A DNA stretch of 64,000 nucleotides from positions 1-64,000 of the forward strand of contig JACGUK010000003.1 of assembly GCA_024256265.1 (NCBI GenBank), read 5' to 3'. This document shows, piece by piece, positions 1 to 64,000 of the stretch. Each line of letters begins with the position of its first letter. Within the stretch, counting starts at the first letter, position 1. Below the pieces are notes generated by a model. That model was not told the DNA's origin. It saw only the letters and a program-made list of their open reading frames with translations, and ran no database searches. The DNA comes from an archaeon (GTDB taxonomy: Archaea > Thermoproteota > Nitrososphaeria > Nitrososphaerales > JACAEJ01). A program made the position numbers and the translations under genes.

Positions 1-87
1 TTTCTTTCTTACCTTCTCTTAGAGGGTAAAGGATTAATTATTGAGCATTATATTTGAAATCTGCGGGGGTTCCCAAGCCAGGTTAAT

Positions 88-112
88 GCCAAGCTTGAAT
101 TAGGCGACAAGA
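88..112 (+). other. Putative tRNA intron in the D arm of tRNA-Leu
   Basis: These 25 nt separate T22 (87) from G23 (113) of the mature tRNA; the cut could slide by one G (23/24). Inside, 94-98 (CTTGA) is complementary to the anticodon loop 135-139 (TCAAG), and 100-105 (TTAGGC) to 127-132 (GCCTAA). The unspliced RNA can therefore fold into a long helix masking the anticodon, as archaeal pre-tRNAs often do. A strict bulge-helix-bulge is not obvious by eye. Confidence 0.65.
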
Positions 113-120
113 GGGGGCAG

Positions 121-132
121 TTAAAAGCCTAA
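121..132 (+). other. Putative 12-nt tRNA intron at position 30/31 of tRNA-Leu
   Basis: Removing these bases joins GCAG (117-120) to A133 and restores a perfect 5-bp anticodon stem GCAGA/TCTGC around loop CTCAAGA. Sliding the cut by one base in either direction breaks a pair, so 30/31 is the only junction allowing full pairing. The exon between this intron and the D-arm intron is only about 8 nt. Confidence 0.7.
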
Positions 133-316
133 ACTCAAGATCTGCTGGCTAAGGCCTTCGTGGGTTCGAATCCCACCCCCCGCACTTTTTACTTTCTGGA
201 ATTTTTTGAAAGGATATGATCATCAATTAAGTTAGTTTCTTAATGCTTCTTTCATTATATTAAATAGAAGACCAATATTCAAATATAAAACTTGTCAGAA
301 ATAAGAAGGATTAAAA

Positions 317-532
317 TTGAAGGAAGTTAAGAAGGAAAGCAAATATTACAGTATTCTAGGAATTATTTGCTTCTTTATCTCAGGCTTTCTCCTCTTTGCT
401 TGGATACCTTACATGCTATGGGAGATCGATAAAGCTCCGATAATAATAGAACTATTCATGCAATTTAGCGGCTTAGTAGGCGCAATAGCTTTTACTTTGT
501 TAGCTGTTGGTATAATATTGATCATAAAGTAG
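317..532 (+). CDS. Small two-helix membrane protein, unknown function
   Basis: A 71-residue ORF with a TTG start preceded by AGAAGGA. It has a charged N-terminus rich in Lys and Glu, then two hydrophobic stretches at about residues 12-34 and 48-70, separated by a short polar loop. It ends almost inside the second helix, so both termini probably lie on the same side of the membrane. No family is recognised. It stands alone between tRNA-Leu and the convergent suf genes. The coding call rests on the SD-like site and membrane-protein composition. Confidence 0.5.
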   Translation: MKEVKKESKYYSILGIICFFISGFLLFAWIPYMLWEIDKAPIIIELFMQFSGLVGAIAFTLLAVGIILIIK

Positions 533-546
533 AGTGCATGCAACAG

Positions 547-565
547 ATGCTCAAAAGAAGAGCAT
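547..565 (+). terminator. Short perfect hairpin after the small membrane ORF
   Basis: ATGCTC (547-552) and GAGCAT (560-565) form a perfect 6-bp stem with a 7-nt purine loop, 15 nt past the stop of the 317-532 ORF. No strong T-run follows, so termination is only a guess. Confidence 0.25.
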
Positions 566-684
566 AGAGTTATAGAGAGTTATTAATATCGTCAATACAT
601 TGTAAGCATCGTGAGTACATGAGCTTGAAGAGAAAATTAAAGATTATCAAGCTAAGAATGGTTAGAAACAATCCAATATAGATA

Positions 685-1908
685 TCATAAAACCCCTTTT
701 GCAGTCTCATCTACAATTCTTCTTATTTCATCCTTCAAAGTATCTGGAAGACCAAAGATAGTAACATCCATAAAACCTCTTACTATTAATGATCTAGCCT
801 CAGCCTCTGAAAATCCTCTAGCCATCAAGTATCTGATCTGCTCCTCAGCTATCTTACCAACAGCAGCCTCATGAGAAAGCTCAGTCCCGCTAACTTTCCC
901 AATAAGCTCTGGTATGGCATGAATAAAAGCTCTATCAGAAACTAATAGACCTCTACATTCGAGATGCGCTCTGCTATCACTATTCTCTCCTATCAATAAT
1001 CCTCTAGCATATATTTGGGCACTTTCCGAGGCTATGGCATGACTTATGACTTCTCCTTTGCTTCCAGATCCTTGAAGAACTATTTTTGCTCCTACATCGA
1101 TGTAAGAATTCCCTCCTCCATATAGAATAGAGTTAAAACTAGCTTTTGAATTGCTTCCTTTACAATATGCAACTGGGTACATTTGAAGGCTCTTCACTGG
1201 TTTTAAACATATGTAATTGTTCACGAATGTAGCATCATCCTCTATGAGCACTGCTGTCCTTGGACGAACATCAAAGTTCTGAGCCCAGTTATGAATCATA
1301 GTGAAAGTGAGCTTAGCCTCTTTTTTCAAGTAAAATTCTGTAATTCCAACATGAAGTCCTCTTTGAACATTTGGATGAACAACACAACCTGTTATTATTT
1401 GAACTTCTGAGTTAGGTTCTATTATCACCATATTATGAACATTCTGATTTAATCTATTCATCGAGATAAAGAGGCATGATTGAAGGGGAAGCGTAATTTT
1501 TTGACCTTCTAAAACTCTGATGAAATAGCCATGATCCCAGTTTAGCTCTGCTAATGCAGTATATTTGTCCATATTTGCTGGTATAAGCTTCCACCAGTAA
1601 TCTTTGAACCAATCGTGTTTTTTGAGGGCATCTTTTGTGCTCATCAACTCTATCTTCCCTTCAAAAGCCTTTTGAATACCTTGAAAAACAACTGAATGGT
1701 CTATCTGAAAGTAAGTCCCAATTCTATCCTTCTCATCAGTCCTTATCCCTACATTTAAGGACTGATTTGCTATTTCTTCTGGAAGAGATGAAACTAAGCA
1801 AGGATACCAAGGTTTAGCCTCTCTGATGAAATCTTTTATTTCTAGATCAGGACCGAAACTTGCTGGCTTATCTATAGCCTTCAATACTTCCTCTCTATCT
1901 TTAGGCAC
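685..1908 (-). CDS. sufB: Fe-S cluster assembly scaffold SufB/SufD family
   Basis: A 407-residue member of the SufBD beta-helix family, which with SufC forms the scaffold and energy unit for de novo Fe-S cluster assembly in the cytosol. The family-typical C-terminal part is visible: a His and Glu-rich stretch ending in SGTELSHEAAVGKI and a following motif around EEQIRYLMARG. Start is GTG at 1908 with GGTG just upstream. It overlaps the end of sufC by 28 nt, so the two are co-transcribed and probably translationally coupled. Archaea often carry this minimal sufCB pair. SufB and SufD cannot be separated with certainty here. Confidence 0.9.
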   Translation of the reverse strand: MPKDREEVLKAIDKPASFGPDLEIKDFIREAKPWYPCLVSSLPEEIANQSLNVGIRTDEKDRIGTYFQIDHSVVFQGIQKAFEGKIELMSTKDALKKHDWFKDYWWKLIPANMDKYTALAELNWDHGYFIRVLEGQKITLPLQSCLFISMNRLNQNVHNMVIIEPNSEVQIITGCVVHPNVQRGLHVGITEFYLKKEAKLTFTMIHNWAQNFDVRPRTAVLIEDDATFVNNYICLKPVKSLQMYPVAYCKGSNSKASFNSILYGGGNSYIDVGAKIVLQGSGSKGEVISHAIASESAQIYARGLLIGENSDSRAHLECRGLLVSDRAFIHAIPELIGKVSGTELSHEAAVGKIAEEQIRYLMARGFSEAEARSLIVRGFMDVTIFGLPDTLKDEIRRIVDETAKGVL

Positions 1909-2645
1909 TTCTCACACCACCCATAACCTTCCTTCAATATCTGGTCAAGGATTTTGACAGGCTCTCCTGAACAAGCTATCTTCCCATTAATTAAAACATG
2001 AGCTTTATCAACCTCAACGTAACGTAAGATGTAGCCTAGATGGGTTATCAAGAGCCCTGACCTTCCCTCAAAGAAATCGTTTATCACTTTGCCTATGATC
2101 CCAAGGTTCTCAACATCGACTCCTGAGTCTGGTTCATCTAGCATGGCAAAGCTAGGCTTTTGGGCAAGAATCTGTAAAACTTCAGACCTCTTAACCTCCC
2201 CACCAGAAAAGCCAAGGTTCAAATCCCTTGAAAGAAACTCTTTTGTGAATTTTAAAGTCTCACACAACTCGATCTCTTTCTTCTTCGCCTCAGGTTCAGA
2301 TTTAAGAAAGTTATGAATGATATCTGTCAGCTTAACCCCTCTTATAGCTGGAGGGCTTTGAAAGGCTACACCTATTCCAAGTCTCACACGCTCATCTATG
2401 GGCATATCTGTTATATTCACATTGTTGAACCAGATTTCGCCTGAAACTATTTTATAATTAGGGAAACCAAGTATAGTCATCAATAAAGAAGTTTTTCCAG
2501 AAGCATTAGGACCGAATAAGACATGAACTTCTCCCTTAGGTATAGTCAAATTAATTCCATTTAGAATCCTTCTTCCAGCCACATCAACGCTTAACTCTTT
2601 GACCTTTAAAGAGCTCAAATAAGCCACGCTGTTAATGGATTTCAA
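1881..2645 (-). CDS. sufC: Fe-S assembly ATPase SufC
   Basis: A 254-residue ABC-type ATPase. Walker A is GPNASGKTSL near residue 45; the signature is FSGGEVKRSE near 145; Walker B is FAMLDEPDSGVDVE near 167, with the SufC-typical Asp-rich end; the switch His is in LLITHLG. SufC hydrolyses ATP to drive conformational change in the SufB/D scaffold. It is the first gene of the sufC-sufB operon; its start appears to be TTG at 2645. An A+T-rich region of 190 nt separates it from the divergent glycosyltransferase and should hold both promoters. Confidence 0.92.
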   Translation of the reverse strand: MKSINSVAYLSSLKVKELSVDVAGRRILNGINLTIPKGEVHVLFGPNASGKTSLLMTILGFPNYKIVSGEIWFNNVNITDMPIDERVRLGIGVAFQSPPAIRGVKLTDIIHNFLKSEPEAKKKEIELCETLKFTKEFLSRDLNLGFSGGEVKRSEVLQILAQKPSFAMLDEPDSGVDVENLGIIGKVINDFFEGRSGLLITHLGYILRYVEVDKAHVLINGKIACSGEPVKILDQILKEGYGWCEKCLKIERKY

Positions 2646-2834
2646 ATCAATGATTTTAATCTTTACTATAGCTTCTTTTATAAATAATATTTCTTTAAAA
2701 ATCTGTATATCATTCTCTTGAGGTTTAAATCTGATGTAAAACTTTAAAATTATAGTTAAAATTGATTTCAGGATATTACTTAATAAATGGTTTTATAATC
2801 AAACGTTCAGTCTTTCTTTCATAGGTAAAGACCT

Positions 2835-4079
2835 TTGAGAATAGCCTTTTTTGTGTGGGAGTATCCCCCCGTTCTTGTAGGAGGACTGGGCACTTATGCA
2901 GAAAATATCACAAGAAAGTTAGTAGACCTTGATCATGATATTTCAGTCTTCACCCTTAACCCTGGAGACCTTCCTACAAGAGAGGTCGTAGAAGGAGTAG
3001 AGGTTCATAGACCTATGATTGCAAACGCAACAAAGATCTTCCCCCTTTTGGTAACAGAGGATCTTAAGAGATGGGGGACTAATTTGAAATTTTTTAACGA
3101 TGTCTTCATCTATAACATTCTATCAGCCACAAAGTTTGTCAACGAGCTAATTCGCAGAGATGGTTACAAATTTGATTTAATCAGCGTTCATGACTGGTTG
3201 AGTAGTATTGCTGGGCTTACCATTAAAGAAGAGCTGAAGAAAATGCCATTGGTATTTCATGTTCATTCTACAGAGTGGGGAAGGAGTGGGGATATAGGAT
3301 CGGAAGTTGTAAGTCACTTAGAAAGGGTTACAGCTGACAGTGCTGATCGCATGATAACTGTTAGCAATGTAATGAAGCAAGATTTAGCCCGTCATGGTTG
3401 GCCAGAGAATAATATAGACGTGGTTTGGAATGGTGTTGATCCAGAAAGATATGATCCAAATAGGGTTAGTGAAGAAGATATTCAAAAACTACGTGATAGA
3501 TACGGAATTAAAGCAGATGAGAATTTTATCCTCTTCATCGGAAGGCTAACATGGGTTAAAGGGGTTCGAAATTTAATACAAGCTCTTCCTCTTGTTCTGA
3601 ACGAGTTTCCAAAATCGAAGCTTGTAATATTGGGCAGAGGGGAGGAGCAACGTGATATAACAACTTTGGCTGATAGACTAGGAATAAAGGAAAAAGTTCT
3701 TTACAGGTTTGAATTTGTGCCTGAAGAAGAACGCACCCTACATTACTCAGCTTCTGATTTATGCGTCTTTCCATCAATATATGAACCCTTTGGAATCGTT
3801 AGCTTAGAAGCTATGGCGATGAAAAAGCCTGTAGTAGTAGGGGCTCGAGGTTTAGTAGGATTTGTTGAGCAAGTTGTGCCATCAGGTCCTGAACAGAACG
3901 GTGTTCATATAAATGGTCATGACCCGGTTGATATAGCATGGGGAATAAAAGAGGTTTTAAGAGATCAAAAAAGAGCTAAGAAATGGGGAGAAAATGGGAG
4001 AAAAAGAGTATTGAATTACTTTACATGGGAAAAGGTAGCTATACAAACCCTTCGAGTTTATGAGAGCATGCTGAAATGA
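2835..4079 (+). CDS. Glycosyltransferase, GT4/GT5 (glycogen/starch-synthase-like)
   Basis: A 414-residue GT-B fold glycosyltransferase. The N-terminus (FVWEYPPVLVGGLGTYA) matches the nucleotide-sugar synthase loop with its Gly-rich turn. The C-terminal domain has FIGRLTWVKG near residue 236 and the EX7E-type motif EPFGIVSLEAMAM near 316. Likely role is transfer of a glucosyl or similar sugar from an NDP donor, either in glycogen synthesis or in surface or lipid glycosylation; the sequence does not decide. TTG start at 2835 is preceded by AGGTAAAG. It is followed by an unknown gene after 51 nt. Confidence 0.85.
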   Translation: MRIAFFVWEYPPVLVGGLGTYAENITRKLVDLDHDISVFTLNPGDLPTREVVEGVEVHRPMIANATKIFPLLVTEDLKRWGTNLKFFNDVFIYNILSATKFVNELIRRDGYKFDLISVHDWLSSIAGLTIKEELKKMPLVFHVHSTEWGRSGDIGSEVVSHLERVTADSADRMITVSNVMKQDLARHGWPENNIDVVWNGVDPERYDPNRVSEEDIQKLRDRYGIKADENFILFIGRLTWVKGVRNLIQALPLVLNEFPKSKLVILGRGEEQRDITTLADRLGIKEKVLYRFEFVPEEERTLHYSASDLCVFPSIYEPFGIVSLEAMAMKKPVVVGARGLVGFVEQVVPSGPEQNGVHINGHDPVDIAWGIKEVLRDQKRAKKWGENGRKRVLNYFTWEKVAIQTLRVYESMLK

Positions 4080-4130
4080 TAGGCTTTAGCATCCCGATAA
4101 ATCTTAAATTGATCCTTTTGTATTTTTATT

Positions 4131-4556
4131 ATGGTAAAATTGTTAACCCTAAAAGTTAGAGAGACTCTCAAAGCTTTTAAGGAGCATTGCCGAGATGAGT
4201 GGGAGGCTGAAAAGAATGGTCAATGGTTCAAGATCGATAACTCTTATCATGTATTTGTTTGGTCTAAGTCCATAACTATTCCAACCCTTAAATCCATGGT
4301 ATGTTTGCATAAAGTCTCAGTACGTGATGGTGATTTCTGGAAGGTTAAAGATGCATCCTTTATGGCCTTTATATCTACTGGAGGGTTAGAGGAAGATGTA
4401 TGTGAAGTTCTTAAGGCAGATCCTAGAATGACTGAGCATTGTGTATTTTATGATCTAGAAAAAGGGATAAAGATAGGCATGGCTTTAAGCCCTGTATTTA
4501 AAAAATTTGAAGAATTTCTGAAGGCTAAGTACGGCTTGGATTTCAAGTATATTTGA
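4131..4556 (+). CDS. Conserved-looking hypothetical protein
   Basis: A 141-residue soluble protein with ATG start, not recognised. It is mixed alpha/beta in composition with aromatic-rich segments (WFKIDNSYHVFVW near 32-44) and a C-terminal amphipathic stretch. There is no signal peptide, membrane segment or metal motif. It follows the glycosyltransferase at 51 nt on the same strand and may share its transcript, but an A+T-rich stretch just upstream could be its own promoter. The convergent serB ends 35 nt beyond it. Confidence 0.65.
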   Translation: MVKLLTLKVRETLKAFKEHCRDEWEAEKNGQWFKIDNSYHVFVWSKSITIPTLKSMVCLHKVSVRDGDFWKVKDASFMAFISTGGLEEDVCEVLKADPRMTEHCVFYDLEKGIKIGMALSPVFKKFEEFLKAKYGLDFKYI

Positions 4557-4590
4557 TAAGCAACTAATAGCCTTATTCTTTCTACTAAAA

Positions 4591-5772
4591 TCAATAATCT
4601 CTAAACTCATTCAAGCAATAAATCAATCCTCTTAGATTATCTTTCGTTATCACACCGTCTGCAACTTTTCTTAAGATTTCCTGAGCATCAAAAGCTATTC
4701 CAAGACCAGCCTCCATGAGCATGAATCTATCATTTGCACCATCTCCTACTGCTATGACCTCCTCTCTCTTTATCCCCTCTTTCTTTATCAAATCTTGAAT
4801 CAATTTTCTTTTCATCTCTGCATCCAATATTGGCTCTCTAATCTCTCCTGTGAGCATGCCATCCTTGATTATCAACTCATTTGCAAATGTGTAGTCAAGA
4901 TCAAATCTATCTTTGATTTTATCAGTAAAGTAAGAGAAGCTGCCTGTGACTATTGCTATCTTACATCCAAGCTCCTTTAAAACAGAAAGAAGCTCTTCCA
5001 CGCCCTTAGTTAACTTGATCTCCTTTAAAATTGAGCCTAGGGAAGAAATCGGTAAACCCTTAAGCAATTTGACCCTTTCTCTCAATGCTTGCTTAAAATC
5101 CATCTCACCCTTCATGGCTCTCTTCGTTATTTCCTTAACTTGTCTATCAACACGAGCCATCTTTGCAATCTCATTGATTATTTCTTGCTGAATGAAAGTT
5201 GTATCTAGATCGAAGACTATCAATTTCTTAGCTCTATGGTAGATGTCTTGCTTCTGAATGATTACACTTAAGTTTAAATCCAAGCCTGCCTTATGAAGAG
5301 GAACCTTAAAATTATCAAAATCTATCCTTAAACCTTCTACGTTTACAAGCATCTCAAGGGCTATTGTTTCTCCTCTTGCTATCATCCTTGTCCTTTCTAT
5401 ATTCACACTGTTATCAGAACAAATCTTAGAAAATCTAGCAACTATACCAGGTCTGTCTTTACCAATTATTGTCAATAATACAAGGCTTCTCTCCTCTTTT
5501 CTCTTTAAACTCTCATCAAATACATAAGGCTCGATCGAAACCTTCATCTTAAGCTCTTTAGCTTTTTTGAATAAATCTTCTTTTACTATTTCAAATTCTT
5601 TATTAGAATTTGTGAAATCAGCTATCATGAACATGGCAAAGAGTTTTCTTATCACTGTCTGATCTACATCCACAAGATTTACATTAGCATTTGCCAAAAT
5701 TTCTGAAATTCCAGCTACAAGACCTGGTCTATCCAAACCCTGAACAGTGACTATGTAAAGCTGGTTCTCCAT
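4591..5772 (-). CDS. serB: Phosphoserine phosphatase with two N-terminal ACT domains
   Basis: 393 residues. Two ACT-type regulatory domains occupy about 1-85 and 95-170, each starting with the hallmark pattern (VQGLDRPGLVAGI; IIGKDRPGIVARF). A HAD phosphatase domain follows: catalytic VFDLDTTFIQ near 186, motif II VTGSFSYF near 275, and motif III/IV VGDGANDRFML near 340. It dephosphorylates L-phosphoserine in serine biosynthesis; the ACT pair probably binds serine or another amino acid as feedback ligand. Monocistronic, with ATG start. Its upstream region borders the long inverted repeat. Confidence 0.93.
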   Translation of the reverse strand: MENQLYIVTVQGLDRPGLVAGISEILANANVNLVDVDQTVIRKLFAMFMIADFTNSNKEFEIVKEDLFKKAKELKMKVSIEPYVFDESLKRKEERSLVLLTIIGKDRPGIVARFSKICSDNSVNIERTRMIARGETIALEMLVNVEGLRIDFDNFKVPLHKAGLDLNLSVIIQKQDIYHRAKKLIVFDLDTTFIQQEIINEIAKMARVDRQVKEITKRAMKGEMDFKQALRERVKLLKGLPISSLGSILKEIKLTKGVEELLSVLKELGCKIAIVTGSFSYFTDKIKDRFDLDYTFANELIIKDGMLTGEIREPILDAEMKRKLIQDLIKKEGIKREEVIAVGDGANDRFMLMEAGLGIAFDAQEILRKVADGVITKDNLRGLIYCLNEFRDY

Positions 5773-5834
5773 AACTAACCTGTATGCGTGTGTATTAATT
5801 AAATCTTTTATATTATGAAGTGCTTTAAGATGTC

Positions 5835-5939
5835 AATATATAAATATAAGCTGGTGTATTAAATTGGAGACTACATACCTTGGCTTACAGCACCTACGTA
5901 AAATCTCCAATTTAATATATCAGCTTATATTTATATATT
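5835..5939. repeat. Long inverted repeat, 36-nt arms with 33-nt loop
   Basis: Left arm 5835-5870 and right arm 5904-5939 are inverted copies with 34 of 36 positions identical. Both differences are G on the left opposite T on the right, so a plus-strand transcript would pair along the whole arm with two G-U wobbles. The loop is 5871-5903. It lies between the 3' end of ino1 and the promoter side of serB. No target-site duplication is obvious. A MITE-like element or a structured RNA are both possible. Confidence 0.8.
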
Positions 5940-6028
5940 TTAGCATTATCTTAGAAAGTAACTTTTAGAGTGATTCTGAGTTTTGATTATGAATTTGCAT
6001 ATTAAAGTGGTGAGCATTCATTGAGAGT

Positions 6029-6047
6029 AATATAAACTGGTGTTATT
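6029..6047 (+). repeat. Partial degenerate copy of the inverted-repeat arm
   Basis: Bases 6029-6047 match 5843-5860 of the left arm except for one substitution and one inserted T (shared core AATATAA-CTGGTGT). A weaker resemblance to the arm end (TATTAAA-TGG) is at 6000-6013. This suggests decayed copies of the same element beside it, though A+T-rich sequence makes chance likeness easier. Confidence 0.4.
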
Positions 6048-7099
6048 CACTTTATGTATTTTAAAGTAAAGTTTTGGTAAGCATCTTTTAGCTTTATAGT
6101 CTTTGGAGCATGTTTGAAACCATAGCCACAAATATCTAATGATGTACCAAAATCCCCTTCATCTTTTGCTACTTTTACAGCCCTTATCACATCGAGTAGA
6201 ATGTTTCCAGCGTTAGGACCATCAGATGTGCGCAAATATATATCAAACCTTACTGATGAACCCAAAAAACCCTCTCCTTGTATCCAATAATAGCTAGTCC
6301 TATCGTTCTGCATGTAGTCAACGTAATCAGTAGTCCCTGCTACAGTCTCAAACTCATAAGGTAATTCTACAGATATGGCTTTAGTCTTCATATTTCTTTT
6401 CATGAACTTCACATCTTCATTTAAAGTATTAAGAGTCTCAGTTCCCCCACCAACATCTAATTGATAACTTTTTATGATCTTTATTCCTCTATTGTGCATG
6501 AAGTCAAGGATGCCTTTATGAAAAGCAGTTCCTCCAAACTGGCTCATAAGATCGTCGCCAACTACAACTAAATTCCTTTCTTTGAACTTCCTTACGAAAT
6601 TTTCATCAGACGCTATTAATGATGGAGTTGCATTGATGAAGCAACATCCTGATTTTATGGCAACTTCAGCGTAAGATTTTGATGTTTTATCTAGACCAGA
6701 TGATATTAGATTTACTAAGACATCCGCTTTGCTGTTTTTCAATACATCTATTATATCATAGGGCTCGCCATTTTTAACATCGAAAGAATTTCTTAGATTA
6801 TGTGAGAGTTCATCATATAAAAAACCTCTCTTAACCTTTACATTCAAAGGGCTCAAATCAAAGTACTTTTTTGCTACATTAGGTTTTGAGAAGATAGCTT
6901 CAGAAAGGTCTAGACCTATCTTTTTGGCATCTATGTCAAAGGCTTCAACTATTTCTAAATCACTGACTCTATACCTTCCTACCAATCTATGCCATAGACC
7001 ATTTTTAGAATCATCCTCACTATAGTAACTTATACCTTGAACTAAGCTACATGCACAATTACCTACACCTATCAGAGCAATCCTTATCTTGCCACTCAT
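6047..7099 (-). CDS. ino1: Myo-inositol-1-phosphate synthase
   Basis: 350 residues. An N-terminal Rossmann fold binds NAD (IALIGVGNCACSLVQGI), and the central part has the family segments GDDLMSQFGGTAFHKGI and the Lys-rich catalytic loop near residue 232 (KFMKRNMKTKAIS). The C-terminal SDGPNAGNILLDVIRA is typical of archaeal and actinobacterial short forms. It converts glucose-6-phosphate to L-myo-inositol-1-phosphate for archaetidylinositol-type lipids or inositol phosphate solutes. ATG start; single gene; followed across the inverted-repeat region by serB. Confidence 0.94.
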   Translation of the reverse strand: MSGKIRIALIGVGNCACSLVQGISYYSEDDSKNGLWHRLVGRYRVSDLEIVEAFDIDAKKIGLDLSEAIFSKPNVAKKYFDLSPLNVKVKRGFLYDELSHNLRNSFDVKNGEPYDIIDVLKNSKADVLVNLISSGLDKTSKSYAEVAIKSGCCFINATPSLIASDENFVRKFKERNLVVVGDDLMSQFGGTAFHKGILDFMHNRGIKIIKSYQLDVGGGTETLNTLNEDVKFMKRNMKTKAISVELPYEFETVAGTTDYVDYMQNDRTSYYWIQGEGFLGSSVRFDIYLRTSDGPNAGNILLDVIRAVKVAKDEGDFGTSLDICGYGFKHAPKTIKLKDAYQNFTLKYIK

Positions 7100-7151
7100 G
7101 GTCTTAAAACGATACAGGTTTACTTTTTAATGTTATTGTTAATTCATTCGC

Positions 7152-7349
7152 TTAATCTAGTTTTGAAATTAGTGCAATAAAACCAGAGATGATAAAGAGG
7201 ATCGAGATAAAGTAGTATATAGGTGATATCTGAGGAACGAGAGGAGTATTTGCTGTAAAGTATGCTATAGATAGACCTAAAATCAAGAATATAAGACCTA
7301 TAAGCCGAATGAATATATCGACCCTCTCAGTAGTCTTTGAGCCCTTCAA
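7152..7349 (-). CDS. Small two-helix membrane protein, unknown function
   Basis: 65 residues, TTG start. A short basic N-terminus precedes two hydrophobic helices (about 10-30 and 43-62) joined by a Pro-containing loop. No family recognised. It lies between top6A and ino1 on the same strand, 52 nt upstream of ino1, so it could be co-transcribed with it. Length and membrane character fit a real but non-diagnostic gene. Confidence 0.5.
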   Translation of the reverse strand: MKGSKTTERVDIFIRLIGLIFLILGLSIAYFTANTPLVPQISPIYYFISILFIISGFIALISKLD

Positions 7350-7399
7350 ATCGAGTTTTTGTTCTGTCTATCTATTAAATAAGTTTATCATCTAGCAAA

Positions 7400-8500
7400 T
7401 CATAGGCTTTTAGCAATATCTAGCTTCTCTGGTAAATACTTATCAGTTATAGTTGTTAAACCATACTTGGCAAAGGCTTCGAGCTCACTCTTCCTCTTTA
7501 TCTTTAGGAAAACATCTAATTCCTTCTGCCATAATCCTCCTTTATACCTTGGGTCTCTCTTCAGCTCATAGATTCTTTTAATATCTATATCTGTGAGAGG
7601 ATCGCTAGGAAGCTTGTGCTTTACTATATCACTACCCCATACTCCTATCCATTTACCAGATGGTACTGTTAACTCTCTTAGATGGGCAGCATTGGCAGAT
7701 CCAGAGATGATTACCATAGCTATATGCTCCCCATAAACATCTCCATCTGTTAAAATGTAAACTGGCAATCCTAATTCTTGATTCAACCTTCTAAGCATGT
7801 ACCTTGTTGCTCTTGGGGGCTGACCTGCTGTATCCATTATCAGTGCCTTATACCTATTATGCACCTTTTCTTCAACAAACCTAGTGAATAATCCTCCCTT
7901 TTCCACAGCCAAGACCATCTCAGCAGATGTGTCTATGAAGTTAGCAGTGCTTAAGCTTGGTCCTATTAAGTAACCGTCTGGATGAGAGGCTAAATTTAAC
8001 CTCTTCCCCTCATATCCTGGTACAGTGTACTCTATAGTAAGATCGCCGAATATGGCTGAGCGCTCTTCAGGATAAACATTAAAGTCCTCTCTAGCTTTAG
8101 ATAACAATACTTCTAAATCTGTTATAATTTCATCAGATTCTGCTTGATCTACAAACTCCATATCATAGGCTTGAGCAGAGTAGAATACATCTCTAAGAGT
8201 GCTTGTTTTACCTTGCTCTACCAATTTGTTTGCAAAAAAGGCTAACCAGATGAATTGTGTAAAAGGGCGGATATGCTTTATATTATGAGTTGATCTCTTG
8301 ACAGACGTTTTGCCAAGGATGTATTGCTTTAGCCTTTCATCATAGACGATATTTCTCACAGACCTGCTTGGAAAATTTATCTCTGGAAAGACACCTTTAT
8401 CCATATCTGAGTGTGTTCTTATCCCTAACTCTTTGAGAAACTTTTTAACTTCTCTCTTTCTAGCGCTAGCTATACCTTCTTTAGAGCTTTTTGAACTCAT
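7400..8500 (-). CDS. top6A: DNA topoisomerase VI subunit A (Spo11-like)
   Basis: 366 residues. The N-terminal winged-helix catalytic domain carries the Tyr nucleophile region (RDVFYSAQAYD, near residues 104-114). The Toprim domain has VEKGG near 195 and the metal-binding LTDGDVYGEH near 250. Top6A cleaves DNA by 5'-phosphotyrosyl linkage; with Top6B it forms an A2B2 type IIB topoisomerase that relaxes and decatenates DNA. In many archaea it adjoins top6B; here it lies on the opposite strand about 3 kb away. ATG start at 8500. Confidence 0.95.
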   Translation of the reverse strand: MSSKSSKEGIASARKREVKKFLKELGIRTHSDMDKGVFPEINFPSRSVRNIVYDERLKQYILGKTSVKRSTHNIKHIRPFTQFIWLAFFANKLVEQGKTSTLRDVFYSAQAYDMEFVDQAESDEIITDLEVLLSKAREDFNVYPEERSAIFGDLTIEYTVPGYEGKRLNLASHPDGYLIGPSLSTANFIDTSAEMVLAVEKGGLFTRFVEEKVHNRYKALIMDTAGQPPRATRYMLRRLNQELGLPVYILTDGDVYGEHIAMVIISGSANAAHLRELTVPSGKWIGVWGSDIVKHKLPSDPLTDIDIKRIYELKRDPRYKGGLWQKELDVFLKIKRKSELEAFAKYGLTTITDKYLPEKLDIAKSL

Positions 8501-8529
8501 GGTCTTAATTGAAATAATTATTGCATAAT

Positions 8530-9005
8530 TTAAAACTTTGGATATGTTACTCCTTTTTGACCTAAATAAACTCCCCTATAGCTAACGGAATCTGATGTTA
8601 ACTTTGCCAATACAATGTGGCAAAACCTATCCTTTGCGTATAGCTTTATTGGAAAAGAACCTCCTATTATTGTAGGAGGAAAGCTTAAACCAATTCTTGC
8701 ATAAGAGCTCCTAAGATTCACAAAGCCCATGAGATCTTTTTTAATTCTAATAACTCAAGAGTGCAAACAAGAATTCTTTCATTAGGATTTATTATGAAAG
8801 ATTCTCCACTCTCTTTCTCAAAAAATTGTTCATATTCATTCTTACCATGAGTATCAAAGATTAAATCAGTCCTTTTTAATCTTGCTATCTCACTTCCAAG
8901 CCTTAAGTCTATATCATTTTCACGCACTGTATCTTCATAGAAAGGATTTATTATCAATCTTTTTTCTTTTATATGCTTATGAATGTCTGAATTGCTAAGT
9001 ATCAT
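8530..9005 (-). pseudogene. dcd: Broken dCTP deaminase gene (frameshift plus internal deletion)
   Basis: The N-terminal reading frame (8718-9005) begins MILSNSDI and has the dCTP deaminase pattern ending ELLELKKISWAL, then hits TGA. The other frame (8530-8730) continues with LRSSYARIGLS and ends in the family C-terminus YLGQKG. A one-base frameshift lies near 8720-8730. The second part also lacks about 15-20 residues that normally hold the DxGFxGxxTLE segment with the catalytic Glu; PPTII is joined directly to GGSFPIKLY. Both lesions should abolish deamination of dCTP to dUTP. Real inactivation seems likelier than a sequencing error, because the deletion is independent of the frameshift. Confidence 0.8.
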
Positions 9006-9038
9006 CTCTCCTAAGAAGAAAGATTAAATTAAAAATTT

Positions 9039-9263
9039 TTGGGTCGAATTATTAAAACCTACAAGTTTAAGAATCTAATCAATTTTAAAATCTTTTATAA
9101 TAGTGGATGCAAGTTGGAGCAAGAAATATCCTTTAAGGTAAAGTTCAAGCCAAAATTATCATGGGTGGATAAAGTTTACTTGGGAAATATGCTTATTGAG
9201 GTATTAGGAACTGTATCAAAAGCAACATCAGCCTTTGATTTTAAAGTCGAGTCTTCAGAATGA
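9039..9263 (+). CDS. Small hypothetical protein
   Basis: A 74-residue ORF with TTG start, divergent from dcd by 33 nt. It is basic and aromatic, with alternating hydrophobic and polar residues suggesting a small beta-rich protein. No family recognised; no convincing ribosome-binding site. It could be a remnant or a chance ORF. Confidence 0.35.
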   Translation: MGRIIKTYKFKNLINFKIFYNSGCKLEQEISFKVKFKPKLSWVDKVYLGNMLIEVLGTVSKATSAFDFKVESSE

Positions 9264-9410
9264 TCTAAATTTGCTATATCAAATTAATTTAACATCTTCT
9301 AGGCTGGCTAAAATAATTTCATAGAGGGGATACCTATTTTGCAAGAACTACTCATTATATGAGGTTAAAAATTCTTAAAGAGCCATTAAAAACGGTAAGG
9401 ATATATTCTT

Positions 9411-9424
9411 GCTTATAAAATATT
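9411..9424 (+). promoter_or_regulatory. TATA box upstream of aIF1A
   Basis: The A+T-rich element CTTATAAAATATT lies about 35-45 nt upstream of the aIF1A ATG at 9458. This fits an archaeal TATA box with a short leader that carries the GTGAT ribosome-binding site. Confidence 0.45.
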
Positions 9425-9457
9425 CATTTATTAGGTTAAAATCTTAAAGTGATAAAA

Positions 9458-9769
9458 ATGGGTAAAAGAAAAGTCTTGAGTGAAGAGGAGCTAAAAGATT
9501 TAGTGCTACCAGATAAAGGTGAGCTATTAGGGAGAGTAATGAAGCTCTTAGGTAGTGATCATCTTATGATAAAGTGCACAGATGGAAAAGCAAGATTAGG
9601 AAGGATCAGAGGGAAACTAAAGAGAAGAATATGGGTAAGAGAGAATGATGTAGTATTGGTTGCACCATGGGAATTCAAGAGTGATGAAAGATGTGATGTG
9701 CTTTGGAGATACACGATAGCACAAGTAGATTGGTTAAAGGCGAATAATTATCTACCAAAAGAATTGTAG
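9458..9769 (+). CDS. eif1A: Translation initiation factor aIF1A
   Basis: An S1/OB-fold initiation factor of 103 residues from the ATG at 9458. GTGAT at 9449-9453 looks like the ribosome-binding site, so the in-frame GTG at 9449 is probably not the start. The core (GRVMKLLGSDHLMIKCTDGK, then GKLKRRIWVRENDVVLVAPWEF) is diagnostic. It binds the A site of the small subunit and helps position initiator tRNA. It lies upstream of rio1, KH and top6B, a common archaeal neighbourhood, with a 267-nt gap before rio1 in which no gene is seen. Confidence 0.95.
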   Translation: MGKRKVLSEEELKDLVLPDKGELLGRVMKLLGSDHLMIKCTDGKARLGRIRGKLKRRIWVRENDVVLVAPWEFKSDERCDVLWRYTIAQVDWLKANNYLPKEL

Positions 9770-10036
9770 TTTTAGAAACACTTTCTTCATATGCTCGATT
9801 TTGATTATATTTGGATTTATGATGGCGTTTAAGTTCATAAAAGAGCCAATTCAAAACCAGCCTTGATCATAAGAAGGAAGTTGGGGAGTATTACAATCTG
9901 TTCGATAAAAAATAAAGAAGAGTAAAGGGCAAAATGCTATATGCACTTATAATGGCAATTTGTATTATTAATGGAGAGAAGAAGCAAGCTTTCAGATATA
10001 AGATGTTCCCCAAGTAAAGAGGATTAGAGGATTTTT

Positions 10037-10834
10037 ATGCCCAAAAATGATAGTAAGCTCTATGACAAAGAAAAGGAGCGCCTTGAGCGTAAGCTACGCA
10101 TAATAGAGAAAAGGGATAGGATGCTCATAAAAGATCGTTCATCTGATATAGCAGTTATAGAGGAGGTCTTTGACAAGCCTACTCTATTAACACTTCATTA
10201 CCTTATGAATTCTGGAGTTCTAAGAAGTTTGAACGGAGTTGTAAGCTCAGGAAAAGAAGCAAGAATATACTGGGGTGAGAGGGATGATGGCTCCTCAGTT
10301 GCAGTTAAAATATATCTAACTGTTACAGCTGAATTTAAGAAGAGGTTGCCATACATAATCGGAGACCCACGCTTTGATAGTGTTAAGCGTGGCTCAAGCA
10401 ATATAGTCAAGATATGGGCACAAAAGGAGTACAGGAACCTTATGACAGCTTATGAAGCAGGAATACCTGTCCCAAAGCCTTTAGCCATAAAAAGAAACGT
10501 ATTGATAATGGAGTTCATTGGCTATGATGGTAAACCTGCTCCTCTTCTCAATGAAGTCAAAGTGAAGCAGAGCGATTATAAAAGGGTAATGTCTTTAATA
10601 GAGAAGCTATATAAGAATGCCAATTTAGTTCATGCAGATTTGTCTGAGTATAACATATTTAAGCATGGAAAGAGCCTTATTCTTTTTGACTTTGGATCGG
10701 CTGTAGATGTGAGACATCCTCTCTCAAAGGAATTCCTCATAAGAGACATTAATAACATAAACCGCTTCTTCATTAAGCGTGGCTTAAGGGTGGAGCCTTT
10801 GGAAGATTTACTAAAAAAGGTGATCAGAGCTTGA
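10037..10834 (+). CDS. rio1: Rio1-type atypical protein kinase
   Basis: 265 residues. The flexible ATP-binding loop is SSGKEARIYWG near 71-81, with Lys in SVAVKIY near 91. The catalytic loop is HADLSEYNIF near 199 and the metal-binding motif is LFDFGSAV near 217. Rio1 is an ATPase/kinase acting in late small-subunit ribosome maturation. The gene overlaps the following KH-protein gene by 4 nt (ATGA-type junction shifted to a TTG start), so the two are translationally coupled; Rio1 and Dim2/Pno1 proteins act on the same pre-40S-like particle. ATG start. Confidence 0.95.
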   Translation: MPKNDSKLYDKEKERLERKLRIIEKRDRMLIKDRSSDIAVIEEVFDKPTLLTLHYLMNSGVLRSLNGVVSSGKEARIYWGERDDGSSVAVKIYLTVTAEFKKRLPYIIGDPRFDSVKRGSSNIVKIWAQKEYRNLMTAYEAGIPVPKPLAIKRNVLIMEFIGYDGKPAPLLNEVKVKQSDYKRVMSLIEKLYKNANLVHADLSEYNIFKHGKSLILFDFGSAVDVRHPLSKEFLIRDINNINRFFIKRGLRVEPLEDLLKKVIRA

Positions 10835-11391
10835 GCTTTCAAAGAAATCTGAAGCTACCATTGGATCGCATAGGCGTTCTAGTTGGAAAAAATGGAGCTG
10901 TAAAGAGCGAGATAGAGCTTAGATGTAATGTAATATTATCTATAGACAGTGAGATAGGAGAAGTTACAATAGATTTGAAAGGAGATATTAATCAATCACA
11001 ACCCTTCAAAGCCATGGATATAATAACGGCAATAGGGAGAGGCTTCTCCCCTCAAAGAGCATTTAAGCTCTTGAACGAAGATACTGTCTTGCATGTAGTT
11101 GACTTAAGAGATTATGTAGGAAAGTCTCGCAACTCTCTTGAGCGCATAAAGGGAAGAATAATAGGTCTAGGAGGCAAGTCGAGAAGGTTCATAGAGGAGC
11201 TAACCAATGCATACATCTCTATCTTTGGCCATACAGTTAGCATCATAGGAAGAACTGATGAGGTTAGATTGGCTTTAGATGCTATAGATATGCTCTCATC
11301 AGGAAGTACTCATAAGACTGTTTATAGTATGCTTCAAAGAGCAAGGACAAAAGCGAAGATGGATCGTATGAAGCTCTGGGAGGAGTCTTAA
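10831..11391 (+). CDS. KH-domain ribosome biogenesis protein (Dim2/Pno1-like)
   Basis: 186 residues with two KH modules. The first is near the start with GXXG-type loop VGKNGAVK; the second near 110-125 has the degenerate loop GRIIGLGGKSRRFIEE. The C-terminal RARTKAKMDRMKLW is typical of the archaeal homologues of eukaryotic Pno1/Dim2. It is thought to bind 16S rRNA near the 3' end during small-subunit maturation. TTG start inside the end of rio1; only 3 nt from top6B. Confidence 0.92.
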   Translation: MSFQRNLKLPLDRIGVLVGKNGAVKSEIELRCNVILSIDSEIGEVTIDLKGDINQSQPFKAMDIITAIGRGFSPQRAFKLLNEDTVLHVVDLRDYVGKSRNSLERIKGRIIGLGGKSRRFIEELTNAYISIFGHTVSIIGRTDEVRLALDAIDMLSSGSTHKTVYSMLQRARTKAKMDRMKLWEES

Positions 11392-11394
11392 TTG

Positions 11395-12924
11395 ATGGAT
11401 GAATTCACTGAGATATCCCCATCAGAGTTCTTCTACAGAAATAGAGATCTAGCTGGTTTCAGTAATCCATCTCGTGCACTATATTCGGCTGTTAGAGAAT
11501 TTCTTGAAAATAGTTTGGATGCATGTGAACTTTATGGCATACTCCCAAACGTCTTTGTAAGAATAACACCGATGGATTTTGACGAAAGTAGCCCAGACCC
11601 TAAGGCATACGTGATAAAAATTCAAGATAATGGTTCTGGCATAGAAACAAAATACGTTCCAAAAGCTTTTGGGCAAGTCTTCTTTGGTTCTAAGTTTCAA
11701 TTAAGACAGTCAAGAGGTACGTTCGGCATGGGAGGCAAAATGGCTATACTCTACGGTCAAATAACAACCAATAAACCTGTCAGCATAACTACATCTGTTG
11801 ATGGAATTCAAGCCTTCACCTTTGATCTACTCATCGATGTTCAAGAGAATGTTCCCATAATCCTAAGAAAGGTTTCTCATCCAGCTGAAGGCTCTACTGG
11901 AACCATGATAAGATTAACTTTAGAGGGAGATTACTCAAGAGCTTCTCAAAAGATTTTGGATTACTTTAAGCAGGTAGCCATGGTAACGCCATATGCTAAT
12001 GTTACCTTCATAGACCCTTATGGGCGATTATTCCTTTACGAGAGGGTTACAAAGATTATGCCTATTCCACCTAAAGAGACATTATTGCATCCTTATGGAA
12101 TGGATGTAGAGGCTGTTCGAAGGTTGATAAAGCAATCAAAGGAGGATAATATGGTCAAGTTCATGTCGAAGAATTTTCATAGAGTTGGCAAGAATATAGC
12201 AAAAAGGTTCCTTGATTACGCTGGTTTTGATCAAGAAAGAGACCCTAAGACCCTATCAAATGATGAGATTACAAAGCTAGTAAGAGCCCTTCATAGATAT
12301 GATGATTTCTTACAGCCAGATGCCAGTTGCCTCTCTCCCCTTGGAGAGGAGATTTTGATGAGTGGTATCAAAAAAGAGTTAGAGCCAGAGTTTATAGCTA
12401 CAACTACTCGCCCCCCGTCTGCTTACTCAGGCTTCCCTTTCGTAGTAGAAGTTGGTTTGGCTTATGAAGGAAAAATTCTTCCAAAGGGTTTGAAGCTCTT
12501 TAGGTTTGCCAATAGAATACCTTTACTTTATGATGAAGCGAATGATGTTGCAAGCAAAATTTTAAATGAAGAAATAGATTGGAAGCGCTACAGAATATCA
12601 GAAGATGCTCCTTTAGCAATAATAACCCATGTCTGCTCTACCAAAATACCTTATAAGACTGTCGGCAAAGAGTATTTGGCAGATAGGCCTGAGCTTGAGA
12701 GAGAATTGAAGAATGCGATAAGAGAAGTGCTTAGAAAGCTAAGCCTCTATCTCTCAAGAAAAGTATCTATGGAGATGGATAAGCGAAGGTTCAACGTATA
12801 TGGTAAGTATTTGCCATTGATAGCTAGATTCTCTGCAGAACTATCGGGGGCTAAGAGATTACCAGACTATAAGAGACTATTGGATAAGAAATTTCAAAAG
12901 GATATTGAAGAATACATCAGATAG
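11395..12924 (+). CDS. top6B: DNA topoisomerase VI subunit B
   Basis: About 509 residues. The GHKL ATPase fold has the N box REFLENSLDA near residue 40, the G1 box IQDNGSGI near 80, and the G2 box GTFGMGGKMA near 110. The transducer domain follows, with the ATP-sensing Lys probably in the RFANRIPLL segment near 383. ATP binding dimerises the subunit and drives strand passage by Top6A. ATG at 11395 has GGAGGAG 9 nt upstream; an in-frame TTG directly before it is less likely. Last gene of the rio1-KH-top6B operon. Confidence 0.95.
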   Translation: MDEFTEISPSEFFYRNRDLAGFSNPSRALYSAVREFLENSLDACELYGILPNVFVRITPMDFDESSPDPKAYVIKIQDNGSGIETKYVPKAFGQVFFGSKFQLRQSRGTFGMGGKMAILYGQITTNKPVSITTSVDGIQAFTFDLLIDVQENVPIILRKVSHPAEGSTGTMIRLTLEGDYSRASQKILDYFKQVAMVTPYANVTFIDPYGRLFLYERVTKIMPIPPKETLLHPYGMDVEAVRRLIKQSKEDNMVKFMSKNFHRVGKNIAKRFLDYAGFDQERDPKTLSNDEITKLVRALHRYDDFLQPDASCLSPLGEEILMSGIKKELEPEFIATTTRPPSAYSGFPFVVEVGLAYEGKILPKGLKLFRFANRIPLLYDEANDVASKILNEEIDWKRYRISEDAPLAIITHVCSTKIPYKTVGKEYLADRPELERELKNAIREVLRKLSLYLSRKVSMEMDKRRFNVYGKYLPLIARFSAELSGAKRLPDYKRLLDKKFQKDIEEYIR

Positions 12925-13056
12925 TATCATCGAGAAAAAATCTTATATTGAAAAACATCGATAATTCGTATTAAAAATATGCTCTATGGCTTCTTTTATG
13001 ACTTTTTGCTTTTGATAATGTAATCTTCCTTAAGTAATGAAGACGATCTTTGCATT

Positions 13057-13347
13057 TCATATCTTAAACCTCACCATTTCTCTGAAAAAGGCTGGGTTAA
13101 GGCAAACTGGGCACGGAATTGAATTTTTACGGAGTTCTTCACCGATATTGTCAACTCCAAACCTATGCCCTTGCTTACACTCATAGAAATCGACGAAACG
13201 CTCAATTGACGTTCTGCCTTTTTTGAATTCTGTGCAGAATATTATGCTATTTTCGGCTATTTTACACGAATCCTTTTTTTGACAAAATTTACAAATAGCA
13301 CTTTTGTCTATAATTTCTTCCATCTTTTCTAAATGTCTGCGCTTCAT
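13057..13347 (-). CDS. Small protein with paired Cys motifs, unknown function
   Basis: 96 residues. Cys pairs are CKFCQKKDSC (near 19-28) and CPVC (near 79-82), with another Cys-His region (FYECKQGHRFG). This suggests one or two zinc-binding sites. No family recognised. It stands alone between top6B and a zinc-ribbon membrane protein; ATG start. Confidence 0.55.
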   Translation of the reverse strand: MKRRHLEKMEEIIDKSAICKFCQKKDSCKIAENSIIFCTEFKKGRTSIERFVDFYECKQGHRFGVDNIGEELRKNSIPCPVCLNPAFFREMVRFKI

Positions 13348-13618
13348 TTCTTTGTTATTACCTCCTGGCAGTTGTGCCCAACAAACGATACGAAAAATAA
13401 CTTAAGACACTTATGAAACTGAGCAATATACGATTATTCTATCTAAAGGAGCCTCGGTCATATTCACTATAATTGCATTTTCGAATTTACACTAAAATAC
13501 AATTTATGCTTTTAAGCTCTTTCTTAGATTTTACATGATCTCCATCGAGCCACTAAAATTAGTCCATATAATAAAGTCTAAATAACTCAAATTTTGATAA
13601 AGTAAGAAATGATATGAT

Positions 13619-14035
13619 TTGGTCAAGTGTAAGAGATGCAACTTTGATAATCCAGAAGGGTTAAAGTTCTGTGGAAATTGTGGTGCTAGACTTCTTGGAA
13701 AAGTTTCTATTACCCCAAGATCACTTTTAACTCTAGCCTATTTGCACATATTGGGTGGGTTATACCTAATCCTCTTCATAATAACCTTTGGATTGATCTC
13801 AATTTTGATAACCATCCCTTTTGTTGCAGGTTTTCTAAACCTCTACATAGGTTGGAAGTTCTATCAAGAGAAAGTTCCTAAGATGGCATGGGTTATTTCT
13901 TTAATAGCCATCATGCTAGGCTTATCTTTTACTCTTTTAATATATAGAATACCTGCTTGGCTTATCTTCATAATAAATTTTATAGCACTTTGGCAAAGCT
14001 TAAAAGAATTGAGAGAATTAAGCACAAAAAGTTAA
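13619..14035 (+). CDS. Zinc-ribbon membrane protein
   Basis: 138 residues. The N-terminal zinc ribbon has C-x2-C (CKRC) and C-x2-C (CGNC) about 15 residues apart; three to four hydrophobic helices follow from residue 40 to 125. The C-terminus is short and polar. Such zinc_ribbon_2 plus membrane architectures are common in archaea and not functionally assigned. TTG start at 13619. Convergent with the DUF424 gene. Confidence 0.6.
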   Translation: MVKCKRCNFDNPEGLKFCGNCGARLLGKVSITPRSLLTLAYLHILGGLYLILFIITFGLISILITIPFVAGFLNLYIGWKFYQEKVPKMAWVISLIAIMLGLSFTLLIYRIPAWLIFIINFIALWQSLKELRELSTKS

Positions 14036-14056
14036 TCTTGATAAAATAATATCAGA

Positions 14057-14380
14057 TTATCTCGTAAATTTAAATATCATCAAAAATGGAGTTGAACCTA
14101 TCTTCTTCACTGCATGCTTTGAAGCTAATTCAGCTTTTATGACCTCTATCACTATCTTTTTTCCTACTAAGTTTGCTACAGAAGATGATTTTATCAAAAA
14201 AAGAGCTTCCTCTACATTTATAAGCTCTCCTTTAAAATAGCTTGGCGAAATGTGCATCTCTATCTTTTCATCTCTTATAGTCTTTCCTATGAGATCTTTA
14301 TCACAAATGTTAACTAATTTCATTCCTTGCCAATCTATTATCCTTGCCATGTAGCACTTCTCTTTCTCCAAAATTATCAC
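14057..14380 (-). CDS. DUF424 family protein
   Basis: About 107 residues from GTG at 14380, which overlaps the stop of aIF2-beta in a GTGA junction. The core (DKDLIGKTIRDEKIEMHIS, then a region of YFKGELINVEEAL) fits the archaeal DUF424 family, a small conserved protein often next to translation genes, with no settled role. Coupled to aIF2-beta, so a link to translation is plausible. An upstream in-frame start would overlap aIF2-beta further and is less likely. Confidence 0.8.
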   Translation of the reverse strand: MIILEKEKCYMARIIDWQGMKLVNICDKDLIGKTIRDEKIEMHISPSYFKGELINVEEALFLIKSSSVANLVGKKIVIEVIKAELASKHAVKKIGSTPFLMIFKFTR

Positions 14381-14799
14381 TTGGACTTTGTTGGTGATTT
14401 CGCACCACAAGCCTCACAGACTAAAAACTGTAATCTCCTGACCTTTTCAAGATGAGTGTCTGGGCTTCCACAGACAGGGCAATTTACAAAGTCTTTCATA
14501 TACCGATTGATCAAAACTGAGAAGGATTGAGGCACCTTTCTCCCTATGAATATGGCTCTATCCCCATCCAAAGATACAGCTGTTGCCAACTCCTTAGCTA
14601 AGAACATCAATAGATGGTTAGGATTCCTTCTTATAAGGCGAGAGAAATCCATGAAGTTTCTGAAAATTGTTTTTTTACCTACCCAAAAGACATCAGGCTT
14701 TGGAAGCTCAAGCCTTGCAACCTTAGCCTTGGGCTCCATGATAGTTTGGCTGCTCTTCAGCCTCTTTAATAGATCATCGTATGATAGGGTCACTTCCAT
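14377..14799 (-). CDS. eif2B: Translation initiation factor aIF2 beta subunit
   Basis: 140 residues. An N-terminal helix is followed by the eIF2-beta/eIF5 core (KTIFRNFMDFSRLIRRNPNH; LATAVSLDGDRAIFIGR), then a C-terminal zinc ribbon with CPVC and CEAC about 20 residues apart. With alpha and gamma it forms aIF2, which delivers initiator Met-tRNA to the small subunit. ATG start at 14799. Operon with the DUF424 gene (4-nt overlap). Confidence 0.95.
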   Translation of the reverse strand: MEVTLSYDDLLKRLKSSQTIMEPKAKVARLELPKPDVFWVGKKTIFRNFMDFSRLIRRNPNHLLMFLAKELATAVSLDGDRAIFIGRKVPQSFSVLINRYMKDFVNCPVCGSPDTHLEKVRRLQFLVCEACGAKSPTKSK

Positions 14800-14933
14800 C
14801 TACTCCTAAGTTATAGTTCAATTAAGAAATATATGAGTTTTGCATAATAAAAAGAAGCTATTCCTAAGCAATTTTTAAATATAAAATTTAAGAACAATTC
14901 TAGCTATAAGGGTAAATAGAAAGGCGGTAATTT

Positions 14934-15527
14934 ATGAGTTTTTTGAAGAAGCTTAAGGAAAAGATGACGAAACCCAAAGCTAGCATATCTTTAAACCTCA
15001 GCAAGAACACGTTTACATTAGGAGAAGATTTAGAAGGTACCCTTGTCGTGGCGTCGGAAGAAGAATTTGACTCAACTGGGATAAGAGTTGAATTTCAATG
15101 TGTTGAAAAGAGAAAGAAAGGGAGATTTGAGTGGAACGAGCAAACCAAACGTGGAGAATGGAAGGAATTTTGGGAAATGGCTACGCTATACTCTACAGAT
15201 GTAAAAGCATCTGAAGAAATACATCTCACACAAGGTTATAAGAAAGAATTCTCATTTAGAACAAATATCCCAGCAGGTGGACGTGAAAGCTACGATAGTG
15301 TGGATGGGAGTGTTACTTGGTCTGTTAAAGGGGTTTTAGCTATAGAGGGGCGTCCTGATGTCACCAGTGAAACAGTTGAAGTCCAAGTGATAAAACTGCC
15401 AGTAGCACCAACGATTGTCAAGGAGATCGTACGCGAGATAATCATGATTCCATGTGCTTATTGTGGTAAATTAATGCCCCAAACATCAACACTGTGCCCA
15501 TATTGTGGAGCACCTAGAAGGGCATGA
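14934..15527 (+). CDS. Arrestin-like/Spo0M-type beta-sandwich protein with C-terminal zinc ribbon
   Basis: 197 residues. The first 150 or so are beta-rich and open with a basic stretch, then the arrestin-N-like pattern (ISLNLSKNTFTLGEDLEGTL). The C-terminus is a zinc ribbon: CAYC near 173 and CPYC near 187. No membrane segment. The fold call is by pattern, with moderate certainty; function is unknown, possibly a trafficking or adaptor-like role. ATG start preceded by AAAGGCGGT. Confidence 0.6.
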   Translation: MSFLKKLKEKMTKPKASISLNLSKNTFTLGEDLEGTLVVASEEEFDSTGIRVEFQCVEKRKKGRFEWNEQTKRGEWKEFWEMATLYSTDVKASEEIHLTQGYKKEFSFRTNIPAGGRESYDSVDGSVTWSVKGVLAIEGRPDVTSETVEVQVIKLPVAPTIVKEIVREIIMIPCAYCGKLMPQTSTLCPYCGAPRRA

Positions 15528-15668
15528 ATAGTAGCGGAGCCATGCTTTTACTTATCAAAGAGAGCATCGATCTTATATTGGTTTGTATTCAAGAGAATTT
15601 GACGTCAAAGTAAATCATCCTTGTCCTTTTGTAATATATAGAGCTAATATGATGCTATAACGATAGCT

Positions 15669-15893
15669 ATGGGCAGAATTAGTGTAATGATAGGACTATG
15701 GTTAGTTGGTTTCGTGGTAGGCTTTATTGGTTTCATACTCTTCAGTGCTCTCGCTGAAGCATTAGCGAGTCTCCTTCCCTTCCTGACTAACATGGACGTC
15801 TACCTCATAAGGGCTACTCTATCTGGGTTCGTAGCTTCTATAGTAACAGTCATAGCAGTAATTGTCTGGAGCTATTCTTCAAGACGCTACTAA
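15669..15893 (+). CDS. Small two-helix membrane protein, unknown function
   Basis: 74 residues, ATG start. Two long hydrophobic helices (about 5-40 and 48-68) are separated by a short loop with Asp; the C-terminus is basic. No family recognised. An imperfect stem-loop follows at 15917-15938, supporting a real transcription unit. Confidence 0.5.
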   Translation: MGRISVMIGLWLVGFVVGFIGFILFSALAEALASLLPFLTNMDVYLIRATLSGFVASIVTVIAVIVWSYSSRRY

Positions 15894-15916
15894 AACAATA
15901 CTTTGATAAGATGATG

Positions 15917-15938
15917 GGGCCAGAGTAATCCTGAGCCC
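15917..15938 (+). terminator. Imperfect stem-loop followed by a T-rich stretch
   Basis: GGGC-CAG (15917-15923) pairs with CTG-A-GCCC (15931-15938) with one bulged A, then AGCTTTTATTATT. It sits 24 nt beyond the 15669-15893 ORF. Confidence 0.3.
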
Positions 15939-15976
15939 AGCTTTTATTATTACTGAAAGATATTCGTAGTAAAGCT

Positions 15977-16570
15977 TCAACTTTTATTCGGATCTTTTAG
16001 GATTTCTTCTATAACTTCTTCTTCTACATCTATATTGAAACTTTGCTTTAACCTTGATTTGATCCTTTTAGTACTCATCTCTCTAAAGTCATCAAGATTA
16101 TTGTAGATTATTTTTCTTATGCTATCTACGAAGTTCCAAGGAAATATAACTAATTTATGAGAGACTTCTTTAGCATAATAATCTGGCTTTATCTTTCCTT
16201 TAATGTAAAATAATGCTAAAATTTTGATTCCATCTGGTTTTAATGATGCTATGTATTCAATGGCTGTCTTTATGCTCTTCTCATCTATTATGTCATCAAC
16301 AATGAGAACTTTCTTCTCTAAAAGATTTATGTTGAGGGAGCTTAAACTCAATTGCTTATAGAGTTCCCAGTGCTTTACGTCTAAGCTAATAATATCTTTA
16401 CCATCGATATAATCACAGAGCAACCTAGCTACTGCCCATCCTCCCTTTGAGATTCCAACTATTATGTTAGGCTCATACTTTGATTCTTTAATCTTCTTTG
16501 CTAAAATCTTCGTAAAACCTTGTAATTTGTCCCAGTCAACTATCTCATAATTGAATTTTTCTTCATTCAT
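15977..16570 (-). CDS. Purine-type phosphoribosyltransferase
   Basis: 197 residues of type I phosphoribosyltransferase fold. The PRPP-binding motif is VLIVDDIIDEKSIKTA near residue 88; the pyrophosphate loop is GISKGGWAVARL near 41; a hydrophobic base-binding segment is PWNFVDSIR near 146. The layout resembles archaeal xanthine/hypoxanthine-guanine salvage enzymes. It is divergent from mtnP by 70 nt; both act in purine salvage, so a shared control region is plausible. Exact base specificity cannot be read. Confidence 0.82.
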   Translation of the reverse strand: MNEEKFNYEIVDWDKLQGFTKILAKKIKESKYEPNIIVGISKGGWAVARLLCDYIDGKDIISLDVKHWELYKQLSLSSLNINLLEKKVLIVDDIIDEKSIKTAIEYIASLKPDGIKILALFYIKGKIKPDYYAKEVSHKLVIFPWNFVDSIRKIIYNNLDDFREMSTKRIKSRLKQSFNIDVEEEVIEEILKDPNKS

Positions 16571-16640
16571 GCCTAATTATTAACGATTGAAGTCTTTATA
16601 AAAGGTTTAAAAAGTTTTATTCTACTTTTTTCTTAAGAGC

Positions 16641-17444
16641 GTGAAAAAATTGGAGGGAGAAAAAGCAGAAATAGGGATAATAGGAGGTACTGGCATTTAC
16701 GATCCTGGCTTATTAGAAGATTCAAAGGAGATAAAGGTCTTCACTCCTTACGGCAAGCCCTCTGACTTCATAACGATAGGATTCTTTAAAGGCAAGAAGA
16801 TAGCCTTCATGCCAAGGCATGGCAAAGGTCATCAGATACCTCCTCACAACATAAACTACAGAGCGAATATTTGGTCTTTAAAGGAACTTGGCGTTAAGAG
16901 GATAATAGCTCCAGCTGCTGTAGGAAGCTTAAAAGAAGAGTTAAAGCCTGGAGATATTGCCATACCTGATCAATTCATAGATAGAACTTCAGGTAGAGTG
17001 AGCTCCTTTTATGATGGTGGTCAAGTATGTCATGTATCTACAGCGGATCCTTTCTGTCCAGAACTATCTGAGATTGCCTTCGATGTGGGAAAAGACATGA
17101 ATTTATCCATCCATAAAGGTGGCACTTGTGTAGTAATTCAGGGACCTAGATTCTCAACAAAGGCTGAGTCTAAATTGTATAGAAGCTGGGGAGCAGATAT
17201 AATCAACATGACTATGGTTCCTGAGTGTGTATTGGCAAGAGAGGCAGAGATTTGCTATGTACCAATAGCAATGATATGTGATTACGATGTATGGAAGGAA
17301 AGGTTGGTCAGTGTTGATGAGATAATAAAGACATTGAAAGAAAACGTTGACAAGACTAGGAAGCTCTTAGAGTTTATGATACCTAGAATTCCTGAGGAGA
17401 GAAGTTGCATATGTAAAGATGCATTGAAGGATGCTGTTCTGTAA
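16641..17444 (+). CDS. mtnP: S-methyl-5'-thioadenosine phosphorylase
   Basis: 267 residues. Phosphate-binding IGIIGGTGIYDP at the start, MPRHGKGHQIPPHNINYRAN near 57, and the substrate loop IINMTMVPECVLAREAEICY near 190 are diagnostic of the MTAP/PNP class II family. It cleaves MTA to adenine and 5-methylthioribose-1-phosphate. GTG start. SAH hydrolase lies nearby at 18893, so by-products of SAM use are handled within this region. Confidence 0.94.
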   Translation: MKKLEGEKAEIGIIGGTGIYDPGLLEDSKEIKVFTPYGKPSDFITIGFFKGKKIAFMPRHGKGHQIPPHNINYRANIWSLKELGVKRIIAPAAVGSLKEELKPGDIAIPDQFIDRTSGRVSSFYDGGQVCHVSTADPFCPELSEIAFDVGKDMNLSIHKGGTCVVIQGPRFSTKAESKLYRSWGADIINMTMVPECVLAREAEICYVPIAMICDYDVWKERLVSVDEIIKTLKENVDKTRKLLEFMIPRIPEERSCICKDALKDAVL

Positions 17445-17504
17445 AAATTTTAACTTATTAATAATGAAAAAGCATTAAATCTTATTTTACTAGGAGATTT
17501 CTTT

Positions 17505-18782
17505 TTAGCTCCTTTTTAAGAAAAATTTATAGAAGATTGCGCCTAATCCTATGACAAGAGTAGCTATCGCTACGATTAAAAGGTCAAATTGTAATAACAT
17601 AATGAAAGAAGACAAGGCTCCGAAGACTGCTAGGACTGGTACATTCATTATTGTGAGAGGTGATTTGAAAGCTTCTTTTTTATTAATCCTTTTACGCCTC
17701 AGGCTGATCAGAGCCAGATTCACTGCAAAGAATACGAGAAAGGTTGTAAAGTTAGTGACATTTGCTACGAGCTCTATATCTCCAATTAGAGCGAATAGAG
17801 ATGAAATAGCCATAGTGAATAAGATGGCAACCCAAGGCGTCCCTCTTTTCTTGTGAACTTTTGAGAGAATGTTTGGGAGCGATGATTCTTTAGCCATGCC
17901 ATAAGCTATTCTTGAAGTTGATATTAAGATGATCAATACAGTATTTGCAGTAGCAAACAAGGCGATTATAGATAGGATAAGGTAGGCTTGAGGTCCTTGT
18001 GCTTTCAGCGCTACATCTGCCAGCGGGGACGTAGATAATGCAATTTGATCATAAGGTATTATGCTAACTACAGATAAGGCGACTATGGCATATAATATAG
18101 TTGAAATGATTAAAGCTAAAATAAGGGCCCTTGGGATGGTGCGCTTAGGATCCTTGGTTTCCTCTCCTATCTTGGCAAGACTTTCAAAACCTATAAAGGC
18201 GAAGAAGATAAGGGCTGCTGCTGAGACGATGCCTCTTGCACCTGAAGGTGCCTCAAAGTAGTTCACAGACCCAAAGTATCTTGCCCCAAATAAAATTACA
18301 AGAACAAGTCCTGAGACCTCTGTAAGAGTAAATACCACATTTAATTTTACTGACTCTTTTATTCCCCAGAAATTGACTAAGGAGAGAAAGAGAATAAGAA
18401 GAATGGCTGTCAAAGCTTCAGAAATGCCTATGTAAGACATAAGATATCCTCCAAACCCGAGTGCAACTGCAGAACTAGATATGACTCCAGATAGAAAAAC
18501 TAGCCAACCTATAATGAAAGCCCAGAATTTGCTTCTGAAAGCTTTTTCCACATACACGTATTCTGCACCACTAACTGGAAACATAGAAGACAATTCTGCA
18601 TAACTGAGGCCAGTGAAAGATGCTACAATAGCTGCTAAGATGAAGGATAACCAGACAGAATTGCCTGCTTGCCCCGCAGCCCTTCCTATCAAAGCATAAA
18701 CTCCTGCTCCAACTATGATGCCTACTCCATAGGCTACTGCTCCAGCTAAACCGACTTCTCTTTTAAGTGCGCCAGAGTCCAT
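17505..18782 (-). CDS. APC-family amino acid permease
   Basis: 425 residues with about 12 hydrophobic helices. The APC signature near the N-terminus (AVAYGVGIIVGAGVYALIG) and FFAFIGFESLAKIGEETKDP near 200 are visible. It probably imports or exchanges amino acids by proton coupling; substrate unknown. ATG start. It lies between mtnP and ahcY, transcribed against both, so it is its own unit. Confidence 0.9.
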   Translation of the reverse strand: MDSGALKREVGLAGAVAYGVGIIVGAGVYALIGRAAGQAGNSVWLSFILAAIVASFTGLSYAELSSMFPVSGAEYVYVEKAFRSKFWAFIIGWLVFLSGVISSSAVALGFGGYLMSYIGISEALTAILLILFLSLVNFWGIKESVKLNVVFTLTEVSGLVLVILFGARYFGSVNYFEAPSGARGIVSAAALIFFAFIGFESLAKIGEETKDPKRTIPRALILALIISTILYAIVALSVVSIIPYDQIALSTSPLADVALKAQGPQAYLILSIIALFATANTVLIILISTSRIAYGMAKESSLPNILSKVHKKRGTPWVAILFTMAISSLFALIGDIELVANVTNFTTFLVFFAVNLALISLRRKRINKKEAFKSPLTIMNVPVLAVFGALSSFIMLLQFDLLIVAIATLVIGLGAIFYKFFLKRS

Positions 18783-18892
18783 TTTAACTCCCTACTTATA
18801 AAAATGATATTGATAAATGCTTAGAGTAATTCAATCAATTAGAGTCGATAAATCAACATAGAAAGGTTGAAATTTAGATATAATGATATCAA

Positions 18893-20146
18893 TTGGGAAA
18901 GAAATTGCAGGGTAAGATAGCAAATCCGTCATTAGCTCCTGAGGGAGAGAAGTCATACTCATGGGCATATAGGAACATGCCGGCTTTAGTTAAGACGATA
19001 GATAGCTTTGGCGATGATAAACCATTAGTAGGAAAAAGGATAGCTATGTGCTTGCATGTAACAAAAGAAACTTCAGTTCTAGCTATGGGGCTGAAAAAGC
19101 TTGGAGCCGATGTTTACTTGAGTGCAGCAAATCCATTAACTACACAAGATGATATAGCTGCCTACCTATCATCTCAGGGTATAAAGGTCTTTGCATGGAG
19201 AGGAGAAAATACTGATGAGTATTTCGATTGTATAAGAAGCATTCTAAGAGCAAATCCAGACATAATAATGGACGATGGCGGAGACGCTCATGTAACTTTT
19301 CATGAAGAGTTCTCAGATAATAAAGTCATAGGCGGGACTGAAGAGACAACTACAGGGGTTACTCGCTTAAGGGCTTTGTCAAAGGCTGAAAAGCTTCGCT
19401 ATCCTGTGATAGCAGTAAATAATGCTTACACAAAGTTTCTGTTCGATAATCGCTATGGAACAGGTCAAAGCACTTTTGATGGTTTGTTAAGAGCTACAAG
19501 CTTACTTATAGCTGGTAAGAAATTAGTTGTAGCAGGCTATGGATGGGTAGGAAAAGGAATAGCAAAGAGAGCTAAGGGTCTCGATGCTCATGTGATAGTG
19601 ACAGAGGTCGATCCTCTTAAAGCCTTAGAAGCTCATATGGATGGTTTTGAGGTAATGCCTATGAGTAAGGCAGCAGAATTTGGTGATGTATTCATAACTG
19701 CAACTGGTCAAATAAATGTGATAAGAGGAGAGCATTTAGAAAGGATGAAGGATGGAGTGATTTTAGCAAATGCTGGACACTTCGATGTTGAAATCAATGT
19801 TAAGTACCTCGAGCAAAATAGTTTATCGAAGAGAAGTGTGAGGCAATTTGTAGATGAGTATAAGCTAAAGAATGGGAAAAGACTTTACTTAATAGGCAAA
19901 GGTAGGATTGTTAATCTTGTGGCTGCTGAGGGTCATCCACCAGAGGTAATGATGATGTCCTTCTCAAATCAACTTTTATCAGCAGTTTACATATCTGAAA
20001 AATATCAGAATCTAGAAAATAGAGTTTATGATGTGCCTGAGAATATAGATAAACAAGTAGCAAAAAATGCATTAGAAGCAATGGGCATAAATGTAGATGA
20101 AATCACTGAAGAGCAAAGGAGATATATGAGTGAGTGGAGAGTTTAA
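18893..20146 (+). CDS. ahcY: S-adenosylhomocysteine hydrolase
   Basis: 417 residues. NAD-binding GYGWVGKGIAKRAKGL near 213, substrate-binding MDDGGDAHVTFHEE near 127, and catalytic region NNAYTKFLFDNRYGTGQS near 180 identify it. It splits SAH into adenosine and homocysteine, relieving product inhibition of SAM methyltransferases, including the many corrin methylases encoded at 39-52 kb. TTG start. It lacks the long insert of some bacterial forms, as expected for archaea. Confidence 0.95.
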   Translation: MGKKLQGKIANPSLAPEGEKSYSWAYRNMPALVKTIDSFGDDKPLVGKRIAMCLHVTKETSVLAMGLKKLGADVYLSAANPLTTQDDIAAYLSSQGIKVFAWRGENTDEYFDCIRSILRANPDIIMDDGGDAHVTFHEEFSDNKVIGGTEETTTGVTRLRALSKAEKLRYPVIAVNNAYTKFLFDNRYGTGQSTFDGLLRATSLLIAGKKLVVAGYGWVGKGIAKRAKGLDAHVIVTEVDPLKALEAHMDGFEVMPMSKAAEFGDVFITATGQINVIRGEHLERMKDGVILANAGHFDVEINVKYLEQNSLSKRSVRQFVDEYKLKNGKRLYLIGKGRIVNLVAAEGHPPEVMMMSFSNQLLSAVYISEKYQNLENRVYDVPENIDKQVAKNALEAMGINVDEITEEQRRYMSEWRV

Positions 20147-20184
20147 GAACAACTACTATTACATTAAACTCCTTTCTCATATTC

Positions 20185-20922
20185 TTATTCAAAAATCATT
20201 CCCAAAGACCATATCAACAATATGCCCAGTGAAAGGACTGTTAGTTGAACGATGGAGTCTTTCATCTTCTCCCTCTTATGCAGTTCAGGTAGAAGGTCTG
20301 TAGCTGCAATGTAAATGAAGCCTCCAGCAGCCAAAGGTAAAAGTAATGCTGCAAAATTTTCTATGTGTTGAATGAAGTAATAAGTAAAGACTGCTCCAAG
20401 AATAGCTGTTAATGCCGATATAAAATTGTAGAACAATGCCTTTGTCTTCTTAAAGCCGCCATAAACTAATATCCCAAAGTCTCCTATCTCCTGTGGAACT
20501 TCATGGGCAACTATAGCAAAAGTAGTAACGACGCCTAGCTCTATGCTTGTAAGGAAGCTTGCTGTAATTATCATCCCATCTATCCAGTTATGTATTCCAT
20601 CTCCGATTAAGTTAAGATAAGTGAAGGCGTGAATATCACACTTTCCATTGTGACAGTGCCTCCAGCGTAGAAACTTCTCTATGACAAAGAAAAGTATTAT
20701 GCCCAAAAGAACAAAAATAAAAACTTCTTCGCTTCCTGATGCAAGGGATTCGGGCAATAAGTCCAAAAAGGCTGCTCCCAGCAATGCGCCAGAAGCAAAG
20801 GCAATCAATACTAAAAGAAGCTTGTTGAACAGCTTATCATTTAAAGATAAGAAAAGAACTCCTATAAGGGATATCAAGCTAACTATTAATGTAGCGAAGA
20901 GAATCAGCAAAAGGACTGACAT
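20185..20922 (-). CDS. ZIP-family metal transporter
   Basis: About 245 residues from ATG at 20922, chosen because GGTGAG precedes it; the ORF opens 27 nt earlier. Eight hydrophobic helices are seen. The metal path motifs are in helix IV (HNWIDGMII) and helix V (HEVPQEIGDFGIL), with a Cys/His-rich loop before them (RHCHNGKCDIH). ZIP proteins import Zn, Fe or other divalent cations; the specific metal is not clear. Confidence 0.9.
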   Translation of the reverse strand: MSVLLLILFATLIVSLISLIGVLFLSLNDKLFNKLLLVLIAFASGALLGAAFLDLLPESLASGSEEVFIFVLLGIILFFVIEKFLRWRHCHNGKCDIHAFTYLNLIGDGIHNWIDGMIITASFLTSIELGVVTTFAIVAHEVPQEIGDFGILVYGGFKKTKALFYNFISALTAILGAVFTYYFIQHIENFAALLLPLAAGGFIYIAATDLLPELHKREKMKDSIVQLTVLSLGILLIWSLGMIFE

Positions 20923-21086
20923 GCACTCACCCATCACTAAATAAGGCATACAATCGACATCATTAAACTTTTCTTAACATTTAATCAATTATATTATAAA
21001 AAGACGCTAAATGAAATCTTAGATAGGAGATAGCTTTTTAAGGTATTTATCAGCACTTTTCCTTCAATTATCAATAAATAAGGCTC

Positions 21087-22775
21087 GTGACAATCTTGGT
21101 GAAGTGGATAGTAACATCAGCATGGCCATACTCCTCTGATACACCACATCTAGGCAACCTCATAGGCTCTGTATTATCTGCAGATGTAATAGCAAGACAT
21201 CTTAGGATGAAGAAGCATTCCGTAATCTTCGTGTCTGGTTCTGATGAGCATGGAACACCAGTTGAGATAGAAGCAATAAGGCGTAATGTCCCAGTAAGGG
21301 AGTTTGCAGATGCTAACCATACACGCATAAAAAAATTATTTGAAGAGTGGAAAATATCCTATGATAACTACACAAGGACAGAGAGCCAAACTCACATAAG
21401 TTTTGTAATGAATCATTTTAAGGAGATATATGAGAATGGCTTTATATTTGAGGAAGAAGAACTTGTGCACTATTGCCCTAAAGATGATAAGATTCTTCCA
21501 GATAGATTCGTTGAAGGGACTTGCCCATACTGTGGAGCACCTAAGGCAAGAGGAGATCAATGTGATATTTGTGGTAAGCCTTTAGACGCTGTGAAGCTTA
21601 TAAATGCATATTGTGCTATTTGTAATGGCAAGACCGAGATTAGAAGTACAAAGCAATGGTACTTTGATCTACCGAAGCTAAGTGATAGAATAAAGCATTA
21701 TCTTTTGAACAATAAAGAACTTTCTGAAAATGCTTTAAGCTTTAGCCTGAGTTTGATTGAAGAAGGGTTAAAGCCTCGCTCTCTCACAAGGGATACTCAA
21801 TGGGGGATACCTGCACCATTCCCAGGGGCTGAAGGTAAGACCATCTACGTATGGATGGAAGCTGTTCTAGGCTACATTTCAGCAGTTATAGAGTACTTCA
21901 AGGCTGGAGAGAATGAAGATGAATGGAAAGATTATTGGCTTGATGCAGATACAAAGACAGCATACTTCATAGGTAAGGACAATATACCTTTTCACACGAT
22001 AATCTTCCCAGCTCTTATTCTTGCATCAAAGCAAAACTATACTTTACCAAATGTAGTTAGTGCTACTGAATTCCTTCAATTTGAGGGGAAAAAGTTCTCA
22101 AAAAGCAGAAGAATAGGTATATGGATAGACGAAGCCCTTAAGATTTTACCTGCAGATTATTGGAGATATTCTCTATTATCCATTAGGCCTGAGAGTGGAG
22201 ATGTAAACTTTACCTATGAGCTATTAGAGGAGAAGGTGAATAGTGAGCTTAACGATAAGATAGGGAATTTTATCAACAGAACCCTCTCAGCCATACAGAG
22301 ATTCATGAGTAGCGAAATTGCCAAAAGACCAAGGCTAAGCCAGCAAGGGGAAGATATGATAGAGAAGATAAATCTAAGGCATGATAGAATCGATGAACTG
22401 TACGAAAAATTTAGGATTCAAAGAGCTGTAAGACTAACTTTAGAGCAGGCTGAAGAAGGAAATGTATACCTCAATTTAACTGAGCCTTGGAAGACATTTG
22501 AATCGAATCTAGATGCAACTTATGAAGCTCTTTACGTAGTAGCAAGGATGGTCAAGGCTTTATCAATAGAGCTCTATCCTATAATCCCTAGCACTGCTGA
22601 GAAGATATGGTCTTTCCTTGGCATAAAAAGTAAATTAGATGATGTTGATTGGTCAGAAGCGAAAGAAGATTTCGATTACCCAGTCAAGATAAGTAAGTTT
22701 CATTCATTATTCAATAAGATAAAAAAGGAAGAAGTTATAAAAAGTCTTAACAATTTAAGAGGAATTAGAGGCTGA
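21087..22775 (+). CDS. metG: Methionyl-tRNA synthetase, catalytic subunit
   Basis: 562 residues, class I. HIGH-type motif TPHLGNLIG near 19, KMSKS-type motif KKFSKSRRIG near 339, and two zinc knuckles (CPKD...CPYC; CDIC...CAIC) near 132-175. The anticodon-binding helical domain follows; the C-terminal EMAP/CsaA domain is absent and is supplied by the separate gene at 23690. Start is given as GTG 21087; GTG at 21099 directly before KWIVTSAWPY is equally possible. A LAGLIDADG ORF lies 10 nt downstream. Confidence 0.95.
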   Translation: MTILVKWIVTSAWPYSSDTPHLGNLIGSVLSADVIARHLRMKKHSVIFVSGSDEHGTPVEIEAIRRNVPVREFADANHTRIKKLFEEWKISYDNYTRTESQTHISFVMNHFKEIYENGFIFEEEELVHYCPKDDKILPDRFVEGTCPYCGAPKARGDQCDICGKPLDAVKLINAYCAICNGKTEIRSTKQWYFDLPKLSDRIKHYLLNNKELSENALSFSLSLIEEGLKPRSLTRDTQWGIPAPFPGAEGKTIYVWMEAVLGYISAVIEYFKAGENEDEWKDYWLDADTKTAYFIGKDNIPFHTIIFPALILASKQNYTLPNVVSATEFLQFEGKKFSKSRRIGIWIDEALKILPADYWRYSLLSIRPESGDVNFTYELLEEKVNSELNDKIGNFINRTLSAIQRFMSSEIAKRPRLSQQGEDMIEKINLRHDRIDELYEKFRIQRAVRLTLEQAEEGNVYLNLTEPWKTFESNLDATYEALYVVARMVKALSIELYPIIPSTAEKIWSFLGIKSKLDDVDWSEAKEDFDYPVKISKFHSLFNKIKKEEVIKSLNNLRGIRG

Positions 22776-22785
22776 AGTCAATAGG

Positions 22786-23421
22786 TTGAGAGAGATTGTA
22801 TTAGACCCTAATACAAAGGAGCTTGCAATTATCAGACCTTATCCTTATCCTGCATACTTAGATAACCCTGATGGAGCTTATATCATTGGTTTAATACTCT
22901 CCGATGGCTCTGTAAAGTGGAGTGGATATGGAAGCATCTCTGGTTATTTTGGTCATATACCAATATGGAAAGAAGCATTAGCCAAAGTAATACCATTTAC
23001 TTCTGTAAGTGAGAACTTGATTGGTAATTATGGCATAGTTGCTTGGACTAACGTAACCCTTGCTCGAACCATAATAAGAGATCCGTTAAGGCGATTTAAT
23101 TGGATAAAAATGCATCCAATCATCTATAAGTATCCAGAGCACTTTGTAGGAGGAATATGGGATGGGGATGGCACGATCATATTCAGACCTAAAGTAAAAT
23201 GTGCGGATATAGTAATAAGGATGCAATCCTCAACGATACTTGAAGAGACTGTAAGATGTCTTAGATTGATAGGGATAGGGGCAAAGGTTACTTATGGAGC
23301 GCGCTCATACATACGCATACATAAACATAATTATTACGCCTTTGCTACTAAAGTTAAGATGCGCTATCCCGAAAAGATACGTGAAGCAAAACACATAGCG
23401 GAAGTATATGTTCACCCGTAG
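22786..23421 (+). CDS. LAGLIDADG-family homing endonuclease-like protein
   Basis: 211 residues. Two LAGLIDADG-like helices are visible: AYIIGLILSDGSV near 31 and HFVGGIWDGDGTI near 124, each with the acidic metal-binding residue, so it resembles a monomeric two-motif endonuclease. It is free-standing, not in-frame with MetRS and not flanked by visible intein splice residues. It sits between metG and its tRNA-binding subunit. It could be an active homing enzyme, a domesticated DNA-binding protein, or a transferred remnant. TTG start 10 nt after metG. Confidence 0.75.
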   Translation: MREIVLDPNTKELAIIRPYPYPAYLDNPDGAYIIGLILSDGSVKWSGYGSISGYFGHIPIWKEALAKVIPFTSVSENLIGNYGIVAWTNVTLARTIIRDPLRRFNWIKMHPIIYKYPEHFVGGIWDGDGTIIFRPKVKCADIVIRMQSSTILEETVRCLRLIGIGAKVTYGARSYIRIHKHNYYAFATKVKMRYPEKIREAKHIAEVYVHP

Positions 23422-23428
23422 TGTGAAG

Positions 23429-23712
23429 GCATGTTCAGTATGTGGGAAGGATAAGAGTATTATCCCTTTATAGGATATGTAAAATAACAATGTCCAAGAT
23501 GTGGCTATAAGCATAAGAGCGAACAAGTTGCACAGAAGTAGGCTTTATGAGAGATTGGATGTTAAATTTGTGATTATTGCGGTATGATGAACATTAATCC
23601 TAAACAGATAATAGAGCATGAGAAGAAATGTAAAGAGGAGATAAGCATAAAAGGCTTAATGAGATTAGGAAGAAGTAGGAGGGATAAAAATGTCAAAAGA
23701 AGTTTCATTTGA
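23429..23712 (+). pseudogene. Decayed zinc-finger coding remnants
   Basis: Three Cys-pair pieces occur in order but broken by stops and a frame change. CSVCGKDK starts near 23432 in one frame; CPRCGYKHKSEQVAQ starts at 23491 and CDYCGMM...HEKKC at 23569, both in another frame, with several stops between. The last piece could be read as a short ORF from ATG 23584. Repeated CxxC knuckles in different frames fit a degraded zinc-ribbon gene or tail of the LAGLIDADG neighbour. The end overlaps the start of the tRNA-binding gene. Confidence 0.5.
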
Positions 23713-24019
23713 AGAATTCTCTAGGATAGACATAAGAATAGGCAAGGTAGTAGATGCTCAACAGATAGCTGGCTCTAAAAAGCTCATCAAGCTTATGATA
23801 GACATAGGAGGAATGATAAAGCCTTCTGTAGCTGCTATAGGGGAAAACTATAAGCCAGAGCAACTATTGTCCAAGCTTGTAGCTGTAGTTACAAATCTCA
23901 AACCAAGAAAGGTCTTTGGGGTTGAGTCTGAAGTTATGATACTTGCTGCCCTTGATGGTCCTAATGTTTCTATTCTTCAACCAGATAAGCAAGTTAGCGC
24001 AGGGAGCAAAGTGACTTGA
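23690..24019 (+). CDS. tRNA-binding EMAP/CsaA-domain protein (MetRS beta subunit)
   Basis: 109 residues forming one OB-fold tRNA-binding domain (FSRIDIRIGKVVDAQQIAGSK; VTNLKPRKVFGVESEVMILAA). In archaea this domain is often a separate polypeptide that dimerises and raises MetRS affinity for tRNA. Its place downstream of metG supports this, even though the LAGLIDADG ORF and debris intervene. ATG start with AGGAGGGAT upstream. CsaA-like chaperone function is the alternative. Confidence 0.88.
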   Translation: MSKEVSFEEFSRIDIRIGKVVDAQQIAGSKKLIKLMIDIGGMIKPSVAAIGENYKPEQLLSKLVAVVTNLKPRKVFGVESEVMILAALDGPNVSILQPDKQVSAGSKVT

Positions 24020-24028
24020 TTCGATTGT

Positions 24029-25276
24029 TCATCTAAGATATTTGTCCATCATTTTGATAGCACAGTATGGACCACACATCGTGCACACTCCATTTTTCTG
24101 CGGATGTAGAGCCATTGCTCTTTCTGGGTAAAGCGCATAGCGAAACTGCCCCTCCCAGTCTAGCCTCCTCCTTCTTTTTGCCAATTCTAAATCTCTATTA
24201 GAAATTCCATATTTTATAGAGTCGCCAATATGAGCAGCTATTCTAAATACGATAACGCCTTCTTTGACATCATTCACAGTTGGGAGGGAGAGATGTTCAC
24301 TAGGTGTGATGTAACATAGATAGTCTGCCCCAGCACCGGCAGCGATGCTAGCGCCAACACAGGCAGCTATATGATCATAGCCCACTGCAACATCTATAGG
24401 CAGAGGACCTGCAACGAATAAAGGACGATTATCGATCATCTTCTTATGGTATTTAACGTATCTCAAAATCTCTCCAGCATTAACATGACCGCCCATGCCT
24501 TCGATTATAACTTGCACTCCTTGTTCATTCGCTTTCTTAGCGAGTTCACTATTCATCTTTATTTCAAGTAGCTGTGGTTCATCTTTCAAATCATGAATGC
24601 AACCACTACGCATACTATTGCCTAGAGATAATATGACGTCTCTTCCCCTTAATATCTTCAAAATTTCATCAAAACTTTCAAGAAAAGGGTTTTCTGCTTG
24701 GTGCTCAATCATCCATGTAGCAGTGAGGCTTCCGCCCTTAGAGACCATGCCCATAACTCTCCTCTGCTTCTTTAACTTCTCTAATATCTTAAGTGTAAAG
24801 CCAGCGTGAATAACAATTGAACTCACACCTTCTTCAGCATGCCTCTCTATCATAGTAATCAAATCTCTACGACTAACTTTATGGAAAGAATGGCGCTTTG
24901 CAACTGCTTGGTAAATGGGCACAGTAGTAATTGGCAAACTTGTAGCATCAAATATACTCCTTCTGATAGCATCTATATCTCCACCCATAGATAAATCTGA
25001 AATCGTATGTGCCCCATACTTCTCGGCAACCTTTGCCTTTTCTACCTCTTCTACGGGATTGACTGCTATAGGGGATGTTCCTATATTCGCATTTATTTTC
25101 GTGCTTAACCCTTTCCCGATTCCAATTGAGCCATAACCCTTACGAGTCATGATCACAATCTCACCCTTCTCTATGCTTGATCGAATCAACCTTACATCTA
25201 ACTTCTCAAACTTCGCTACTGTCTCCATTCTTTGCGTGATTATACCGGCAAGGGCAGCCTCTAACTCTGTCTCCAT
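24029..25276 (-). CDS. thiC: Phosphomethylpyrimidine synthase ThiC
   Basis: 415 residues of the radical-SAM HMP-P synthase that turns aminoimidazole ribotide into the thiamine pyrimidine. Typical blocks are seen: NIGTSPIAVNPVEEVEKA, VIHAGFTLKIL, EGMGGHVNAGEI and ACVGASIAAGAGADYLCYITPSEH. The C-terminal cluster motif is CTMCGPYC, that is CX2CX3C, one residue shorter than the bacterial CX2CX4C. Single gene with ATG start; I see no TPP riboswitch in the 90-nt upstream gap. Confidence 0.93.
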   Translation of the reverse strand: METELEAALAGIITQRMETVAKFEKLDVRLIRSSIEKGEIVIMTRKGYGSIGIGKGLSTKINANIGTSPIAVNPVEEVEKAKVAEKYGAHTISDLSMGGDIDAIRRSIFDATSLPITTVPIYQAVAKRHSFHKVSRRDLITMIERHAEEGVSSIVIHAGFTLKILEKLKKQRRVMGMVSKGGSLTATWMIEHQAENPFLESFDEILKILRGRDVILSLGNSMRSGCIHDLKDEPQLLEIKMNSELAKKANEQGVQVIIEGMGGHVNAGEILRYVKYHKKMIDNRPLFVAGPLPIDVAVGYDHIAACVGASIAAGAGADYLCYITPSEHLSLPTVNDVKEGVIVFRIAAHIGDSIKYGISNRDLELAKRRRRLDWEGQFRYALYPERAMALHPQKNGVCTMCGPYCAIKMMDKYLR

Positions 25277-25365
25277 ATCTTAAACTCTCTTCTTACCCAT
25301 TCTAAACATTTCTAACCTTATCTAGAATAGATTATTTCAGTCTCATTCTCAAAAGAAGAGAATTG

Positions 25366-26640
25366 CTAATAAATCCTCATCCTTCTCTTATGGTCGATGA
25401 AGGACTTTATGACAAACTCTTTAAGGTTTAATGGGTCATCGATAAAAGCAACAGTAGAATTCCCATTCATCTTTGCCATCTCATCACATATATCCCTTAG
25501 TCTAGGATTACTATCTAACATCATTATGTTCATCCTTATGCCCTCTCTTCCTGCTAAATAGGAAGCCCTCAAAGCGCTTTGCACTGGTGTTTGCCCTGGA
25601 TAATATGAGACCGTTGGTTCGCTATCTGTTATTAGGAAGATGTTTCTGTTGCCATCCTCTTTTGCTAAGATTTCTCTAGTAAAATCCAATGCATGCCCGA
25701 TATCTGTCGAGCCATTGGCTCTTAAGCTTATAATCTCACCAGAGGATGTTAGATAGGGCTTATAATCAAAGGCAATAACATGAAGAGCATCTTCTTTGTA
25801 ATTCATTTCTAACAACTCTTTTAGCCCTAGTGCAGCCATTATAGCACCTTTAATCTTGCGTCCATACATAGAGCCTGACTTATCTATTACAATAGCGTTT
25901 GATAATTTTGCCTTATGTAAGGGAATTCTGGCTTTAAGGTCACTCTCAAGAATTTTCATATTGACTGGATCTCTTGAAGCAGTTGAGATCAATGTCTCTT
26001 GAATTTCCAGATTATCATAAGAATGTAAGAATTCATCATACTCACGTATTATGTATGATGGATAGATGCCAATTCCTGCCTCACTCATTTCATGAAGACC
26101 TATGCCACATCTCTCCAGATGAATAAAGGCTTCTTCAAGCACTTTTTGGGCTATTATTTTCTGACTCTCTGGAGTGAATGTATAATGGCGTTCATGAAGA
26201 TCCTTATGAAGATGCCTCTCATATATGAGTTCAATTAAATTTTCCTTTCTAAGCTCTTCTGTTAATATCTCAATGAGCTTTTCTATCAATTGCTTTAAAG
26301 GTAAATTCGAGGGTTTTAGCTCTCCTCTTCTTATCTTCTCAACTATCTCTTTCCATGCTTTCTCTTTTGCCTTCTTCAGCCTTATGCACTTTTTATAATA
26401 ATTTTCTAAGTAATGGTTTGTTAGGCTTATTACGTAATGCTCATTAGACTTTTCCTCACTCTCTTCTATCTCATCTAAATGATTTTGAATCAAAGTTTCT
26501 ATATCTATTTTCTGTTCTTCTTGGGAGGGTAAACTCTCAGGATTGAATAAGCCATAAACAAGCTCATCGACGATTTCTTTCCCAAGAATAGAAGTGAGGC
26601 TTTTATCTTCTCTTTCACATATCTTACATTTTGGCTTCAT
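25366..26640 (-). CDS. VWA-domain protein (CoxE/ChlD-like)
   Basis: 424 residues. An N-terminal Cys-containing start (CKICERED) and a charged helical region lead to a C-terminal von Willebrand A domain from about 245: MIDAS AIVIDKSGSMYG, the Thr in NGSTDIGHAL, and FLITDSEP. Such proteins pair with MoxR/ChlI-type AAA+ ATPases to insert metals into, or remodel, partner proteins. It overlaps the upstream AAA+ gene by 4 nt, so the two are an obligate pair. Target unknown. Confidence 0.85.
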   Translation of the reverse strand: MKPKCKICEREDKSLTSILGKEIVDELVYGLFNPESLPSQEEQKIDIETLIQNHLDEIEESEEKSNEHYVISLTNHYLENYYKKCIRLKKAKEKAWKEIVEKIRRGELKPSNLPLKQLIEKLIEILTEELRKENLIELIYERHLHKDLHERHYTFTPESQKIIAQKVLEEAFIHLERCGIGLHEMSEAGIGIYPSYIIREYDEFLHSYDNLEIQETLISTASRDPVNMKILESDLKARIPLHKAKLSNAIVIDKSGSMYGRKIKGAIMAALGLKELLEMNYKEDALHVIAFDYKPYLTSSGEIISLRANGSTDIGHALDFTREILAKEDGNRNIFLITDSEPTVSYYPGQTPVQSALRASYLAGREGIRMNIMMLDSNPRLRDICDEMAKMNGNSTVAFIDDPLNLKEFVIKSFIDHKRRMRIY

Positions 26641-28154
26641 CTTAGATCACTTATAACATAACCATTATCTTTTCTTTCAATGTACTTTCTTTCAGGAGTA
26701 TTCATGCATCTAGCTATGGATTCTAAAATGATTTCAAAAGCAGAGAGATAGAGCCCATCACTGTATTTTTTGTTTTCCAAAAATTTATTTATGACTGAAC
26801 TTAATTCCAGATGCATCCTTAATTTTGAGACTATCTTCTGATTTATTCGTAAGTAGCTTTGCCCGTTTAATGGTTCTCCTATCTTTCTTAATTCTTCATA
26901 AAATTCTTCAAATTTATCCTCTGGAATCTTCTGGTATAATTCTCTGCAAACATCATTTATAGCCATCTCTACAAGTCTTTTTATTATTTCTTCTTTTGTC
27001 TCCCTTATACCATATATGAGCTCAATTCTACCCATGAGTGCTAGTTTCACAGTATCATAAGAATCCCCATAATCTGATAGTAAAGGATTCTCTCTTTCAT
27101 TCCTAATGGCTGCTGATTTTAGATGATCGAAGAGCTTGATGGTAGCTCTACAAGAGGGCTCTGAATCTATTTTACTCGCTATATCACGCCTCTCTTTATC
27201 TCTAGCATATCTAACGATTCTAGCCAATATCCTTAAATGCCAATCAGGAATTTCTGGCTCTAAGCCTTTTACTTTCACCAAATACATGTTTCTTTTTCCT
27301 ATTTCAATCTCTTCTTCTAGAGTTTCAGGAGGACCTATCTCTATTTCTTCCATTCTATCTAAAAGTGGCTCTTTGATAGGGCTTGTACCTCTATAGTTTG
27401 CAGGATTTGTTGCAGCCAATATAACTGCATCAAGCCTAAAAGGGACTATATCTCCTTCTGTGGTTGTTACTTGCTTCTCCTCAAAAAGCTCATGAAGTAA
27501 TGTTTGAAGAGACGAGGGTATTGCTCCAAGCTCATCAAAATAGCCAACTCCTCTATGGGCTTTAAGAGCCCTTCCAGGGATGAATACTTCTGGATGATCG
27601 AGATCGTAGCCTTCTCTAATCTTTTGAATAGAAATGCCACCTATCAATTGCCTTGTAGTAAGCATAGGGTCTCCTGGAATTCTTACCCATATTCTTGGAA
27701 CCCATGCAATTTCAACTCTATCATGCTCAATTATCTTCTCCTTGCAAGAGAAGCATGAAGGATGAGTAGGATCATCATAAATCTTACAGCCTTTTATGGC
27801 TAATATCTTATCTGGGAGAAGCTTTGCTATGGATTTTGAAAAAGTTGTTTTACCATAGCCTTTCTTCCCTTTAAAGAGTAGGGCAGAGCCAGAAAGCGAA
27901 GCGTTTTTTATCAATTCTTTCTCTCTCTTCTTGCCAATTACATCTGGAAAAGGGTCCTCGCCTTTCTTTTCACATTCTAATATCTTCTCTCTGATATAAT
28001 CCACTGGAGATTTTGAGTGGAAATATATGTATGGCTCATTCCAAATATCAACCTCACGCTCATCTAAAATGTAATGAGGAGCATTATTCCTATTAACCTC
28101 TATCTCCTCAAAGAGCAGATCAGTAGACATCTTTGGCTTTACTCTTATATCCAT
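26637..28154 (-). CDS. MoxR/Mg-chelatase-like AAA+ ATPase
   Basis: 505 residues. Walker A is FKGKKGYGKTTFSK near residue 93; Walker B is GVGYFDELGAI near 203; sensor-like segment AVILAATNPANYRG near 243, and arginine finger region PLLDRMEEIEI near 263. A short Cys motif (HPSCFSCKEK) is inserted between Walker A and B and may bind metal. This is the ATPase partner of the VWA protein, resembling ChlI. The target may be a metalloprotein or a tetrapyrrole chelatase; no chelatase large subunit (BchH/CobN) is in the window. Confidence 0.87.
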   Translation of the reverse strand: MDIRVKPKMSTDLLFEEIEVNRNNAPHYILDEREVDIWNEPYIYFHSKSPVDYIREKILECEKKGEDPFPDVIGKKREKELIKNASLSGSALLFKGKKGYGKTTFSKSIAKLLPDKILAIKGCKIYDDPTHPSCFSCKEKIIEHDRVEIAWVPRIWVRIPGDPMLTTRQLIGGISIQKIREGYDLDHPEVFIPGRALKAHRGVGYFDELGAIPSSLQTLLHELFEEKQVTTTEGDIVPFRLDAVILAATNPANYRGTSPIKEPLLDRMEEIEIGPPETLEEEIEIGKRNMYLVKVKGLEPEIPDWHLRILARIVRYARDKERRDIASKIDSEPSCRATIKLFDHLKSAAIRNERENPLLSDYGDSYDTVKLALMGRIELIYGIRETKEEIIKRLVEMAINDVCRELYQKIPEDKFEEFYEELRKIGEPLNGQSYLRINQKIVSKLRMHLELSSVINKFLENKKYSDGLYLSAFEIILESIARCMNTPERKYIERKDNGYVISDLR

Positions 28155-28317
28155 ACTTTACACTTGCCATGATTATCTTCTCTTTAGAATAATAACGTTT
28201 TGTTTTAATTGAATAGACTTGCCATTTACGTTGATTTTGCTACCAAAGTTCCACTGAGAATTATGTTAGGAGTTAGCTTTCTATGTGTTAATTTTTGCAT
28301 TAGATATACTAAAAAGT

Positions 28318-30099
28318 TTAGAAATTCATTGCATTAAGAATTTCTTCTGGTAAGCCAGGGCACTGAATGCTTAGGTAGTATTTACTCTTAATTATTTGAG
28401 CTTTTATAAGTTCTCGTATTTCTTTCATGAAATGGTAAGTAAAAGGATTCAACTCTCTAAGTCTATCTTTTGAGATGCCCTCAACTTTAATTGGTACAAG
28501 TACTCTCTCACCCCATATAGGATGAGGCTCATATTCAACAGCTTCTCTAGCAGCTTGAAGCAAGAATAACTCTGTTTCTTCTATCGTTGGACTTGTACCA
28601 CCAATAGGCTTGGGAATGCCATTTGATCCTGTTTTAAGTTTTGATCTAGGCATCGTATAACTCTTCTCACCAAGTTTTTCTTCAACCCACTCATATTCTG
28701 AGCCTATTTTACCAACAGTGCTTAGTAAGTATAAATCAACCGGACTACCTTTCTCTTTTCTCTTCTTCAATATTTTATAAAATCTAATTACATGCGCAAC
28801 ATTACTAACTCCCATCGTAAAAGGTAAACAATATCTAGACTCATACAATTCTTTACCAACTACAGCTAAAGATTGAGCAGGATGGCCAACTGTTCTACCA
28901 TCTGCTAATACTTTAGCAGCAAATGCTAAATCTTCTATCTTAACCCAAGCATAATCACAGAAATTTCCTGGACTTATAAATACTGCCATATTTAATGGAT
29001 CGCTTGAATCTATCTGACCATCAAAATAACCAGTATCCTCTAAGTTAAACACACTTCTAGCATTTCGATTTTGTGCCTCCTGATATTGAAAAAGTTTTCC
29101 TTCTAAGTTTGGATTTCCATCTGGTCCAAATTCTGTATTCTCATGTAAGGCTCGAGGAGACATTGCTGCACGTAAAAGGGGAAGTTGGAATTCTGTTACA
29201 TCTTCAGTCTTAGTCCAAGAACCTCTTTCTGAGCCATAAACTCGATCTTCGAATATAGCTACAATATCATCATTCCTTATTACTTGGTCTGATACATATT
29301 CAGTTGGATTTATATCAAATTGCTGAATGAATAAATGTTTGTTGTGTTCACCAAAGATATACATACCGTGTGTTGATTTTCCAGTACCAGTTAATCCCCA
29401 AACACACATCACAATTCTTTTAGATTTTCCATCAATTTTTTTTATAGTAAATTCTTTAAGAGCTGCATGTTCGCCACATCCACCTTTTTTATAAACATAA
29501 TAAATCCAATGTGATAAAAATCCTTTTTTTACCTCACCCTGATATGAGCTACAAGTCACAATAGTATAATCATGGCAAGGAAAGCGAATTACTCGAAGCA
29601 TTTGATTCGTTCCAGGTACATTTTGATTTCCTAAGTAATGAGGAATATCGATAAGCATTACATCTGGCTCTTCTTCTGGAGGGGCTGGAAAGTTTATTTG
29701 TGTCCATCTGTAAGCAATGTCTGGGAATTGAGGATCACAATATAATCGAGCATGCATTTTAACAGGAGAATTGTTTGATCCTAAGTAACAGTCGACTTGA
29801 ATTAAAGGACCTTGAGCTAAAATGTGTTCGAGTACACGCATCATTAAAAACTTATGCTCAGTTTTTAAATCTTCATCCCGCTCAATTACTACACTTCCAG
29901 CTGCAGATCGATGCCAAATATTTGAAGCCCAGCCCCAAGCATTGTTCTTAAATCTTGTACCATAAAGTTTTGCTCTCTCAAATAAATCTGGTGGATTATT
30001 TAAGATTGCTGTAATTCCAGCTCTCTCTTTTATCTCAATAATCTTAAAGAAGAGTTGCTTAAATCCTTCAATCGTGATTTCTTCTTGTTTTATTAACAT
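28318..30099 (-). CDS. pckA: Phosphoenolpyruvate carboxykinase, ATP-type
   Basis: 593 residues, longer than the usual 520-550. The P-loop GLTGTGKSTHGMY near 234 is the ATP-type PEPCK kinase-1a motif; the acidic metal loop around IFEDRVYGSE and the N-terminal WHRSAAGSV also fit. It interconverts oxaloacetate plus ATP with PEP and CO2, for gluconeogenesis or anaplerosis. Many family positions are divergent, so I call it ATP-type by the P-loop more than by overall match. A 36-residue ORF overlaps its start. Confidence 0.8.
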   Translation of the reverse strand: MLIKQEEITIEGFKQLFFKIIEIKERAGITAILNNPPDLFERAKLYGTRFKNNAWGWASNIWHRSAAGSVVIERDEDLKTEHKFLMMRVLEHILAQGPLIQVDCYLGSNNSPVKMHARLYCDPQFPDIAYRWTQINFPAPPEEEPDVMLIDIPHYLGNQNVPGTNQMLRVIRFPCHDYTIVTCSSYQGEVKKGFLSHWIYYVYKKGGCGEHAALKEFTIKKIDGKSKRIVMCVWGLTGTGKSTHGMYIFGEHNKHLFIQQFDINPTEYVSDQVIRNDDIVAIFEDRVYGSERGSWTKTEDVTEFQLPLLRAAMSPRALHENTEFGPDGNPNLEGKLFQYQEAQNRNARSVFNLEDTGYFDGQIDSSDPLNMAVFISPGNFCDYAWVKIEDLAFAAKVLADGRTVGHPAQSLAVVGKELYESRYCLPFTMGVSNVAHVIRFYKILKKRKEKGSPVDLYLLSTVGKIGSEYEWVEEKLGEKSYTMPRSKLKTGSNGIPKPIGGTSPTIEETELFLLQAAREAVEYEPHPIWGERVLVPIKVEGISKDRLRELNPFTYHFMKEIRELIKAQIIKSKYYLSIQCPGLPEEILNAMNF

Positions 30100-30203
30100 T
30101 CTAAGGGATCTCCCTCTACCTTTGGTTTAACAAGCTTAGGATGAATTACATTAGGCTGATTATACAAATCCTCTACTGCGCTCAAGACGCCCTTATAGCT
30201 CAT
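30093..30203 (-). CDS. Possible 36-residue leader ORF coupled to pckA
   Basis: ATG at 30203 opens a 36-codon frame (begins MSYKGVLSAVEDLY) that ends with TAA at 30095-30093, overlapping the pckA ATG by 7 nt. The overlap fits translational coupling. It could be a regulatory leader peptide, a small subunit, or the detached N-terminus of pckA. No family recognised. Confidence 0.4.
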   Translation of the reverse strand: MSYKGVLSAVEDLYNQPNVIHPKLVKPKVEGDPLEC

Positions 30204-30338
30204 ACTACCATTGCCTATGTTATTGTGTAAATAAAGTTTTTATCAGATTTTTAAACTTTAAATTAGGTTGTACCTCTCATAGACTGTTAATTAACAAAAT
30301 TTATATGTTATAAGCTGTAGTTGGCAGTGGTGATAGGA

Positions 30339-30701
30339 TTGTCAAAAGAAGATGAAATGTTGGAGGAGCTCAGACGTATTAGGGAACTACTTGAGCCCAA
30401 GCCTACATCACCTCCAAAAGGCTTATGGAAAGAGTTTATGGACTTTATCTCAAAATATAAGGTGATGGGACTGGCGGTTGCCTTTATTCTTGGGCTTTAC
30501 CTCGGTGCACTGGTCCAAGCTCTCGTGAACGATTTGATTATGCCTATAATTCAGTTGGCAATGCCAGGCATTCAGTGGGAATTAATTGAAGTTGGACCCT
30601 TCCGCGTTGGGCATTTCATAGGCGCCTTGATAACCTTCATACTCGTTGCCTTTGTAATATTCATCATAGTGAAAATGACTAAACGTTGGGAAATAGAGTA
30701 G
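30339..30701 (+). CDS. mscL: MscL-like mechanosensitive channel family protein
   Basis: About 120 residues. A charged N-terminal helix (EDEMLEELRRIRELLEP) comes before the MscL-type core (WKEFMDFISKYKVMGLAVAFILG, then VNDLIMPII), a periplasmic-like loop, and a second helix ending KMTKRWE. MscL opens as a homopentamer under membrane tension. Here the charged helix precedes TM1, unlike the C-terminal bundle of bacterial MscL. Start chosen as TTG 30339 because GGTGAT sits just before it; the frame opens at 30321. Confidence 0.75.
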   Translation: MSKEDEMLEELRRIRELLEPKPTSPPKGLWKEFMDFISKYKVMGLAVAFILGLYLGALVQALVNDLIMPIIQLAMPGIQWELIEVGPFRVGHFIGALITFILVAFVIFIIVKMTKRWEIE

Positions 30702-30827
30702 CGGAGCGCAGTTCTCCTATTTTAATCAAGACTTCCGCTAGGTAGAATATGGGTTGAAAATCTTAACAAACATCAAACTTATAATAAAAAAGAATAAATA
30801 ATCAATTAACATAAAAGAGGTTAGCAG

Positions 30828-31802
30828 ATGAACCTTCTAAAGCTTCGCTTATCCATGATAGGCACCTTAGCCTTCTTGATAGCTCTTTCTACTCTATTCT
30901 TTACAATTATTCTCAGCTTGGTAGGCACATTAAATATCATCTTACTAGTATCTCTTGTATTGGCTTTTAACCTCATACAATGGCTTATTGCTCCTTACAT
31001 CATCGATGCTATGTATAGAGTTAAAGCGATATCAAGAAATGATGATCCAAAACTTTATGGCATAGTCGAGAGGCTAAGCCGAAAAGCCAATATAAAGATG
31101 CCAAAGGTGATGATAGCTAAGATTCCTATCCCAAATGCCTTTGCTTATGGCTCTCCTATAGCAGGAAGAAGGGTGGCAGTTACTGAGAAATTGCTAAAGA
31201 CGCTTGAAGATGAGGAAGTAGAGGCTGTTATAGGACATGAGTTGGGTCATCTTAAGCATAGGGATGTCCAGATAATGATGTTCGCCTCAGTCCTTCCAGC
31301 TATCTTTTACTTCATAGCATACTCCTTCATGCTCTCTGCTTGGACTAGCGGGTATAGAGGAGAGAGGAATGGTAGCTTGGCTATATTGATAGGGCTTGCA
31401 AGTATGGTCATATATTGGATACTATCCCTCTTCGTATTAGGATTGAGCAGATTAAGAGAGTACTATGCTGATAGGCATAGTGTTGCAATAGTGGACGATG
31501 GCTCTCGTAAATTATCTGAGGCTTTGGCTAAGATAGTTGACTATAGCGCTAATATGAAATATCATTCACGTCAGCAGGCAAGTGCATTTAATAGCTTTCG
31601 ATCTTTATTCATATCCGATCCAGAAAGAGCTGATAGAGACTATCAGGAGATGGCAGGTGTTTCTGGACACGCGACAGATAGACAACTCGTTGATAGAATA
31701 ATCTCAAGAAGGGTTACATCAGCAGATAAGATTTTGGAGCTGTTTTCAACTCATCCTAACATAGTTAAGCGCCTCAGAGCTTTGCAAAGATCAAGTTTTT
31801 AA
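30828..31802 (+). CDS. htpX: HtpX-type M48 zinc metalloprotease
   Basis: 324 residues. Two N-terminal helices (about 10-60), then the zinc site HELGHLKH near 140 and the third ligand in SRLREYYADRHSV near 210, with further hydrophobic helices between. HtpX degrades misfolded membrane proteins from the cytoplasmic face. ATG start with AGAGGTTAG upstream. Followed after 31 nt by an unknown gene on the same strand. Confidence 0.93.
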   Translation: MNLLKLRLSMIGTLAFLIALSTLFFTIILSLVGTLNIILLVSLVLAFNLIQWLIAPYIIDAMYRVKAISRNDDPKLYGIVERLSRKANIKMPKVMIAKIPIPNAFAYGSPIAGRRVAVTEKLLKTLEDEEVEAVIGHELGHLKHRDVQIMMFASVLPAIFYFIAYSFMLSAWTSGYRGERNGSLAILIGLASMVIYWILSLFVLGLSRLREYYADRHSVAIVDDGSRKLSEALAKIVDYSANMKYHSRQQASAFNSFRSLFISDPERADRDYQEMAGVSGHATDRQLVDRIISRRVTSADKILELFSTHPNIVKRLRALQRSSF

Positions 31803-31833
31803 AAGGATAAAAGGGACTTTTAAGAGAAGTTTT

Positions 31834-32349
31834 ATGATGATATCATCCTCTGATGCTAAAAGAGATATCTTCAATCTTTATAACAAAAAGCCAAGAGGAT
31901 GGCATGTCTTCATAAAAAAGGATCAAAGAGGATACTATGATACCATAGTTGTTCATGGAAAAGATGTCTGGTTCATAAAAGAGGAGCAGGTCAAGCCTTA
32001 TGAGTTGATTGGCTTCGGTATTAAAGAGGAGATAGAAGATAAAGAAGCTTTTAAGAGCATAAGACCATATCAATTTGGCTTTAGACCAGTATCTGGAGAA
32101 CTCGTAGATAATATCATGGAAACCTTCAGCAAGGGTAAAAATTTAGATAGTGTAATTAATAAGATCATGAGCGAAAAACCATTGCCTATTGATAGGATAA
32201 AGAGCGAATTGATGGTCCAAGGTCCTGTATACTATACTAAGCCTATAAACCTGACATCGAATCAAAGTGAATTAGATATGAAGCTCAGAATAGAGTTAGA
32301 AAAGCTTCTATACAAAAAGTATCCTCATTTGCTCACTACTTACCTTTGA
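31834..32349 (+). CDS. Hypothetical protein, 171 residues
   Basis: A soluble, charged protein with no family I recognise. The first half is aromatic and beta-like (RGWHVFIKKDQRGYYDTIVV), the second half helical. No signal, membrane or metal motif. It is 31 nt after htpX and may share its transcript, hinting at a membrane-quality or regulatory role only by position. Confidence 0.6.
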   Translation: MMISSSDAKRDIFNLYNKKPRGWHVFIKKDQRGYYDTIVVHGKDVWFIKEEQVKPYELIGFGIKEEIEDKEAFKSIRPYQFGFRPVSGELVDNIMETFSKGKNLDSVINKIMSEKPLPIDRIKSELMVQGPVYYTKPINLTSNQSELDMKLRIELEKLLYKKYPHLLTTYL

Positions 32350-32411
32350 TTCTATTACGAATTCGAACAGAATTTTATATGCATATATAACATGTTTAAG
32401 AATGAATCTGT

Positions 32412-33794
32412 TTGAGCAAGGAAGCACCTGTAGATAAAACGTGTGATTTCTTTCAGAGGGGAGGACAGGCCCTTCTTATCAAGGGTGAAGCTGGGACAGG
32501 GAAGACAACCTTCGCCTTGGAACTCTTAAGGGTTCATGGCAAGGGTGGGAAGGGAGTATACATATCGACAAGAGTTTCCCCAAAGAAGCTTTACAGTCAG
32601 TTCAAATGGTTAGAAGAGATTGTTAAGCCAGAGCATATTATATCAACAAATTACCAACCAGATGAAACCAAGTTCGAGGATATGAGATTAGGTGATTGTA
32701 TGGTTCTTCTAGAGAAGATCATGGGTGCGATCAGGGCTCTGAAGACGCCTGTTATGGTGCTCGACACATGGGATGGAATAGTGAAAGGGATGAATGAGGA
32801 GGAGAGGATAAAGGTTGAGAAGACTCTTATTGCGATGGTTGACTCCTCTGAAGCAATAGTCATCTTTGTTAGCGAAGAGCCTGAGAGGACGACTATGGAC
32901 TATTCTGTAGATGGGGTCATCACACTTAGCATGGAAGAGCTTGATGGTAGGAGGATCAGGGAGGCAGAGATAAACAAACTAAGAGGTACTCAAATAACAC
33001 AACACAGGCATCTCTTCACTCTAAAGGACGGAAGGTTTCAACAGTTTGAGCTTTTCAAGCCGAAAACACCAGACAAACTCAAGAAGTTCAAACCCATACC
33101 TCATAATGACACATATTTCTCCACAGGCATAAAGGACTTGGATGGGATATTGGGCGGAGGTCTACCAAGGGGAAGCTACAATCTTTTAGAGGTAGGAGAA
33201 AATATTCCTATTCAAGCTCTCCAATTCTTCCTCGCCCCGATTAAATGCAATTTTGCCAGTCAAGGCAATGGAGTCTTCATCGTTCCTGCAAATGGGATGA
33301 GCACAAAGCAAGTGAAAGATTTCATCGAACCATACCTAGACGGCAAGGTCTTCGGTAAGTCTGTAAGAATAGGCGACTACAGTAAAGATATTCAAGACTA
33401 TTCTATCCCACTCAAAGGAGAGTGTGTTAGAGAAGATTTTGAAACATTCTGGAAACCGATTTTTGACTTCAAGAGTGAAACGAAGGAGCCATTGCTAACA
33501 GTATTAGGCTATGACACATTAGAATATAGATATGGTAAAGATTTATTGGCAATGGTTGCAATAGTTGGTGAATCGTCTTCAAGAGTAAGAGATCAAAAAG
33601 ATGTTAGAATCAACATCGCCAGACCGACTATGAATCTTATACATCAGTTGAGGGATGTATCAGATATACACATTAAGTTGCTCGAAATCAATGGAAGGAT
33701 TTGTTTATGCGGAGAAAAACCAAGAACATGCTTTTACAATGTTATGGATGTTTCCGAGGGCTTTCCTCAAGTGAGGCTTACACCAATCGAGTAG
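32412..33794 (+). CDS. KaiC/RecA-superfamily ATPase with two domains
   Basis: 460 residues. The N-terminal RecA-like domain has Walker A KGEAGTGKTTFALELL near 25 and Walker B-like VMVLDTW near 114. A second domain starts near 235 with the KaiC-type STGIKDLDGILGGGLPRGS, but its P-loop region reads EVGENIPIQ and is degenerate. This recalls archaeal GvpD/KaiC-like signalling ATPases with one active and one structural domain. It forms a tight unit with the 100-residue gene that follows after 10 nt. Base composition is visibly richer in G+C than the neighbours. TTG start. Confidence 0.82.
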   Translation: MSKEAPVDKTCDFFQRGGQALLIKGEAGTGKTTFALELLRVHGKGGKGVYISTRVSPKKLYSQFKWLEEIVKPEHIISTNYQPDETKFEDMRLGDCMVLLEKIMGAIRALKTPVMVLDTWDGIVKGMNEEERIKVEKTLIAMVDSSEAIVIFVSEEPERTTMDYSVDGVITLSMEELDGRRIREAEINKLRGTQITQHRHLFTLKDGRFQQFELFKPKTPDKLKKFKPIPHNDTYFSTGIKDLDGILGGGLPRGSYNLLEVGENIPIQALQFFLAPIKCNFASQGNGVFIVPANGMSTKQVKDFIEPYLDGKVFGKSVRIGDYSKDIQDYSIPLKGECVREDFETFWKPIFDFKSETKEPLLTVLGYDTLEYRYGKDLLAMVAIVGESSSRVRDQKDVRINIARPTMNLIHQLRDVSDIHIKLLEINGRICLCGEKPRTCFYNVMDVSEGFPQVRLTPIE

Positions 33795-33804
33795 AGGTGG
33801 AACT

Positions 33805-34107
33805 ATGCAAGAAATCGATGAAATTCTTCTTGTGTCCATACAGGAAATCCTAAAAAATATACTTGGTGAAAATGCTGAACAGGCAGTTCTCTGGCATTTG
33901 AGCAGGTTTTATGGTATTGAGAAATCTGAAATCCCTAACAAGATTGGTGCCTTTAATACTGCGTTGAGGGATATGTTCGGTTCAGGGGCATTGGTATTCG
34001 AAAGGGTCATCATAAGGAGCCTCTACTCCAAGAAGGGATGCAGATACGAAGAAAGAGAGAGCTGGAGTTTCACTGACTACATTGAGTATGTTAAGAGGTT
34101 ACCGTAA
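33805..34107 (+). CDS. Small helical partner protein of the KaiC-like ATPase
   Basis: 100 residues, ATG start with GAGGTGG upstream. Mostly helical, with a motif-like run LRDMFGSGALVFERVIIRSLY in the middle. It resembles small archaeal proteins of unknown function often found beside KaiC/GvpD-like ATPases; I give no family name. Tight spacing suggests a protein partner. Confidence 0.65.
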   Translation: MQEIDEILLVSIQEILKNILGENAEQAVLWHLSRFYGIEKSEIPNKIGAFNTALRDMFGSGALVFERVIIRSLYSKKGCRYEERESWSFTDYIEYVKRLP

Positions 34108-34304
34108 AGAGTTACTAGAAAGGGCTTCGATCTCCGAGGAAATCTAGATATAGTAGATGGGGTGATAGAAACAAAGACCGAAGAGACGCAAGAAGGTCTT
34201 CAAAAATTATATTCGCATATCCAAGATGAAGGATGTAAGACATTCGACCAATTGGGTGCCATATGAAGTGCATCTTGATCGAGGGTTGTTGAAGAAGTAG
34301 TTTT

Positions 34305-34742
34305 TTATATTTTCTTATACATGACTAATGCATCTTCACCGTCTGGATAATAATTAGAGATAAAACCTATTTCTTCAAATCCTAATTTCCTGTAGAAGCT
34401 TATCGCCTCTATATTGCTTACCTTCACTTGAAGCTCCACACAATCAACTCTTTTTGAGAGAAAATTTAGGCTCTCTTCCATTAACTCGCTACCAATGCCC
34501 TTTCTTCTAAACTCAGGAATGACAGCTATGGATATTATATTGCCTTTACCACCTCTCACAGATGATATTACATATCCTACAATATGCCCATCTTCCTCAG
34601 CAACATAAAAGCCATCAGGCTCTCTCATCAAGAAGTAAAGAAAAGTGAAGTAATCGTAGGGATGCTTAAAGCATATTCTCTCAATCTGCAATACTTGATT
34701 CAAGTCATTTTCCTTACATCTTCTTAACATCATGAGCATCAA
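34305..34742 (-). CDS. rimI: GNAT N-acetyltransferase, RimI/Ard1-like
   Basis: 145 residues. Acetyl-CoA binding motif IAVIPEFRRKGIGSELMEE near 71-89 and the C-terminal FYRKLGFEEIG near 116 are diagnostic of GNAT; the N-terminal IERICFKHPYDYFTF matches the RimI/Naa10 group. It probably acetylates protein N-termini. Several closely spaced ATG codons at the 5' end leave the start uncertain by up to five residues. Divergent from tRNA-Phe. Confidence 0.88.
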   Translation of the reverse strand: MMLMMLRRCKENDLNQVLQIERICFKHPYDYFTFLYFLMREPDGFYVAEEDGHIVGYVISSVRGGKGNIISIAVIPEFRRKGIGSELMEESLNFLSKRVDCVELQVKVSNIEAISFYRKLGFEEIGFISNYYPDGEDALVMYKKI

Positions 34743-34826
34743 TAAAATTATGAATATTTTATATTAGTTCTTTTTAATGCTATAAAGAAAAAATTTTAAT
34801 AAGCAAATCTATAGCTTTAAGACTGT

Positions 34827-34922
34827 GCCGAGGTAGCTCAGCCTGGGAGAGCATCCGACTCATTTATGAAGAGGGTGAAGCTGAAGACCGGACTGTCGCA
34901 GGTTCAAGTCCTGCCCTCGGCA
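34827..34922 (+). tRNA. tRNA-Phe (GAA) with intron at position 30/31
   Basis: Acceptor GCCGAGG (34827-34833) pairs with CCTCGGC (34915-34921); A34922 is the discriminator. D arm GCTC/GAGC and T arm GCAGG-TTCAAGT-CCTGC are perfect. The anticodon stem needs TCCGG/CCGGA, but TCCG (34854-34857) and G34880 are separated by 22 nt. Loop CTGAAGA has anticodon GAA at 34883-34885. Without 34858-34879 the tRNA is 74 nt. CCA is not encoded. Confidence 0.93.
34858..34879 (+). other. Putative 22-nt tRNA intron at position 30/31 of tRNA-Phe
   Basis: Removing 34858-34879 restores a 5-bp stem TCCGG/CCGGA. Shifting the cut by one base either way destroys the 31-39 pair, so the position is fixed as 30/31, the same as the second intron of tRNA-Leu at 121-132. 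Confidence 0.8.
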
Positions 34923-35067
34923 CTCATATTTAAACTCAAAAAGAATTCATTGTTATTTGACTGCGCTTTATCCAGTCTTTTGCGGATCATCTCATTCATT
35001 CTATTCACGAACTCTTAGCCCATTTGAGCGAGCAGGGAGCAGTATGTAGCTATTGCACAATGACCTC

Positions 35068-35910
35068 CTATCGGATTCTTCCATCTTTAACTTCATATAT
35101 TATGTCAGTAATATGTTTGATATTTATCATGTCTATCTCCTCGATCATTCGATTGACCATTCTGCCAACAACTAGCACAAACACGTTCAACCCTCTTAAA
35201 GCAGCTAGAGCAGATGCCCTAGTGATGCCGAATTCAAGGTCAGCTTTGAGCCCTAACTTATTCAGAACAGCTCTTCCAACAGCTCCCATAACGCCTATTC
35301 TATCTGGTTTGAACTCCTCATAAAGCTTATGAACCTTAGCCAAGTCAACGGCTCTTGAGCCTCCTTCCTTTATGCTGGGTAGCTTGACAATCAAGATCTT
35401 CCCTTGTATTAATTTCACCTTACCTCTCAGATTCCTTAAGCCTAAATCTTCTCCTGGGCTGGCATCTGTAACAGCAATTCCAAATGCTTCAGCATTAGTA
35501 TGGTTCGGGGCCATAGCGTACAAAATACCATCTCTCATTATCAATCCCACCTCATCTCCTGCCTTTATCGGCTGTGTTGCCATAGCTGGCCATACACGTT
35601 CGATCTTTAGATCGTTTATAATTATGGAGACATGCCTCTCCAGATTCTTTGCGTCCTCACGCAATTTCTCAATCGCTTTAGGCGTTAGTCTGTAGTTCGC
35701 TCTCTCTGATCCAGCCTCCAAAAATCCTTCTTTCATCAATTTCTTAAAGTATTTTGAAACAGCTTGTATAGTGATTCCGAGTACATCACTTATATCCTTC
35801 TGCTTTACATGTGGTTGATTTCTCATTATCTCTAAGAGGATTTGGAACTTAGTGAATTCTCCCTTATCTCTTAAGAGGTTCATTTGGGCCGTTCTGCGTG
35901 ATTTACTCAA
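35068..35910 (-). CDS. HTH transcription regulator, candidate cobalt/corrinoid repressor
   Basis: 280 residues. An N-terminal winged HTH (QKDISDVLGITIQAVSKYFKKL near 38-59) is followed by a long sensor domain with Gly-rich segments (GVMGAVGRAVLNKLG near 208; ALAALRGLNVFVLVVGRMV near 233). The sensor domain resembles a large archaeal family without a settled name. It is divergent from cbiM, with 70 nt between the starts holding two palindromes, so autoregulation and control of the cobalt operon are likely. TTG start at 35910. Ligand is inferred from context only. Confidence 0.75.
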   Translation of the reverse strand: MSKSRRTAQMNLLRDKGEFTKFQILLEIMRNQPHVKQKDISDVLGITIQAVSKYFKKLMKEGFLEAGSERANYRLTPKAIEKLREDAKNLERHVSIIINDLKIERVWPAMATQPIKAGDEVGLIMRDGILYAMAPNHTNAEAFGIAVTDASPGEDLGLRNLRGKVKLIQGKILIVKLPSIKEGGSRAVDLAKVHKLYEEFKPDRIGVMGAVGRAVLNKLGLKADLEFGITRASALAALRGLNVFVLVVGRMVNRMIEEIDMINIKHITDIIYEVKDGRIR

Positions 35911-35916
35911 CCTGAC

Positions 35917-35932
35917 TTTAACTTTAGTTAAA
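35917..35932. promoter_or_regulatory. Palindrome 1 in the regulator/cbiM intergenic region
   Basis: TTTAAC-TTTA-GTTAAA is a perfect inverted repeat with 6-bp arms and a 4-bp centre, immediately upstream of the regulator start codon on the minus strand. Candidate autoregulatory operator. Confidence 0.5.
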
Positions 35933-35938
35933 CAAAGG

Positions 35939-35946
35939 TTTATAAA
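35939..35946 (+). promoter_or_regulatory. TATA box for cbiM operon
   Basis: TTTATAAA lies about 35 nt before the cbiM ATG, at the expected distance for a short leader. The second palindrome falls just downstream, between TATA and the start codon. Confidence 0.55.
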
Positions 35947-35951
35947 TCTTT

Positions 35952-35968
35952 GGTTGGATTATCCAACC
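35952..35968. promoter_or_regulatory. Palindrome 2, probable operator of the cobalt importer operon
   Basis: GGTTGGA-TTA-TCCAACC is a perfect inverted repeat with 7-bp arms and a 3-bp centre. It sits between the TATA box (35939) and the cbiM ribosome-binding site GGGGAGG (35969 onwards). A bound dimeric HTH protein here would block transcription start. Confidence 0.6.
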
Positions 35969-35980
35969 GGGGAGGATTAA

Positions 35981-36673
35981 ATGCATATCATGGAAGGTTT
36001 TCTACCTCATCCATGGTGGGAGATCTGGTATGTGATTTCTATTGTGATCATAACTTACGGTATCTATCGGCTTTCTGAGGTCACAAAGAAGCTTCCTGAA
36101 GCTAAGCCGCTTCTTGCTTTGATGGGTGCATTCATCTTTGTGCTTTCAGCTCTGAAGCTTCCTTCGGTAACTGGTAGCTGTTCACATCCGACTGGCTCGG
36201 GTTTGGCTGCTGTAGTATTTGGACCTGCGATCGCTTCAGTTCTCTCAATGATCGCCTTGTTGTTCCAGGCTTTGCTGTTGGCGCATGGAGGCCTGACCAC
36301 CCTTGGTGCAAACACCTTCTCAATGGGAATAGTCGGGCCGGTTGTAGCTTACTTGATATGGGTCGCCTGTAAGAAGGCGCGACTGCCAACTTCAGCTGGA
36401 ATCTTTCTTGCCGCTGCTTTGGGAGACTTGTTTACCTATGTTACCACATCGGTCCAGCTTGCTCTCGTTTTTCCAACAGCAGCAGGCTTCTTTGATGCTT
36501 TTTTGAAGTTCGGAGCCATCTTTGCGATCACACAGATTCCGTTAGCTATCGGTGAAGGCATTCTTGCAATCTTTCTCTTTGACTTTTTGGCTAAGTACAA
36601 GGGGCAACTTCTCGCCTTGATGAAGGTGATTAGCTTGCCTATTACTGCACATGAGCAGGAGGAGAAGGAATAG
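35981..36673 (+). CDS. cbiM: Cobalt ECF transporter substrate-binding subunit CbiM
   Basis: 230 residues, about seven helices. The N-terminal MHIMEGFLP supplies the metal-binding amino-terminal Met-His, diagnostic for CbiM/NikM. Segments SCSHPTGSGLAAVVFGP and TTLGANTFSMGI are also typical. It binds Co2+ and docks on CbiQO. First gene of cbiMNQO-nicO; base composition here is richer in G+C than most of the window, which may signal transfer. ATG start. Confidence 0.94.
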   Translation: MHIMEGFLPHPWWEIWYVISIVIITYGIYRLSEVTKKLPEAKPLLALMGAFIFVLSALKLPSVTGSCSHPTGSGLAAVVFGPAIASVLSMIALLFQALLLAHGGLTTLGANTFSMGIVGPVVAYLIWVACKKARLPTSAGIFLAAALGDLFTYVTTSVQLALVFPTAAGFFDAFLKFGAIFAITQIPLAIGEGILAIFLFDFLAKYKGQLLALMKVISLPITAHEQEEKE

Positions 36674-36942
36674 TGAAGACCAAGCACGTTGTCCTAATCA
36701 TAGTGATGTTGGCTCTCTTTATCACACCCTTTGTTATTTCTCCGTCAGCAAAATATGGTGGTGCAGACAGCGCCGTAGAAGAGTTGATCTCGAACCAAGG
36801 TTATGAGCCTTGGTTCAGCCCGATCTGGGAACCGCCTAGCAGTGAAATAGAAAGCTTGCTGTTCGCACTCCAAGCATCTATAGGAGCTATCATCATAGGA
36901 TACTTTATTGGATTCGAGAAGGGAAAGAGAGCAAAAAAATAA
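36673..36942 (+). CDS. cbiN: Cobalt transport accessory subunit CbiN
   Basis: 89 residues with two helices (about 5-22 and 64-82) and an extracytoplasmic loop containing the CbiN pattern YGGADSAVEELI. It works with CbiM in metal loading. GTG start shares one base with the cbiM stop codon. Confidence 0.9.
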   Translation: MKTKHVVLIIVMLALFITPFVISPSAKYGGADSAVEELISNQGYEPWFSPIWEPPSSEIESLLFALQASIGAIIIGYFIGFEKGKRAKK

Positions 36943-36980
36943 GGTGCACATAAATTTGACTATTAGAGGAGATAGAAAGC

Positions 36981-37781
36981 ATGATGAGCTTTGGTAATCT
37001 ATGTGCACAAATTGACAGATGTGCTTATACAAATGCTCTAGCAAAGAGCAGCCCAGCAACAAAGGTTTTCTTTGCGCTCTCAGCACTCATATTAAGCGTC
37101 TCGTCACCGTCGCCATTAGTGCCAATAATCGTATTCTTAACGACTACTACTTTGCTGTTACACTTTGCCAAGATACCAGCTCACTTCTATTCGAGCTTGC
37201 TGGTGTACCCGACTATAATAGTTGCCGTAAGTTGCTTCATTATCGCCTTGTTCTTCGGCTACGGAGAGCCCCTCACAGAGATCGTTTTACCTTGGTTTAG
37301 ATGGACTGTTTTCAAAAGTGGTGTTATGATGGGTGTTACTACATTTTTCAGAGTTGAGGGTGCTCTTTCTTGCCTGTATTTCCTTGTGTTAACAACCTCA
37401 ATGACAGATATTTTCATCACCCTTCGACGAGCACATATACCAAGGATTTTGATTGAGATGTCTTTGCTGATTTATCGGTACATATTTGCTTTCATGGAAG
37501 TTGTAGCACAGATGTACACTGCTCAGAAGCTTCGACTTGGGTATTCAAGCTGGCAGAAGAGAATTCGATCTACAGCGTTACTTGCAGGAAACCTCTTCAT
37601 CAGAACCTTGGAACAAGGAGAACACACTTTCATGGCTATGAACGCTAGGGGGTATGACGGTAGTATTCGAACTCTGGATGATCTTCCTCGACCTGGAAGG
37701 ATCTCTCTAATAGGAATCATTTTCTTTGACACTATCCTCGTATTCGTAACCCTTTTTATGATGAATCTTTCGATCATGTGA
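36981..37781 (+). CDS. cbiQ: ECF transporter transmembrane subunit CbiQ
   Basis: 266 residues, several helices. The coupling-helix Ala-Arg-Gly motif is in MAMNARGYDG near 217; another cytoplasmic contact lies around LRRAHIPRILIEM near 152. It transmits ATP hydrolysis by CbiO to CbiM. ATG start; 38 nt after cbiN and 6 nt before cbiO. Confidence 0.92.
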   Translation: MMSFGNLCAQIDRCAYTNALAKSSPATKVFFALSALILSVSSPSPLVPIIVFLTTTTLLLHFAKIPAHFYSSLLVYPTIIVAVSCFIIALFFGYGEPLTEIVLPWFRWTVFKSGVMMGVTTFFRVEGALSCLYFLVLTTSMTDIFITLRRAHIPRILIEMSLLIYRYIFAFMEVVAQMYTAQKLRLGYSSWQKRIRSTALLAGNLFIRTLEQGEHTFMAMNARGYDGSIRTLDDLPRPGRISLIGIIFFDTILVFVTLFMMNLSIM

Positions 37782-37787
37782 TTAAAG

Positions 37788-38660
37788 ATGCTTTTTCGAT
37801 TAGAAAATGTATCATACCGCTATTCGGACGGGACTCTTGCATTAGATGGAGTGTCGTTAAGTTTTGCGAAGGGGGAAAGAATAGTCCTATTAGGCCCCAA
37901 TGGTTCTGGGAAGACGACGCTTCTCCTTCACTTGAACGGAATCTTGAGACCGACTTCTGGCAAGATCTACTTTGAAGATAAGCCCTTAGAATATACATCT
38001 AAATCCTTATTCAATCTTAGAAGGCGAGTAGGCTACGTCTTTCAAGACCCGAATGATCAACTTTTTGCGCCTACTGTAAAACAGGATGTTGCCTTCGGAC
38101 CCTTGAATCTTGGTCAACCAATTGACAAAGTCAAAAAATCTGTCGATGAAGCTCTTAGGATTGTTGGTATGGCTGAATACGCTGATAAGCCTCCACACTT
38201 TCTAAGTCTGGGTCAAAAGAAGCGTGTTGCACTGGCAGGAGTGCTTGCAATGCACCCTGAGGTTCTTGTGATGGATGAACCTATATCGAATCTGGATCCA
38301 AGAGTTGCTAGCGAGATACTGCACCTACTTCTCCAGCTAAATCAAGAGTCGGGGCTTACTTTAATATTGGCCACCCATGACGTGGATATGGTCCCCTTAT
38401 TCGCTAACAAACTTCACATCCTGAGTAAAGGGAAGATTGTATTAGAAGGTTCACCTGAGGAAATCTTCTCAAATACGGAATTGATCAGAAGCATCAACTT
38501 ACGTTCTCCTAGAATAACTCACCTTTTTGAGATTCTAAGGAGGAAAAACCATCTTCCAATAAATAAACGGCTTCCTCTTACTATTGGTGAAGCTAGAAAA
38601 GAGATATTGGGGCTTCTAAATGTTAAAATGAATAACAAAGGAAAGGCAGATTCTACATGA
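37788..38660 (+). CDS. cbiO: ECF transporter ATPase CbiO
   Basis: 290 residues. Walker A LLGPNGSGKTTLL near 34, Q-loop VFQDPNDQLFAPT near 85, signature LSLGQKKRVALAG near 141, Walker B VLVMDEPISNLDP near 163 and H-loop ATHD near 196. It powers cobalt import. The C-terminal tail (PLTIGEARKEILGLL near 266) reappears in a remnant at 39361-39510. Overlaps the next gene by 4 nt. Confidence 0.94.
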   Translation: MLFRLENVSYRYSDGTLALDGVSLSFAKGERIVLLGPNGSGKTTLLLHLNGILRPTSGKIYFEDKPLEYTSKSLFNLRRRVGYVFQDPNDQLFAPTVKQDVAFGPLNLGQPIDKVKKSVDEALRIVGMAEYADKPPHFLSLGQKKRVALAGVLAMHPEVLVMDEPISNLDPRVASEILHLLLQLNQESGLTLILATHDVDMVPLFANKLHILSKGKIVLEGSPEEIFSNTELIRSINLRSPRITHLFEILRRKNHLPINKRLPLTIGEARKEILGLLNVKMNNKGKADST

Positions 38661-39364
38661 GCTCTTTTGAAGCCTCTCTAATAGGGGTGATTATGATAGG
38701 CTTATTGCATGGATTAGAGCCTGGGCATGGTTGGCCTATAGCCCTTCTTTACTCTGCAAGGACGGTTAGGCCAACATTCTACGCTTTCATCAGTTCAGGG
38801 ATAATCTCATTTTTCCACTTCATATCATCTATAGCTGTTGTAGGGGTTTATCTTTTGGTGAGCAATCTGATAAATTTTGTGAGCCCAATTCTTAGATATA
38901 TTGCCTTTATAGCATTAGTACTATTGGCTTTTAGGCTTCTTACAGAGAGGGTTAAAGATGAGTTTAAGGCTCAGCATGGACACTTTCATGACAATATCAA
39001 AGATATTGAGCATGAGCATGAACATGAGCACCCTGGAGTTGGTCGTCATACCCATATACACCATCATGCAAAGCGTATTATTCTCAGCTTATGGGGGATA
39101 GCAAGTTTCGCCTTTTTTCTTGGCTTCGCTCATGAAGAAGAGTTCGCCCTTCTCGCCTTGGCAATTGGTGGAGTCAACCCGTTTTTCTTGATGGTAGCCT
39201 ACGCATCATCGGTAACCGTGAGCCTCGTAGGGATCACTATCATTGGAATGAAGATGTATGAGAAAGTCAGGGCAAGAGTTGGCAGATATGAAAAATACAT
39301 ACCTAAGATAAGTGGTTTTGTTCTTCTAGCACTGGCTATTGGACTAATTATAGGTTTGCCTTGA
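38657..39364 (+). CDS. NicO/RcnA-like cobalt-nickel permease with His-rich loop
   Basis: 235 residues, about six helices. The HGLEPGHGW motif near 19 is typical of NicO-type proteins; between helices 3 and 4 is a long His-rich cytoplasmic loop (HGHFHD, then EHEHEHEHPG and HTHIHHH, near 112-141). It may move Co or Ni, either as a second importer or as an exporter that avoids overload. ATG start inside the end of cbiO (4-nt overlap). Confidence 0.82.
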   Translation: MSSFEASLIGVIMIGLLHGLEPGHGWPIALLYSARTVRPTFYAFISSGIISFFHFISSIAVVGVYLLVSNLINFVSPILRYIAFIALVLLAFRLLTERVKDEFKAQHGHFHDNIKDIEHEHEHEHPGVGRHTHIHHHAKRIILSLWGIASFAFFLGFAHEEEFALLALAIGGVNPFFLMVAYASSVTVSLVGITIIGMKMYEKVRARVGRYEKYIPKISGFVLLALAIGLIIGLP

Positions 39365-39510
39365 TTAAGGATGAATCAGGCAATGGAAGTAAGGATGTGA
39401 TAAAGAAAAGAACTAATCTCATGAATGATTCACTTCTTCTCAAAGTTGGTGAAGCTAGAAGGGAAATCTTAATCTTCGTTAAGTTTACCTACAAAATCAT
39501 AACCTCTTGA
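39361..39510 (+). pseudogene. Remnant of a second cbiO 3' end
   Basis: An open stretch from TTG 39361 (or ATG 39421) to TGA 39508 encodes SLLLKVGEARREILIFV, matching the cbiO tail PLTIGEARKEILGLL including the preceding basic segment (KKRTNL against RRKNHL). DNA over GGTGAAGCTAGAA is identical to cbiO near 38590. It looks like the tail of a duplicated or exchanged cbiO whose body has been lost. It overlaps the end of cbiH. Confidence 0.5.
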
Positions 39511-40314
39511 TGTAACCATTCTTTGATTAATGATGCGAGTTGTCGAATTTCCTATAATGATCGTAGTAACCATGTCTACTCCATGAGCTAGCAGTTCCTT
39601 GAGGGTTGTAATTATGGTCTCCTCTCCTTTTCTTCCTGCTCTTTTTACTATGCCTACAGGAGTGCTCGGTTTTCTATATTCAAGCAATATTTTATGAGCT
39701 TTAGCTAATGGCTCTTTTCGCCCTTGACTTTGAGGGTTATACAAAACGATTACGAAATCAGCATCAGCAGCTGCTCTTAATCTTTTCTCGATTAAATTCC
39801 AAGGTATTAAAATGTCACTAAGGCTTATTACGACAAAATCTCCCATTAGAGGAGCCCCAAGCGTTGCAGCTGCAACATTAGCTGCTGTTATACCTGGAAC
39901 AATCTCTATTTGAATATTTGCTTTTTCACGCTCAGCAACTTCTAACACTAAGCCAGCCATGCCATAGATCCCAGGATCTCCACTACTGATAACAGCAACC
40001 CTCTTATTCTCTAAAGCTTTCATTACAGCTATCTTAGCCCTCTCGATCTCTTGCCCCATCTTACCGGTAATAACTTCAATATTACGTTTGATGATGGACT
40101 GAATTAACTTCACATAAGTTTCATATCCTATGATAACTTCTGCAGTTTCTATTTCTTGCTTGGCTTTAGGCGTCATATGCTCAAGGGCGCCGGGTCCGAT
40201 ACCGACTACAGCTATTCGCCCTCTGCTATGGCTACTGTCACACCTTTTACTTTCATCTTCTTGAGGATCAGCTTTGCTTTTTTCCCTGCAACCATTAAAG
40301 CTACTCGTTCGCAT
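39469..40314 (-). CDS. cbiH: Cobalt-precorrin-3B C17-methyltransferase CbiH (ring contraction)
   Basis: A tetrapyrrole methylase (GRIAVVGIGPG near 32, then SSGDPGIYGMAG near 111, and VIVLYNPQSQGR near 195). CbiH methylates C17 and contracts the ring. The methylase domain really begins at about residue 32; the preceding frame overlaps cbiG by 103 nt and contains no other ATG, GTG or TTG, so the start is either the ATG at 40314 or a non-standard codon near 40220. Last gene of the minus-strand cobalamin operon. Confidence 0.92.
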   Translation of the reverse strand: MRTSSFNGCREKSKADPQEDESKRCDSSHSRGRIAVVGIGPGALEHMTPKAKQEIETAEVIIGYETYVKLIQSIIKRNIEVITGKMGQEIERAKIAVMKALENKRVAVISSGDPGIYGMAGLVLEVAEREKANIQIEIVPGITAANVAAATLGAPLMGDFVVISLSDILIPWNLIEKRLRAAADADFVIVLYNPQSQGRKEPLAKAHKILLEYRKPSTPVGIVKRAGRKGEETIITTLKELLAHGVDMVTTIIIGNSTTRIINQRMVTSRGYDFVGKLNED

Positions 40315-41297
40315 ACTCCTCCAACCCCAATCTTCTGCTCAACTAATTTTGAGTCAGGAGAAAGATCAGGATGCTTAAAAGAGCGAAGGGCATTAATACT
40401 GACAAAATCAAGGTTTAACCCTAATCTCTTAGCTGCGTTTACTATACTTGAAGAATCCTTCTTAACATCAATTGTAGCTAAGCAGTCCACTCTTTCCAAT
40501 GGTATGTTCACTTGCGTTAGAGCAAAATCCACTGCTTCTATCACCTCGTTTTCACTTACGTCTTTTCTTGAGCCTATACCGATAGTTATCTTCTGAGGCT
40601 TTAGGATTATAGCTGGTTTCTTCAACTCGTTCTGTAGTATCTCTTCTTTTGTAATTATTATGCCTGCATCGAAATCTTTTACGATCTCCATCGCTCTTTC
40701 AGCGTTTTTTGCCATCTTGATCTCATAGTCCGAAATTTTATTCATTAGGACTTTAACATCTCCTGTCAAAACCATAACTAACCTTTCTCCGTTTACTATT
40801 GCAGAGTTTACAGCGGTGAGGCTTTCAGGGTTCTTGATTTCACAATGCAAATTCCTCGCTAACTCTTCAACACTCTTCTTTCCCATTACCTCAGATGCTG
40901 TAGTAATGACAGGCATAGCCCCTATCCCATTAGCTATTAACCTTGTCAGCTCGTTAGCTCCTCCATAGTGCCCTGATAGTAAGCTAATTACAAATCTCCC
41001 AGAATCATCGACACACACTATAGCAGGGTCACTCATCTTGCTCTTCAAACAAGGGGCTATAGTCCTGACAATGATTCCAGTAGTCATAACAGCCACTATG
41101 GCATCTACCTTGCCAAAGATATCTTTGACAAATTCCCTTAACTTCTTGTCTAACGGGACGATTCCTTTCTGAGCATACTTTTTAGGCGCAAATATAGTGC
41201 ACCTTAATTTCATCTTGCCCAATACATCCTTAATCTTGAATGCGGTTTTTACTCCTTGCCTAGTGAGGGTAAGAACGGCTATACTTCTATGGAACAT
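40212..41297 (-). CDS. cbiG: Cobalt-precorrin-5A hydrolase CbiG
   Basis: About 361 residues. The N-terminal domain has VMTTGIIVRTIAP near 70 and SLLSGHYGGANELTRLIA near 105; the C-terminal domain is the CbiG/CobE fold (IGIGSRKDVSENEVIEAVD, then KRLGLNLDFVSINAL). It opens the delta-lactone, releasing acetaldehyde. Start chosen among three ATG codons at 41303-41297, inside the cbiF end region. Confidence 0.93.
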   Translation of the reverse strand: MFHRSIAVLTLTRQGVKTAFKIKDVLGKMKLRCTIFAPKKYAQKGIVPLDKKLREFVKDIFGKVDAIVAVMTTGIIVRTIAPCLKSKMSDPAIVCVDDSGRFVISLLSGHYGGANELTRLIANGIGAMPVITTASEVMGKKSVEELARNLHCEIKNPESLTAVNSAIVNGERLVMVLTGDVKVLMNKISDYEIKMAKNAERAMEIVKDFDAGIIITKEEILQNELKKPAIILKPQKITIGIGSRKDVSENEVIEAVDFALTQVNIPLERVDCLATIDVKKDSSSIVNAAKRLGLNLDFVSINALRSFKHPDLSPDSKLVEQKIGVGGVCERVALMVAGKKAKLILKKMKVKGVTVAIAEGE

Positions 41298-42060
41298 CAT
41301 CATCGCCTTTACGATAGCCATGAGTGAATGAAGGATCATAAAGCTTCGAATAATCGTAAGCCTTGGGGTTCAAAACTTCTCCTACTAAGATCAAAGCCGT
41401 TTCCTTTATTCCTGCCTCCTTAACCTTTCCGACTATATCATTCAATGTACCTTTGACGATCTTCTCTTCTCGCCATGAAGCCCTATATACTACTGCTACG
41501 GGTGTATCTTTTGAGTAGCCTCCTTGTTCGATCTCTTTTATGACTGAATCTATATGCTGAACACCTAAGAAGATGGCCATGGTTGTTCTATGCTTTGCCA
41601 ATTCTCTTATGCTTTCAGATTCTGGTACAGGGGTCCTACCCTTAGGTCTAGTTATTATAACAGTCTGAGAAATGTTTGGTAATGTTAATTCTCTTTTTAA
41701 GCTTGCAGCTGCAGCGAACAAGGAACTCACTCCTGGGACTATCTCACACTCTATCCCTTCTTTTGCAAGAAAGTCCAATTGCTCCTGCAAGGCGCCATAA
41801 ATGCTAGGATCGCCATCATGCACTCTTGTAACGAGCTTACCCTCTCTCACTGCTTTTACCATTATTTTTAAGATCTCTTCCCGATTCATAATAGCACTGT
41901 CATAAAGCTTAACATCTGGCTTGGTGAACTTGAGTATTTCAGGATTTAAGAGTGAGCCAGCGTAAATGACTAAATCTGCTTTTTCAAGAATTTTCTTCCC
42001 TTTGAGGGTTATTAGTTCAGGATCCCCGGGACCTGCACCGATGAAGATAACTTTACTCAT
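41287..42060 (-). CDS. cbiF: Cobalt-precorrin-4 C11-methyltransferase CbiF
   Basis: About 257 residues. Tetrapyrrole methylase motifs: FIGAGPGDPELITLKG at the start, DLVIYAGSLLNPEIL near 28, VHDGDPSIYGAL near 80, and PGVSSLFAAAASLKRELTLP near 108, all CbiF/CobM-like. It adds the C11 methyl from SAM. ATG at 42060 follows the cbiL stop by 13 nt; the frame opens earlier, inside cbiL. Confidence 0.94.
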   Translation of the reverse strand: MSKVIFIGAGPGDPELITLKGKKILEKADLVIYAGSLLNPEILKFTKPDVKLYDSAIMNREEILKIMVKAVREGKLVTRVHDGDPSIYGALQEQLDFLAKEGIECEIVPGVSSLFAAAASLKRELTLPNISQTVIITRPKGRTPVPESESIRELAKHRTTMAIFLGVQHIDSVIKEIEQGGYSKDTPVAVVYRASWREEKIVKGTLNDIVGKVKEAGIKETALILVGEVLNPKAYDYSKLYDPSFTHGYRKGDDDVP

Positions 42061-42073
42061 ATTACACTCAACT

Positions 42074-42823
42074 CTATTTTCTGTTACTTTGAAGTTCAAT
42101 CCTTTTTATTATTACCATTGAAAAATAATCTTCATAAATATCCCAGCTTTGCACATCGATGAGCTTTCCAATCATTAACTTTTCTTTGGGCATCGTGCAT
42201 CTCTTGGCTAAGACAATGGTAGATTTCTTTGTGAATCCAGCTCTCTCTAAAATTGGAACCAGATCTTTTAAGCGCTGAGCACCTTTCATGAAAACAAAGT
42301 TGTCTATGTATTTAGCCATTTCTTCGATCTGTTTTGAATCAAAGTCAGAGGGAATGATTACAACTGCTTCGTCTCTTTCAGCAAGGGGTATCTTGGAACT
42401 TGCGGCACAAGCAGTCAAAGATGTGATGCCAGGTATTATTTCAAGTTTGACTTCAGGGTACCTTTCCTTCATGCTTTGGTAAAGGTAAATAAATGTGCTG
42501 TAAAACATAGGGTCACCTAACGTGATGAAAGCGATTGTATTGCCGTTTTTAGCCTTCTCAGCTATAATATCAGCATTTCTAGCCCATGATCTTTTAAGCT
42601 CAGATTCGTCCTTCGTCATAGGGAAAACTAACTCAAGTACTTCAGGCGGTCTTTCCCTCTTCTCTAAGATATGCTTAACCATGGCAAGAGCCATGCTGGG
42701 CTTCTCTACATGAGCCTTTGGGACGCATATCACATCTGCCGTCTTTAACGTTTTTACAGCCTTGATAGTAATGAGTTCAGGATCGCCAGGACCTATACCA
42801 ATTCCTATGACTTTACCTGCCAA
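42074..42823 (-). CDS. cbiL: Cobalt-factor II C20-methyltransferase CbiL
   Basis: About 249 residues. IGIGIGPGDPELITIKAV at the start, FITLGDPMFYSTFIYL near 105, and IIPGITSLTACAASSKIPLAE near 133 are CbiL/CobI-like. It methylates C20. TTG at 42823 is preferred because AAGGTGA sits 5 nt upstream; GTG at 42832 is inside that site. 10 nt after cbiT. Confidence 0.92.
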   Translation of the reverse strand: MAGKVIGIGIGPGDPELITIKAVKTLKTADVICVPKAHVEKPSMALAMVKHILEKRERPPEVLELVFPMTKDESELKRSWARNADIIAEKAKNGNTIAFITLGDPMFYSTFIYLYQSMKERYPEVKLEIIPGITSLTACAASSKIPLAERDEAVVIIPSDFDSKQIEEMAKYIDNFVFMKGAQRLKDLVPILERAGFTKKSTIVLAKRCTMPKEKLMIGKLIDVQSWDIYEDYFSMVIIKRIELQSNRK

Positions 42824-42833
42824 GCTTTTCACC

Positions 42834-43427
42834 TTAAGCTTTCGTAGCCGATATAATCGTAACTGGATTCCTTGCCAGCATCATCATCCCAGTGCCTATC
42901 TCTCTCCCTTTAGCCACGAAAACCTGTGTAACATCTATATCTTTAAATTTCAGCTTTTTGATCTCATCTAAAGCCGTATAACCTGTCTCTAATAGGACTG
43001 TGTTTACGACTATCCGACCATCTTTCTTCAGCTTTTCATAAGAAGCCCTTATCACTTCTCTTAAAGATGAGCTTCCTCCTATGATAACAGAATCGACCTT
43101 CGGTAGATTCGACATAACTTCAGGAGCCTTTCCATATATCACTTGCACGATACTTTGGATACCAAATTTTGCTACATTCTCTTTGGTCAATCTGATGGGT
43201 TCTTCATCCTCATCTATTGCAAAGACCTTACCATTTTTGGCTACTTGAAGGGCTGCCTCAATAGTTAAGCTACCTGTACCACAACCAACATCTATAACGT
43301 AAGAACCTTCACAAAGACGGGCCTTCGAGATTGTTAGCACTCTTATCTCTTCCTTTGTGGGTCCAGGGACTTTATCACTTCGTGTAAATAATTCATCAGG
43401 AATCCCAGGAGTTCTGCAAACCCACAT
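42834..43427 (-). CDS. cbiT: Cobalt-precorrin-6B C15-methyltransferase, decarboxylating, CbiT
   Basis: About 197 residues, a class I SAM methyltransferase: PGIPDELFTRSDKVPGPTKEE at the start is CbiT-typical; SAM motif I is VIDVGCGTGSLTIE near 46. It works with CbiE on C15 and C5 and removes the C12 acetate carboxyl. ATG at 43427 follows GTGATC; GTG at 43436 is the alternative start. Confidence 0.93.
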   Translation of the reverse strand: MWVCRTPGIPDELFTRSDKVPGPTKEEIRVLTISKARLCEGSYVIDVGCGTGSLTIEAALQVAKNGKVFAIDEDEEPIRLTKENVAKFGIQSIVQVIYGKAPEVMSNLPKVDSVIIGGSSSLREVIRASYEKLKKDGRIVVNTVLLETGYTALDEIKKLKFKDIDVTQVFVAKGREIGTGMMMLARNPVTIISATKA

Positions 43428-43461
43428 ATCGATCACTTTTAACTACTCTAATAGCTCTGTT

Positions 43462-44118
43462 TTAATGACGCCCTCTAACGACCATTACGCATAATGGACC
43501 GAGATCAAGCTTCAACACTCTTTCTAAGGTGCCCATAATAATCTTCTCGTTAAGAAGGGTTAGATTCTCGCATACAACAACAGGTGTTTCTTTACTGATC
43601 CCATTATTAATAAGAAACTTTGCAATCTCATTAGGAGGAAAAGACTTAGGATCTGGAAGGAGCATGACATTTCTCCCCTCTTTAACAGCTTTGGCTAGCC
43701 TCATCATTTTTTCATGGCTTGCTCCTTCATGGAAGCTAAATAGATCAATCTCATCCCAGCATATATGAAGGCGAGCTGCGCATATTTGTATTGAACTTAT
43801 GCCAGGGATTACATCAACCCTGACATCTTCTGTTATATTATTCAAGACTGGTCTTAAAAGACCAGAGAAGCCAGGATCTCCTGTCGATAATACCGCTACT
43901 GTTTTACCTATCTTAGCAGACTCAATTGCATATTTGAGGGCTTCACCTACGTTCTTACCAGTTAAGGGTAACACTTCTCCTTTTATGTCTTCTAGAAATA
44001 AGCTTAAGGCCCTTTCAGCTCCTACAACGAGATGAGCATTCTGCACAGCCTTTCTAGCTATCGGGGTTATGTAATCTGGCGAGCCTGGACCTACCCCAAT
44101 TACATATATCTTATCCAT
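43462..44118 (-). CDS. cbiE: Cobalt-precorrin-7 C5-methyltransferase CbiE
   Basis: About 218 residues. YVIGVGPGSPDYITPIA at the start, VVGAERALSLF near 32, VLSTGDPGFSGLL near 78, and the terminal VMVVRG. Class III tetrapyrrole methylase. ATG at 44118 overlaps the cbiD end by 8 nt; the longer frame upstream lies inside cbiD. Separate from cbiT, unlike the bacterial CobL fusion. Confidence 0.92.
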   Translation of the reverse strand: MDKIYVIGVGPGSPDYITPIARKAVQNAHLVVGAERALSLFLEDIKGEVLPLTGKNVGEALKYAIESAKIGKTVAVLSTGDPGFSGLLRPVLNNITEDVRVDVIPGISSIQICAARLHICWDEIDLFSFHEGASHEKMMRLAKAVKEGRNVMLLPDPKSFPPNEIAKFLINNGISKETPVVVCENLTLLNEKIIMGTLERVLKLDLGPLCVMVVRGRH

Positions 44119-45199
44119 GTAGCATACACCTGGTGTTTTCATCCATTCCGAGGACGGTTTCATCTAAAGAGACCAGTATTGCTCCTATCTTGGCTTTATT
44201 CTCTATTCTTTCCATGGAGCGTAAACTGATCCTTTTAGCTATCTCATCGAACGTTGGTTGTAATAAACTGGTGCGCTTAAGAAACTCGATTGCCTCTTCT
44301 GTAGTGTTCGATCTTAATATCATGCGTATAAGCTCTTTATCTGCGCCAGCAGCACCAGCATAGGCAGCTATGACTTCTTTTCGAGCATCAGCTACCTTAT
44401 GATGTGTATTGAATATCCCTGCTGCCAACTTGACGAGCTTCCCTGGATGTCCAAGAATTATGATCTCCTTCACCCCTTTCTCGACAGCTTTATCTAACAT
44501 ATAGCCCATAAAGTCCCCTGTTTGAATTATAGCATCTTCAGGAACTTTGAATAACTGCTTAGTTATCCTCTCTCCTATGTTACCTGGTACCAAGAATATA
44601 CGCTCATAGCCTCGGGCAATGGCAACATTGATTTGAGGAACTAATGAGCGCCTATATGCATCCATTGATAATGGCTTCACTACACCTGTTGTACCAAGGA
44701 TGGATATGCCTCCAACTACGCCTAACTTTGGATTAAGAGTCCTTTCAGCAACTTTCTCGCCTCCAATAGCACTTAAAATCACTTCAACACCTTTGCCATC
44801 CGGTAAAGCCTCCTTGATAGCATCCTCTATCATCCTCCTTGGGACAGGGTTAATGGCTGATTTGCCTATCGGGACAGGTAGACCAGGCTTTGTGGCGATG
44901 CCGATACCATTACCGCCTTTTATCATGATCTTACCATCATCATTTAGCCTTACAGTGGCAGATATCTCCAATTTGTTCGTGACGTCTATATCATCTCCAG
45001 AATCCTTTATGACGTGAGCTATGGCAGTATCGTCACTGAGCTTCCTACTTTCCTTCACTAATATCTCAAAGCGTATGCCTATTGGGCTAGGTATGCCTAT
45101 TCTATTGACGGGATTACTGAGCAAAGTAATTAGAGCGGCCTTAGCAGCGGCTGCAGCACATGCACCAGTCGTAATACCATACCTCAAAACTCTTCTCAT
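44111..45199 (-). CDS. cbiD: Cobalt-precorrin-5B C1-methyltransferase CbiD
   Basis: About 362 residues. The opening LRYGITTGACAAAAAKAA is the CbiD signature; GITTGAC, IKDSGDDIDVT near 64, and GTTGVVKPLS near 165 are also present. It methylates C1. ATG at 45199 has AGGTGTTAAG upstream and lies 10 nt past the cbiXC stop; the longer frame overlaps cbiXC. Confidence 0.93.
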   Translation of the reverse strand: MRRVLRYGITTGACAAAAAKAALITLLSNPVNRIGIPSPIGIRFEILVKESRKLSDDTAIAHVIKDSGDDIDVTNKLEISATVRLNDDGKIMIKGGNGIGIATKPGLPVPIGKSAINPVPRRMIEDAIKEALPDGKGVEVILSAIGGEKVAERTLNPKLGVVGGISILGTTGVVKPLSMDAYRRSLVPQINVAIARGYERIFLVPGNIGERITKQLFKVPEDAIIQTGDFMGYMLDKAVEKGVKEIIILGHPGKLVKLAAGIFNTHHKVADARKEVIAAYAGAAGADKELIRMILRSNTTEEAIEFLKRTSLLQPTFDEIAKRISLRSMERIENKAKIGAILVSLDETVLGMDENTRCMLHG

Positions 45200-45209
45200 C
45201 TTAACACCT

Positions 45210-46283
45210 TTAAGCCTCAGACGTTTTAGTTTCTCTTTCTGCGATAGAGAGTAGTGCATTAATTATAGCTACAGCCACGGCGCTCCCGCCTTTGTGACCC
45301 TTGACTATTATGAAAGGTATGGGTAATTGCAAAATAGTCTCCTTTGACTTCGCAGCACCTATGAAGCCCACAGGAGTAGCCACGATTAAGGCTGGTCTGG
45401 CTAACCCTTGCTTTATCACATTTGCCAATTCGAATGCAGCTGTAGGCGAGTTTCCAATTATTATAATAGACCCATCTACTCCTTCATTTACAGCCAAATG
45501 CATGGCAGCAGCAGCCCTTGTTATCAATTCATGATTAGCTAATTTGATGGCTCGTTCATCATCAATATAGGTGAGGATTCTTCCTCCAAACCTTTTCAGC
45601 CTTGACTCATTTATACCCGACTTTACCATCTTCACATCAGTTATTACACTTGCTCCAGCTCTGATAGCATCTACTCCTGCTTCAATGGCTTTCTCACTGA
45701 TGAATAATAACTTGGCAAATTCGGGATCGGCGGTAGCATGGACAACTCGTTCAATGATAGTGGCATGAGTCTTAGGAACCTTTTCTAAAGTATCGCTAAG
45801 GACTTGCCTCACTATGCTTATGCTACTCTCGAACATTTTATTTGAGGTCGTGAGGGTGCCTATGTCATACGTTATGTAGGCTTCGCTACCTTCTTGACCT
45901 AGTGCTCTCAAAGCCTTTTCTTCTATGATTTCAGCTATTCGCTCATCAGAGCCTAGGGGTTCTCCGTAGATTATTTCTACTCCTTGCGCTTTTAACATAG
46001 ATTCTTCCCCTTTTAATCCCAGTATTTCTGGAATCTCTTGTTCTGTATGTACACCATGGGCTAGGAAGGTAGGGATCAAAACAATCTTCTTGACTCCTTG
46101 CTCAGCAATACTCTCTATTGCCTCTGGGATTTTCGGCCTGTCTCTTACCATAAAAGAAGCTTCAACTATCTTAAACCTCGACTTCTTTCGTAAAATATCG
46201 GCCAATTTTTCTAAGTTTTCCCTATTGTGAGGAAGCTTACTACCGTGCCCAATAAGAACTAGCCCTACTTCATCCATAGGCAC
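45210..46283 (-). CDS. cbiXC: Fused sirohydrochlorin cobaltochelatase CbiX and cobalt-precorrin-8 methylmutase CbiC
   Basis: 357 residues in two parts. Residues 1-130 form a short CbiX-type chelatase: VLIGHGSKLPHNRE with the metal His, and PTFLAHGVHTEQEIP with the second His site. Residues about 145-350 are CbiC: HATADPEFAKLLF, AGASVITDVKMVKSGI, IGNSPTAAFELAN and ATPVGFIGAAKSKE. The chelatase loads cobalt into sirohydrochlorin; the mutase moves the C11 methyl to C12. The fusion joins an early and a late step. 17 nt after hemA. Confidence 0.9.
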   Translation of the reverse strand: MPMDEVGLVLIGHGSKLPHNRENLEKLADILRKKSRFKIVEASFMVRDRPKIPEAIESIAEQGVKKIVLIPTFLAHGVHTEQEIPEILGLKGEESMLKAQGVEIIYGEPLGSDERIAEIIEEKALRALGQEGSEAYITYDIGTLTTSNKMFESSISIVRQVLSDTLEKVPKTHATIIERVVHATADPEFAKLLFISEKAIEAGVDAIRAGASVITDVKMVKSGINESRLKRFGGRILTYIDDERAIKLANHELITRAAAAMHLAVNEGVDGSIIIIGNSPTAAFELANVIKQGLARPALIVATPVGFIGAAKSKETILQLPIPFIIVKGHKGGSAVAVAIINALLSIAERETKTSEA

Positions 46284-46300
46284 TACCCCATTCTAGTAAA

Positions 46301-47602
46301 TTAACTCGCCTCCATTCCAAACAACTTAACTGCAACGTCTATCAGTTGCTTGTCATTATTCATAGCTGCTATACGTAAATTCTCAATAATAGGTACAAAT
46401 GTCTGCTTCACTAAGATGCAGGTCAAATCGTCAATTATCTTCCTTTCTTTTTCGTCAATGTTTCCCAGCATGTTAAGGGCTTTCATTAGCTCTCTTTGGC
46501 GTACTTCTTCAGTGCGTAAGAATAAGGAAGAAATGATGTTTCTAACAGACTGGGCTTTCAAATCTCTATCAAGCAAAGGTAGCTCCTCATCTATAATTTT
46601 TGAGGCTTTTTCTACGCTCTTCTGCCGCTCCTCCTTATTCTTCTCTGCTATCATTTGGAGATCGTCTATGTTGTGAAGCTTTACTCCCTCTATATCTTGT
46701 ACTGATTTCTCAACATTTCGAGGGTTTGAAATATCGATGATCATTAAGTCGCTTCGGCTATGGCGTTGCTTCATAACTCCACAAACCAATTCTCTTGTTA
46801 ACAGATAATGAGGTGCAGATGTAGAACAGATAACTACATCAGCATCTATGAGTGCCTCTTCTAGCCTATCGAACTTTACAGCCTTGCCACAAAGCTCCTC
46901 AGCCAACTTTAAGGCTCGTTCATATGTTCTATTAGCAACGAAGATAGCATTAAGATAGCGCCTAGCTAATGCCTTAGCTACAAGAGTCCCTGTCTCTCCC
47001 GCACCTATCACTAGAACTTTCTTTTCATTAAGGTTACCCAATAGCGATTCTGCTAGCTCAACTGCAGCTGAACCTATTGATACAGCTCCTTTATTGATAC
47101 CCGTCTCATTCCTCACCAGTCTTCCGACGCTCACTGCCTTACTGAACACAGTTTTAAGCACTGGTCCTACCATTCCTACAGATTCAGCTTCTAAATATGC
47201 ATCCCAAACTTGACTAAGGATTTGATCCTCACCTACTATCATCGACTCCAATCCAGATGCGACTCTTAAAATATGCCTCAAAGCATCTTGATTCAAAGAG
47301 ATCTCGATGGCTCTAGATGCTTCTTCAGCCATACTTCCTGCCCTATTTATCAAGTATTCACTTAGCATCTTGGCTATCTTCTCACCATCTTTACCTACGG
47401 TATAGAGCTCCACGCGGTTACATGTTTGAAGGAGGACGCATTCGTCAATATTATTAGCCATGGAACGGATCTCAGTTAACGCACCTTTCCTATCCTTGAA
47501 GGCTACAGCTTCCATTAAGGTGACTCGTGATTTCTTATGCGTAATCCTCACGTTCACAATGTTAATATTTCCAGTAGAGGAATGCATGGTTGGATAAGCC
47601 AT
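46301..47602 (-). CDS. hemA: Glutamyl-tRNA reductase
   Basis: 433 residues. Catalytic Cys in LLQTCNRVELY near 57; EDQILSQVWDAYLEAESVG near 122; NADPH-binding VLVIGAGETGTLVAKAL near 194; and a C-terminal dimerisation helix. It reduces Glu-tRNA to glutamate-1-semialdehyde, the first committed tetrapyrrole step. First gene of the cobalamin operon. A start at an internal GTG near residue 16 (before NVRITHKK) is plausible, since the first residues are atypical. It faces the heme-synthesis operon across a short shared promoter region. Confidence 0.94.
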   Translation of the reverse strand: MAYPTMHSSTGNINIVNVRITHKKSRVTLMEAVAFKDRKGALTEIRSMANNIDECVLLQTCNRVELYTVGKDGEKIAKMLSEYLINRAGSMAEEASRAIEISLNQDALRHILRVASGLESMIVGEDQILSQVWDAYLEAESVGMVGPVLKTVFSKAVSVGRLVRNETGINKGAVSIGSAAVELAESLLGNLNEKKVLVIGAGETGTLVAKALARRYLNAIFVANRTYERALKLAEELCGKAVKFDRLEEALIDADVVICSTSAPHYLLTRELVCGVMKQRHSRSDLMIIDISNPRNVEKSVQDIEGVKLHNIDDLQMIAEKNKEERQKSVEKASKIIDEELPLLDRDLKAQSVRNIISSLFLRTEEVRQRELMKALNMLGNIDEKERKIIDDLTCILVKQTFVPIIENLRIAAMNNDKQLIDVAVKLFGMEAS

Positions 47603-47674
47603 CCAGCTTAAATATAAGCTTTATTATAATTAGGTGAGGGGTGGCTGGGAATAGGATTAAGAAGTAGAATCGGA
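47603..47674. promoter_or_regulatory. Shared divergent promoter region of the two tetrapyrrole operons
   Basis: This short A+T-rich region (TTAAATATAAGCTTTATTATAA around 47608-47629) separates hemA (minus) from the plus-strand sirC-hemB operon and can hold a TATA box for each direction. GGTGAGGGG at 47633-47641 may be a ribosome-binding site. No clear palindromic operator is seen. Confidence 0.4.
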
Positions 47675-47893
47675 TTGGTTTACTTGCCAGGGGCATTGCC
47701 ATGTTTTGAAGGGTTCGGGACTAAAGCTATTGAATCTGTAGAACACTTTTTGGGCTTGAATACTTTGATAGAAATAGCTATGCCCCCTGTGAAAATCTCA
47801 GTGGATTACAGGACACTTTTGGAGAAGTTCAAAAATTTACTCACTATAAGTTTTAAATTTGATGTATCTAAAGGTGGGCTTAGAGCAAGTTGA
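47675..47893 (+). CDS. Small protein at the head of the tetrapyrrole operon, unknown function
   Basis: 72 residues from TTG at 47675; the frame stays open upstream to 47630, so the N-terminus may be longer, nearer the GGTGAGG at 47633. It overlaps the sirC start by 4 nt, implying coupling. Composition is mixed alpha/beta (VEHFLGLNTLIEIAM; VDYRTLLEKFKNLL) with no motif I can name. A role in tetrapyrrole synthesis is inferred from position only. Confidence 0.5.
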   Translation: MVYLPGALPCFEGFGTKAIESVEHFLGLNTLIEIAMPPVKISVDYRTLLEKFKNLLTISFKFDVSKGGLRAS

Positions 47894-48579
47894 TTATAGA
47901 CCTCAAGTTTGACGGTAAGTATGTTGTTATAGTTGGAGGGGGATCAGAAAGCTATAGAAAGACCTTGAGCTTTCTGGATGCTGGTTCAAAAGTTCTAGTC
48001 GTGAGTAAAACCTTCTCAAGTGGCATCAAGAAGTTGCATCAAATGAAAAGGATTGATTTACTAAAAGCAGACATTAAGGATGGAAGGTCATTCATTAATA
48101 ATCTTAGTCCTAAGCCCGATGTACTCGTAGTTGCCACAAATGATCGAAATCTTAACGTCCAGCTCGCCAAGCATGCTAAAGAAGCAGGATGCATGGTTTA
48201 TGCAGTAGATGACCCTTCAATCAGCGATTTTATATTTCCAGCCTTGGCCAAGATTGGAGAGGTAAGGATAGCTATATCGACCAATGGAAAAAGCCCAGCG
48301 ATGGCTAGAGTTCTGAGACAAAGAATAGAAAAAATGATCACTCAAGAGGATTTGCTTCAAATTAAGCTGCAGAATTATGTTAGAGCAATCCTGAAGCAAC
48401 GCATTCTGGATCAGAAAGTTCGAAGGAAGGCTATCTACAAAATACTCAAAGATGATCACATAAAGAGGCTTTTAAAAGATGGAAGGTTTAATGAAGCTCA
48501 AGGAGTAGCTATGAAAATTCTAGAGTATTTCGAGGTCAATGATGAGAGTTATAAAGGTCTCTCTGCTATAACCAATTAA
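47890..48579 (+). CDS. sirC: Precorrin-2 dehydrogenase (SirC/Met8/CysG N-terminal type)
   Basis: 229 residues. NAD-binding VVIVGGGSESYRKTLSFL near 13, then VLVVATNDRNLNVQLAKHA near 80 and the family block AISTNGKSPAMARVLRQRIE near 131. It oxidises precorrin-2 to sirohydrochlorin, the substrate of CbiX. TTG start overlaps the 72-aa ORF. Ferrochelatase activity, present in Met8, cannot be judged. Confidence 0.9.
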   Translation: MIIDLKFDGKYVVIVGGGSESYRKTLSFLDAGSKVLVVSKTFSSGIKKLHQMKRIDLLKADIKDGRSFINNLSPKPDVLVVATNDRNLNVQLAKHAKEAGCMVYAVDDPSISDFIFPALAKIGEVRIAISTNGKSPAMARVLRQRIEKMITQEDLLQIKLQNYVRAILKQRILDQKVRRKAIYKILKDDHIKRLLKDGRFNEAQGVAMKILEYFEVNDESYKGLSAITN

Positions 48580-48605
48580 AGTCTTTAAGAGGTGTTAAGG
48601 ATCTC

Positions 48606-49586
48606 TTGAGTTTTCCCTCAATTAGGATGAGAAGGCTACGTAGAACGCCTGCCTTGCGGGATATAATGCACAAAGTTAGGCTTCACCCAAGCGACCTAAT
48701 ATATCCTATTTTTGTCGATGAAAGTGCAAAGGTACCTACCCCTATCAAGTCGATGCCAGGGTATTCTCGATTACCCATTCAATATGTAGTCGGCGAAGTT
48801 AAGCAAGCAACTGAACAAGGCATAAAGGCCGTAATCCTTTTTGGCATACCATCAAAGAAAGACGAAACAGGCTCCAAAGCATTTGCTATGGATGGGATCA
48901 TTCAGAAGACTATCCATAATCTGAAGAATGAATTCAGCAATCAAATTGTCGTTATAACAGACGTTTGCATCTGTGAATATACAACCCATGGACATTGTGG
49001 CATAGTAAAAGATGGTGAAATCATCAATGATCTCACTCTCGAAATCTTGCAGAAAGTAGCTATAAGTCATGCTCAGGCTGGAGCTGACATTGTAGCTCCA
49101 TCTGGTATGATAGACGGTCAAGTCAAATCTATTAGAAAGGCTTTAGATGACTCTGGTTTCAACCAAGTAGGTATAATGGCTTACTCTGCTAAGTATGCCT
49201 CTTGCTTCTACGGTCCCTTTAGGGAAGCTGTTGAATCTAAGCCTAAGTTCGGGGATAGAAAGAGCTATCAGATGGGTTATGGGAATCCAGACGAAGCTTT
49301 ACGTGAAATGGAGCTAGATATAAGTGAGGGTGCTGACATAATAATGGTCAAGCCAGCCCTACCTTACTTAGATATAATATATCGTGCCAAATCAAAGTTC
49401 AGAGTGCCTATTGCAGCTTATAATGTAAGTGGAGAATATGCTATGGTGAAGGCTGCTGCTAAAATGGGATGGATAGATGAGAGAGATGCTATCCTTGAAA
49501 TCTTGACAGGAATTAAAAGGGCTGGTGCTGATCTGATTATAACATACTTCGCTAAGGATTTGGGATCATGGTTGAATCAGCTTTAA
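48606..49586 (+). CDS. hemB: Delta-aminolevulinic acid dehydratase (porphobilinogen synthase)
   Basis: 326 residues. The zinc site is DVCICEYTTHGHCG near 118-131 with three Cys, so it is a zinc-type enzyme. Active-site lysines lie in YSAKYASCFYGPFR near 195 and MVKPALPYLD near 248. It joins two ALA into porphobilinogen. TTG start; ends 19 nt inside the hemL start, so the genes are coupled. Confidence 0.95.
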   Translation: MSFPSIRMRRLRRTPALRDIMHKVRLHPSDLIYPIFVDESAKVPTPIKSMPGYSRLPIQYVVGEVKQATEQGIKAVILFGIPSKKDETGSKAFAMDGIIQKTIHNLKNEFSNQIVVITDVCICEYTTHGHCGIVKDGEIINDLTLEILQKVAISHAQAGADIVAPSGMIDGQVKSIRKALDDSGFNQVGIMAYSAKYASCFYGPFREAVESKPKFGDRKSYQMGYGNPDEALREMELDISEGADIIMVKPALPYLDIIYRAKSKFRVPIAAYNVSGEYAMVKAAAKMGWIDERDAILEILTGIKRAGADLIITYFAKDLGSWLNQL

Positions 49587-50884
49587 GTAGAGCTAGATCA
49601 TATGAACTCTTCGAGAGAGCCAAGAAGGTTCTACCTGGTGGGGTAAACAGCCCTGTTAGAGCATTTGAACCATACCCATTCTTTGTTAATAGAGCAAAAG
49701 GTTCAAGAATATACAGTTTAGATGGAGACTCTTTCATAGATTACTGTATGGCTTATGGATCACTCATATTAGGACACTCATTTGAGGAGGTCTTGAATTC
49801 TGTGAGAGAGCAATTGGCAAAAGGCACTCTTTATGGTACTCCAACAGCTTTAGAAGTCAATTTTTCAGAGATGATAAGCAATTTAGTCCCATGTATGGAG
49901 ATGCTAAGGCTCGTTAACTCAGGTACTGAGGCTACTATGCATGCAATAAGGCTCGCAAGAGGCTTCACTGGAAGGAAGAAGATCATCAAGTTCGAGGGAT
50001 GCTTTCATGGGTCTCATGATTATGTCCTTGTCAAGGCAGGATCAGGAGCTACATCATTCGGAACCCCTGATTCACTTGGCATCCCTGAAGAATCAACTCT
50101 AAACACTATAGTCCTACCTTATAACAACTTTCAGGTTTTGGAGGAGGTTATTAGGCGTGAGGGGCATGATATAGCTGCTTTGATCATCGAGCCAGTCATA
50201 GGAAATGCTGGTCTCATTCTACCAAAAGATAAGTATCTGAATCAGATAAGAAAGTTAACAAAAGATTATGGCATAATCCTCATCTTTGATGAAATCATCA
50301 CAGGCTTCAGGCTTGCCCTAGGAGGAGCACAAGAATATTACAATATAAAACCCGATATAACGACTTTAGGCAAAATTCTTGGTGGTGGCTTTCCAATAGC
50401 TGCTTTTGGTGGTGGGAGGGAGATCATGCAATACTTATCCCCATCTGGCAAAGTGTATCAAGCAGGAACTTTCAGTGGTAATCCTATTTCAGTAACTGCT
50501 GGCTATTCTGCTCTCCAAACTCTAAGTAAAAAACAAGGTAAAATCTATCCTAAACTTGAAAAGAATTGTGAAGAGTTAAAGAAAGCTCTTGTAGATTTAG
50601 CTTCAGATTATCATGTAGAAGCACAAGTGAACAAAATAGCCTCTATGTTCCAAATCTTCTTCTCTCCCCATTCAGTTATCGACTACACTAGTGCTAAGTT
50701 GTCTGATACTCATAAGTTCCACGCATATTTTCAAGAGCTCTTAAAGCATGGCGTGTTTATACCGCCATCACAATTTGAGACTTGCTTTTTATCGATAGCA
50801 CATAGTGAAGAGGATTTAGAGAAAACTATTAACGCCTTTGATAGCGCTCTGCATGGAGTATCAATCAAAAGTAGGTCTGTTTAA
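49568..50884 (+). CDS. hemL: Glutamate-1-semialdehyde 2,1-aminomutase
   Basis: 438 residues, class III PLP aminotransferase fold. RLVNSGTEATMHAIRLARG near 117, FDEIITGFRLALGGAQEYY near 240, and the PLP lysine in TTLGKILGGGFPIAA near 269. It makes 5-aminolevulinate from the HemA product. ATG start within hemB; 2 nt before hemC. Confidence 0.95.
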   Translation: MVESALSRARSYELFERAKKVLPGGVNSPVRAFEPYPFFVNRAKGSRIYSLDGDSFIDYCMAYGSLILGHSFEEVLNSVREQLAKGTLYGTPTALEVNFSEMISNLVPCMEMLRLVNSGTEATMHAIRLARGFTGRKKIIKFEGCFHGSHDYVLVKAGSGATSFGTPDSLGIPEESTLNTIVLPYNNFQVLEEVIRREGHDIAALIIEPVIGNAGLILPKDKYLNQIRKLTKDYGIILIFDEIITGFRLALGGAQEYYNIKPDITTLGKILGGGFPIAAFGGGREIMQYLSPSGKVYQAGTFSGNPISVTAGYSALQTLSKKQGKIYPKLEKNCEELKKALVDLASDYHVEAQVNKIASMFQIFFSPHSVIDYTSAKLSDTHKFHAYFQELLKHGVFIPPSQFETCFLSIAHSEEDLEKTINAFDSALHGVSIKSRSV

Positions 50885-50886
50885 AG

Positions 50887-51819
50887 ATGATTCTAACAGT
50901 TGGAACAAGGGGAAGCAAACTCTCCCTGATACAGACAAAGACTGTTCTAGACAGTCTCAAATTCGTCCATCCAGAGCTAGAATTTAAGGTTAAGGTCATC
51001 AAAACGCTGGGAGACAAAGAGAGAAAGAAACCTCTTTTTACCATCGATAGGAAAGGTATCTTCGAAAAAGAGATAGATTTAGCAATAGTAAGAGGAGAGA
51101 TCGACTTCGCTGTACATAGCCTTAAGGATGTCCCTATTGTAGAATCCTTAGAGACGATTATGGCAGCAATACCGAAGAGGAGTTCTCCGCACGATGTTCT
51201 TATTTCAAAAGGTAAAATTCTCTTTGATGTATTAGCTAAAGGTGCAGTTATAGGGACTGGTAGCTTGAGGAGGATGGCTCAGATCAAATTTCTCCGACCT
51301 GATTTAGAAGTTAGACCCATAAGAGGTAATGTTGAAACCAGAATTGCAAAGGTAAACCGAGGCGAATTTGACGGAATTGTACTCGCTGAAGCTGGTCTTG
51401 ACAGGATGGGGCTAGAAAGCCTGATTGCAGAGCGTTTTTCGTTAGATCGATTCACCCCTGCTGCAGGGCAAGGAGCCTTAGCCATAGTTGTAAGAAAAGA
51501 CGATGAGGATTTTATGAAGCTTCTTCGATCTATCGATCATCCCCCAACAAGGGCTGAAGTTACCGCTGAGAGGAGTCTTGTACTCTCACTCAAAGGTGGT
51601 TGTCGTGTGCCTATAGGCGCTATTGGGCGTGCTGATGATAGAACTTTATCGCTTTATAGTTGCATCTTTTCGATCAGTGGTCAGAAGAAAATCTCTTCCT
51701 TTGCCAAAGGTAGCTTGGATGAGGCTGAAGATTTAGGCAGGAAGGTCGCTCAAAGCCTAATGGAGCAAGGAGCCAAGGACTTTGAGGCTGAATGGAGGGA
51801 GAAGTATGGGTCGTGGTAA
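50887..51819 (+). CDS. hemC: Porphobilinogen deaminase (hydroxymethylbilane synthase)
   Basis: 310 residues. VGTRGSKLSLIQTK at the start, HSLKDVP near 78, TGSLRRMAQIKFLRPDL near 121, AAGQGALAIVVR near 193, and the dipyrromethane-cofactor Cys in LKGGCRVPIGA near 239. It polymerises four porphobilinogens. ATG start; its end overlaps the cobA start by 14 nt. Confidence 0.95.
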   Translation: MILTVGTRGSKLSLIQTKTVLDSLKFVHPELEFKVKVIKTLGDKERKKPLFTIDRKGIFEKEIDLAIVRGEIDFAVHSLKDVPIVESLETIMAAIPKRSSPHDVLISKGKILFDVLAKGAVIGTGSLRRMAQIKFLRPDLEVRPIRGNVETRIAKVNRGEFDGIVLAEAGLDRMGLESLIAERFSLDRFTPAAGQGALAIVVRKDDEDFMKLLRSIDHPPTRAEVTAERSLVLSLKGGCRVPIGAIGRADDRTLSLYSCIFSISGQKKISSFAKGSLDEAEDLGRKVAQSLMEQGAKDFEAEWREKYGSW

Positions 51820-52561
51820 AGTTTTTCTTGTTGGCGCTGGACCAGGTGATCATAAACTACTTACGATAAGGGCTGTTGAGCTCTTAAGAAAGGCTGACGT
51901 AGTGATTTATGATAGACTGATAACCAAATCGATTCTTAAGCTAGTCTCAAAAAGAGCAAAGAAGATCTATGTTGGGAAAAAATCAGGAAGGCATGAGTTA
52001 CCTCAAGAAAAGATTAACGAATTGATCATTAATGCAGCTCTTGATGGCAAAAAAGTAGTCAGACTAAAAGGAGGCGATCCTTTTCTCTTTGGTAGAGGCG
52101 GGGAAGAAGCTGAAGCACTAACTGACAATGATATAGATTTCGAGGTAGTACCTGGAGTTACTTCAGCTTTAGCAGCTCCTGCTTACGCTGGCATCCCTCT
52201 TACTCATAGAGATTATTCTTCTTCTGTTGCCATAGTTACAGGCCATCAAGCAGAAAAGGCAGAGAGAGTTGTTAATTGGATTAAATTGGCTGGCTCTGTT
52301 GATACAATTGTCATTCTGATGGGTGTAGAGCGATTAGAATTCATAGTAAATAATCTAATAGAAGGAGGTTTAGATCCAAATACACCTGTGGCTATCATAG
52401 AATGGGGGACTATAAAGAGGCAAAGGAGCTTGATAGGCAAGCTAGGCACGATAGCAAAAGAGGCAAAGGAGAGAAATGTGAAACCTCCAGCAGTTATAGT
52501 TATAGGAGAAGTTGTTAAGCTAGGAAGGAAGCTCTCATGGTTCAAGATGCCTTTATGCTAA
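51806..52561 (+). CDS. cobA: Uroporphyrinogen-III C-methyltransferase (SUMT)
   Basis: About 251 residues from ATG at 51806. VFLVGAGPGDHKLLTIRA at the start, VIYDRLITKSIL near 34, VRLKGGDPFLFGRGGEEAE near 83, and VVPGVTSALAAPAYAGIPLTHR near 113 are SUMT signatures. It methylates C2 and C7 to give precorrin-2, the branch to siroheme and cobalamin. Monofunctional; the dehydrogenase is the separate sirC gene upstream. Confidence 0.95.
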   Translation: MGRGKVFLVGAGPGDHKLLTIRAVELLRKADVVIYDRLITKSILKLVSKRAKKIYVGKKSGRHELPQEKINELIINAALDGKKVVRLKGGDPFLFGRGGEEAEALTDNDIDFEVVPGVTSALAAPAYAGIPLTHRDYSSSVAIVTGHQAEKAERVVNWIKLAGSVDTIVILMGVERLEFIVNNLIEGGLDPNTPVAIIEWGTIKRQRSLIGKLGTIAKEAKERNVKPPAVIVIGEVVKLGRKLSWFKMPLC

Positions 52562-53364
52562 GAGGAAGGACAATAGCTATAACAAGGCCTCTTGATCAAG
52601 CTAAAGAAGCTTGTAAGATGATCGAGGAGAAAGGAGGAAAACCTTACCTTATACCAACTGTAGAGATCAAAGGACCTAGTGATTTATCGCCCATAAAAAA
52701 ATTCATTGAAGATCTTATGAAAGGGAAAATCGACTATGTTATCTTCATGAGTATTAATGGCGTAAGGTATCTACTTAATGCTGCTGAGAGCTTAAGATTA
52801 AGAGATCAGCTCATAGAGTGTTTAGAAAAAACCATAACGATAGCTGTTGGTCCTAGAACTGCACATGAGCTTAAAGCCCATCAAATCCATGTAGATTTAG
52901 TCCCAGAAAAGTACAGCTCAGAAGGAATAATACAGAGCTTACAACAATTCGATATTTCTGGCAAATTAATTTGCATCCCTCGAACTAGGGGAGCAACTCC
53001 TACCTTAGAAAAGAGTCTGAGAAAGATGGGTGCAAAAGTGCAGGAAGTTTACGTATATGAATCACTGCTTCCTATTGACCAGAATATCAAGGAGAGATTC
53101 TTTCAAGACTTGATTAGTGGAAAGATTCACGCTATTATCTTCAGTAGCTCATTATGTGTCAAGAACCTATTCCAAATTCTTATGGAACAAATATCCATGG
53201 AAAAGCTAAGAGACATAATGAACAGCAGATTGACTATTGTAGCTATAGGTCCTGCAACAGCTAAGACCTTATGTGAAATGGGTGTAAAAGTCGATATAAT
53301 GCCTGATAAGCATCTATTTGAAGAGGCGTTGATCGCATTAGCTCGTTATTGGAATGCTAGCTGA
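52537..53364 (+). CDS. hemD: Uroporphyrinogen-III synthase
   Basis: 275 residues; start is ATG 52537 or ATG 52555 (the second directly before LRGRTIAITRP). TVEIKG near 46, FMSINGVRYLL near 76, YEAL-like VYESLLPID near 175 and TIVAIGPATAKTL near 236 match HemD, a weakly conserved family. It closes hydroxymethylbilane with D-ring inversion. Last gene of the operon, overlapping cobA by 25 nt or less. Confidence 0.9.
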   Translation: MVQDAFMLRGRTIAITRPLDQAKEACKMIEEKGGKPYLIPTVEIKGPSDLSPIKKFIEDLMKGKIDYVIFMSINGVRYLLNAAESLRLRDQLIECLEKTITIAVGPRTAHELKAHQIHVDLVPEKYSSEGIIQSLQQFDISGKLICIPRTRGATPTLEKSLRKMGAKVQEVYVYESLLPIDQNIKERFFQDLISGKIHAIIFSSSLCVKNLFQILMEQISMEKLRDIMNSRLTIVAIGPATAKTLCEMGVKVDIMPDKHLFEEALIALARYWNAS

Positions 53365-53396
53365 AAGACCATCCACTGTCTTAGTGCACTTTAAGT

Positions 53397-53675
53397 ATGC
53401 TCAGTCAAAGATGGTTCGATGAGGCAATTTGTAAACGAAAAGTTTATACAATATTTATTCTATATAACAGAGGGTGGATTGGGGTAAGGTGCCCTTTTTG
53501 TAAGTTAATCTTGGCATATGCCACAACAGAACTCAGTGAAAACAATAAGCACCTTGTGGATATCTATAGGTGCCTTTCCTGTGGCTTTACTGTAGAGCGT
53601 AGAAAAAAGGTTATCAAAAGAGAGCATCTGATCAGGCTTAAACAAATAAAGAGAAGAGGCTCAAGGCTATACTGA
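53397..53675 (+). CDS. Small zinc-finger protein, unknown function
   Basis: Up to 92 residues. A four-Cys zinc site is formed by CPFC and CLSC about 27 residues apart, followed by a basic tail (RRKKVIKREHLIRLKQIKRR), which suggests nucleic-acid binding. The N-terminal 30 residues before the first Cys pair look atypical and the true start may be later. 32 nt after hemD, possibly on the same transcript. Confidence 0.55.
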   Translation: MLSQRWFDEAICKRKVYTIFILYNRGWIGVRCPFCKLILAYATTELSENNKHLVDIYRCLSCGFTVERRKKVIKREHLIRLKQIKRRGSRLY

Positions 53676-54019
53676 ATATCAAGCATCAAAAATAAATACC
53701 AAAAGACGTATCACTGAAGGAGAATTACCTAAATTTGAAGATTTTGGCAGAGATCACGAAAAAGCCATAGCTACGTAATGTAGGATTTAGGCCAAATAAA
53801 CCTCTAATGAAGATCATTGATAACAATAAGTGAGTATAAAGAGTGTAAAAAGCATAAAATTGCAGATTGGACAAGTCGATTAAGTGAATAGCTCATTAAA
53901 GTTGATTTTTACGCTAAATTCTATGTATTCTTTTTTATAAAAATTTGAAATTATCTTCCAAAAAGCTAAAATATTAGTTACTTTAAGGGTCTTGCAACAA
54001 AGGTTAAGGTAGATAAATA
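53676..54019. other. Intergenic stretch with no gene recognised
   Basis: These 344 nt are A+T-rich and broken by stops in all frames I followed. A TATA-like TTTTTTATAAAAATTT near 53931-53946 and further A+T runs to 53985 could be the promoter of the small gene at 54020. Nothing else is supported. Confidence 0.4.
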
Positions 54020-54163
54020 ATGAGTAAAAAAGCAGACGATTTATCTCAGCAGAGCACTTTCGAGTATGATTGTGACTGTGGCAAGCATTTCGTCAGAGTT
54101 GGCGAAGCTGTAGCTCACATCAACAAGTTTAAGGATCATCATCTGAAAAGAATCGTTGTTTAA
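54020..54163 (+). CDS. 47-residue Cys/His-containing small protein
   Basis: ATG at 54020 to TAA at 54161-54163. The sequence contains CDCGKHF and later AHINKFKDHH, that is C-x-C followed by spaced His residues, which could form a single zinc site; the C-terminus is KRIVV. AAGGTTAAGGT precedes the start. Small zinc proteins of this size are common in archaea. No family recognised. Confidence 0.5.
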   Translation: MSKKADDLSQQSTFEYDCDCGKHFVRVGEAVAHINKFKDHHLKRIVV

Positions 54164-54253
54164 ACCTTTAAGATTTCTCTTAGAATTTTAACTAGTAGGA
54201 TTTTTATTTGATAATATTCAAACTTAGAGGTTATAAAGGGCCGCCGCCGGGAT

Positions 54254-54270
54254 TTTCGTAACCTTTTACA
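54254..54270 (-). other. T-loop intron (17 nt) of tRNA-His, position about 58/59
   Basis: The insertion falls inside the T loop after TTCGA. It can fold as GTAA-AAGG-TTAC, with TTC/GAA extending the helix, a plausible splicing substrate. Runs of A at the 3' boundary leave the exact position open (57/58 or 58/59). Removal restores TTCGAAT. Confidence 0.8.
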
Positions 54271-54290
54271 TCGAACCCGGGCTAGAGGCT

Positions 54291-54302
54291 CTTTGCTTTG
54301 AT
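54291..54302 (-). other. Canonical 37/38 intron (12 nt) of tRNA-His
   Basis: The 12 bases ATCAAAGCAAAG follow G37. Removing them gives loop CTGTGGA and a GGGGC/GCCTC stem. The boundary could slide by one base because the next base is also A. Confidence 0.8.
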
Positions 54303-54424
54303 CCACAGGCCCCTGTGTCTACCACTACACCACGGCGGCCACGGATATATTAGCAAAAATGGATTCGTAAAAAGTTTCTGAAAAAAATTAATATTAGCTA
54401 AATCATACTTCTCTTGGTCTTAAT

Positions 54425-54490
54425 GGTGTACAGCGTTCGTTCGACGGGCGAGCTGACCTTTTTGGGATGAAGATCTAAGCGCTGTGCGCC
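54425..54490 (+). ncRNA. Unassigned structured RNA candidate between tRNA genes
   Basis: GGTGTACAGCG (54425-54435) pairs with CGCTGTGCGCC (54480-54490) along 11 bp with two G-U wobbles. Inside, GTTCG/CGAGC can form a small hairpin, and CTGA (near 54453) and ATGA (near 54467) flank CC-TTTTT-GG, a pattern like a K-turn/K-loop. The 66-nt length and long basal stem resemble a single-hairpin H/ACA guide RNA, but no ACA box directly follows (AAGAAA is there). Function not established. Confidence 0.4.
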
Positions 54491-54544
54491 AAGAAAGCCA
54501 TTATGTGACAAGGCTTAAATCACAATGCTTATTGGATGAGATTT

Positions 54545-54619
54545 GGGCCGGTAGTCCAGTCTGGTAGTGACGTCGCATTCGCAATGCGAAGATCACGGGT
54601 TCAAATCCCGTCCGGTCCA
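54545..54619 (+). tRNA. tRNA-Ala (CGC), intronless
   Basis: Acceptor GGGCCGG (54545-54551) pairs with CCGGTCC (54612-54618) and includes G3-U70, the Ala identity pair. Discriminator A54619. Anticodon stem TCGCA/TGCGA encloses loop TTCGCAA, anticodon CGC at 54576-54578 or close by. T arm ACGGG-TTCAAAT-CCCGT is perfect. CCA is not encoded. Confidence 0.95.
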
Positions 54620-54737
54620 TTAATTTAGTTTATGACAATCAAGCTCAAGTATTAAAAAAGAGTATTAAATTACTATAATGGCTTTAAAAGTTAGAGAAAA
54701 TTATCTTAAGAAGGTGAAGAACCTTACAGGTTAGATT

Positions 54738-54778
54738 AAAAAAGAGGGAGAAGCACGTAGAATATTTGCTACATGCTT
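54738..54778 (-). terminator. Stem-loop with T-run after the mtrH gene
   Basis: On the minus strand AAGCATGTAG (54778-54769) pairs with CTACGTGCTT (54760-54751), 10 bp with one G-U, around an 8-nt loop. After CTCCCTC comes a run of six T (near 54743-54738). It begins 5 nt past the mtrH stop, so it is a strong candidate terminator or 3'-end stabiliser. Confidence 0.6.
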
Positions 54779-54783
54779 GGCTT

Positions 54784-55752
54784 TTATATCGCAGTAGCTT
54801 TCTTTAGTTTCTCAACGAAGTCAGGGAACATCTTATTCAATGGATGGGCTTCAGGCAATGGCATCTTGTATTCAAAGTTAGCCACAGTAGCAGCCATGGA
54901 ATCTACAGCCGCACATGCAGGGATTACCCAAGGGGCTGATTCTATTGTCCCATATAACAGATAGTCTGCACCGAAGGCAACGGCTGCAGCCTGAACACTT
55001 GCTTCACAAGCCTTGAAAACATCAAGACCCCATCTCTCTTTTGGCATCTTCCAAGTTGTGGTGGCATTTCCTGGAGCACCACCAGCTGGCAATCCTAGCT
55101 CATCCTTCACTGCGTAAACAGCTTTGCAACCCATCCCTATGCTTGGAATATAGGTGAATAATGTTACGTCTACCAATGGCATCGAAATACCAGCCTCTTC
55201 AGCAACCTTCAACAGACCTTTTTCCTTATCTGTTCCTCTTAGAATTGATATAACCCCGTTCACGCTTCTATCCTTAACATTATACGCTAGAACTATGGAT
55301 GACTTTAGCTTTGCTGCTTTTATGGCGTCCATCTCTTCCTTCTTTGGAGGTGGTAAGGGCATTATGCTATTGTAAACAATTCTGTTAGATAATCCGACTT
55401 GTGATATGTATTTAAGACCTGCAAGTTTTGTATCAATTCTCCAAGCATCGTACAGCATTGGAGAATCTGTAACCTTTGCAACGAAGTCCAAGATCTTTGG
55501 AATCCCTTCAATAGATATACATACAACATCTAACACTGACTGTAGCCCTGTTTCTTCACATAGCTTATCTTGCTTATTTATCAGAGCTTCTGCTGCCTTC
55601 TTATCGAAATCGCCTTTCTTCTCATCTATCATTATTTTATGCTTCTCGTAGAAGATAGTTCCTATCATTACTTTTGGGTTCTCTCCAGGTTGTCCACCAA
55701 TCTTCACCTTTCCTATCTGAAAGACTTTTTGTGGAGCTTTAAATTTCAGCAT
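54784..55752 (-). CDS. mtrH: Tetrahydromethanopterin S-methyltransferase subunit H-like (MtrH) methyltransferase
   Basis: About 322 residues from ATG 55752, chosen for GAGGCGAT upstream; the frame opens at 55794. The TIM-barrel opening FQIGKVKIGGQPGENPKVMIG and later GGAPGNATTTWKMP, YGTIESAPWVIPACAAVD are MtrH features. MtrH moves a methyl group between H4MPT and the corrinoid of MtrA in methanogens. No other mtr gene is in the window, so this is a stand-alone homologue, perhaps pairing with another corrinoid protein for methyl transfer into or out of the Wood-Ljungdahl branch. Ends at a strong stem-loop. Confidence 0.88.
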   Translation of the reverse strand: MLKFKAPQKVFQIGKVKIGGQPGENPKVMIGTIFYEKHKIMIDEKKGDFDKKAAEALINKQDKLCEETGLQSVLDVVCISIEGIPKILDFVAKVTDSPMLYDAWRIDTKLAGLKYISQVGLSNRIVYNSIMPLPPPKKEEMDAIKAAKLKSSIVLAYNVKDRSVNGVISILRGTDKEKGLLKVAEEAGISMPLVDVTLFTYIPSIGMGCKAVYAVKDELGLPAGGAPGNATTTWKMPKERWGLDVFKACEASVQAAAVAFGADYLLYGTIESAPWVIPACAAVDSMAATVANFEYKMPLPEAHPLNKMFPDFVEKLKKATAI

Positions 55753-55860
55753 AATATCGCCTCTTTTCACGCTGATAAAAATTAAAGTAATCAATTAAAC
55801 TTTTTGTTTATAATTTATAAGAGAAGGGGTAATTAGCTTTATCCATTAAAAATAACTAAT

Positions 55861-56262
55861 TTATGATCCTATGTATTTTGCTATGACTTTCTCAAGACTT
55901 TTTTCTCCGACTGCGCCTACTACCATATCAGTAGGTTTGCCCTTCACGAATATCATGAAAGTAGGTATGGAGAATACTTGATATCGATTCGCTATCTCAG
56001 CATTATCGTCAACATTTAACCTACCAAAGATCATCTTATCACCATATTTTGCTGCCAACTTCTCAAACACAGGTAGCATGAATCTGCACGGAGCACACCA
56101 TTCAGCCCAAAAGTCTACGATTACAGGTTTGTTTGAGTTTATCGTCTTTTCAAAGTTATTCGATGTAATGTTCAAAGGCTCTTTGATCTCCATCTTCTTG
56201 CCTGTCTCCTTGATTAATTTAGCTTTTTCTTCTAAAATTCTTTCAAGCTCTGGGTCACTCAT
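55861..56262 (-). CDS. Thioredoxin-fold protein with WCAPC active site
   Basis: 133 residues. A 38-residue charged N-terminal extension precedes a thioredoxin fold: VDFWAEWCAPCRFMLPVFEKLA near 49-70, cis-Pro in FSIPTFMIF near 99, and GAVGEKSLEKVI near the end. The active site CAPC replaces the usual CGPC and may shift redox potential. Probably a cytosolic dithiol-disulfide reductase. ATG start; 33 nt after archease on the same strand, so possibly the same operon. Confidence 0.92.
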   Translation of the reverse strand: MSDPELERILEEKAKLIKETGKKMEIKEPLNITSNNFEKTINSNKPVIVDFWAEWCAPCRFMLPVFEKLAAKYGDKMIFGRLNVDDNAEIANRYQVFSIPTFMIFVKGKPTDMVVGAVGEKSLEKVIAKYIGS

Positions 56263-56294
56263 AATAACATAGATAAAAATTTCTTATTTAAGGA

Positions 56295-56729
56295 TTATAA
56301 GTCTAAGAGAAAACGAAGGGTAACTCCTTTTCGATTTTGCTTTATCTCCATCATGTGATATGTTACAGCTTTAACTTCAGTCTTAGGCTCATGCTTGCCA
56401 ATATCTAAATTCTCTCCTTTTGCTATAGCTTCTAACTCATAGATTCCTTCCTTCTCATTTATCTTCACATTAAAATGTGAATAGACCTTTCCTTCAGATG
56501 TAACCTTTATAAGCAAATCTTCCAACCAATTGTATAAAAGACTCTTCAAATCCCAGCCATTTACTTTTATAATCTCCTCGATCTTTTCATCAACTTTTTC
56601 TATATGAATCATTGCATCTACTAAAGCCATGCCAGCGCTCTCGAATGCTTCCTCCAAATTCTTGCCTCGAGCTTCTATAAATGCATCTGCCATGTGTTCA
56701 AGGAAAGTATAGTTCTTTTTGATAGGCAA
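56295..56729 (-). CDS. Archease
   Basis: 144 residues. The opening FLEHMADAFIEARGKNLEEAF with metal-binding Asp, and DLKSLLYNWLEDLLIKV near 60, are diagnostic. Archease helps RtcB by guanylation cycling in tRNA splicing ligation. Presence fits the intron-rich tRNA genes in the window; no rtcB or splicing endonuclease gene is visible here. TTG start. Confidence 0.93.
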   Translation of the reverse strand: MPIKKNYTFLEHMADAFIEARGKNLEEAFESAGMALVDAMIHIEKVDEKIEEIIKVNGWDLKSLLYNWLEDLLIKVTSEGKVYSHFNVKINEKEGIYELEAIAKGENLDIGKHEPKTEVKAVTYHMMEIKQNRKGVTLRFLLDL

Positions 56730-56816
56730 TACTCATCGATATAGTATTATTTGTGGGATTGATAAGATTTTGTTTTTACTTCATTCTTGATTTTGAAATT
56801 TTTTTGATGTTATCTA

Positions 56817-57764
56817 TCAGAGCTTTAATGCTGATTTTAATCCTTTATAGCGATTACGAATAGTAACTTCTGTTACTAATGCTGCTTCAGCTATATCCTT
56901 TTGAGTCTTGTTCTCTCCTTCTAATACACAAGCAACATACAATGCTGCTGCTGCGAGACCCATAGGATCCTTGCCTGCTGATGTCTTTGTCTCCTCAGCC
57001 TTCTTCAGTATTTCTAACGCTCTTCTCTTCGTCTTCTCTGAGAGTCTTGCTTTGCTTGCAATCCTAGACACACATTTGACTGGGTCCACTACAGGCATCT
57101 TCATCTCCATCTCTCTAAGAAGTAAGCGATAGCATCTAGCTATATCCTTCTTTCTAATGTTGCTTACAGCGCTTACATCTTTAAGAGTCCTAGGAGTTTC
57201 TGTGTCACGGCATGCTGCATATAAAGCTGCAGCTATCAATGCAGATATAGACCTTCCTCTTACTAATCCTCTTTCTAATGCTTTACGATAGATATAAGCA
57301 GACCTTTCTATAACTGCATCACCTACGTTGAGCTTATCAGCAAGCCTATCTAATTCGCTGAATGCCTGTCTCAAATTCCTGTCTACAGGTTCATGAACCT
57401 GACTTCTGCTATCCCAAGTACGAAGGCGTTCGATTGTAGCTCTCATAGAGGCAGGGAGAGACTTTCCTGAGGCGTCTATATCCTTAGTCCCTATAACCGT
57501 TGCTAAGCCCATATCATGCATAGCAAGGGATGATGGTATTCCTGTGCGACTCCTATCCTCCTTCTCCTCTTTAGAAAACGCACGCCACTCAGGACCAACC
57601 TCTTCTATCTTCTCTTTTACTACAAACCCACAGTTGCTACAGAATAATTCACCGCTTGAAGTATCTACTATCATAGGACCCTTTCCACACTTAGGGCATC
57701 TGTCGATTAATCTCTGTAGCCTATGAAGATCTGAGGATTTTTTTTCAGGAACCAAATCATACAC
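56817..57764 (-). CDS. tfb: Transcription initiation factor TFB
   Basis: About 315 residues. N-terminal zinc ribbon CPKCGKG and CSNCGFV, then the B-reader (EVGPEWRAFSKEEKEDRSRTGIP) and two cyclin repeats, the second ending with an HTH (QKDIAEAALVTEVTIRNRYKG). TFB recruits RNA polymerase to TBP-bound promoters. The frame opens at 57833, but a TATA-like stretch TTTAAATAAATATC just upstream of 57764 and GGTGT make GTG 57764 or TTG 57755 more likely starts. Confidence 0.95.
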   Translation of the reverse strand: MYDLVPEKKSSDLHRLQRLIDRCPKCGKGPMIVDTSSGELFCSNCGFVVKEKIEEVGPEWRAFSKEEKEDRSRTGIPSSLAMHDMGLATVIGTKDIDASGKSLPASMRATIERLRTWDSRSQVHEPVDRNLRQAFSELDRLADKLNVGDAVIERSAYIYRKALERGLVRGRSISALIAAALYAACRDTETPRTLKDVSAVSNIRKKDIARCYRLLLREMEMKMPVVDPVKCVSRIASKARLSEKTKRRALEILKKAEETKTSAGKDPMGLAAAALYVACVLEGENKTQKDIAEAALVTEVTIRNRYKGLKSALKL

Positions 57765-57922
57765 CAAAAGATATTTATTTAAGTGTAAAAACGAAGATAT
57801 AAACCTTACGCTTGACGCGTGACATACTGTCATTTATATCATTAGAAAGTTTCTATAAACTAGATTTACAAAGCTCAAAGAAAACATTAAATCTAATTCA
57901 TCCTCTTATCTTTAGAATTAAA

Positions 57923-58405
57923 TTGGAATTAAAGATAGTTAAGATAGAGCCCCTTGAGGGCATGAATATAATTATTGGGCAGAGTCACTTCATAAAGACT
58001 GTCGAAGATATTTATGAAGTTCTGGTGAATTCAGTCCCAAACATAAAGTTTGGCTTAGCTTTTTGTGAATCTTCTGGTAAGTGTCTTGTTAGGCATGAGG
58101 GGAATGATGATGAATTGAGAAGACTCGCCACAGAAACAGCTTTTAAATTAAGTTCAGGACATATCTTCATAATCTTCATGAAAAATGCATATCCTATCAA
58201 CGTATTGAACAGAATCAGGGAAGTGCCTGAAGTCTGTAACATTTATTGTGCAACAGCGAATCCAGTCGAGGTGATTCTTGCTGAGACAGATCAAGGCAGA
58301 GGGATTTTAGGAGTCATAGATGGCTTCAAATCCAAGGGAATAGAAAAAGAAGAGGATATTAAATGGAGAAAGGATCTTCTTAGGAAGATAGGTTATAAGC
58401 TCTAA
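57923..58405 (+). CDS. Adenosine-specific kinase family protein (PF04008)
   Basis: 160 residues from TTG 57923; the frame opens at 57812 but the family normally begins at [26 protein letters not shown] near 17 and [17 protein letters not shown] near 45 are diagnostic. The family was described as an adenosine-specific kinase, but biochemical support is limited, so I treat the name as provisional. Divergent from tfb; glyS follows 41 nt downstream. Confidence 0.88.
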
Positions 58406-58446
58406 AATTTTCAAAATCAATAAAGTAATCCTTTTAATTTAATTAG

Positions 58447-60189
58447 ATGGAATGTTTGCCAAGAGCTCTATTGGAATCAAAAAGAGAGAATAAGGCTGAG
58501 AAGTTGGCTGAGTTAGCTAGGAGAAGAGGATTCTTTTGGCAAGCCCTAGAAATCTATGGTGGAGTAGGCGGGTTCGTATCCTTTGGAGAATTAGGTGTGA
58601 AGCTTAAGGATAAGGTAATAAGATTATGGAGGGATTATTTTATTCATAAGCATAGCTTCGCAGAGGTTGATACACCTTTAATATCTCCATATATTGTGTT
58701 TGAAGCATCAGGTCATGTAGGGAGCTTTAAAGACCCTATGGCAGAGTGCTCAAAATGCCATAAGAAGTTCAGAGCAGATCATTTATTGATGGAATTTGAT
58801 CGCCATGTCTCAGAAGGGATGAGCATAGAGGATATGGAGAAAGAGATGAACAAAGGAGATGTAAAATGTCCAGACTGTGGAAACACAAAATGGAGTGTAG
58901 GGCATTTTCTGACCATGTTCAGAACAACCATAGGACCTTATAGTGAAAATGAGGGTTTTATGAGGCCTGAGACTGCCCAAGGAATGTTCACAGAGTTCAA
59001 GCGCCTTTATGAGATATCTAGAGGCAAGATGCCTCTTGGTGTTGCACAGATAGGAAAAGCCTTTAGGAATGAGATTTCTCCAAGGCAAGGTGTAATAAGG
59101 CTAAGAGAGTTCTCTATGATGGAGATTGAATTCTTTTTTGATCCTTTAAACCCTAGATGTCCTTTATTAGATCAAGTAGGAGATGAAGAGCTTAGGATAC
59201 TGCCAGAAGATTTGGTTGAAAAGGGCATTGAGGAGCCCCTTATAATGAATGTCAAAGATGCTTTGAGTAAAGGAGCTATAAAACAAGAATGGCTTGCATA
59301 CTTCATGATATTATCAAAGAAATTCTTAAGAAAGCTAGGGATACCTGAGGATAAGCAAAGGTTTCATGCAAAGCTCTCGAGTGAGAGAGCCCATTACTCA
59401 GCTCAGACCTATGATCATGAGGTACTCTTTGACAAATTTGGATGGGTTGAAGTGGCTGGGCATGCTTACAGAACTGATTATGACTTATCATCCCATGCTA
59501 AGAAAAGTTCAATTGATCTATCTGTCTCTGTTCAGTTGAAAGAGCCAATTAAGGTTAAGCATTTAAAGATGAATGTTAATGCAAAAAAGATTAAGGAAAT
59601 TTTTCCAGATAAATTCTATGATATAATGAAAAGATTGAAGGAAATGAGCCCAGAGGATGTAAAGAGAGAAATGGATGTTAATGGAACAATAATTGTTGAA
59701 GGGTGCAAATTGCCCATGGAAGCAATTGAATTTATTGATGTTGAAGAAGAGGTCAAAGTAAGGCGCTTCATCCCTCATGTTGTCGAACCTAGTTTTGGGG
59801 TAGAGAGGTTAATTTATGCAACTCTTGAGCATGCATACTGGGAGAAGGAAGAGCGAGCAATACTGAGAATTCCTCCATACCTTGCTCCTATTCAAGCAGC
59901 AGTCTTTCCATTGGTTTCAAGAGAGAGATTGCAAGAGAAATCTATAGTGATATGGGAATATTTAAGGAGAAAGGGAATAGATGCTATATATGATGACTCT
60001 GGTTCTATAGGAAGAAGATATGCTAGATCTGATGAAATAGGCGTGCCCTTCTCCATAACAATAGATTATCAGACTTTAGATGATGATACGGTAACTGTAA
60101 GAGATAGGGATACATGGGAGCAGAAGAGGGTAACCATAAAAGACCTTTCTGAGTACCTCTTAGGGCTTTTGCGCTTTTCTGATCCCTAA
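58447..60189 (+). CDS. glyS: Glycyl-tRNA synthetase, archaeal/eukaryal type
   Basis: 580 residues, class II alpha2. N-terminal LARRRGFFWQALEIYGGVGGF; motif 2 region IGKAFRNEISPRQGVIRLREF near 203; motif 3 HVVEPSFGVERLIYATL near 440; C-terminal anticodon-binding domain from about 480. A four-Cys zinc site is CSKC near 97 and CPDC near 138. ATG start. Confidence 0.95.
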   Translation: MECLPRALLESKRENKAEKLAELARRRGFFWQALEIYGGVGGFVSFGELGVKLKDKVIRLWRDYFIHKHSFAEVDTPLISPYIVFEASGHVGSFKDPMAECSKCHKKFRADHLLMEFDRHVSEGMSIEDMEKEMNKGDVKCPDCGNTKWSVGHFLTMFRTTIGPYSENEGFMRPETAQGMFTEFKRLYEISRGKMPLGVAQIGKAFRNEISPRQGVIRLREFSMMEIEFFFDPLNPRCPLLDQVGDEELRILPEDLVEKGIEEPLIMNVKDALSKGAIKQEWLAYFMILSKKFLRKLGIPEDKQRFHAKLSSERAHYSAQTYDHEVLFDKFGWVEVAGHAYRTDYDLSSHAKKSSIDLSVSVQLKEPIKVKHLKMNVNAKKIKEIFPDKFYDIMKRLKEMSPEDVKREMDVNGTIIVEGCKLPMEAIEFIDVEEEVKVRRFIPHVVEPSFGVERLIYATLEHAYWEKEERAILRIPPYLAPIQAAVFPLVSRERLQEKSIVIWEYLRRKGIDAIYDDSGSIGRRYARSDEIGVPFSITIDYQTLDDDTVTVRDRDTWEQKRVTIKDLSEYLLGLLRFSDP

Positions 60190-60208
60190 TTTACAATAAA
60201 CTTAATCA

Positions 60209-61018
60209 TCAAATTAGAATAAAGAAGGCTAATGTTGAAAGGGCGCCAATAAGAGTGGAAAAGAAGTTCACTACATTGTTATCTACGAACATTATTCCTT
60301 TTAATTTTTTTATAGGCTTACCACAATGCTTTAAGCTCTCAGTTATCTTCTTACAATTCTCACATAAGCCTGTTCTTTGAATGGTAGCTCCAAGAATGCT
60401 ATCTATAATAGACCCTATTATCCCTCCTAAGGTTACTATGATCAATATCTTTATGGGTGAAGCATCTATAATCTTAAGGATCATTGCCGTTATCCCTATT
60501 ACAAATGATGCGAAAAAGGAAGCCATGGTCCCAATAAGAGTCACTCCACCAGATGTTCCTATAGGAACTTTCTTCTTTAAATTAGTTATAAGTCTTGGTT
60601 CTTTCTTACTTAACAAGCCTATCTCTGTAGCAAGGGTATCTGCTGTAGCCGAAGCCATAGCACCAAGGAAAGCCACTGCATAAATTCCCCCACCAAAACG
60701 GAATTCCATTATAGAAAAAATGGTAGCAACGCCTCCATTCGCCAATACATTAGGCCAGCCCCTAGCCCCTCCCTTCTCTTGAGCAAAGCCAAGCCTCTCC
60801 TTATAGTTGTACCTAAATTTTGTGAACTGGGTAGAAATTGCGAAGAAGACGAGCATCACAATAAACCAGTACCAGCCCCCGCCTAGAAGAATCATATATC
60901 CTATAAAGATGCAAGCGATAAAACCTCCGAAGTCTACAGCTTTAGCTTTCAGAGCCATCAGCCCTAGAGTAACAACGACAAGAAGATAGATCATTGCTTC
61001 TATGGCTGGAGGTAACAT
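60209..61018 (-). CDS. DUF92/TMEM19 family membrane protein
   Basis: 269 residues, about six helices. The family segment QEKGGARGWPNVLANGGVATIF near 80 and ATADTLATEIG near 129, plus TSGGVTLIGTMASFFAS near 155, are typical. Plant relatives (VTE6) act as phytyl-phosphate kinases; the archaeal role, perhaps in isoprenoid phosphate metabolism, is inferred. A Cys pair (CENCKK) lies in a loop near 217. ATG start. Convergent with glyS. Confidence 0.88.
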   Translation of the reverse strand: MLPPAIEAMIYLLVVVTLGLMALKAKAVDFGGFIACIFIGYMILLGGGWYWFIVMLVFFAISTQFTKFRYNYKERLGFAQEKGGARGWPNVLANGGVATIFSIMEFRFGGGIYAVAFLGAMASATADTLATEIGLLSKKEPRLITNLKKKVPIGTSGGVTLIGTMASFFASFVIGITAMILKIIDASPIKILIIVTLGGIIGSIIDSILGATIQRTGLCENCKKITESLKHCGKPIKKLKGIMFVDNNVVNFFSTLIGALSTLAFFILI

Positions 61019-61076
61019 GATTTGCCATTTTCTACAATTAAAATAAGTGCCTCAAATACTTTTTTGTCAATTTTAA

Positions 61077-61766
61077 TTATAGTTTGCTTAACACTTCTAA
61101 GAATGAACTCTCATTAGGCAAAGATGATAGGACTAGGATTATTCTCTCTTTCTCTGCTAAATCTATAGCTAGAGGATCTACAACTTTTGGTCCGTGAAGA
61201 ATTACCATTCTAGGCTTTAATTGTGATACTCTTATTGCGACAAGGGGCGATCTTCCTAGACCTACTTTCGTAAAGATCAAAGCTCTTTCTGTAGTAGCAC
61301 CAAAGATTCTATAAAAGTCAAAGCCTGATAGAGCATATATGGCTCTTATGCTATCCAATATTGTGTAGCCATAAATATCCATGTTGAGATGATCTTCGCC
61401 TTTTAGAACTTCTCCCTTTACCAATTCAACTATCAACCTTGCACGAATAGGCTCCTTAAATTCTCCTATAGCAATTATTGCAGATTTATCTTTAGGCTCT
61501 ACGATTCCATCAAGAATTCGCTTATGATCTCTATCCAATTTTATGAGTGCTTCTAGATACTTCTTTATGAAACCTACCCCAGGTGAGGAACGCCTCCCGC
61601 TTTCATAATCACTCAACACAGAAGGAGATACCTTCATCTCTCTTGCAAGTTGAATCTGTTTTATGTTAAGCCTCTTCCTCCAAACTTTAAGAGCGTTACA
61701 AGGATTTGGATTTGCCACAACGTTTCCAGCCATCTTTGCAAGGATTTCATCTATATCGGAAAACAT
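61077..61766 (-). CDS. Archaeal XRE-type HTH transcriptional regulator
   Basis: 229 residues. An XRE helix-turn-helix (NIKQIQLAREMKVSPSVLSDYESGRRSSPG) at about 33-62, followed by a C-terminal domain typical of the archaeal putative HTH regulator family (regions LVKGEVLKGED and YTILDSIRAIYALSGFDFYRIFG). Targets unknown. ATG start at 61766, 46 nt after herA on the same strand. Confidence 0.85.
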   Translation of the reverse strand: MFSDIDEILAKMAGNVVANPNPCNALKVWRKRLNIKQIQLAREMKVSPSVLSDYESGRRSSPGVGFIKKYLEALIKLDRDHKRILDGIVEPKDKSAIIAIGEFKEPIRARLIVELVKGEVLKGEDHLNMDIYGYTILDSIRAIYALSGFDFYRIFGATTERALIFTKVGLGRSPLVAIRVSQLKPRMVILHGPKVVDPLAIDLAEKERIILVLSSLPNESSFLEVLSKL

Positions 61767-61812
61767 CGAACCTTTAATCTATTGTTAATGAATATTAAAC
61801 TTTTGTCGAAAA

Positions 61813-63294
61813 TTAGTTGTATGCTTTCTTCAAACCATCCTTTAAATAATCCTTGAAGAATAGGTTCGTCTCCCCTAAAGTGAGCATATCTGTAGGCTTT
61901 ACTGAAACTATTATTGGTAAATCGTTCACAGCCTTTCCTAATATCATGCAAGTCCTTGGTGGCAATGTTTTTGCAATAGATTTTATTGTATCTGAGTCAG
62001 CTGTAGAAGCTCGAGAGATGGTTTCAAGATCGACATCATTCGTGAAGTTAAATATGAAGATATTATCAGCTTGCCTATAGATACAATCCTTTATTACATC
62101 TGGCTGATTTGTTATGAAAGTGGTGAAAACTCCGAAATGTCTCATCCTTGTGACAATATCATCCCAATAGGTATCTCTAAGATAAAGATGAGCCTCTTCT
62201 GCGAATAGGAAGATAGGCGGGATTTTATTCCTTTCAAGAAGATCGACAATTTTACTCAATACCAGCTCTACAGATATCTTCCTTACTTGAGGTTGAAGAC
62301 GGCTAAGAGAGATTATAAAAACTCCTCCTTTCTTGAGCCTTGAAAATAGATCCTCAAATTTTATTGAGTCTTCACGATAGTCTGAAAATAAATGAGAGGA
62401 GAGCATTGTATGATACCTTGAGAATAAAGCATCTCTAATCAATTCATTACATCTCCACTTCTGAATAGCATCACCAAGAGCACTCATTTTTAATGAGCCT
62501 TGAGCCTCTAATAGCTCCCAGATTCTTATGAACTCTCTTAACGAAGCCCCAGGGATATCCAAGACATGCTGAAGCATGTTTATCATACCTGATAAGCCTA
62601 TGTAATCAAGAGTGAAGCGTAAAGAAACTCCTGGTATAAGACTTACAACTTTATCGTATATGGAATTCGGTTTTCCATCCTTATTCCATCCTATTCCCCC
62701 ATATTCATCATTAAGATCAAAGACAATTATGTATGCACCATACTCGACTAGCTTGCTGACAATCAATTTAGCCAAATGAGACTTTCCTGTCCCCTTTTTG
62801 CCAGTGATTATGTTAAGCCTCCCATCCAATGCCTCAGCATGAATATGAAAACCCTCTCCACTATTCGTAATTCCTATAGGTATTATCCTATAACCTTCTC
62901 TTTTTGTAAGAGAGAAGAGCTCAGCAATGGATAACTTATTAGCTTTCGTTGTTACCCTTGATGGAAGCCAAGAGACATTCAGGGTCAAATTATCTCCATT
63001 GACAATACCTCTAATCTTACATCTAAGTAACTTCATGTCTCTGATAAGGTAAGATATCGTTTTGATCTCCAAGGGATCATGCTCTATTCTTTGGGCAGAG
63101 TCGTTCAATATCTCCTCTCTTACCAGATCGTTCGTAAGCTCAGGCCAGTCTAGATAGGACTCATCATAAACCTGAACTACCATTCTCATCCCTTGGACCT
63201 TATCCTCTATTAGAATATACTCTCCACGTGATAATTCCTCATTTGGTAGTGCTAAAAGAAGAACTTCGTTCCCAGATTTTTCGATGATCCTCAT
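61813..63294 (-). CDS. herA: HerA-type DNA translocase ATPase
   Basis: 493 residues. The N-terminal HAS-barrel is followed by Walker A ITGKKGTGKSHLAKLIV near 161, an IIVFDLNDEYGG block near 187, Walker B-like PPIFLFAEEAHLYLRD near 355, and a sensor segment TTFITNQPDVI near 386. HerA and NurA form a hexamer-dimer complex that resects DNA ends for homologous recombination. Overlaps nurA by 4 nt. ATG start. Confidence 0.92.
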   Translation of the reverse strand: MRIIEKSGNEVLLLALPNEELSRGEYILIEDKVQGMRMVVQVYDESYLDWPELTNDLVREEILNDSAQRIEHDPLEIKTISYLIRDMKLLRCKIRGIVNGDNLTLNVSWLPSRVTTKANKLSIAELFSLTKREGYRIIPIGITNSGEGFHIHAEALDGRLNIITGKKGTGKSHLAKLIVSKLVEYGAYIIVFDLNDEYGGIGWNKDGKPNSIYDKVVSLIPGVSLRFTLDYIGLSGMINMLQHVLDIPGASLREFIRIWELLEAQGSLKMSALGDAIQKWRCNELIRDALFSRYHTMLSSHLFSDYREDSIKFEDLFSRLKKGGVFIISLSRLQPQVRKISVELVLSKIVDLLERNKIPPIFLFAEEAHLYLRDTYWDDIVTRMRHFGVFTTFITNQPDVIKDCIYRQADNIFIFNFTNDVDLETISRASTADSDTIKSIAKTLPPRTCMILGKAVNDLPIIVSVKPTDMLTLGETNLFFKDYLKDGLKKAYN

Positions 63295-63977
63295 TTGAAT
63301 GCACCCTTCCTCAAAGATTTTATCTTAAGGCTACCTAATGCTATCTTGCGAGGATCTTCTGCTGGTAATTCTATAACGCTGAATTTTTTTAAGAGGTAGC
63401 TTTTGATAGATGTGTCCTCAGAGCCTGTAAATATTGAGAGGTGATGAGCCAACCTTAGTGATTCTGGATATCCTCTGAAGAAGCAGTCGTTATGCCTTAC
63501 TCTTGATAATGTACCATCAAATTTGTCATCAAATTTGCTAACATCAACTCTAAAGACTAAACCATCATTAGTGAACTTGACAAGTAATATATGCCCCTCA
63601 ACTCCTTTGAATATAGGGCTTACAAGTTGATGAACATCTGAATAGAGAGGAGCTTTTCCTATTGAGTGAAGCCTTCCTGAAAACTTGTTCAAGATTCTAT
63701 GTCTTGAGGATTTTGAAACTCCTATTACTCTATTATCATTTATTCTTGCTGTATCTAAAATATCCATGAGACTAGAGTCTCCCACATCAAAGATAGAACT
63801 CCTTAGAGAGCCATCTATCATTATGATTCCTCTCGAAAGATTACGAGCTAGTTCCATCGCAAAAGCTCTCTCCAACCTTGTCCTTATCATAGATTTAGCC
63901 AAGGAATCATCTAATAGAACTAGTCTATAGAGCCTCTCATCTCTGTATTCTTCATCCATCAAGTTCTGCTCGTTCAA
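63291..63977 (-). CDS. nurA: NurA-domain 5'-3' nuclease
   Basis: 228 residues from TTG 63977; the frame stays open to the window edge, so the N-terminus may be incomplete. The catalytic Asp motif IIMIDGSLRSSI is near 50; a later acidic position sits in FRVDVSKFDD. Shorter than many NurA proteins (300 or more), either by truncation at the window or natural variation. Operon partner of herA, on which the function call partly depends. mre11 and rad50, frequent neighbours, would lie beyond the window. Confidence 0.8.
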   Translation of the reverse strand: MNEQNLMDEEYRDERLYRLVLLDDSLAKSMIRTRLERAFAMELARNLSRGIIMIDGSLRSSIFDVGDSSLMDILDTARINDNRVIGVSKSSRHRILNKFSGRLHSIGKAPLYSDVHQLVSPIFKGVEGHILLVKFTNDGLVFRVDVSKFDDKFDGTLSRVRHNDCFFRGYPESLRLAHHLSIFTGSEDTSIKSYLLKKFSVIELPAEDPRKIALGSLKIKSLRKGAFK

Positions 63978-64000
63978 GTAAAATATTATAGGCCCTATTC

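What the first reader, a model, noticed from the sequence alone, without database searches (positions are those of the whole stretch)
63..184. tRNA-Leu(CAA) split by two non-canonical introns leaving an 8-nt middle exon
Folding requires joining three pieces: 63-87, 113-120 and 133-184. The middle exon GGGGGCAG supplies both the D-stem 3' strand and most of the anticodon stem 5' strand. Introns at about 22/23 and 30/31 in one gene, with such a small exon, are rare and known chiefly from Thermoproteales. The unspliced transcript can instead fold so that the anticodon is masked by intron sequence (94-98 with 135-139).
Basis: partly seen in the sequence, partly recalled or inferred. Interest (0 to 1): 0.7.

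Follow-up and report, generated by a model that had tools for sequence, protein, structure and literature searches.

The report
Archaeal leucine tRNA with two introns
A leucine transfer-RNA gene of an uncultured archaeon is interrupted by two tiny introns that leave a nine-letter middle piece; this is a known kind of gene, but its relatives show a graded series from no introns up to what look like four in the same gene.

Summary
Window 63-184 (+) encodes a tRNA-Leu(CAA) in three pieces. Intron 2 (30/31) has a full bulge-helix-bulge (BHB) motif, intron 1 a relaxed one. All 7 genomes held of the closest family carry the gene. Exons hardly vary, introns vary freely. No intronless copy was seen in 14 genomes. 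Relatives encode alpha and beta splicing-endonuclease genes (one beta copy broken) and RtcB. The lineage is Nitrososphaerales, not Thermoproteales. The gene is a new member of a known kind. The anticodon-masking fold is possible but weak: lost in 4 of 15 orthologues and 4.6 kcal/mol above the minimum at 37 C. More interesting are relatives: orthologues with one, three and four introns (published maximum seen: three), and a tRNA-Leu(GAG) whose intron lies inside the anticodon.

The parts
63..86 (+). Exon 1 of tRNA-Leu(CAA): acceptor 5' strand, D-stem 5' strand, D-loop up to position 21
   Evidence: Best of 3740 deletion placements; ARAGORN on spliced sequence
87..111 (+). Intron 1, 25 nt, position 21/22, relaxed BHB: central pairs 82-108, 83-107, 84-106; 5' bulge A85 A86|T87; inner helix 88-90 with 103-105
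   Evidence: pair counts on 15 orthologues
112..120 (+). Exon 2, 9 nt (AGGGGGCAG), positions 22-30: D-stem 3' strand plus most of the anticodon-stem 5' strand
   Evidence: GGGGGCAG in 15 of 15 aligned orthologues, the leading A in 14 of 15 (C in G018)
121..132 (+). Intron 2, 12 nt, position 30/31, BHB: central helix 115-118 with 127-130, 5' bulge A119 G120|T121, 3' bulge A131 A132|A133
   Evidence: 4 of 4 central pairs in 15 of 15 orthologues; present in the unconstrained minimum-energy fold at 37 C
133..184 (+). Exon 3: anticodon loop (anticodon CAA at 136-138), anticodon-stem 3' strand, variable arm, T-arm, acceptor 3' strand, A73
27..41 (+). Upstream element TAAAGGATTAATTAT, probable promoter (BRE/TATA-like; function inferred)
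   Evidence: A closely similar element upstream in 8 of 8 sequences compared (window plus seven family genomes), read by eye
186..190 (+). T-run just after the gene, possible terminator (inferred); no such run right behind the gene in the relatives printed
94..139 (+). Possible competing fold: 94-98 with 135-139 and 100-105 with 127-132, covering the anticodon
   Evidence: 11 of 12 pairs here; not kept in G004-G007; reached by 78 of 2000 shuffles

Best explanation
This is the functional tRNA-Leu(CAA) gene of a Nitrososphaerales archaeon. It is transcribed as one precursor. An (alpha-beta)2 tRNA-splicing endonuclease cuts both introns at BHB motifs: intron 2 at 30/31 through a full 4-bp central helix with two 3-nt bulges, and intron 1 at 21/22 through a relaxed motif. 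RtcB joins the three exons into an 85-nt tRNA. Intron 2 is probably cut first, because its motif is part of the lowest-energy precursor fold at 37 and 55 C and that of intron 1 is not; this order is inferred. Shown: spliced cloverleaf, motif pairing across orthologues, exon constraint, enzyme genes in relatives. Inferred: transcription, cleavage, order, use in decoding UUG.
For: Best deletion placement, 79 of 85 to intronless genes. ARAGORN Leu(caa) with both introns removed; nothing with none or only intron 2 removed, a false Phe(aaa) with only intron 1 removed. Full-length orthologue in 7 of 7 family genomes. In the aligned D-stem to anticodon-stem region of 15 orthologues the variable columns, gaps counted, are 6 of 37 exon, 21 of 25 intron 1, 14 of 17 intron 2. 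BHB pairs form in 98.7% of 159 cells against 24-44% when slid. In G012 exon base 28 and its intron partner both change, C-G to U-A (sequence, read by eye). Family genomes have two EndA matches over the cut-off, 7 of 7, though the second one in G004 is partial with a stop; the 7 alpha copies keep Y/H/K and a K-P-K loop, which in the one aligned (G002) lies over chain residues 44-46, K-P-R, of 3p1z. RtcB in 7 of 7. No uninterrupted Leu(CAA) anticodon arm in 14 genomes at up to 1 mismatch.
Against: No RNA data. The intron 1 central helix has three pairs plus a G-A mismatch; forcing it costs about 5 kcal/mol in the full precursor and about 6 after intron 2 is removed, at 37 C. G011 keeps 3 of 5 intron 1 pairs. 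Shuffle control (a) for the BHB pairs is weak: 22, 30 and 30 of 500 on three measures, 437 and 500 of 500 on two, because most pairs never vary. The placement score separates the best cut from others by one base. The window's own genome is not held, so its EndA, RtcB and other tRNA genes could not be checked.
Confidence: 0.93

Rival explanations
1. The precursor uses a competing fold in which intron 1 (94-105) pairs with intron 2 and the anticodon loop (127-139). The fold hides the anticodon and delays charging or times splicing, so the introns have a regulatory role.
For: 11 of 12 pairs in the window; 9 or more of 12 in 11 of 15 orthologues; 77.7% of 179 cells paired against 14.5-49.7% when slid, and 3 cells with both sides changed; equal in energy to the best fold at 70 C.
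Against: 3-6 of 12 pairs in G004-G007; p<0.05 against shuffled intron 1 in 7 of 17, and not in the diverged G011, G018, G409, G419; shuffles reach its five measures 38-131 of 500 times and the +1 slide has a higher covariation score; 4.6 kcal/mol above the minimum at 37 C.
Confidence: 0.15
2. The gene is a decayed tRNA copy and the segments are random insertions.
For: ARAGORN and Rfam miss it unspliced.
Against: Exons almost invariant while introns vary; gene kept in 7 of 7 family genomes; no intact copy in 14 genomes.
Confidence: 0.03
3. The true intron 1 boundary is that of the reader (87|88 and 112|113), giving U22 and an A13-U22 pair.
For: This spliced form also folds as tRNA-Leu(caa), with a fourth D-stem pair.
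Against: 78 rather than 79 of 85; A22 in 16 of 16 references; the 86|87 cut puts the 5' cleavage between bulge nucleotides 2 and 3, as in intron 2.
Confidence: 0.1

Closest known systems
Multi-intron tRNA genes of Thermoproteales (e.g. Pyrobaculum islandicum tRNA-Pro(UGG), P. calidifontis tRNA-Glu(UUC); PMC4090602 section 4, PMC4390854 passages)
   Same: Several short BHB introns at non-canonical positions in one tRNA gene. In tRNA-Pro(UGG) the positions 25/26 and 37/38 leave a middle exon of about 12 nt (computed from the positions).
   Different: Different order (Nitrososphaerales); different tRNA and positions (21/22 with 30/31).
Non-canonical tRNA introns of Thaumarchaeota as modelled in tRNAscan-SE 2.0 (PMC8450103 passages)
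   Same: Broadly the same group of archaea; the passages describe genes with two or three introns so close that one must be removed before the next motif can form.
   Different: This gene and its Methylarchaceae-like family are not named in the passages seen.
Split and tri-split tRNAs (Nanoarchaeum, Caldivirga; PMC4090602 section 4)
   Same: tRNA assembled from two or three pieces at BHB-like junctions, also at 30/31.
   Different: Here all pieces are contiguous in one 122-nt stretch, so splicing is in cis.

Membership tests
Archaeal BHB tRNA introns | Exons join to a full cloverleaf tRNA | tested here: met
   ARAGORN tRNA-Leu(caa), 85 bases; 79 of 85 to an intronless gene
Archaeal BHB tRNA introns | 4-bp central helix with two 3-nt bulges at the splice sites, intron 2 | tested here: met
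   4 of 4 central pairs in 15 of 15; bulges read by eye
Archaeal BHB tRNA introns | Same motif for intron 1 | tested here: inconclusive
   Three central pairs plus a G-A mismatch; relaxed HBh'-like form; not in the free minimum-energy fold
Archaeal BHB tRNA introns | (alpha-beta)2 endonuclease with crenarchaeal-type loop, able to cut relaxed motifs | tested here: met
   By sequence and in relatives only: two EndA matches over cut-off in 7 of 7, the second in G004 partial with a stop; K-P-K and Y/H/K in 7 of 7 alpha copies, beta without the His in the 6 read (residue roles recalled); loop residues per PMC12397907 passages. Assembly itself not testable.
Archaeal BHB tRNA introns | RtcB-type ligase | tested here: met
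   7 of 7 relatives
Archaeal BHB tRNA introns | Precursor is cut and ligated in the cell | not testable with these tools
   No RNA data
Thermoproteales multi-intron tRNA genes | Host in order Thermoproteales | tested here: not met
   Nearest relatives are MAGs titled Nitrososphaeria, Nitrososphaerales and Candidatus Methylarchaceae; Methylarchaceae is in Nitrososphaerales
Split (trans-spliced) tRNA | Pieces in separate transcription units | tested here: not met
   All pieces colinear within 122 nt in the window and in one full-length match in 7 of 7 relatives

The most novel reading that the evidence does not exclude
tRNA-Leu(CAA) in this part of Nitrososphaeria is a visible ladder of intron gain in one gene: intronless outgroups, then one (30/31), two (21/22, 30/31), three and four introns (9/10, 21/22, 30/31, 59/60). 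The four-intron genes of G019 and G041 give a mature tRNA identical to the three-intron gene of G032. Four introns would exceed the maximum of three given in the reviews seen and would need ordered splicing, with intron pairing in some members helping to set the order. The direction of change is inferred; no tree was built.
Probability: 0.6. Interest if true: 0.6.

Novelty: new member of a known kind. Interest (0 to 1): 0.42.

Why it matters
The window gene by itself adds one well-supported case of a multi-intron tRNA outside Thermoproteales, and one that ARAGORN and Rfam miss. Its relatives matter more. They offer one gene with 0 to 4 introns among related genomes, which makes intron gain, relaxed-motif cutting and splicing order testable on matched substrates that yield nearly the same tRNA. 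They also suggest that annotation tools that expect at most three introns, or an unbroken anticodon, could mis-annotate this lineage.

Tried and rejected
The anticodon-masking fold was kept only as a weak rival. Pseudogene and trans-split readings were rejected. Synteny with the neighbouring gene at 685-1908 (SufB/D-like by recall, no family search run) led nowhere: a T-arm motif scan showed no matching tRNA beside it in the close relatives. RNAalifold on A2 returned the four BHB2 central pairs but mostly exon-exon pairs besides, and none of the intron 1 pairs. Rfam at relaxed threshold gave chance matches plus a tmRNA-model fragment over the T-arm.

Paper searches: 'four introns' with tRNA gene and archaea; 'noncanonical introns' with tRNA genes and archaea, from 2012; 'multiple introns' with splicing endonuclease; 'within the anticodon'; Thaumarchaeota with metagenome. 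In their listings (titles and starts of abstracts, capped lists) I saw no report of a four-intron tRNA or of an intron that splits the anticodon. What I saw of papers: section 4 plus passages of PMC4090602; passages only of PMC4033280, PMC8450103, PMC4390854, PMC12397907. The original Sugahara 2008 and Marck and Grosjean 2003 papers were not read.

Full report
What is there. The sequence at 63-184 reads GCGGGGG...CCCCCGCA with a T-arm at 160-176. ARAGORN and Rfam at gathering score report only two other tRNA genes in the window. With neither removed, or with only intron 2 removed, it finds nothing; with only intron 1 removed it makes a false Phe(aaa) call.

Boundaries. In a search of 398 genomes of the phylum of G001, 201 matched; only the best got loci, 29 of them new. 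One search printed 27 of the 29. By eye 19 carry an intronless tRNA-Leu(CAA) and 2 (L148, L158) one intron near 28-31; the other six printed are UAA genes. Sixteen of exactly 85 nt served as references; as best matches to the window gene they are not a random sample. All 3740 placements of a 25-nt deletion followed by a 12-nt one were scored. The best is 87-111 plus 121-132 (79 of 85). The lengths 25 and 12 were taken as given. Two further facts favour 86|87: all 16 references have A22, and the cut then lies between bulge nucleotides 2 and 3, like 120|121 and 132|133. So the introns are most likely at 21/22 and 30/31 and the middle exon is 9 nt.

Who it is. No genome is held for the window. 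The protein at 688-1908 (-) is 88, 87, 83, 78 and 78% identical to those of G001 to G005: two MAGs titled Nitrososphaeria (G001, G003), one Nitrososphaerales (G002), one Candidatus Methylarchaceae (G004) and one archaeon H03B2 (G005). Methylarchaceae is placed in Nitrososphaerales. The tRNA gene matches over its full length at 96% (G001), 93% (G002), 93% (G003), 83% (G004) and 88% (G005). All 7 genomes held of the family of G001 have a full-length match. G007 shows it at the ends of two contigs, perhaps one gene.

Conservation. In an alignment of 15 orthologues from the D-stem to the anticodon stem, variable columns, gaps counted, are 6 of 37 in exons, 21 of 25 in intron 1 and 14 of 17 in intron 2; for the window plus seven family genomes 3 of 37, 18 of 25 and 12 of 17. 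BHB pairs form in 98.7% of 159 cells against 24-44% when partners are slid. The shuffle control is weak: 22, 30 and 30 of 500 on three measures, 437 and 500 of 500 on two, since most pairs never vary. One intron 1 pair (columns 18-33) changes on both sides, C-G to U-A, in three sequences. By sequence, intron 1 keeps 5 of 5 scored pairs in 8 of 15, 4 of 5 in 6 (some through gaps) and 3 of 5 in G011; intron 2 keeps 4 of 4 central pairs in 15 of 15. In G012, left out of that alignment because it lacks intron 1, exon base 28 and its intron partner both change (by eye).

Machinery. Family genomes have two EndA matches over the cut-off, 7 of 7; the second in G004 is partial with a stop inside, and a third hit there is below the cut-off. 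The alpha copy of G002 matches solved splicing-endonuclease chains and aligns its K-P-K with residues 44-46, K-P-R, of 3p1z chain B. That is the numbering of the A. pernix loop residues K44, P45 and R46 in PMC12397907 (passages); that 3p1z is the A. pernix enzyme is recalled. All 7 alpha copies have K-P-K and the Y/H/K residues; the 6 beta copies read lack the histidine (residue roles recalled). RtcB is found in 7 of 7. None of this could be checked in the window's own genome.

Folding. With short flanks the precursor folds better than all but 1 of 200 shuffles (z -2.28). In the free minimum at 37 C (-47.8 kcal/mol) the BHB of intron 2 is present. With intron 2 removed, the BHB of intron 1 is still not favoured (-40.1 against -46.2). 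At 70 C the masking helix equals the minimum (-18.6), with the BHB of intron 2 at -17.7. The masking helix pairs 9 or more of 12 in 11 of 15 orthologues but 3-6 of 12 in G004-G007. Against shuffled intron 1 it is better at p<0.05 in 7 of 17. It may be an inherited complementarity. A regulatory role is not shown.

No other copy. A pattern for the uninterrupted anticodon arm, one mismatch allowed, found 9 sites in 14 genomes. Six are the intron 2/exon 3 junction of this gene and three are tRNA-Leu(UAA); none is an intronless Leu(CAA). UUG could still be read by the UAA tRNA, so the gene need not be essential (general knowledge).

The series. Among 18 genes read (the window, G001-G007, eight more of the order, two from the class search), one has one intron (G012), eleven have two (window, G001-G007, G018, G409, G419), four have three (G011, G013, G027, G032) and two have four (G019, G041). 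The readings of G409 and G419 are by eye. G021 of the same order looks intronless (by eye). Most genomes of the order sample (400, 27 with a match at E 1e-10) and class sample (400, 16 with a match at E 1e-12) were not read for this gene. Spliced in silico, the eight order genes all give tRNA-Leu(caa), and G019, G041 and G032 give the same 85 letters (boundaries were set by my patterns; G001-G007 were not run there). The 9/10 intron (GGGG TT|A ... CCCC AA|C) and the 59/60 intron (TTCA AA|A ... TGAA AC|T) have BHB forms by eye. Reviews state up to three introns per archaeal tRNA gene (passages of PMC4033280; PMC8450103; PMC4390854).

Place among known things. Positions 22/23, 30/31 and 59/60 are on the published, non-exhaustive list of PMC4090602 (section 4); 21/22, 9/10 and 34/35 are not in that sentence. 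The window gene is a new member of a known kind. The four-intron relatives are the more notable observation.

Noticed in passing
L064:1475-1634 (G019) and L067, reverse strand (G041): tRNA-Leu(CAA) with apparently four introns (9/10, 21/22, 30/31, 59/60); spliced product identical to that of three-intron G032.
   Followed up: partly
L032/L175, L040/L174, L038/L172, L041/L177, L059, L173: tRNA-Leu(GAG) with an intron inside the anticodon (34/35) in 6 of 7 family genomes (not seen in G004); the loop CTGAGGC after splicing equals that of intronless Leu(GAG) in L114-L118, by eye. Five of the six also have an insertion in the variable arm.
   Followed up: partly
L178, L181, L187 (G027, G032, G013): tRNA-Leu(GAG) read by eye as having introns at 30/31 and 37/38 around a 7-nt exon that holds the whole anticodon.
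   Followed up: no
L027-L030, L055, L056: tRNA-Leu(UAA) in 6 of 7 family genomes (not seen in G005) has an intron at the same D-loop site 21/22; G004, G006 and G007 show a further short insertion near 37/38 (by eye).
   Followed up: partly
window 34827-34922: ARAGORN calls tRNA-His(atg), but the sequence has an anticodon loop CTCAT and an insertion after it; more likely an elongator Met or Ile2 (CAU) tRNA with an intron (by eye).
   Followed up: no
G007 contigs C67 and C70: The tRNA-Leu(CAA) gene lies at the very end of two contigs: one gene at an assembly break, or a real duplicate.
   Followed up: no
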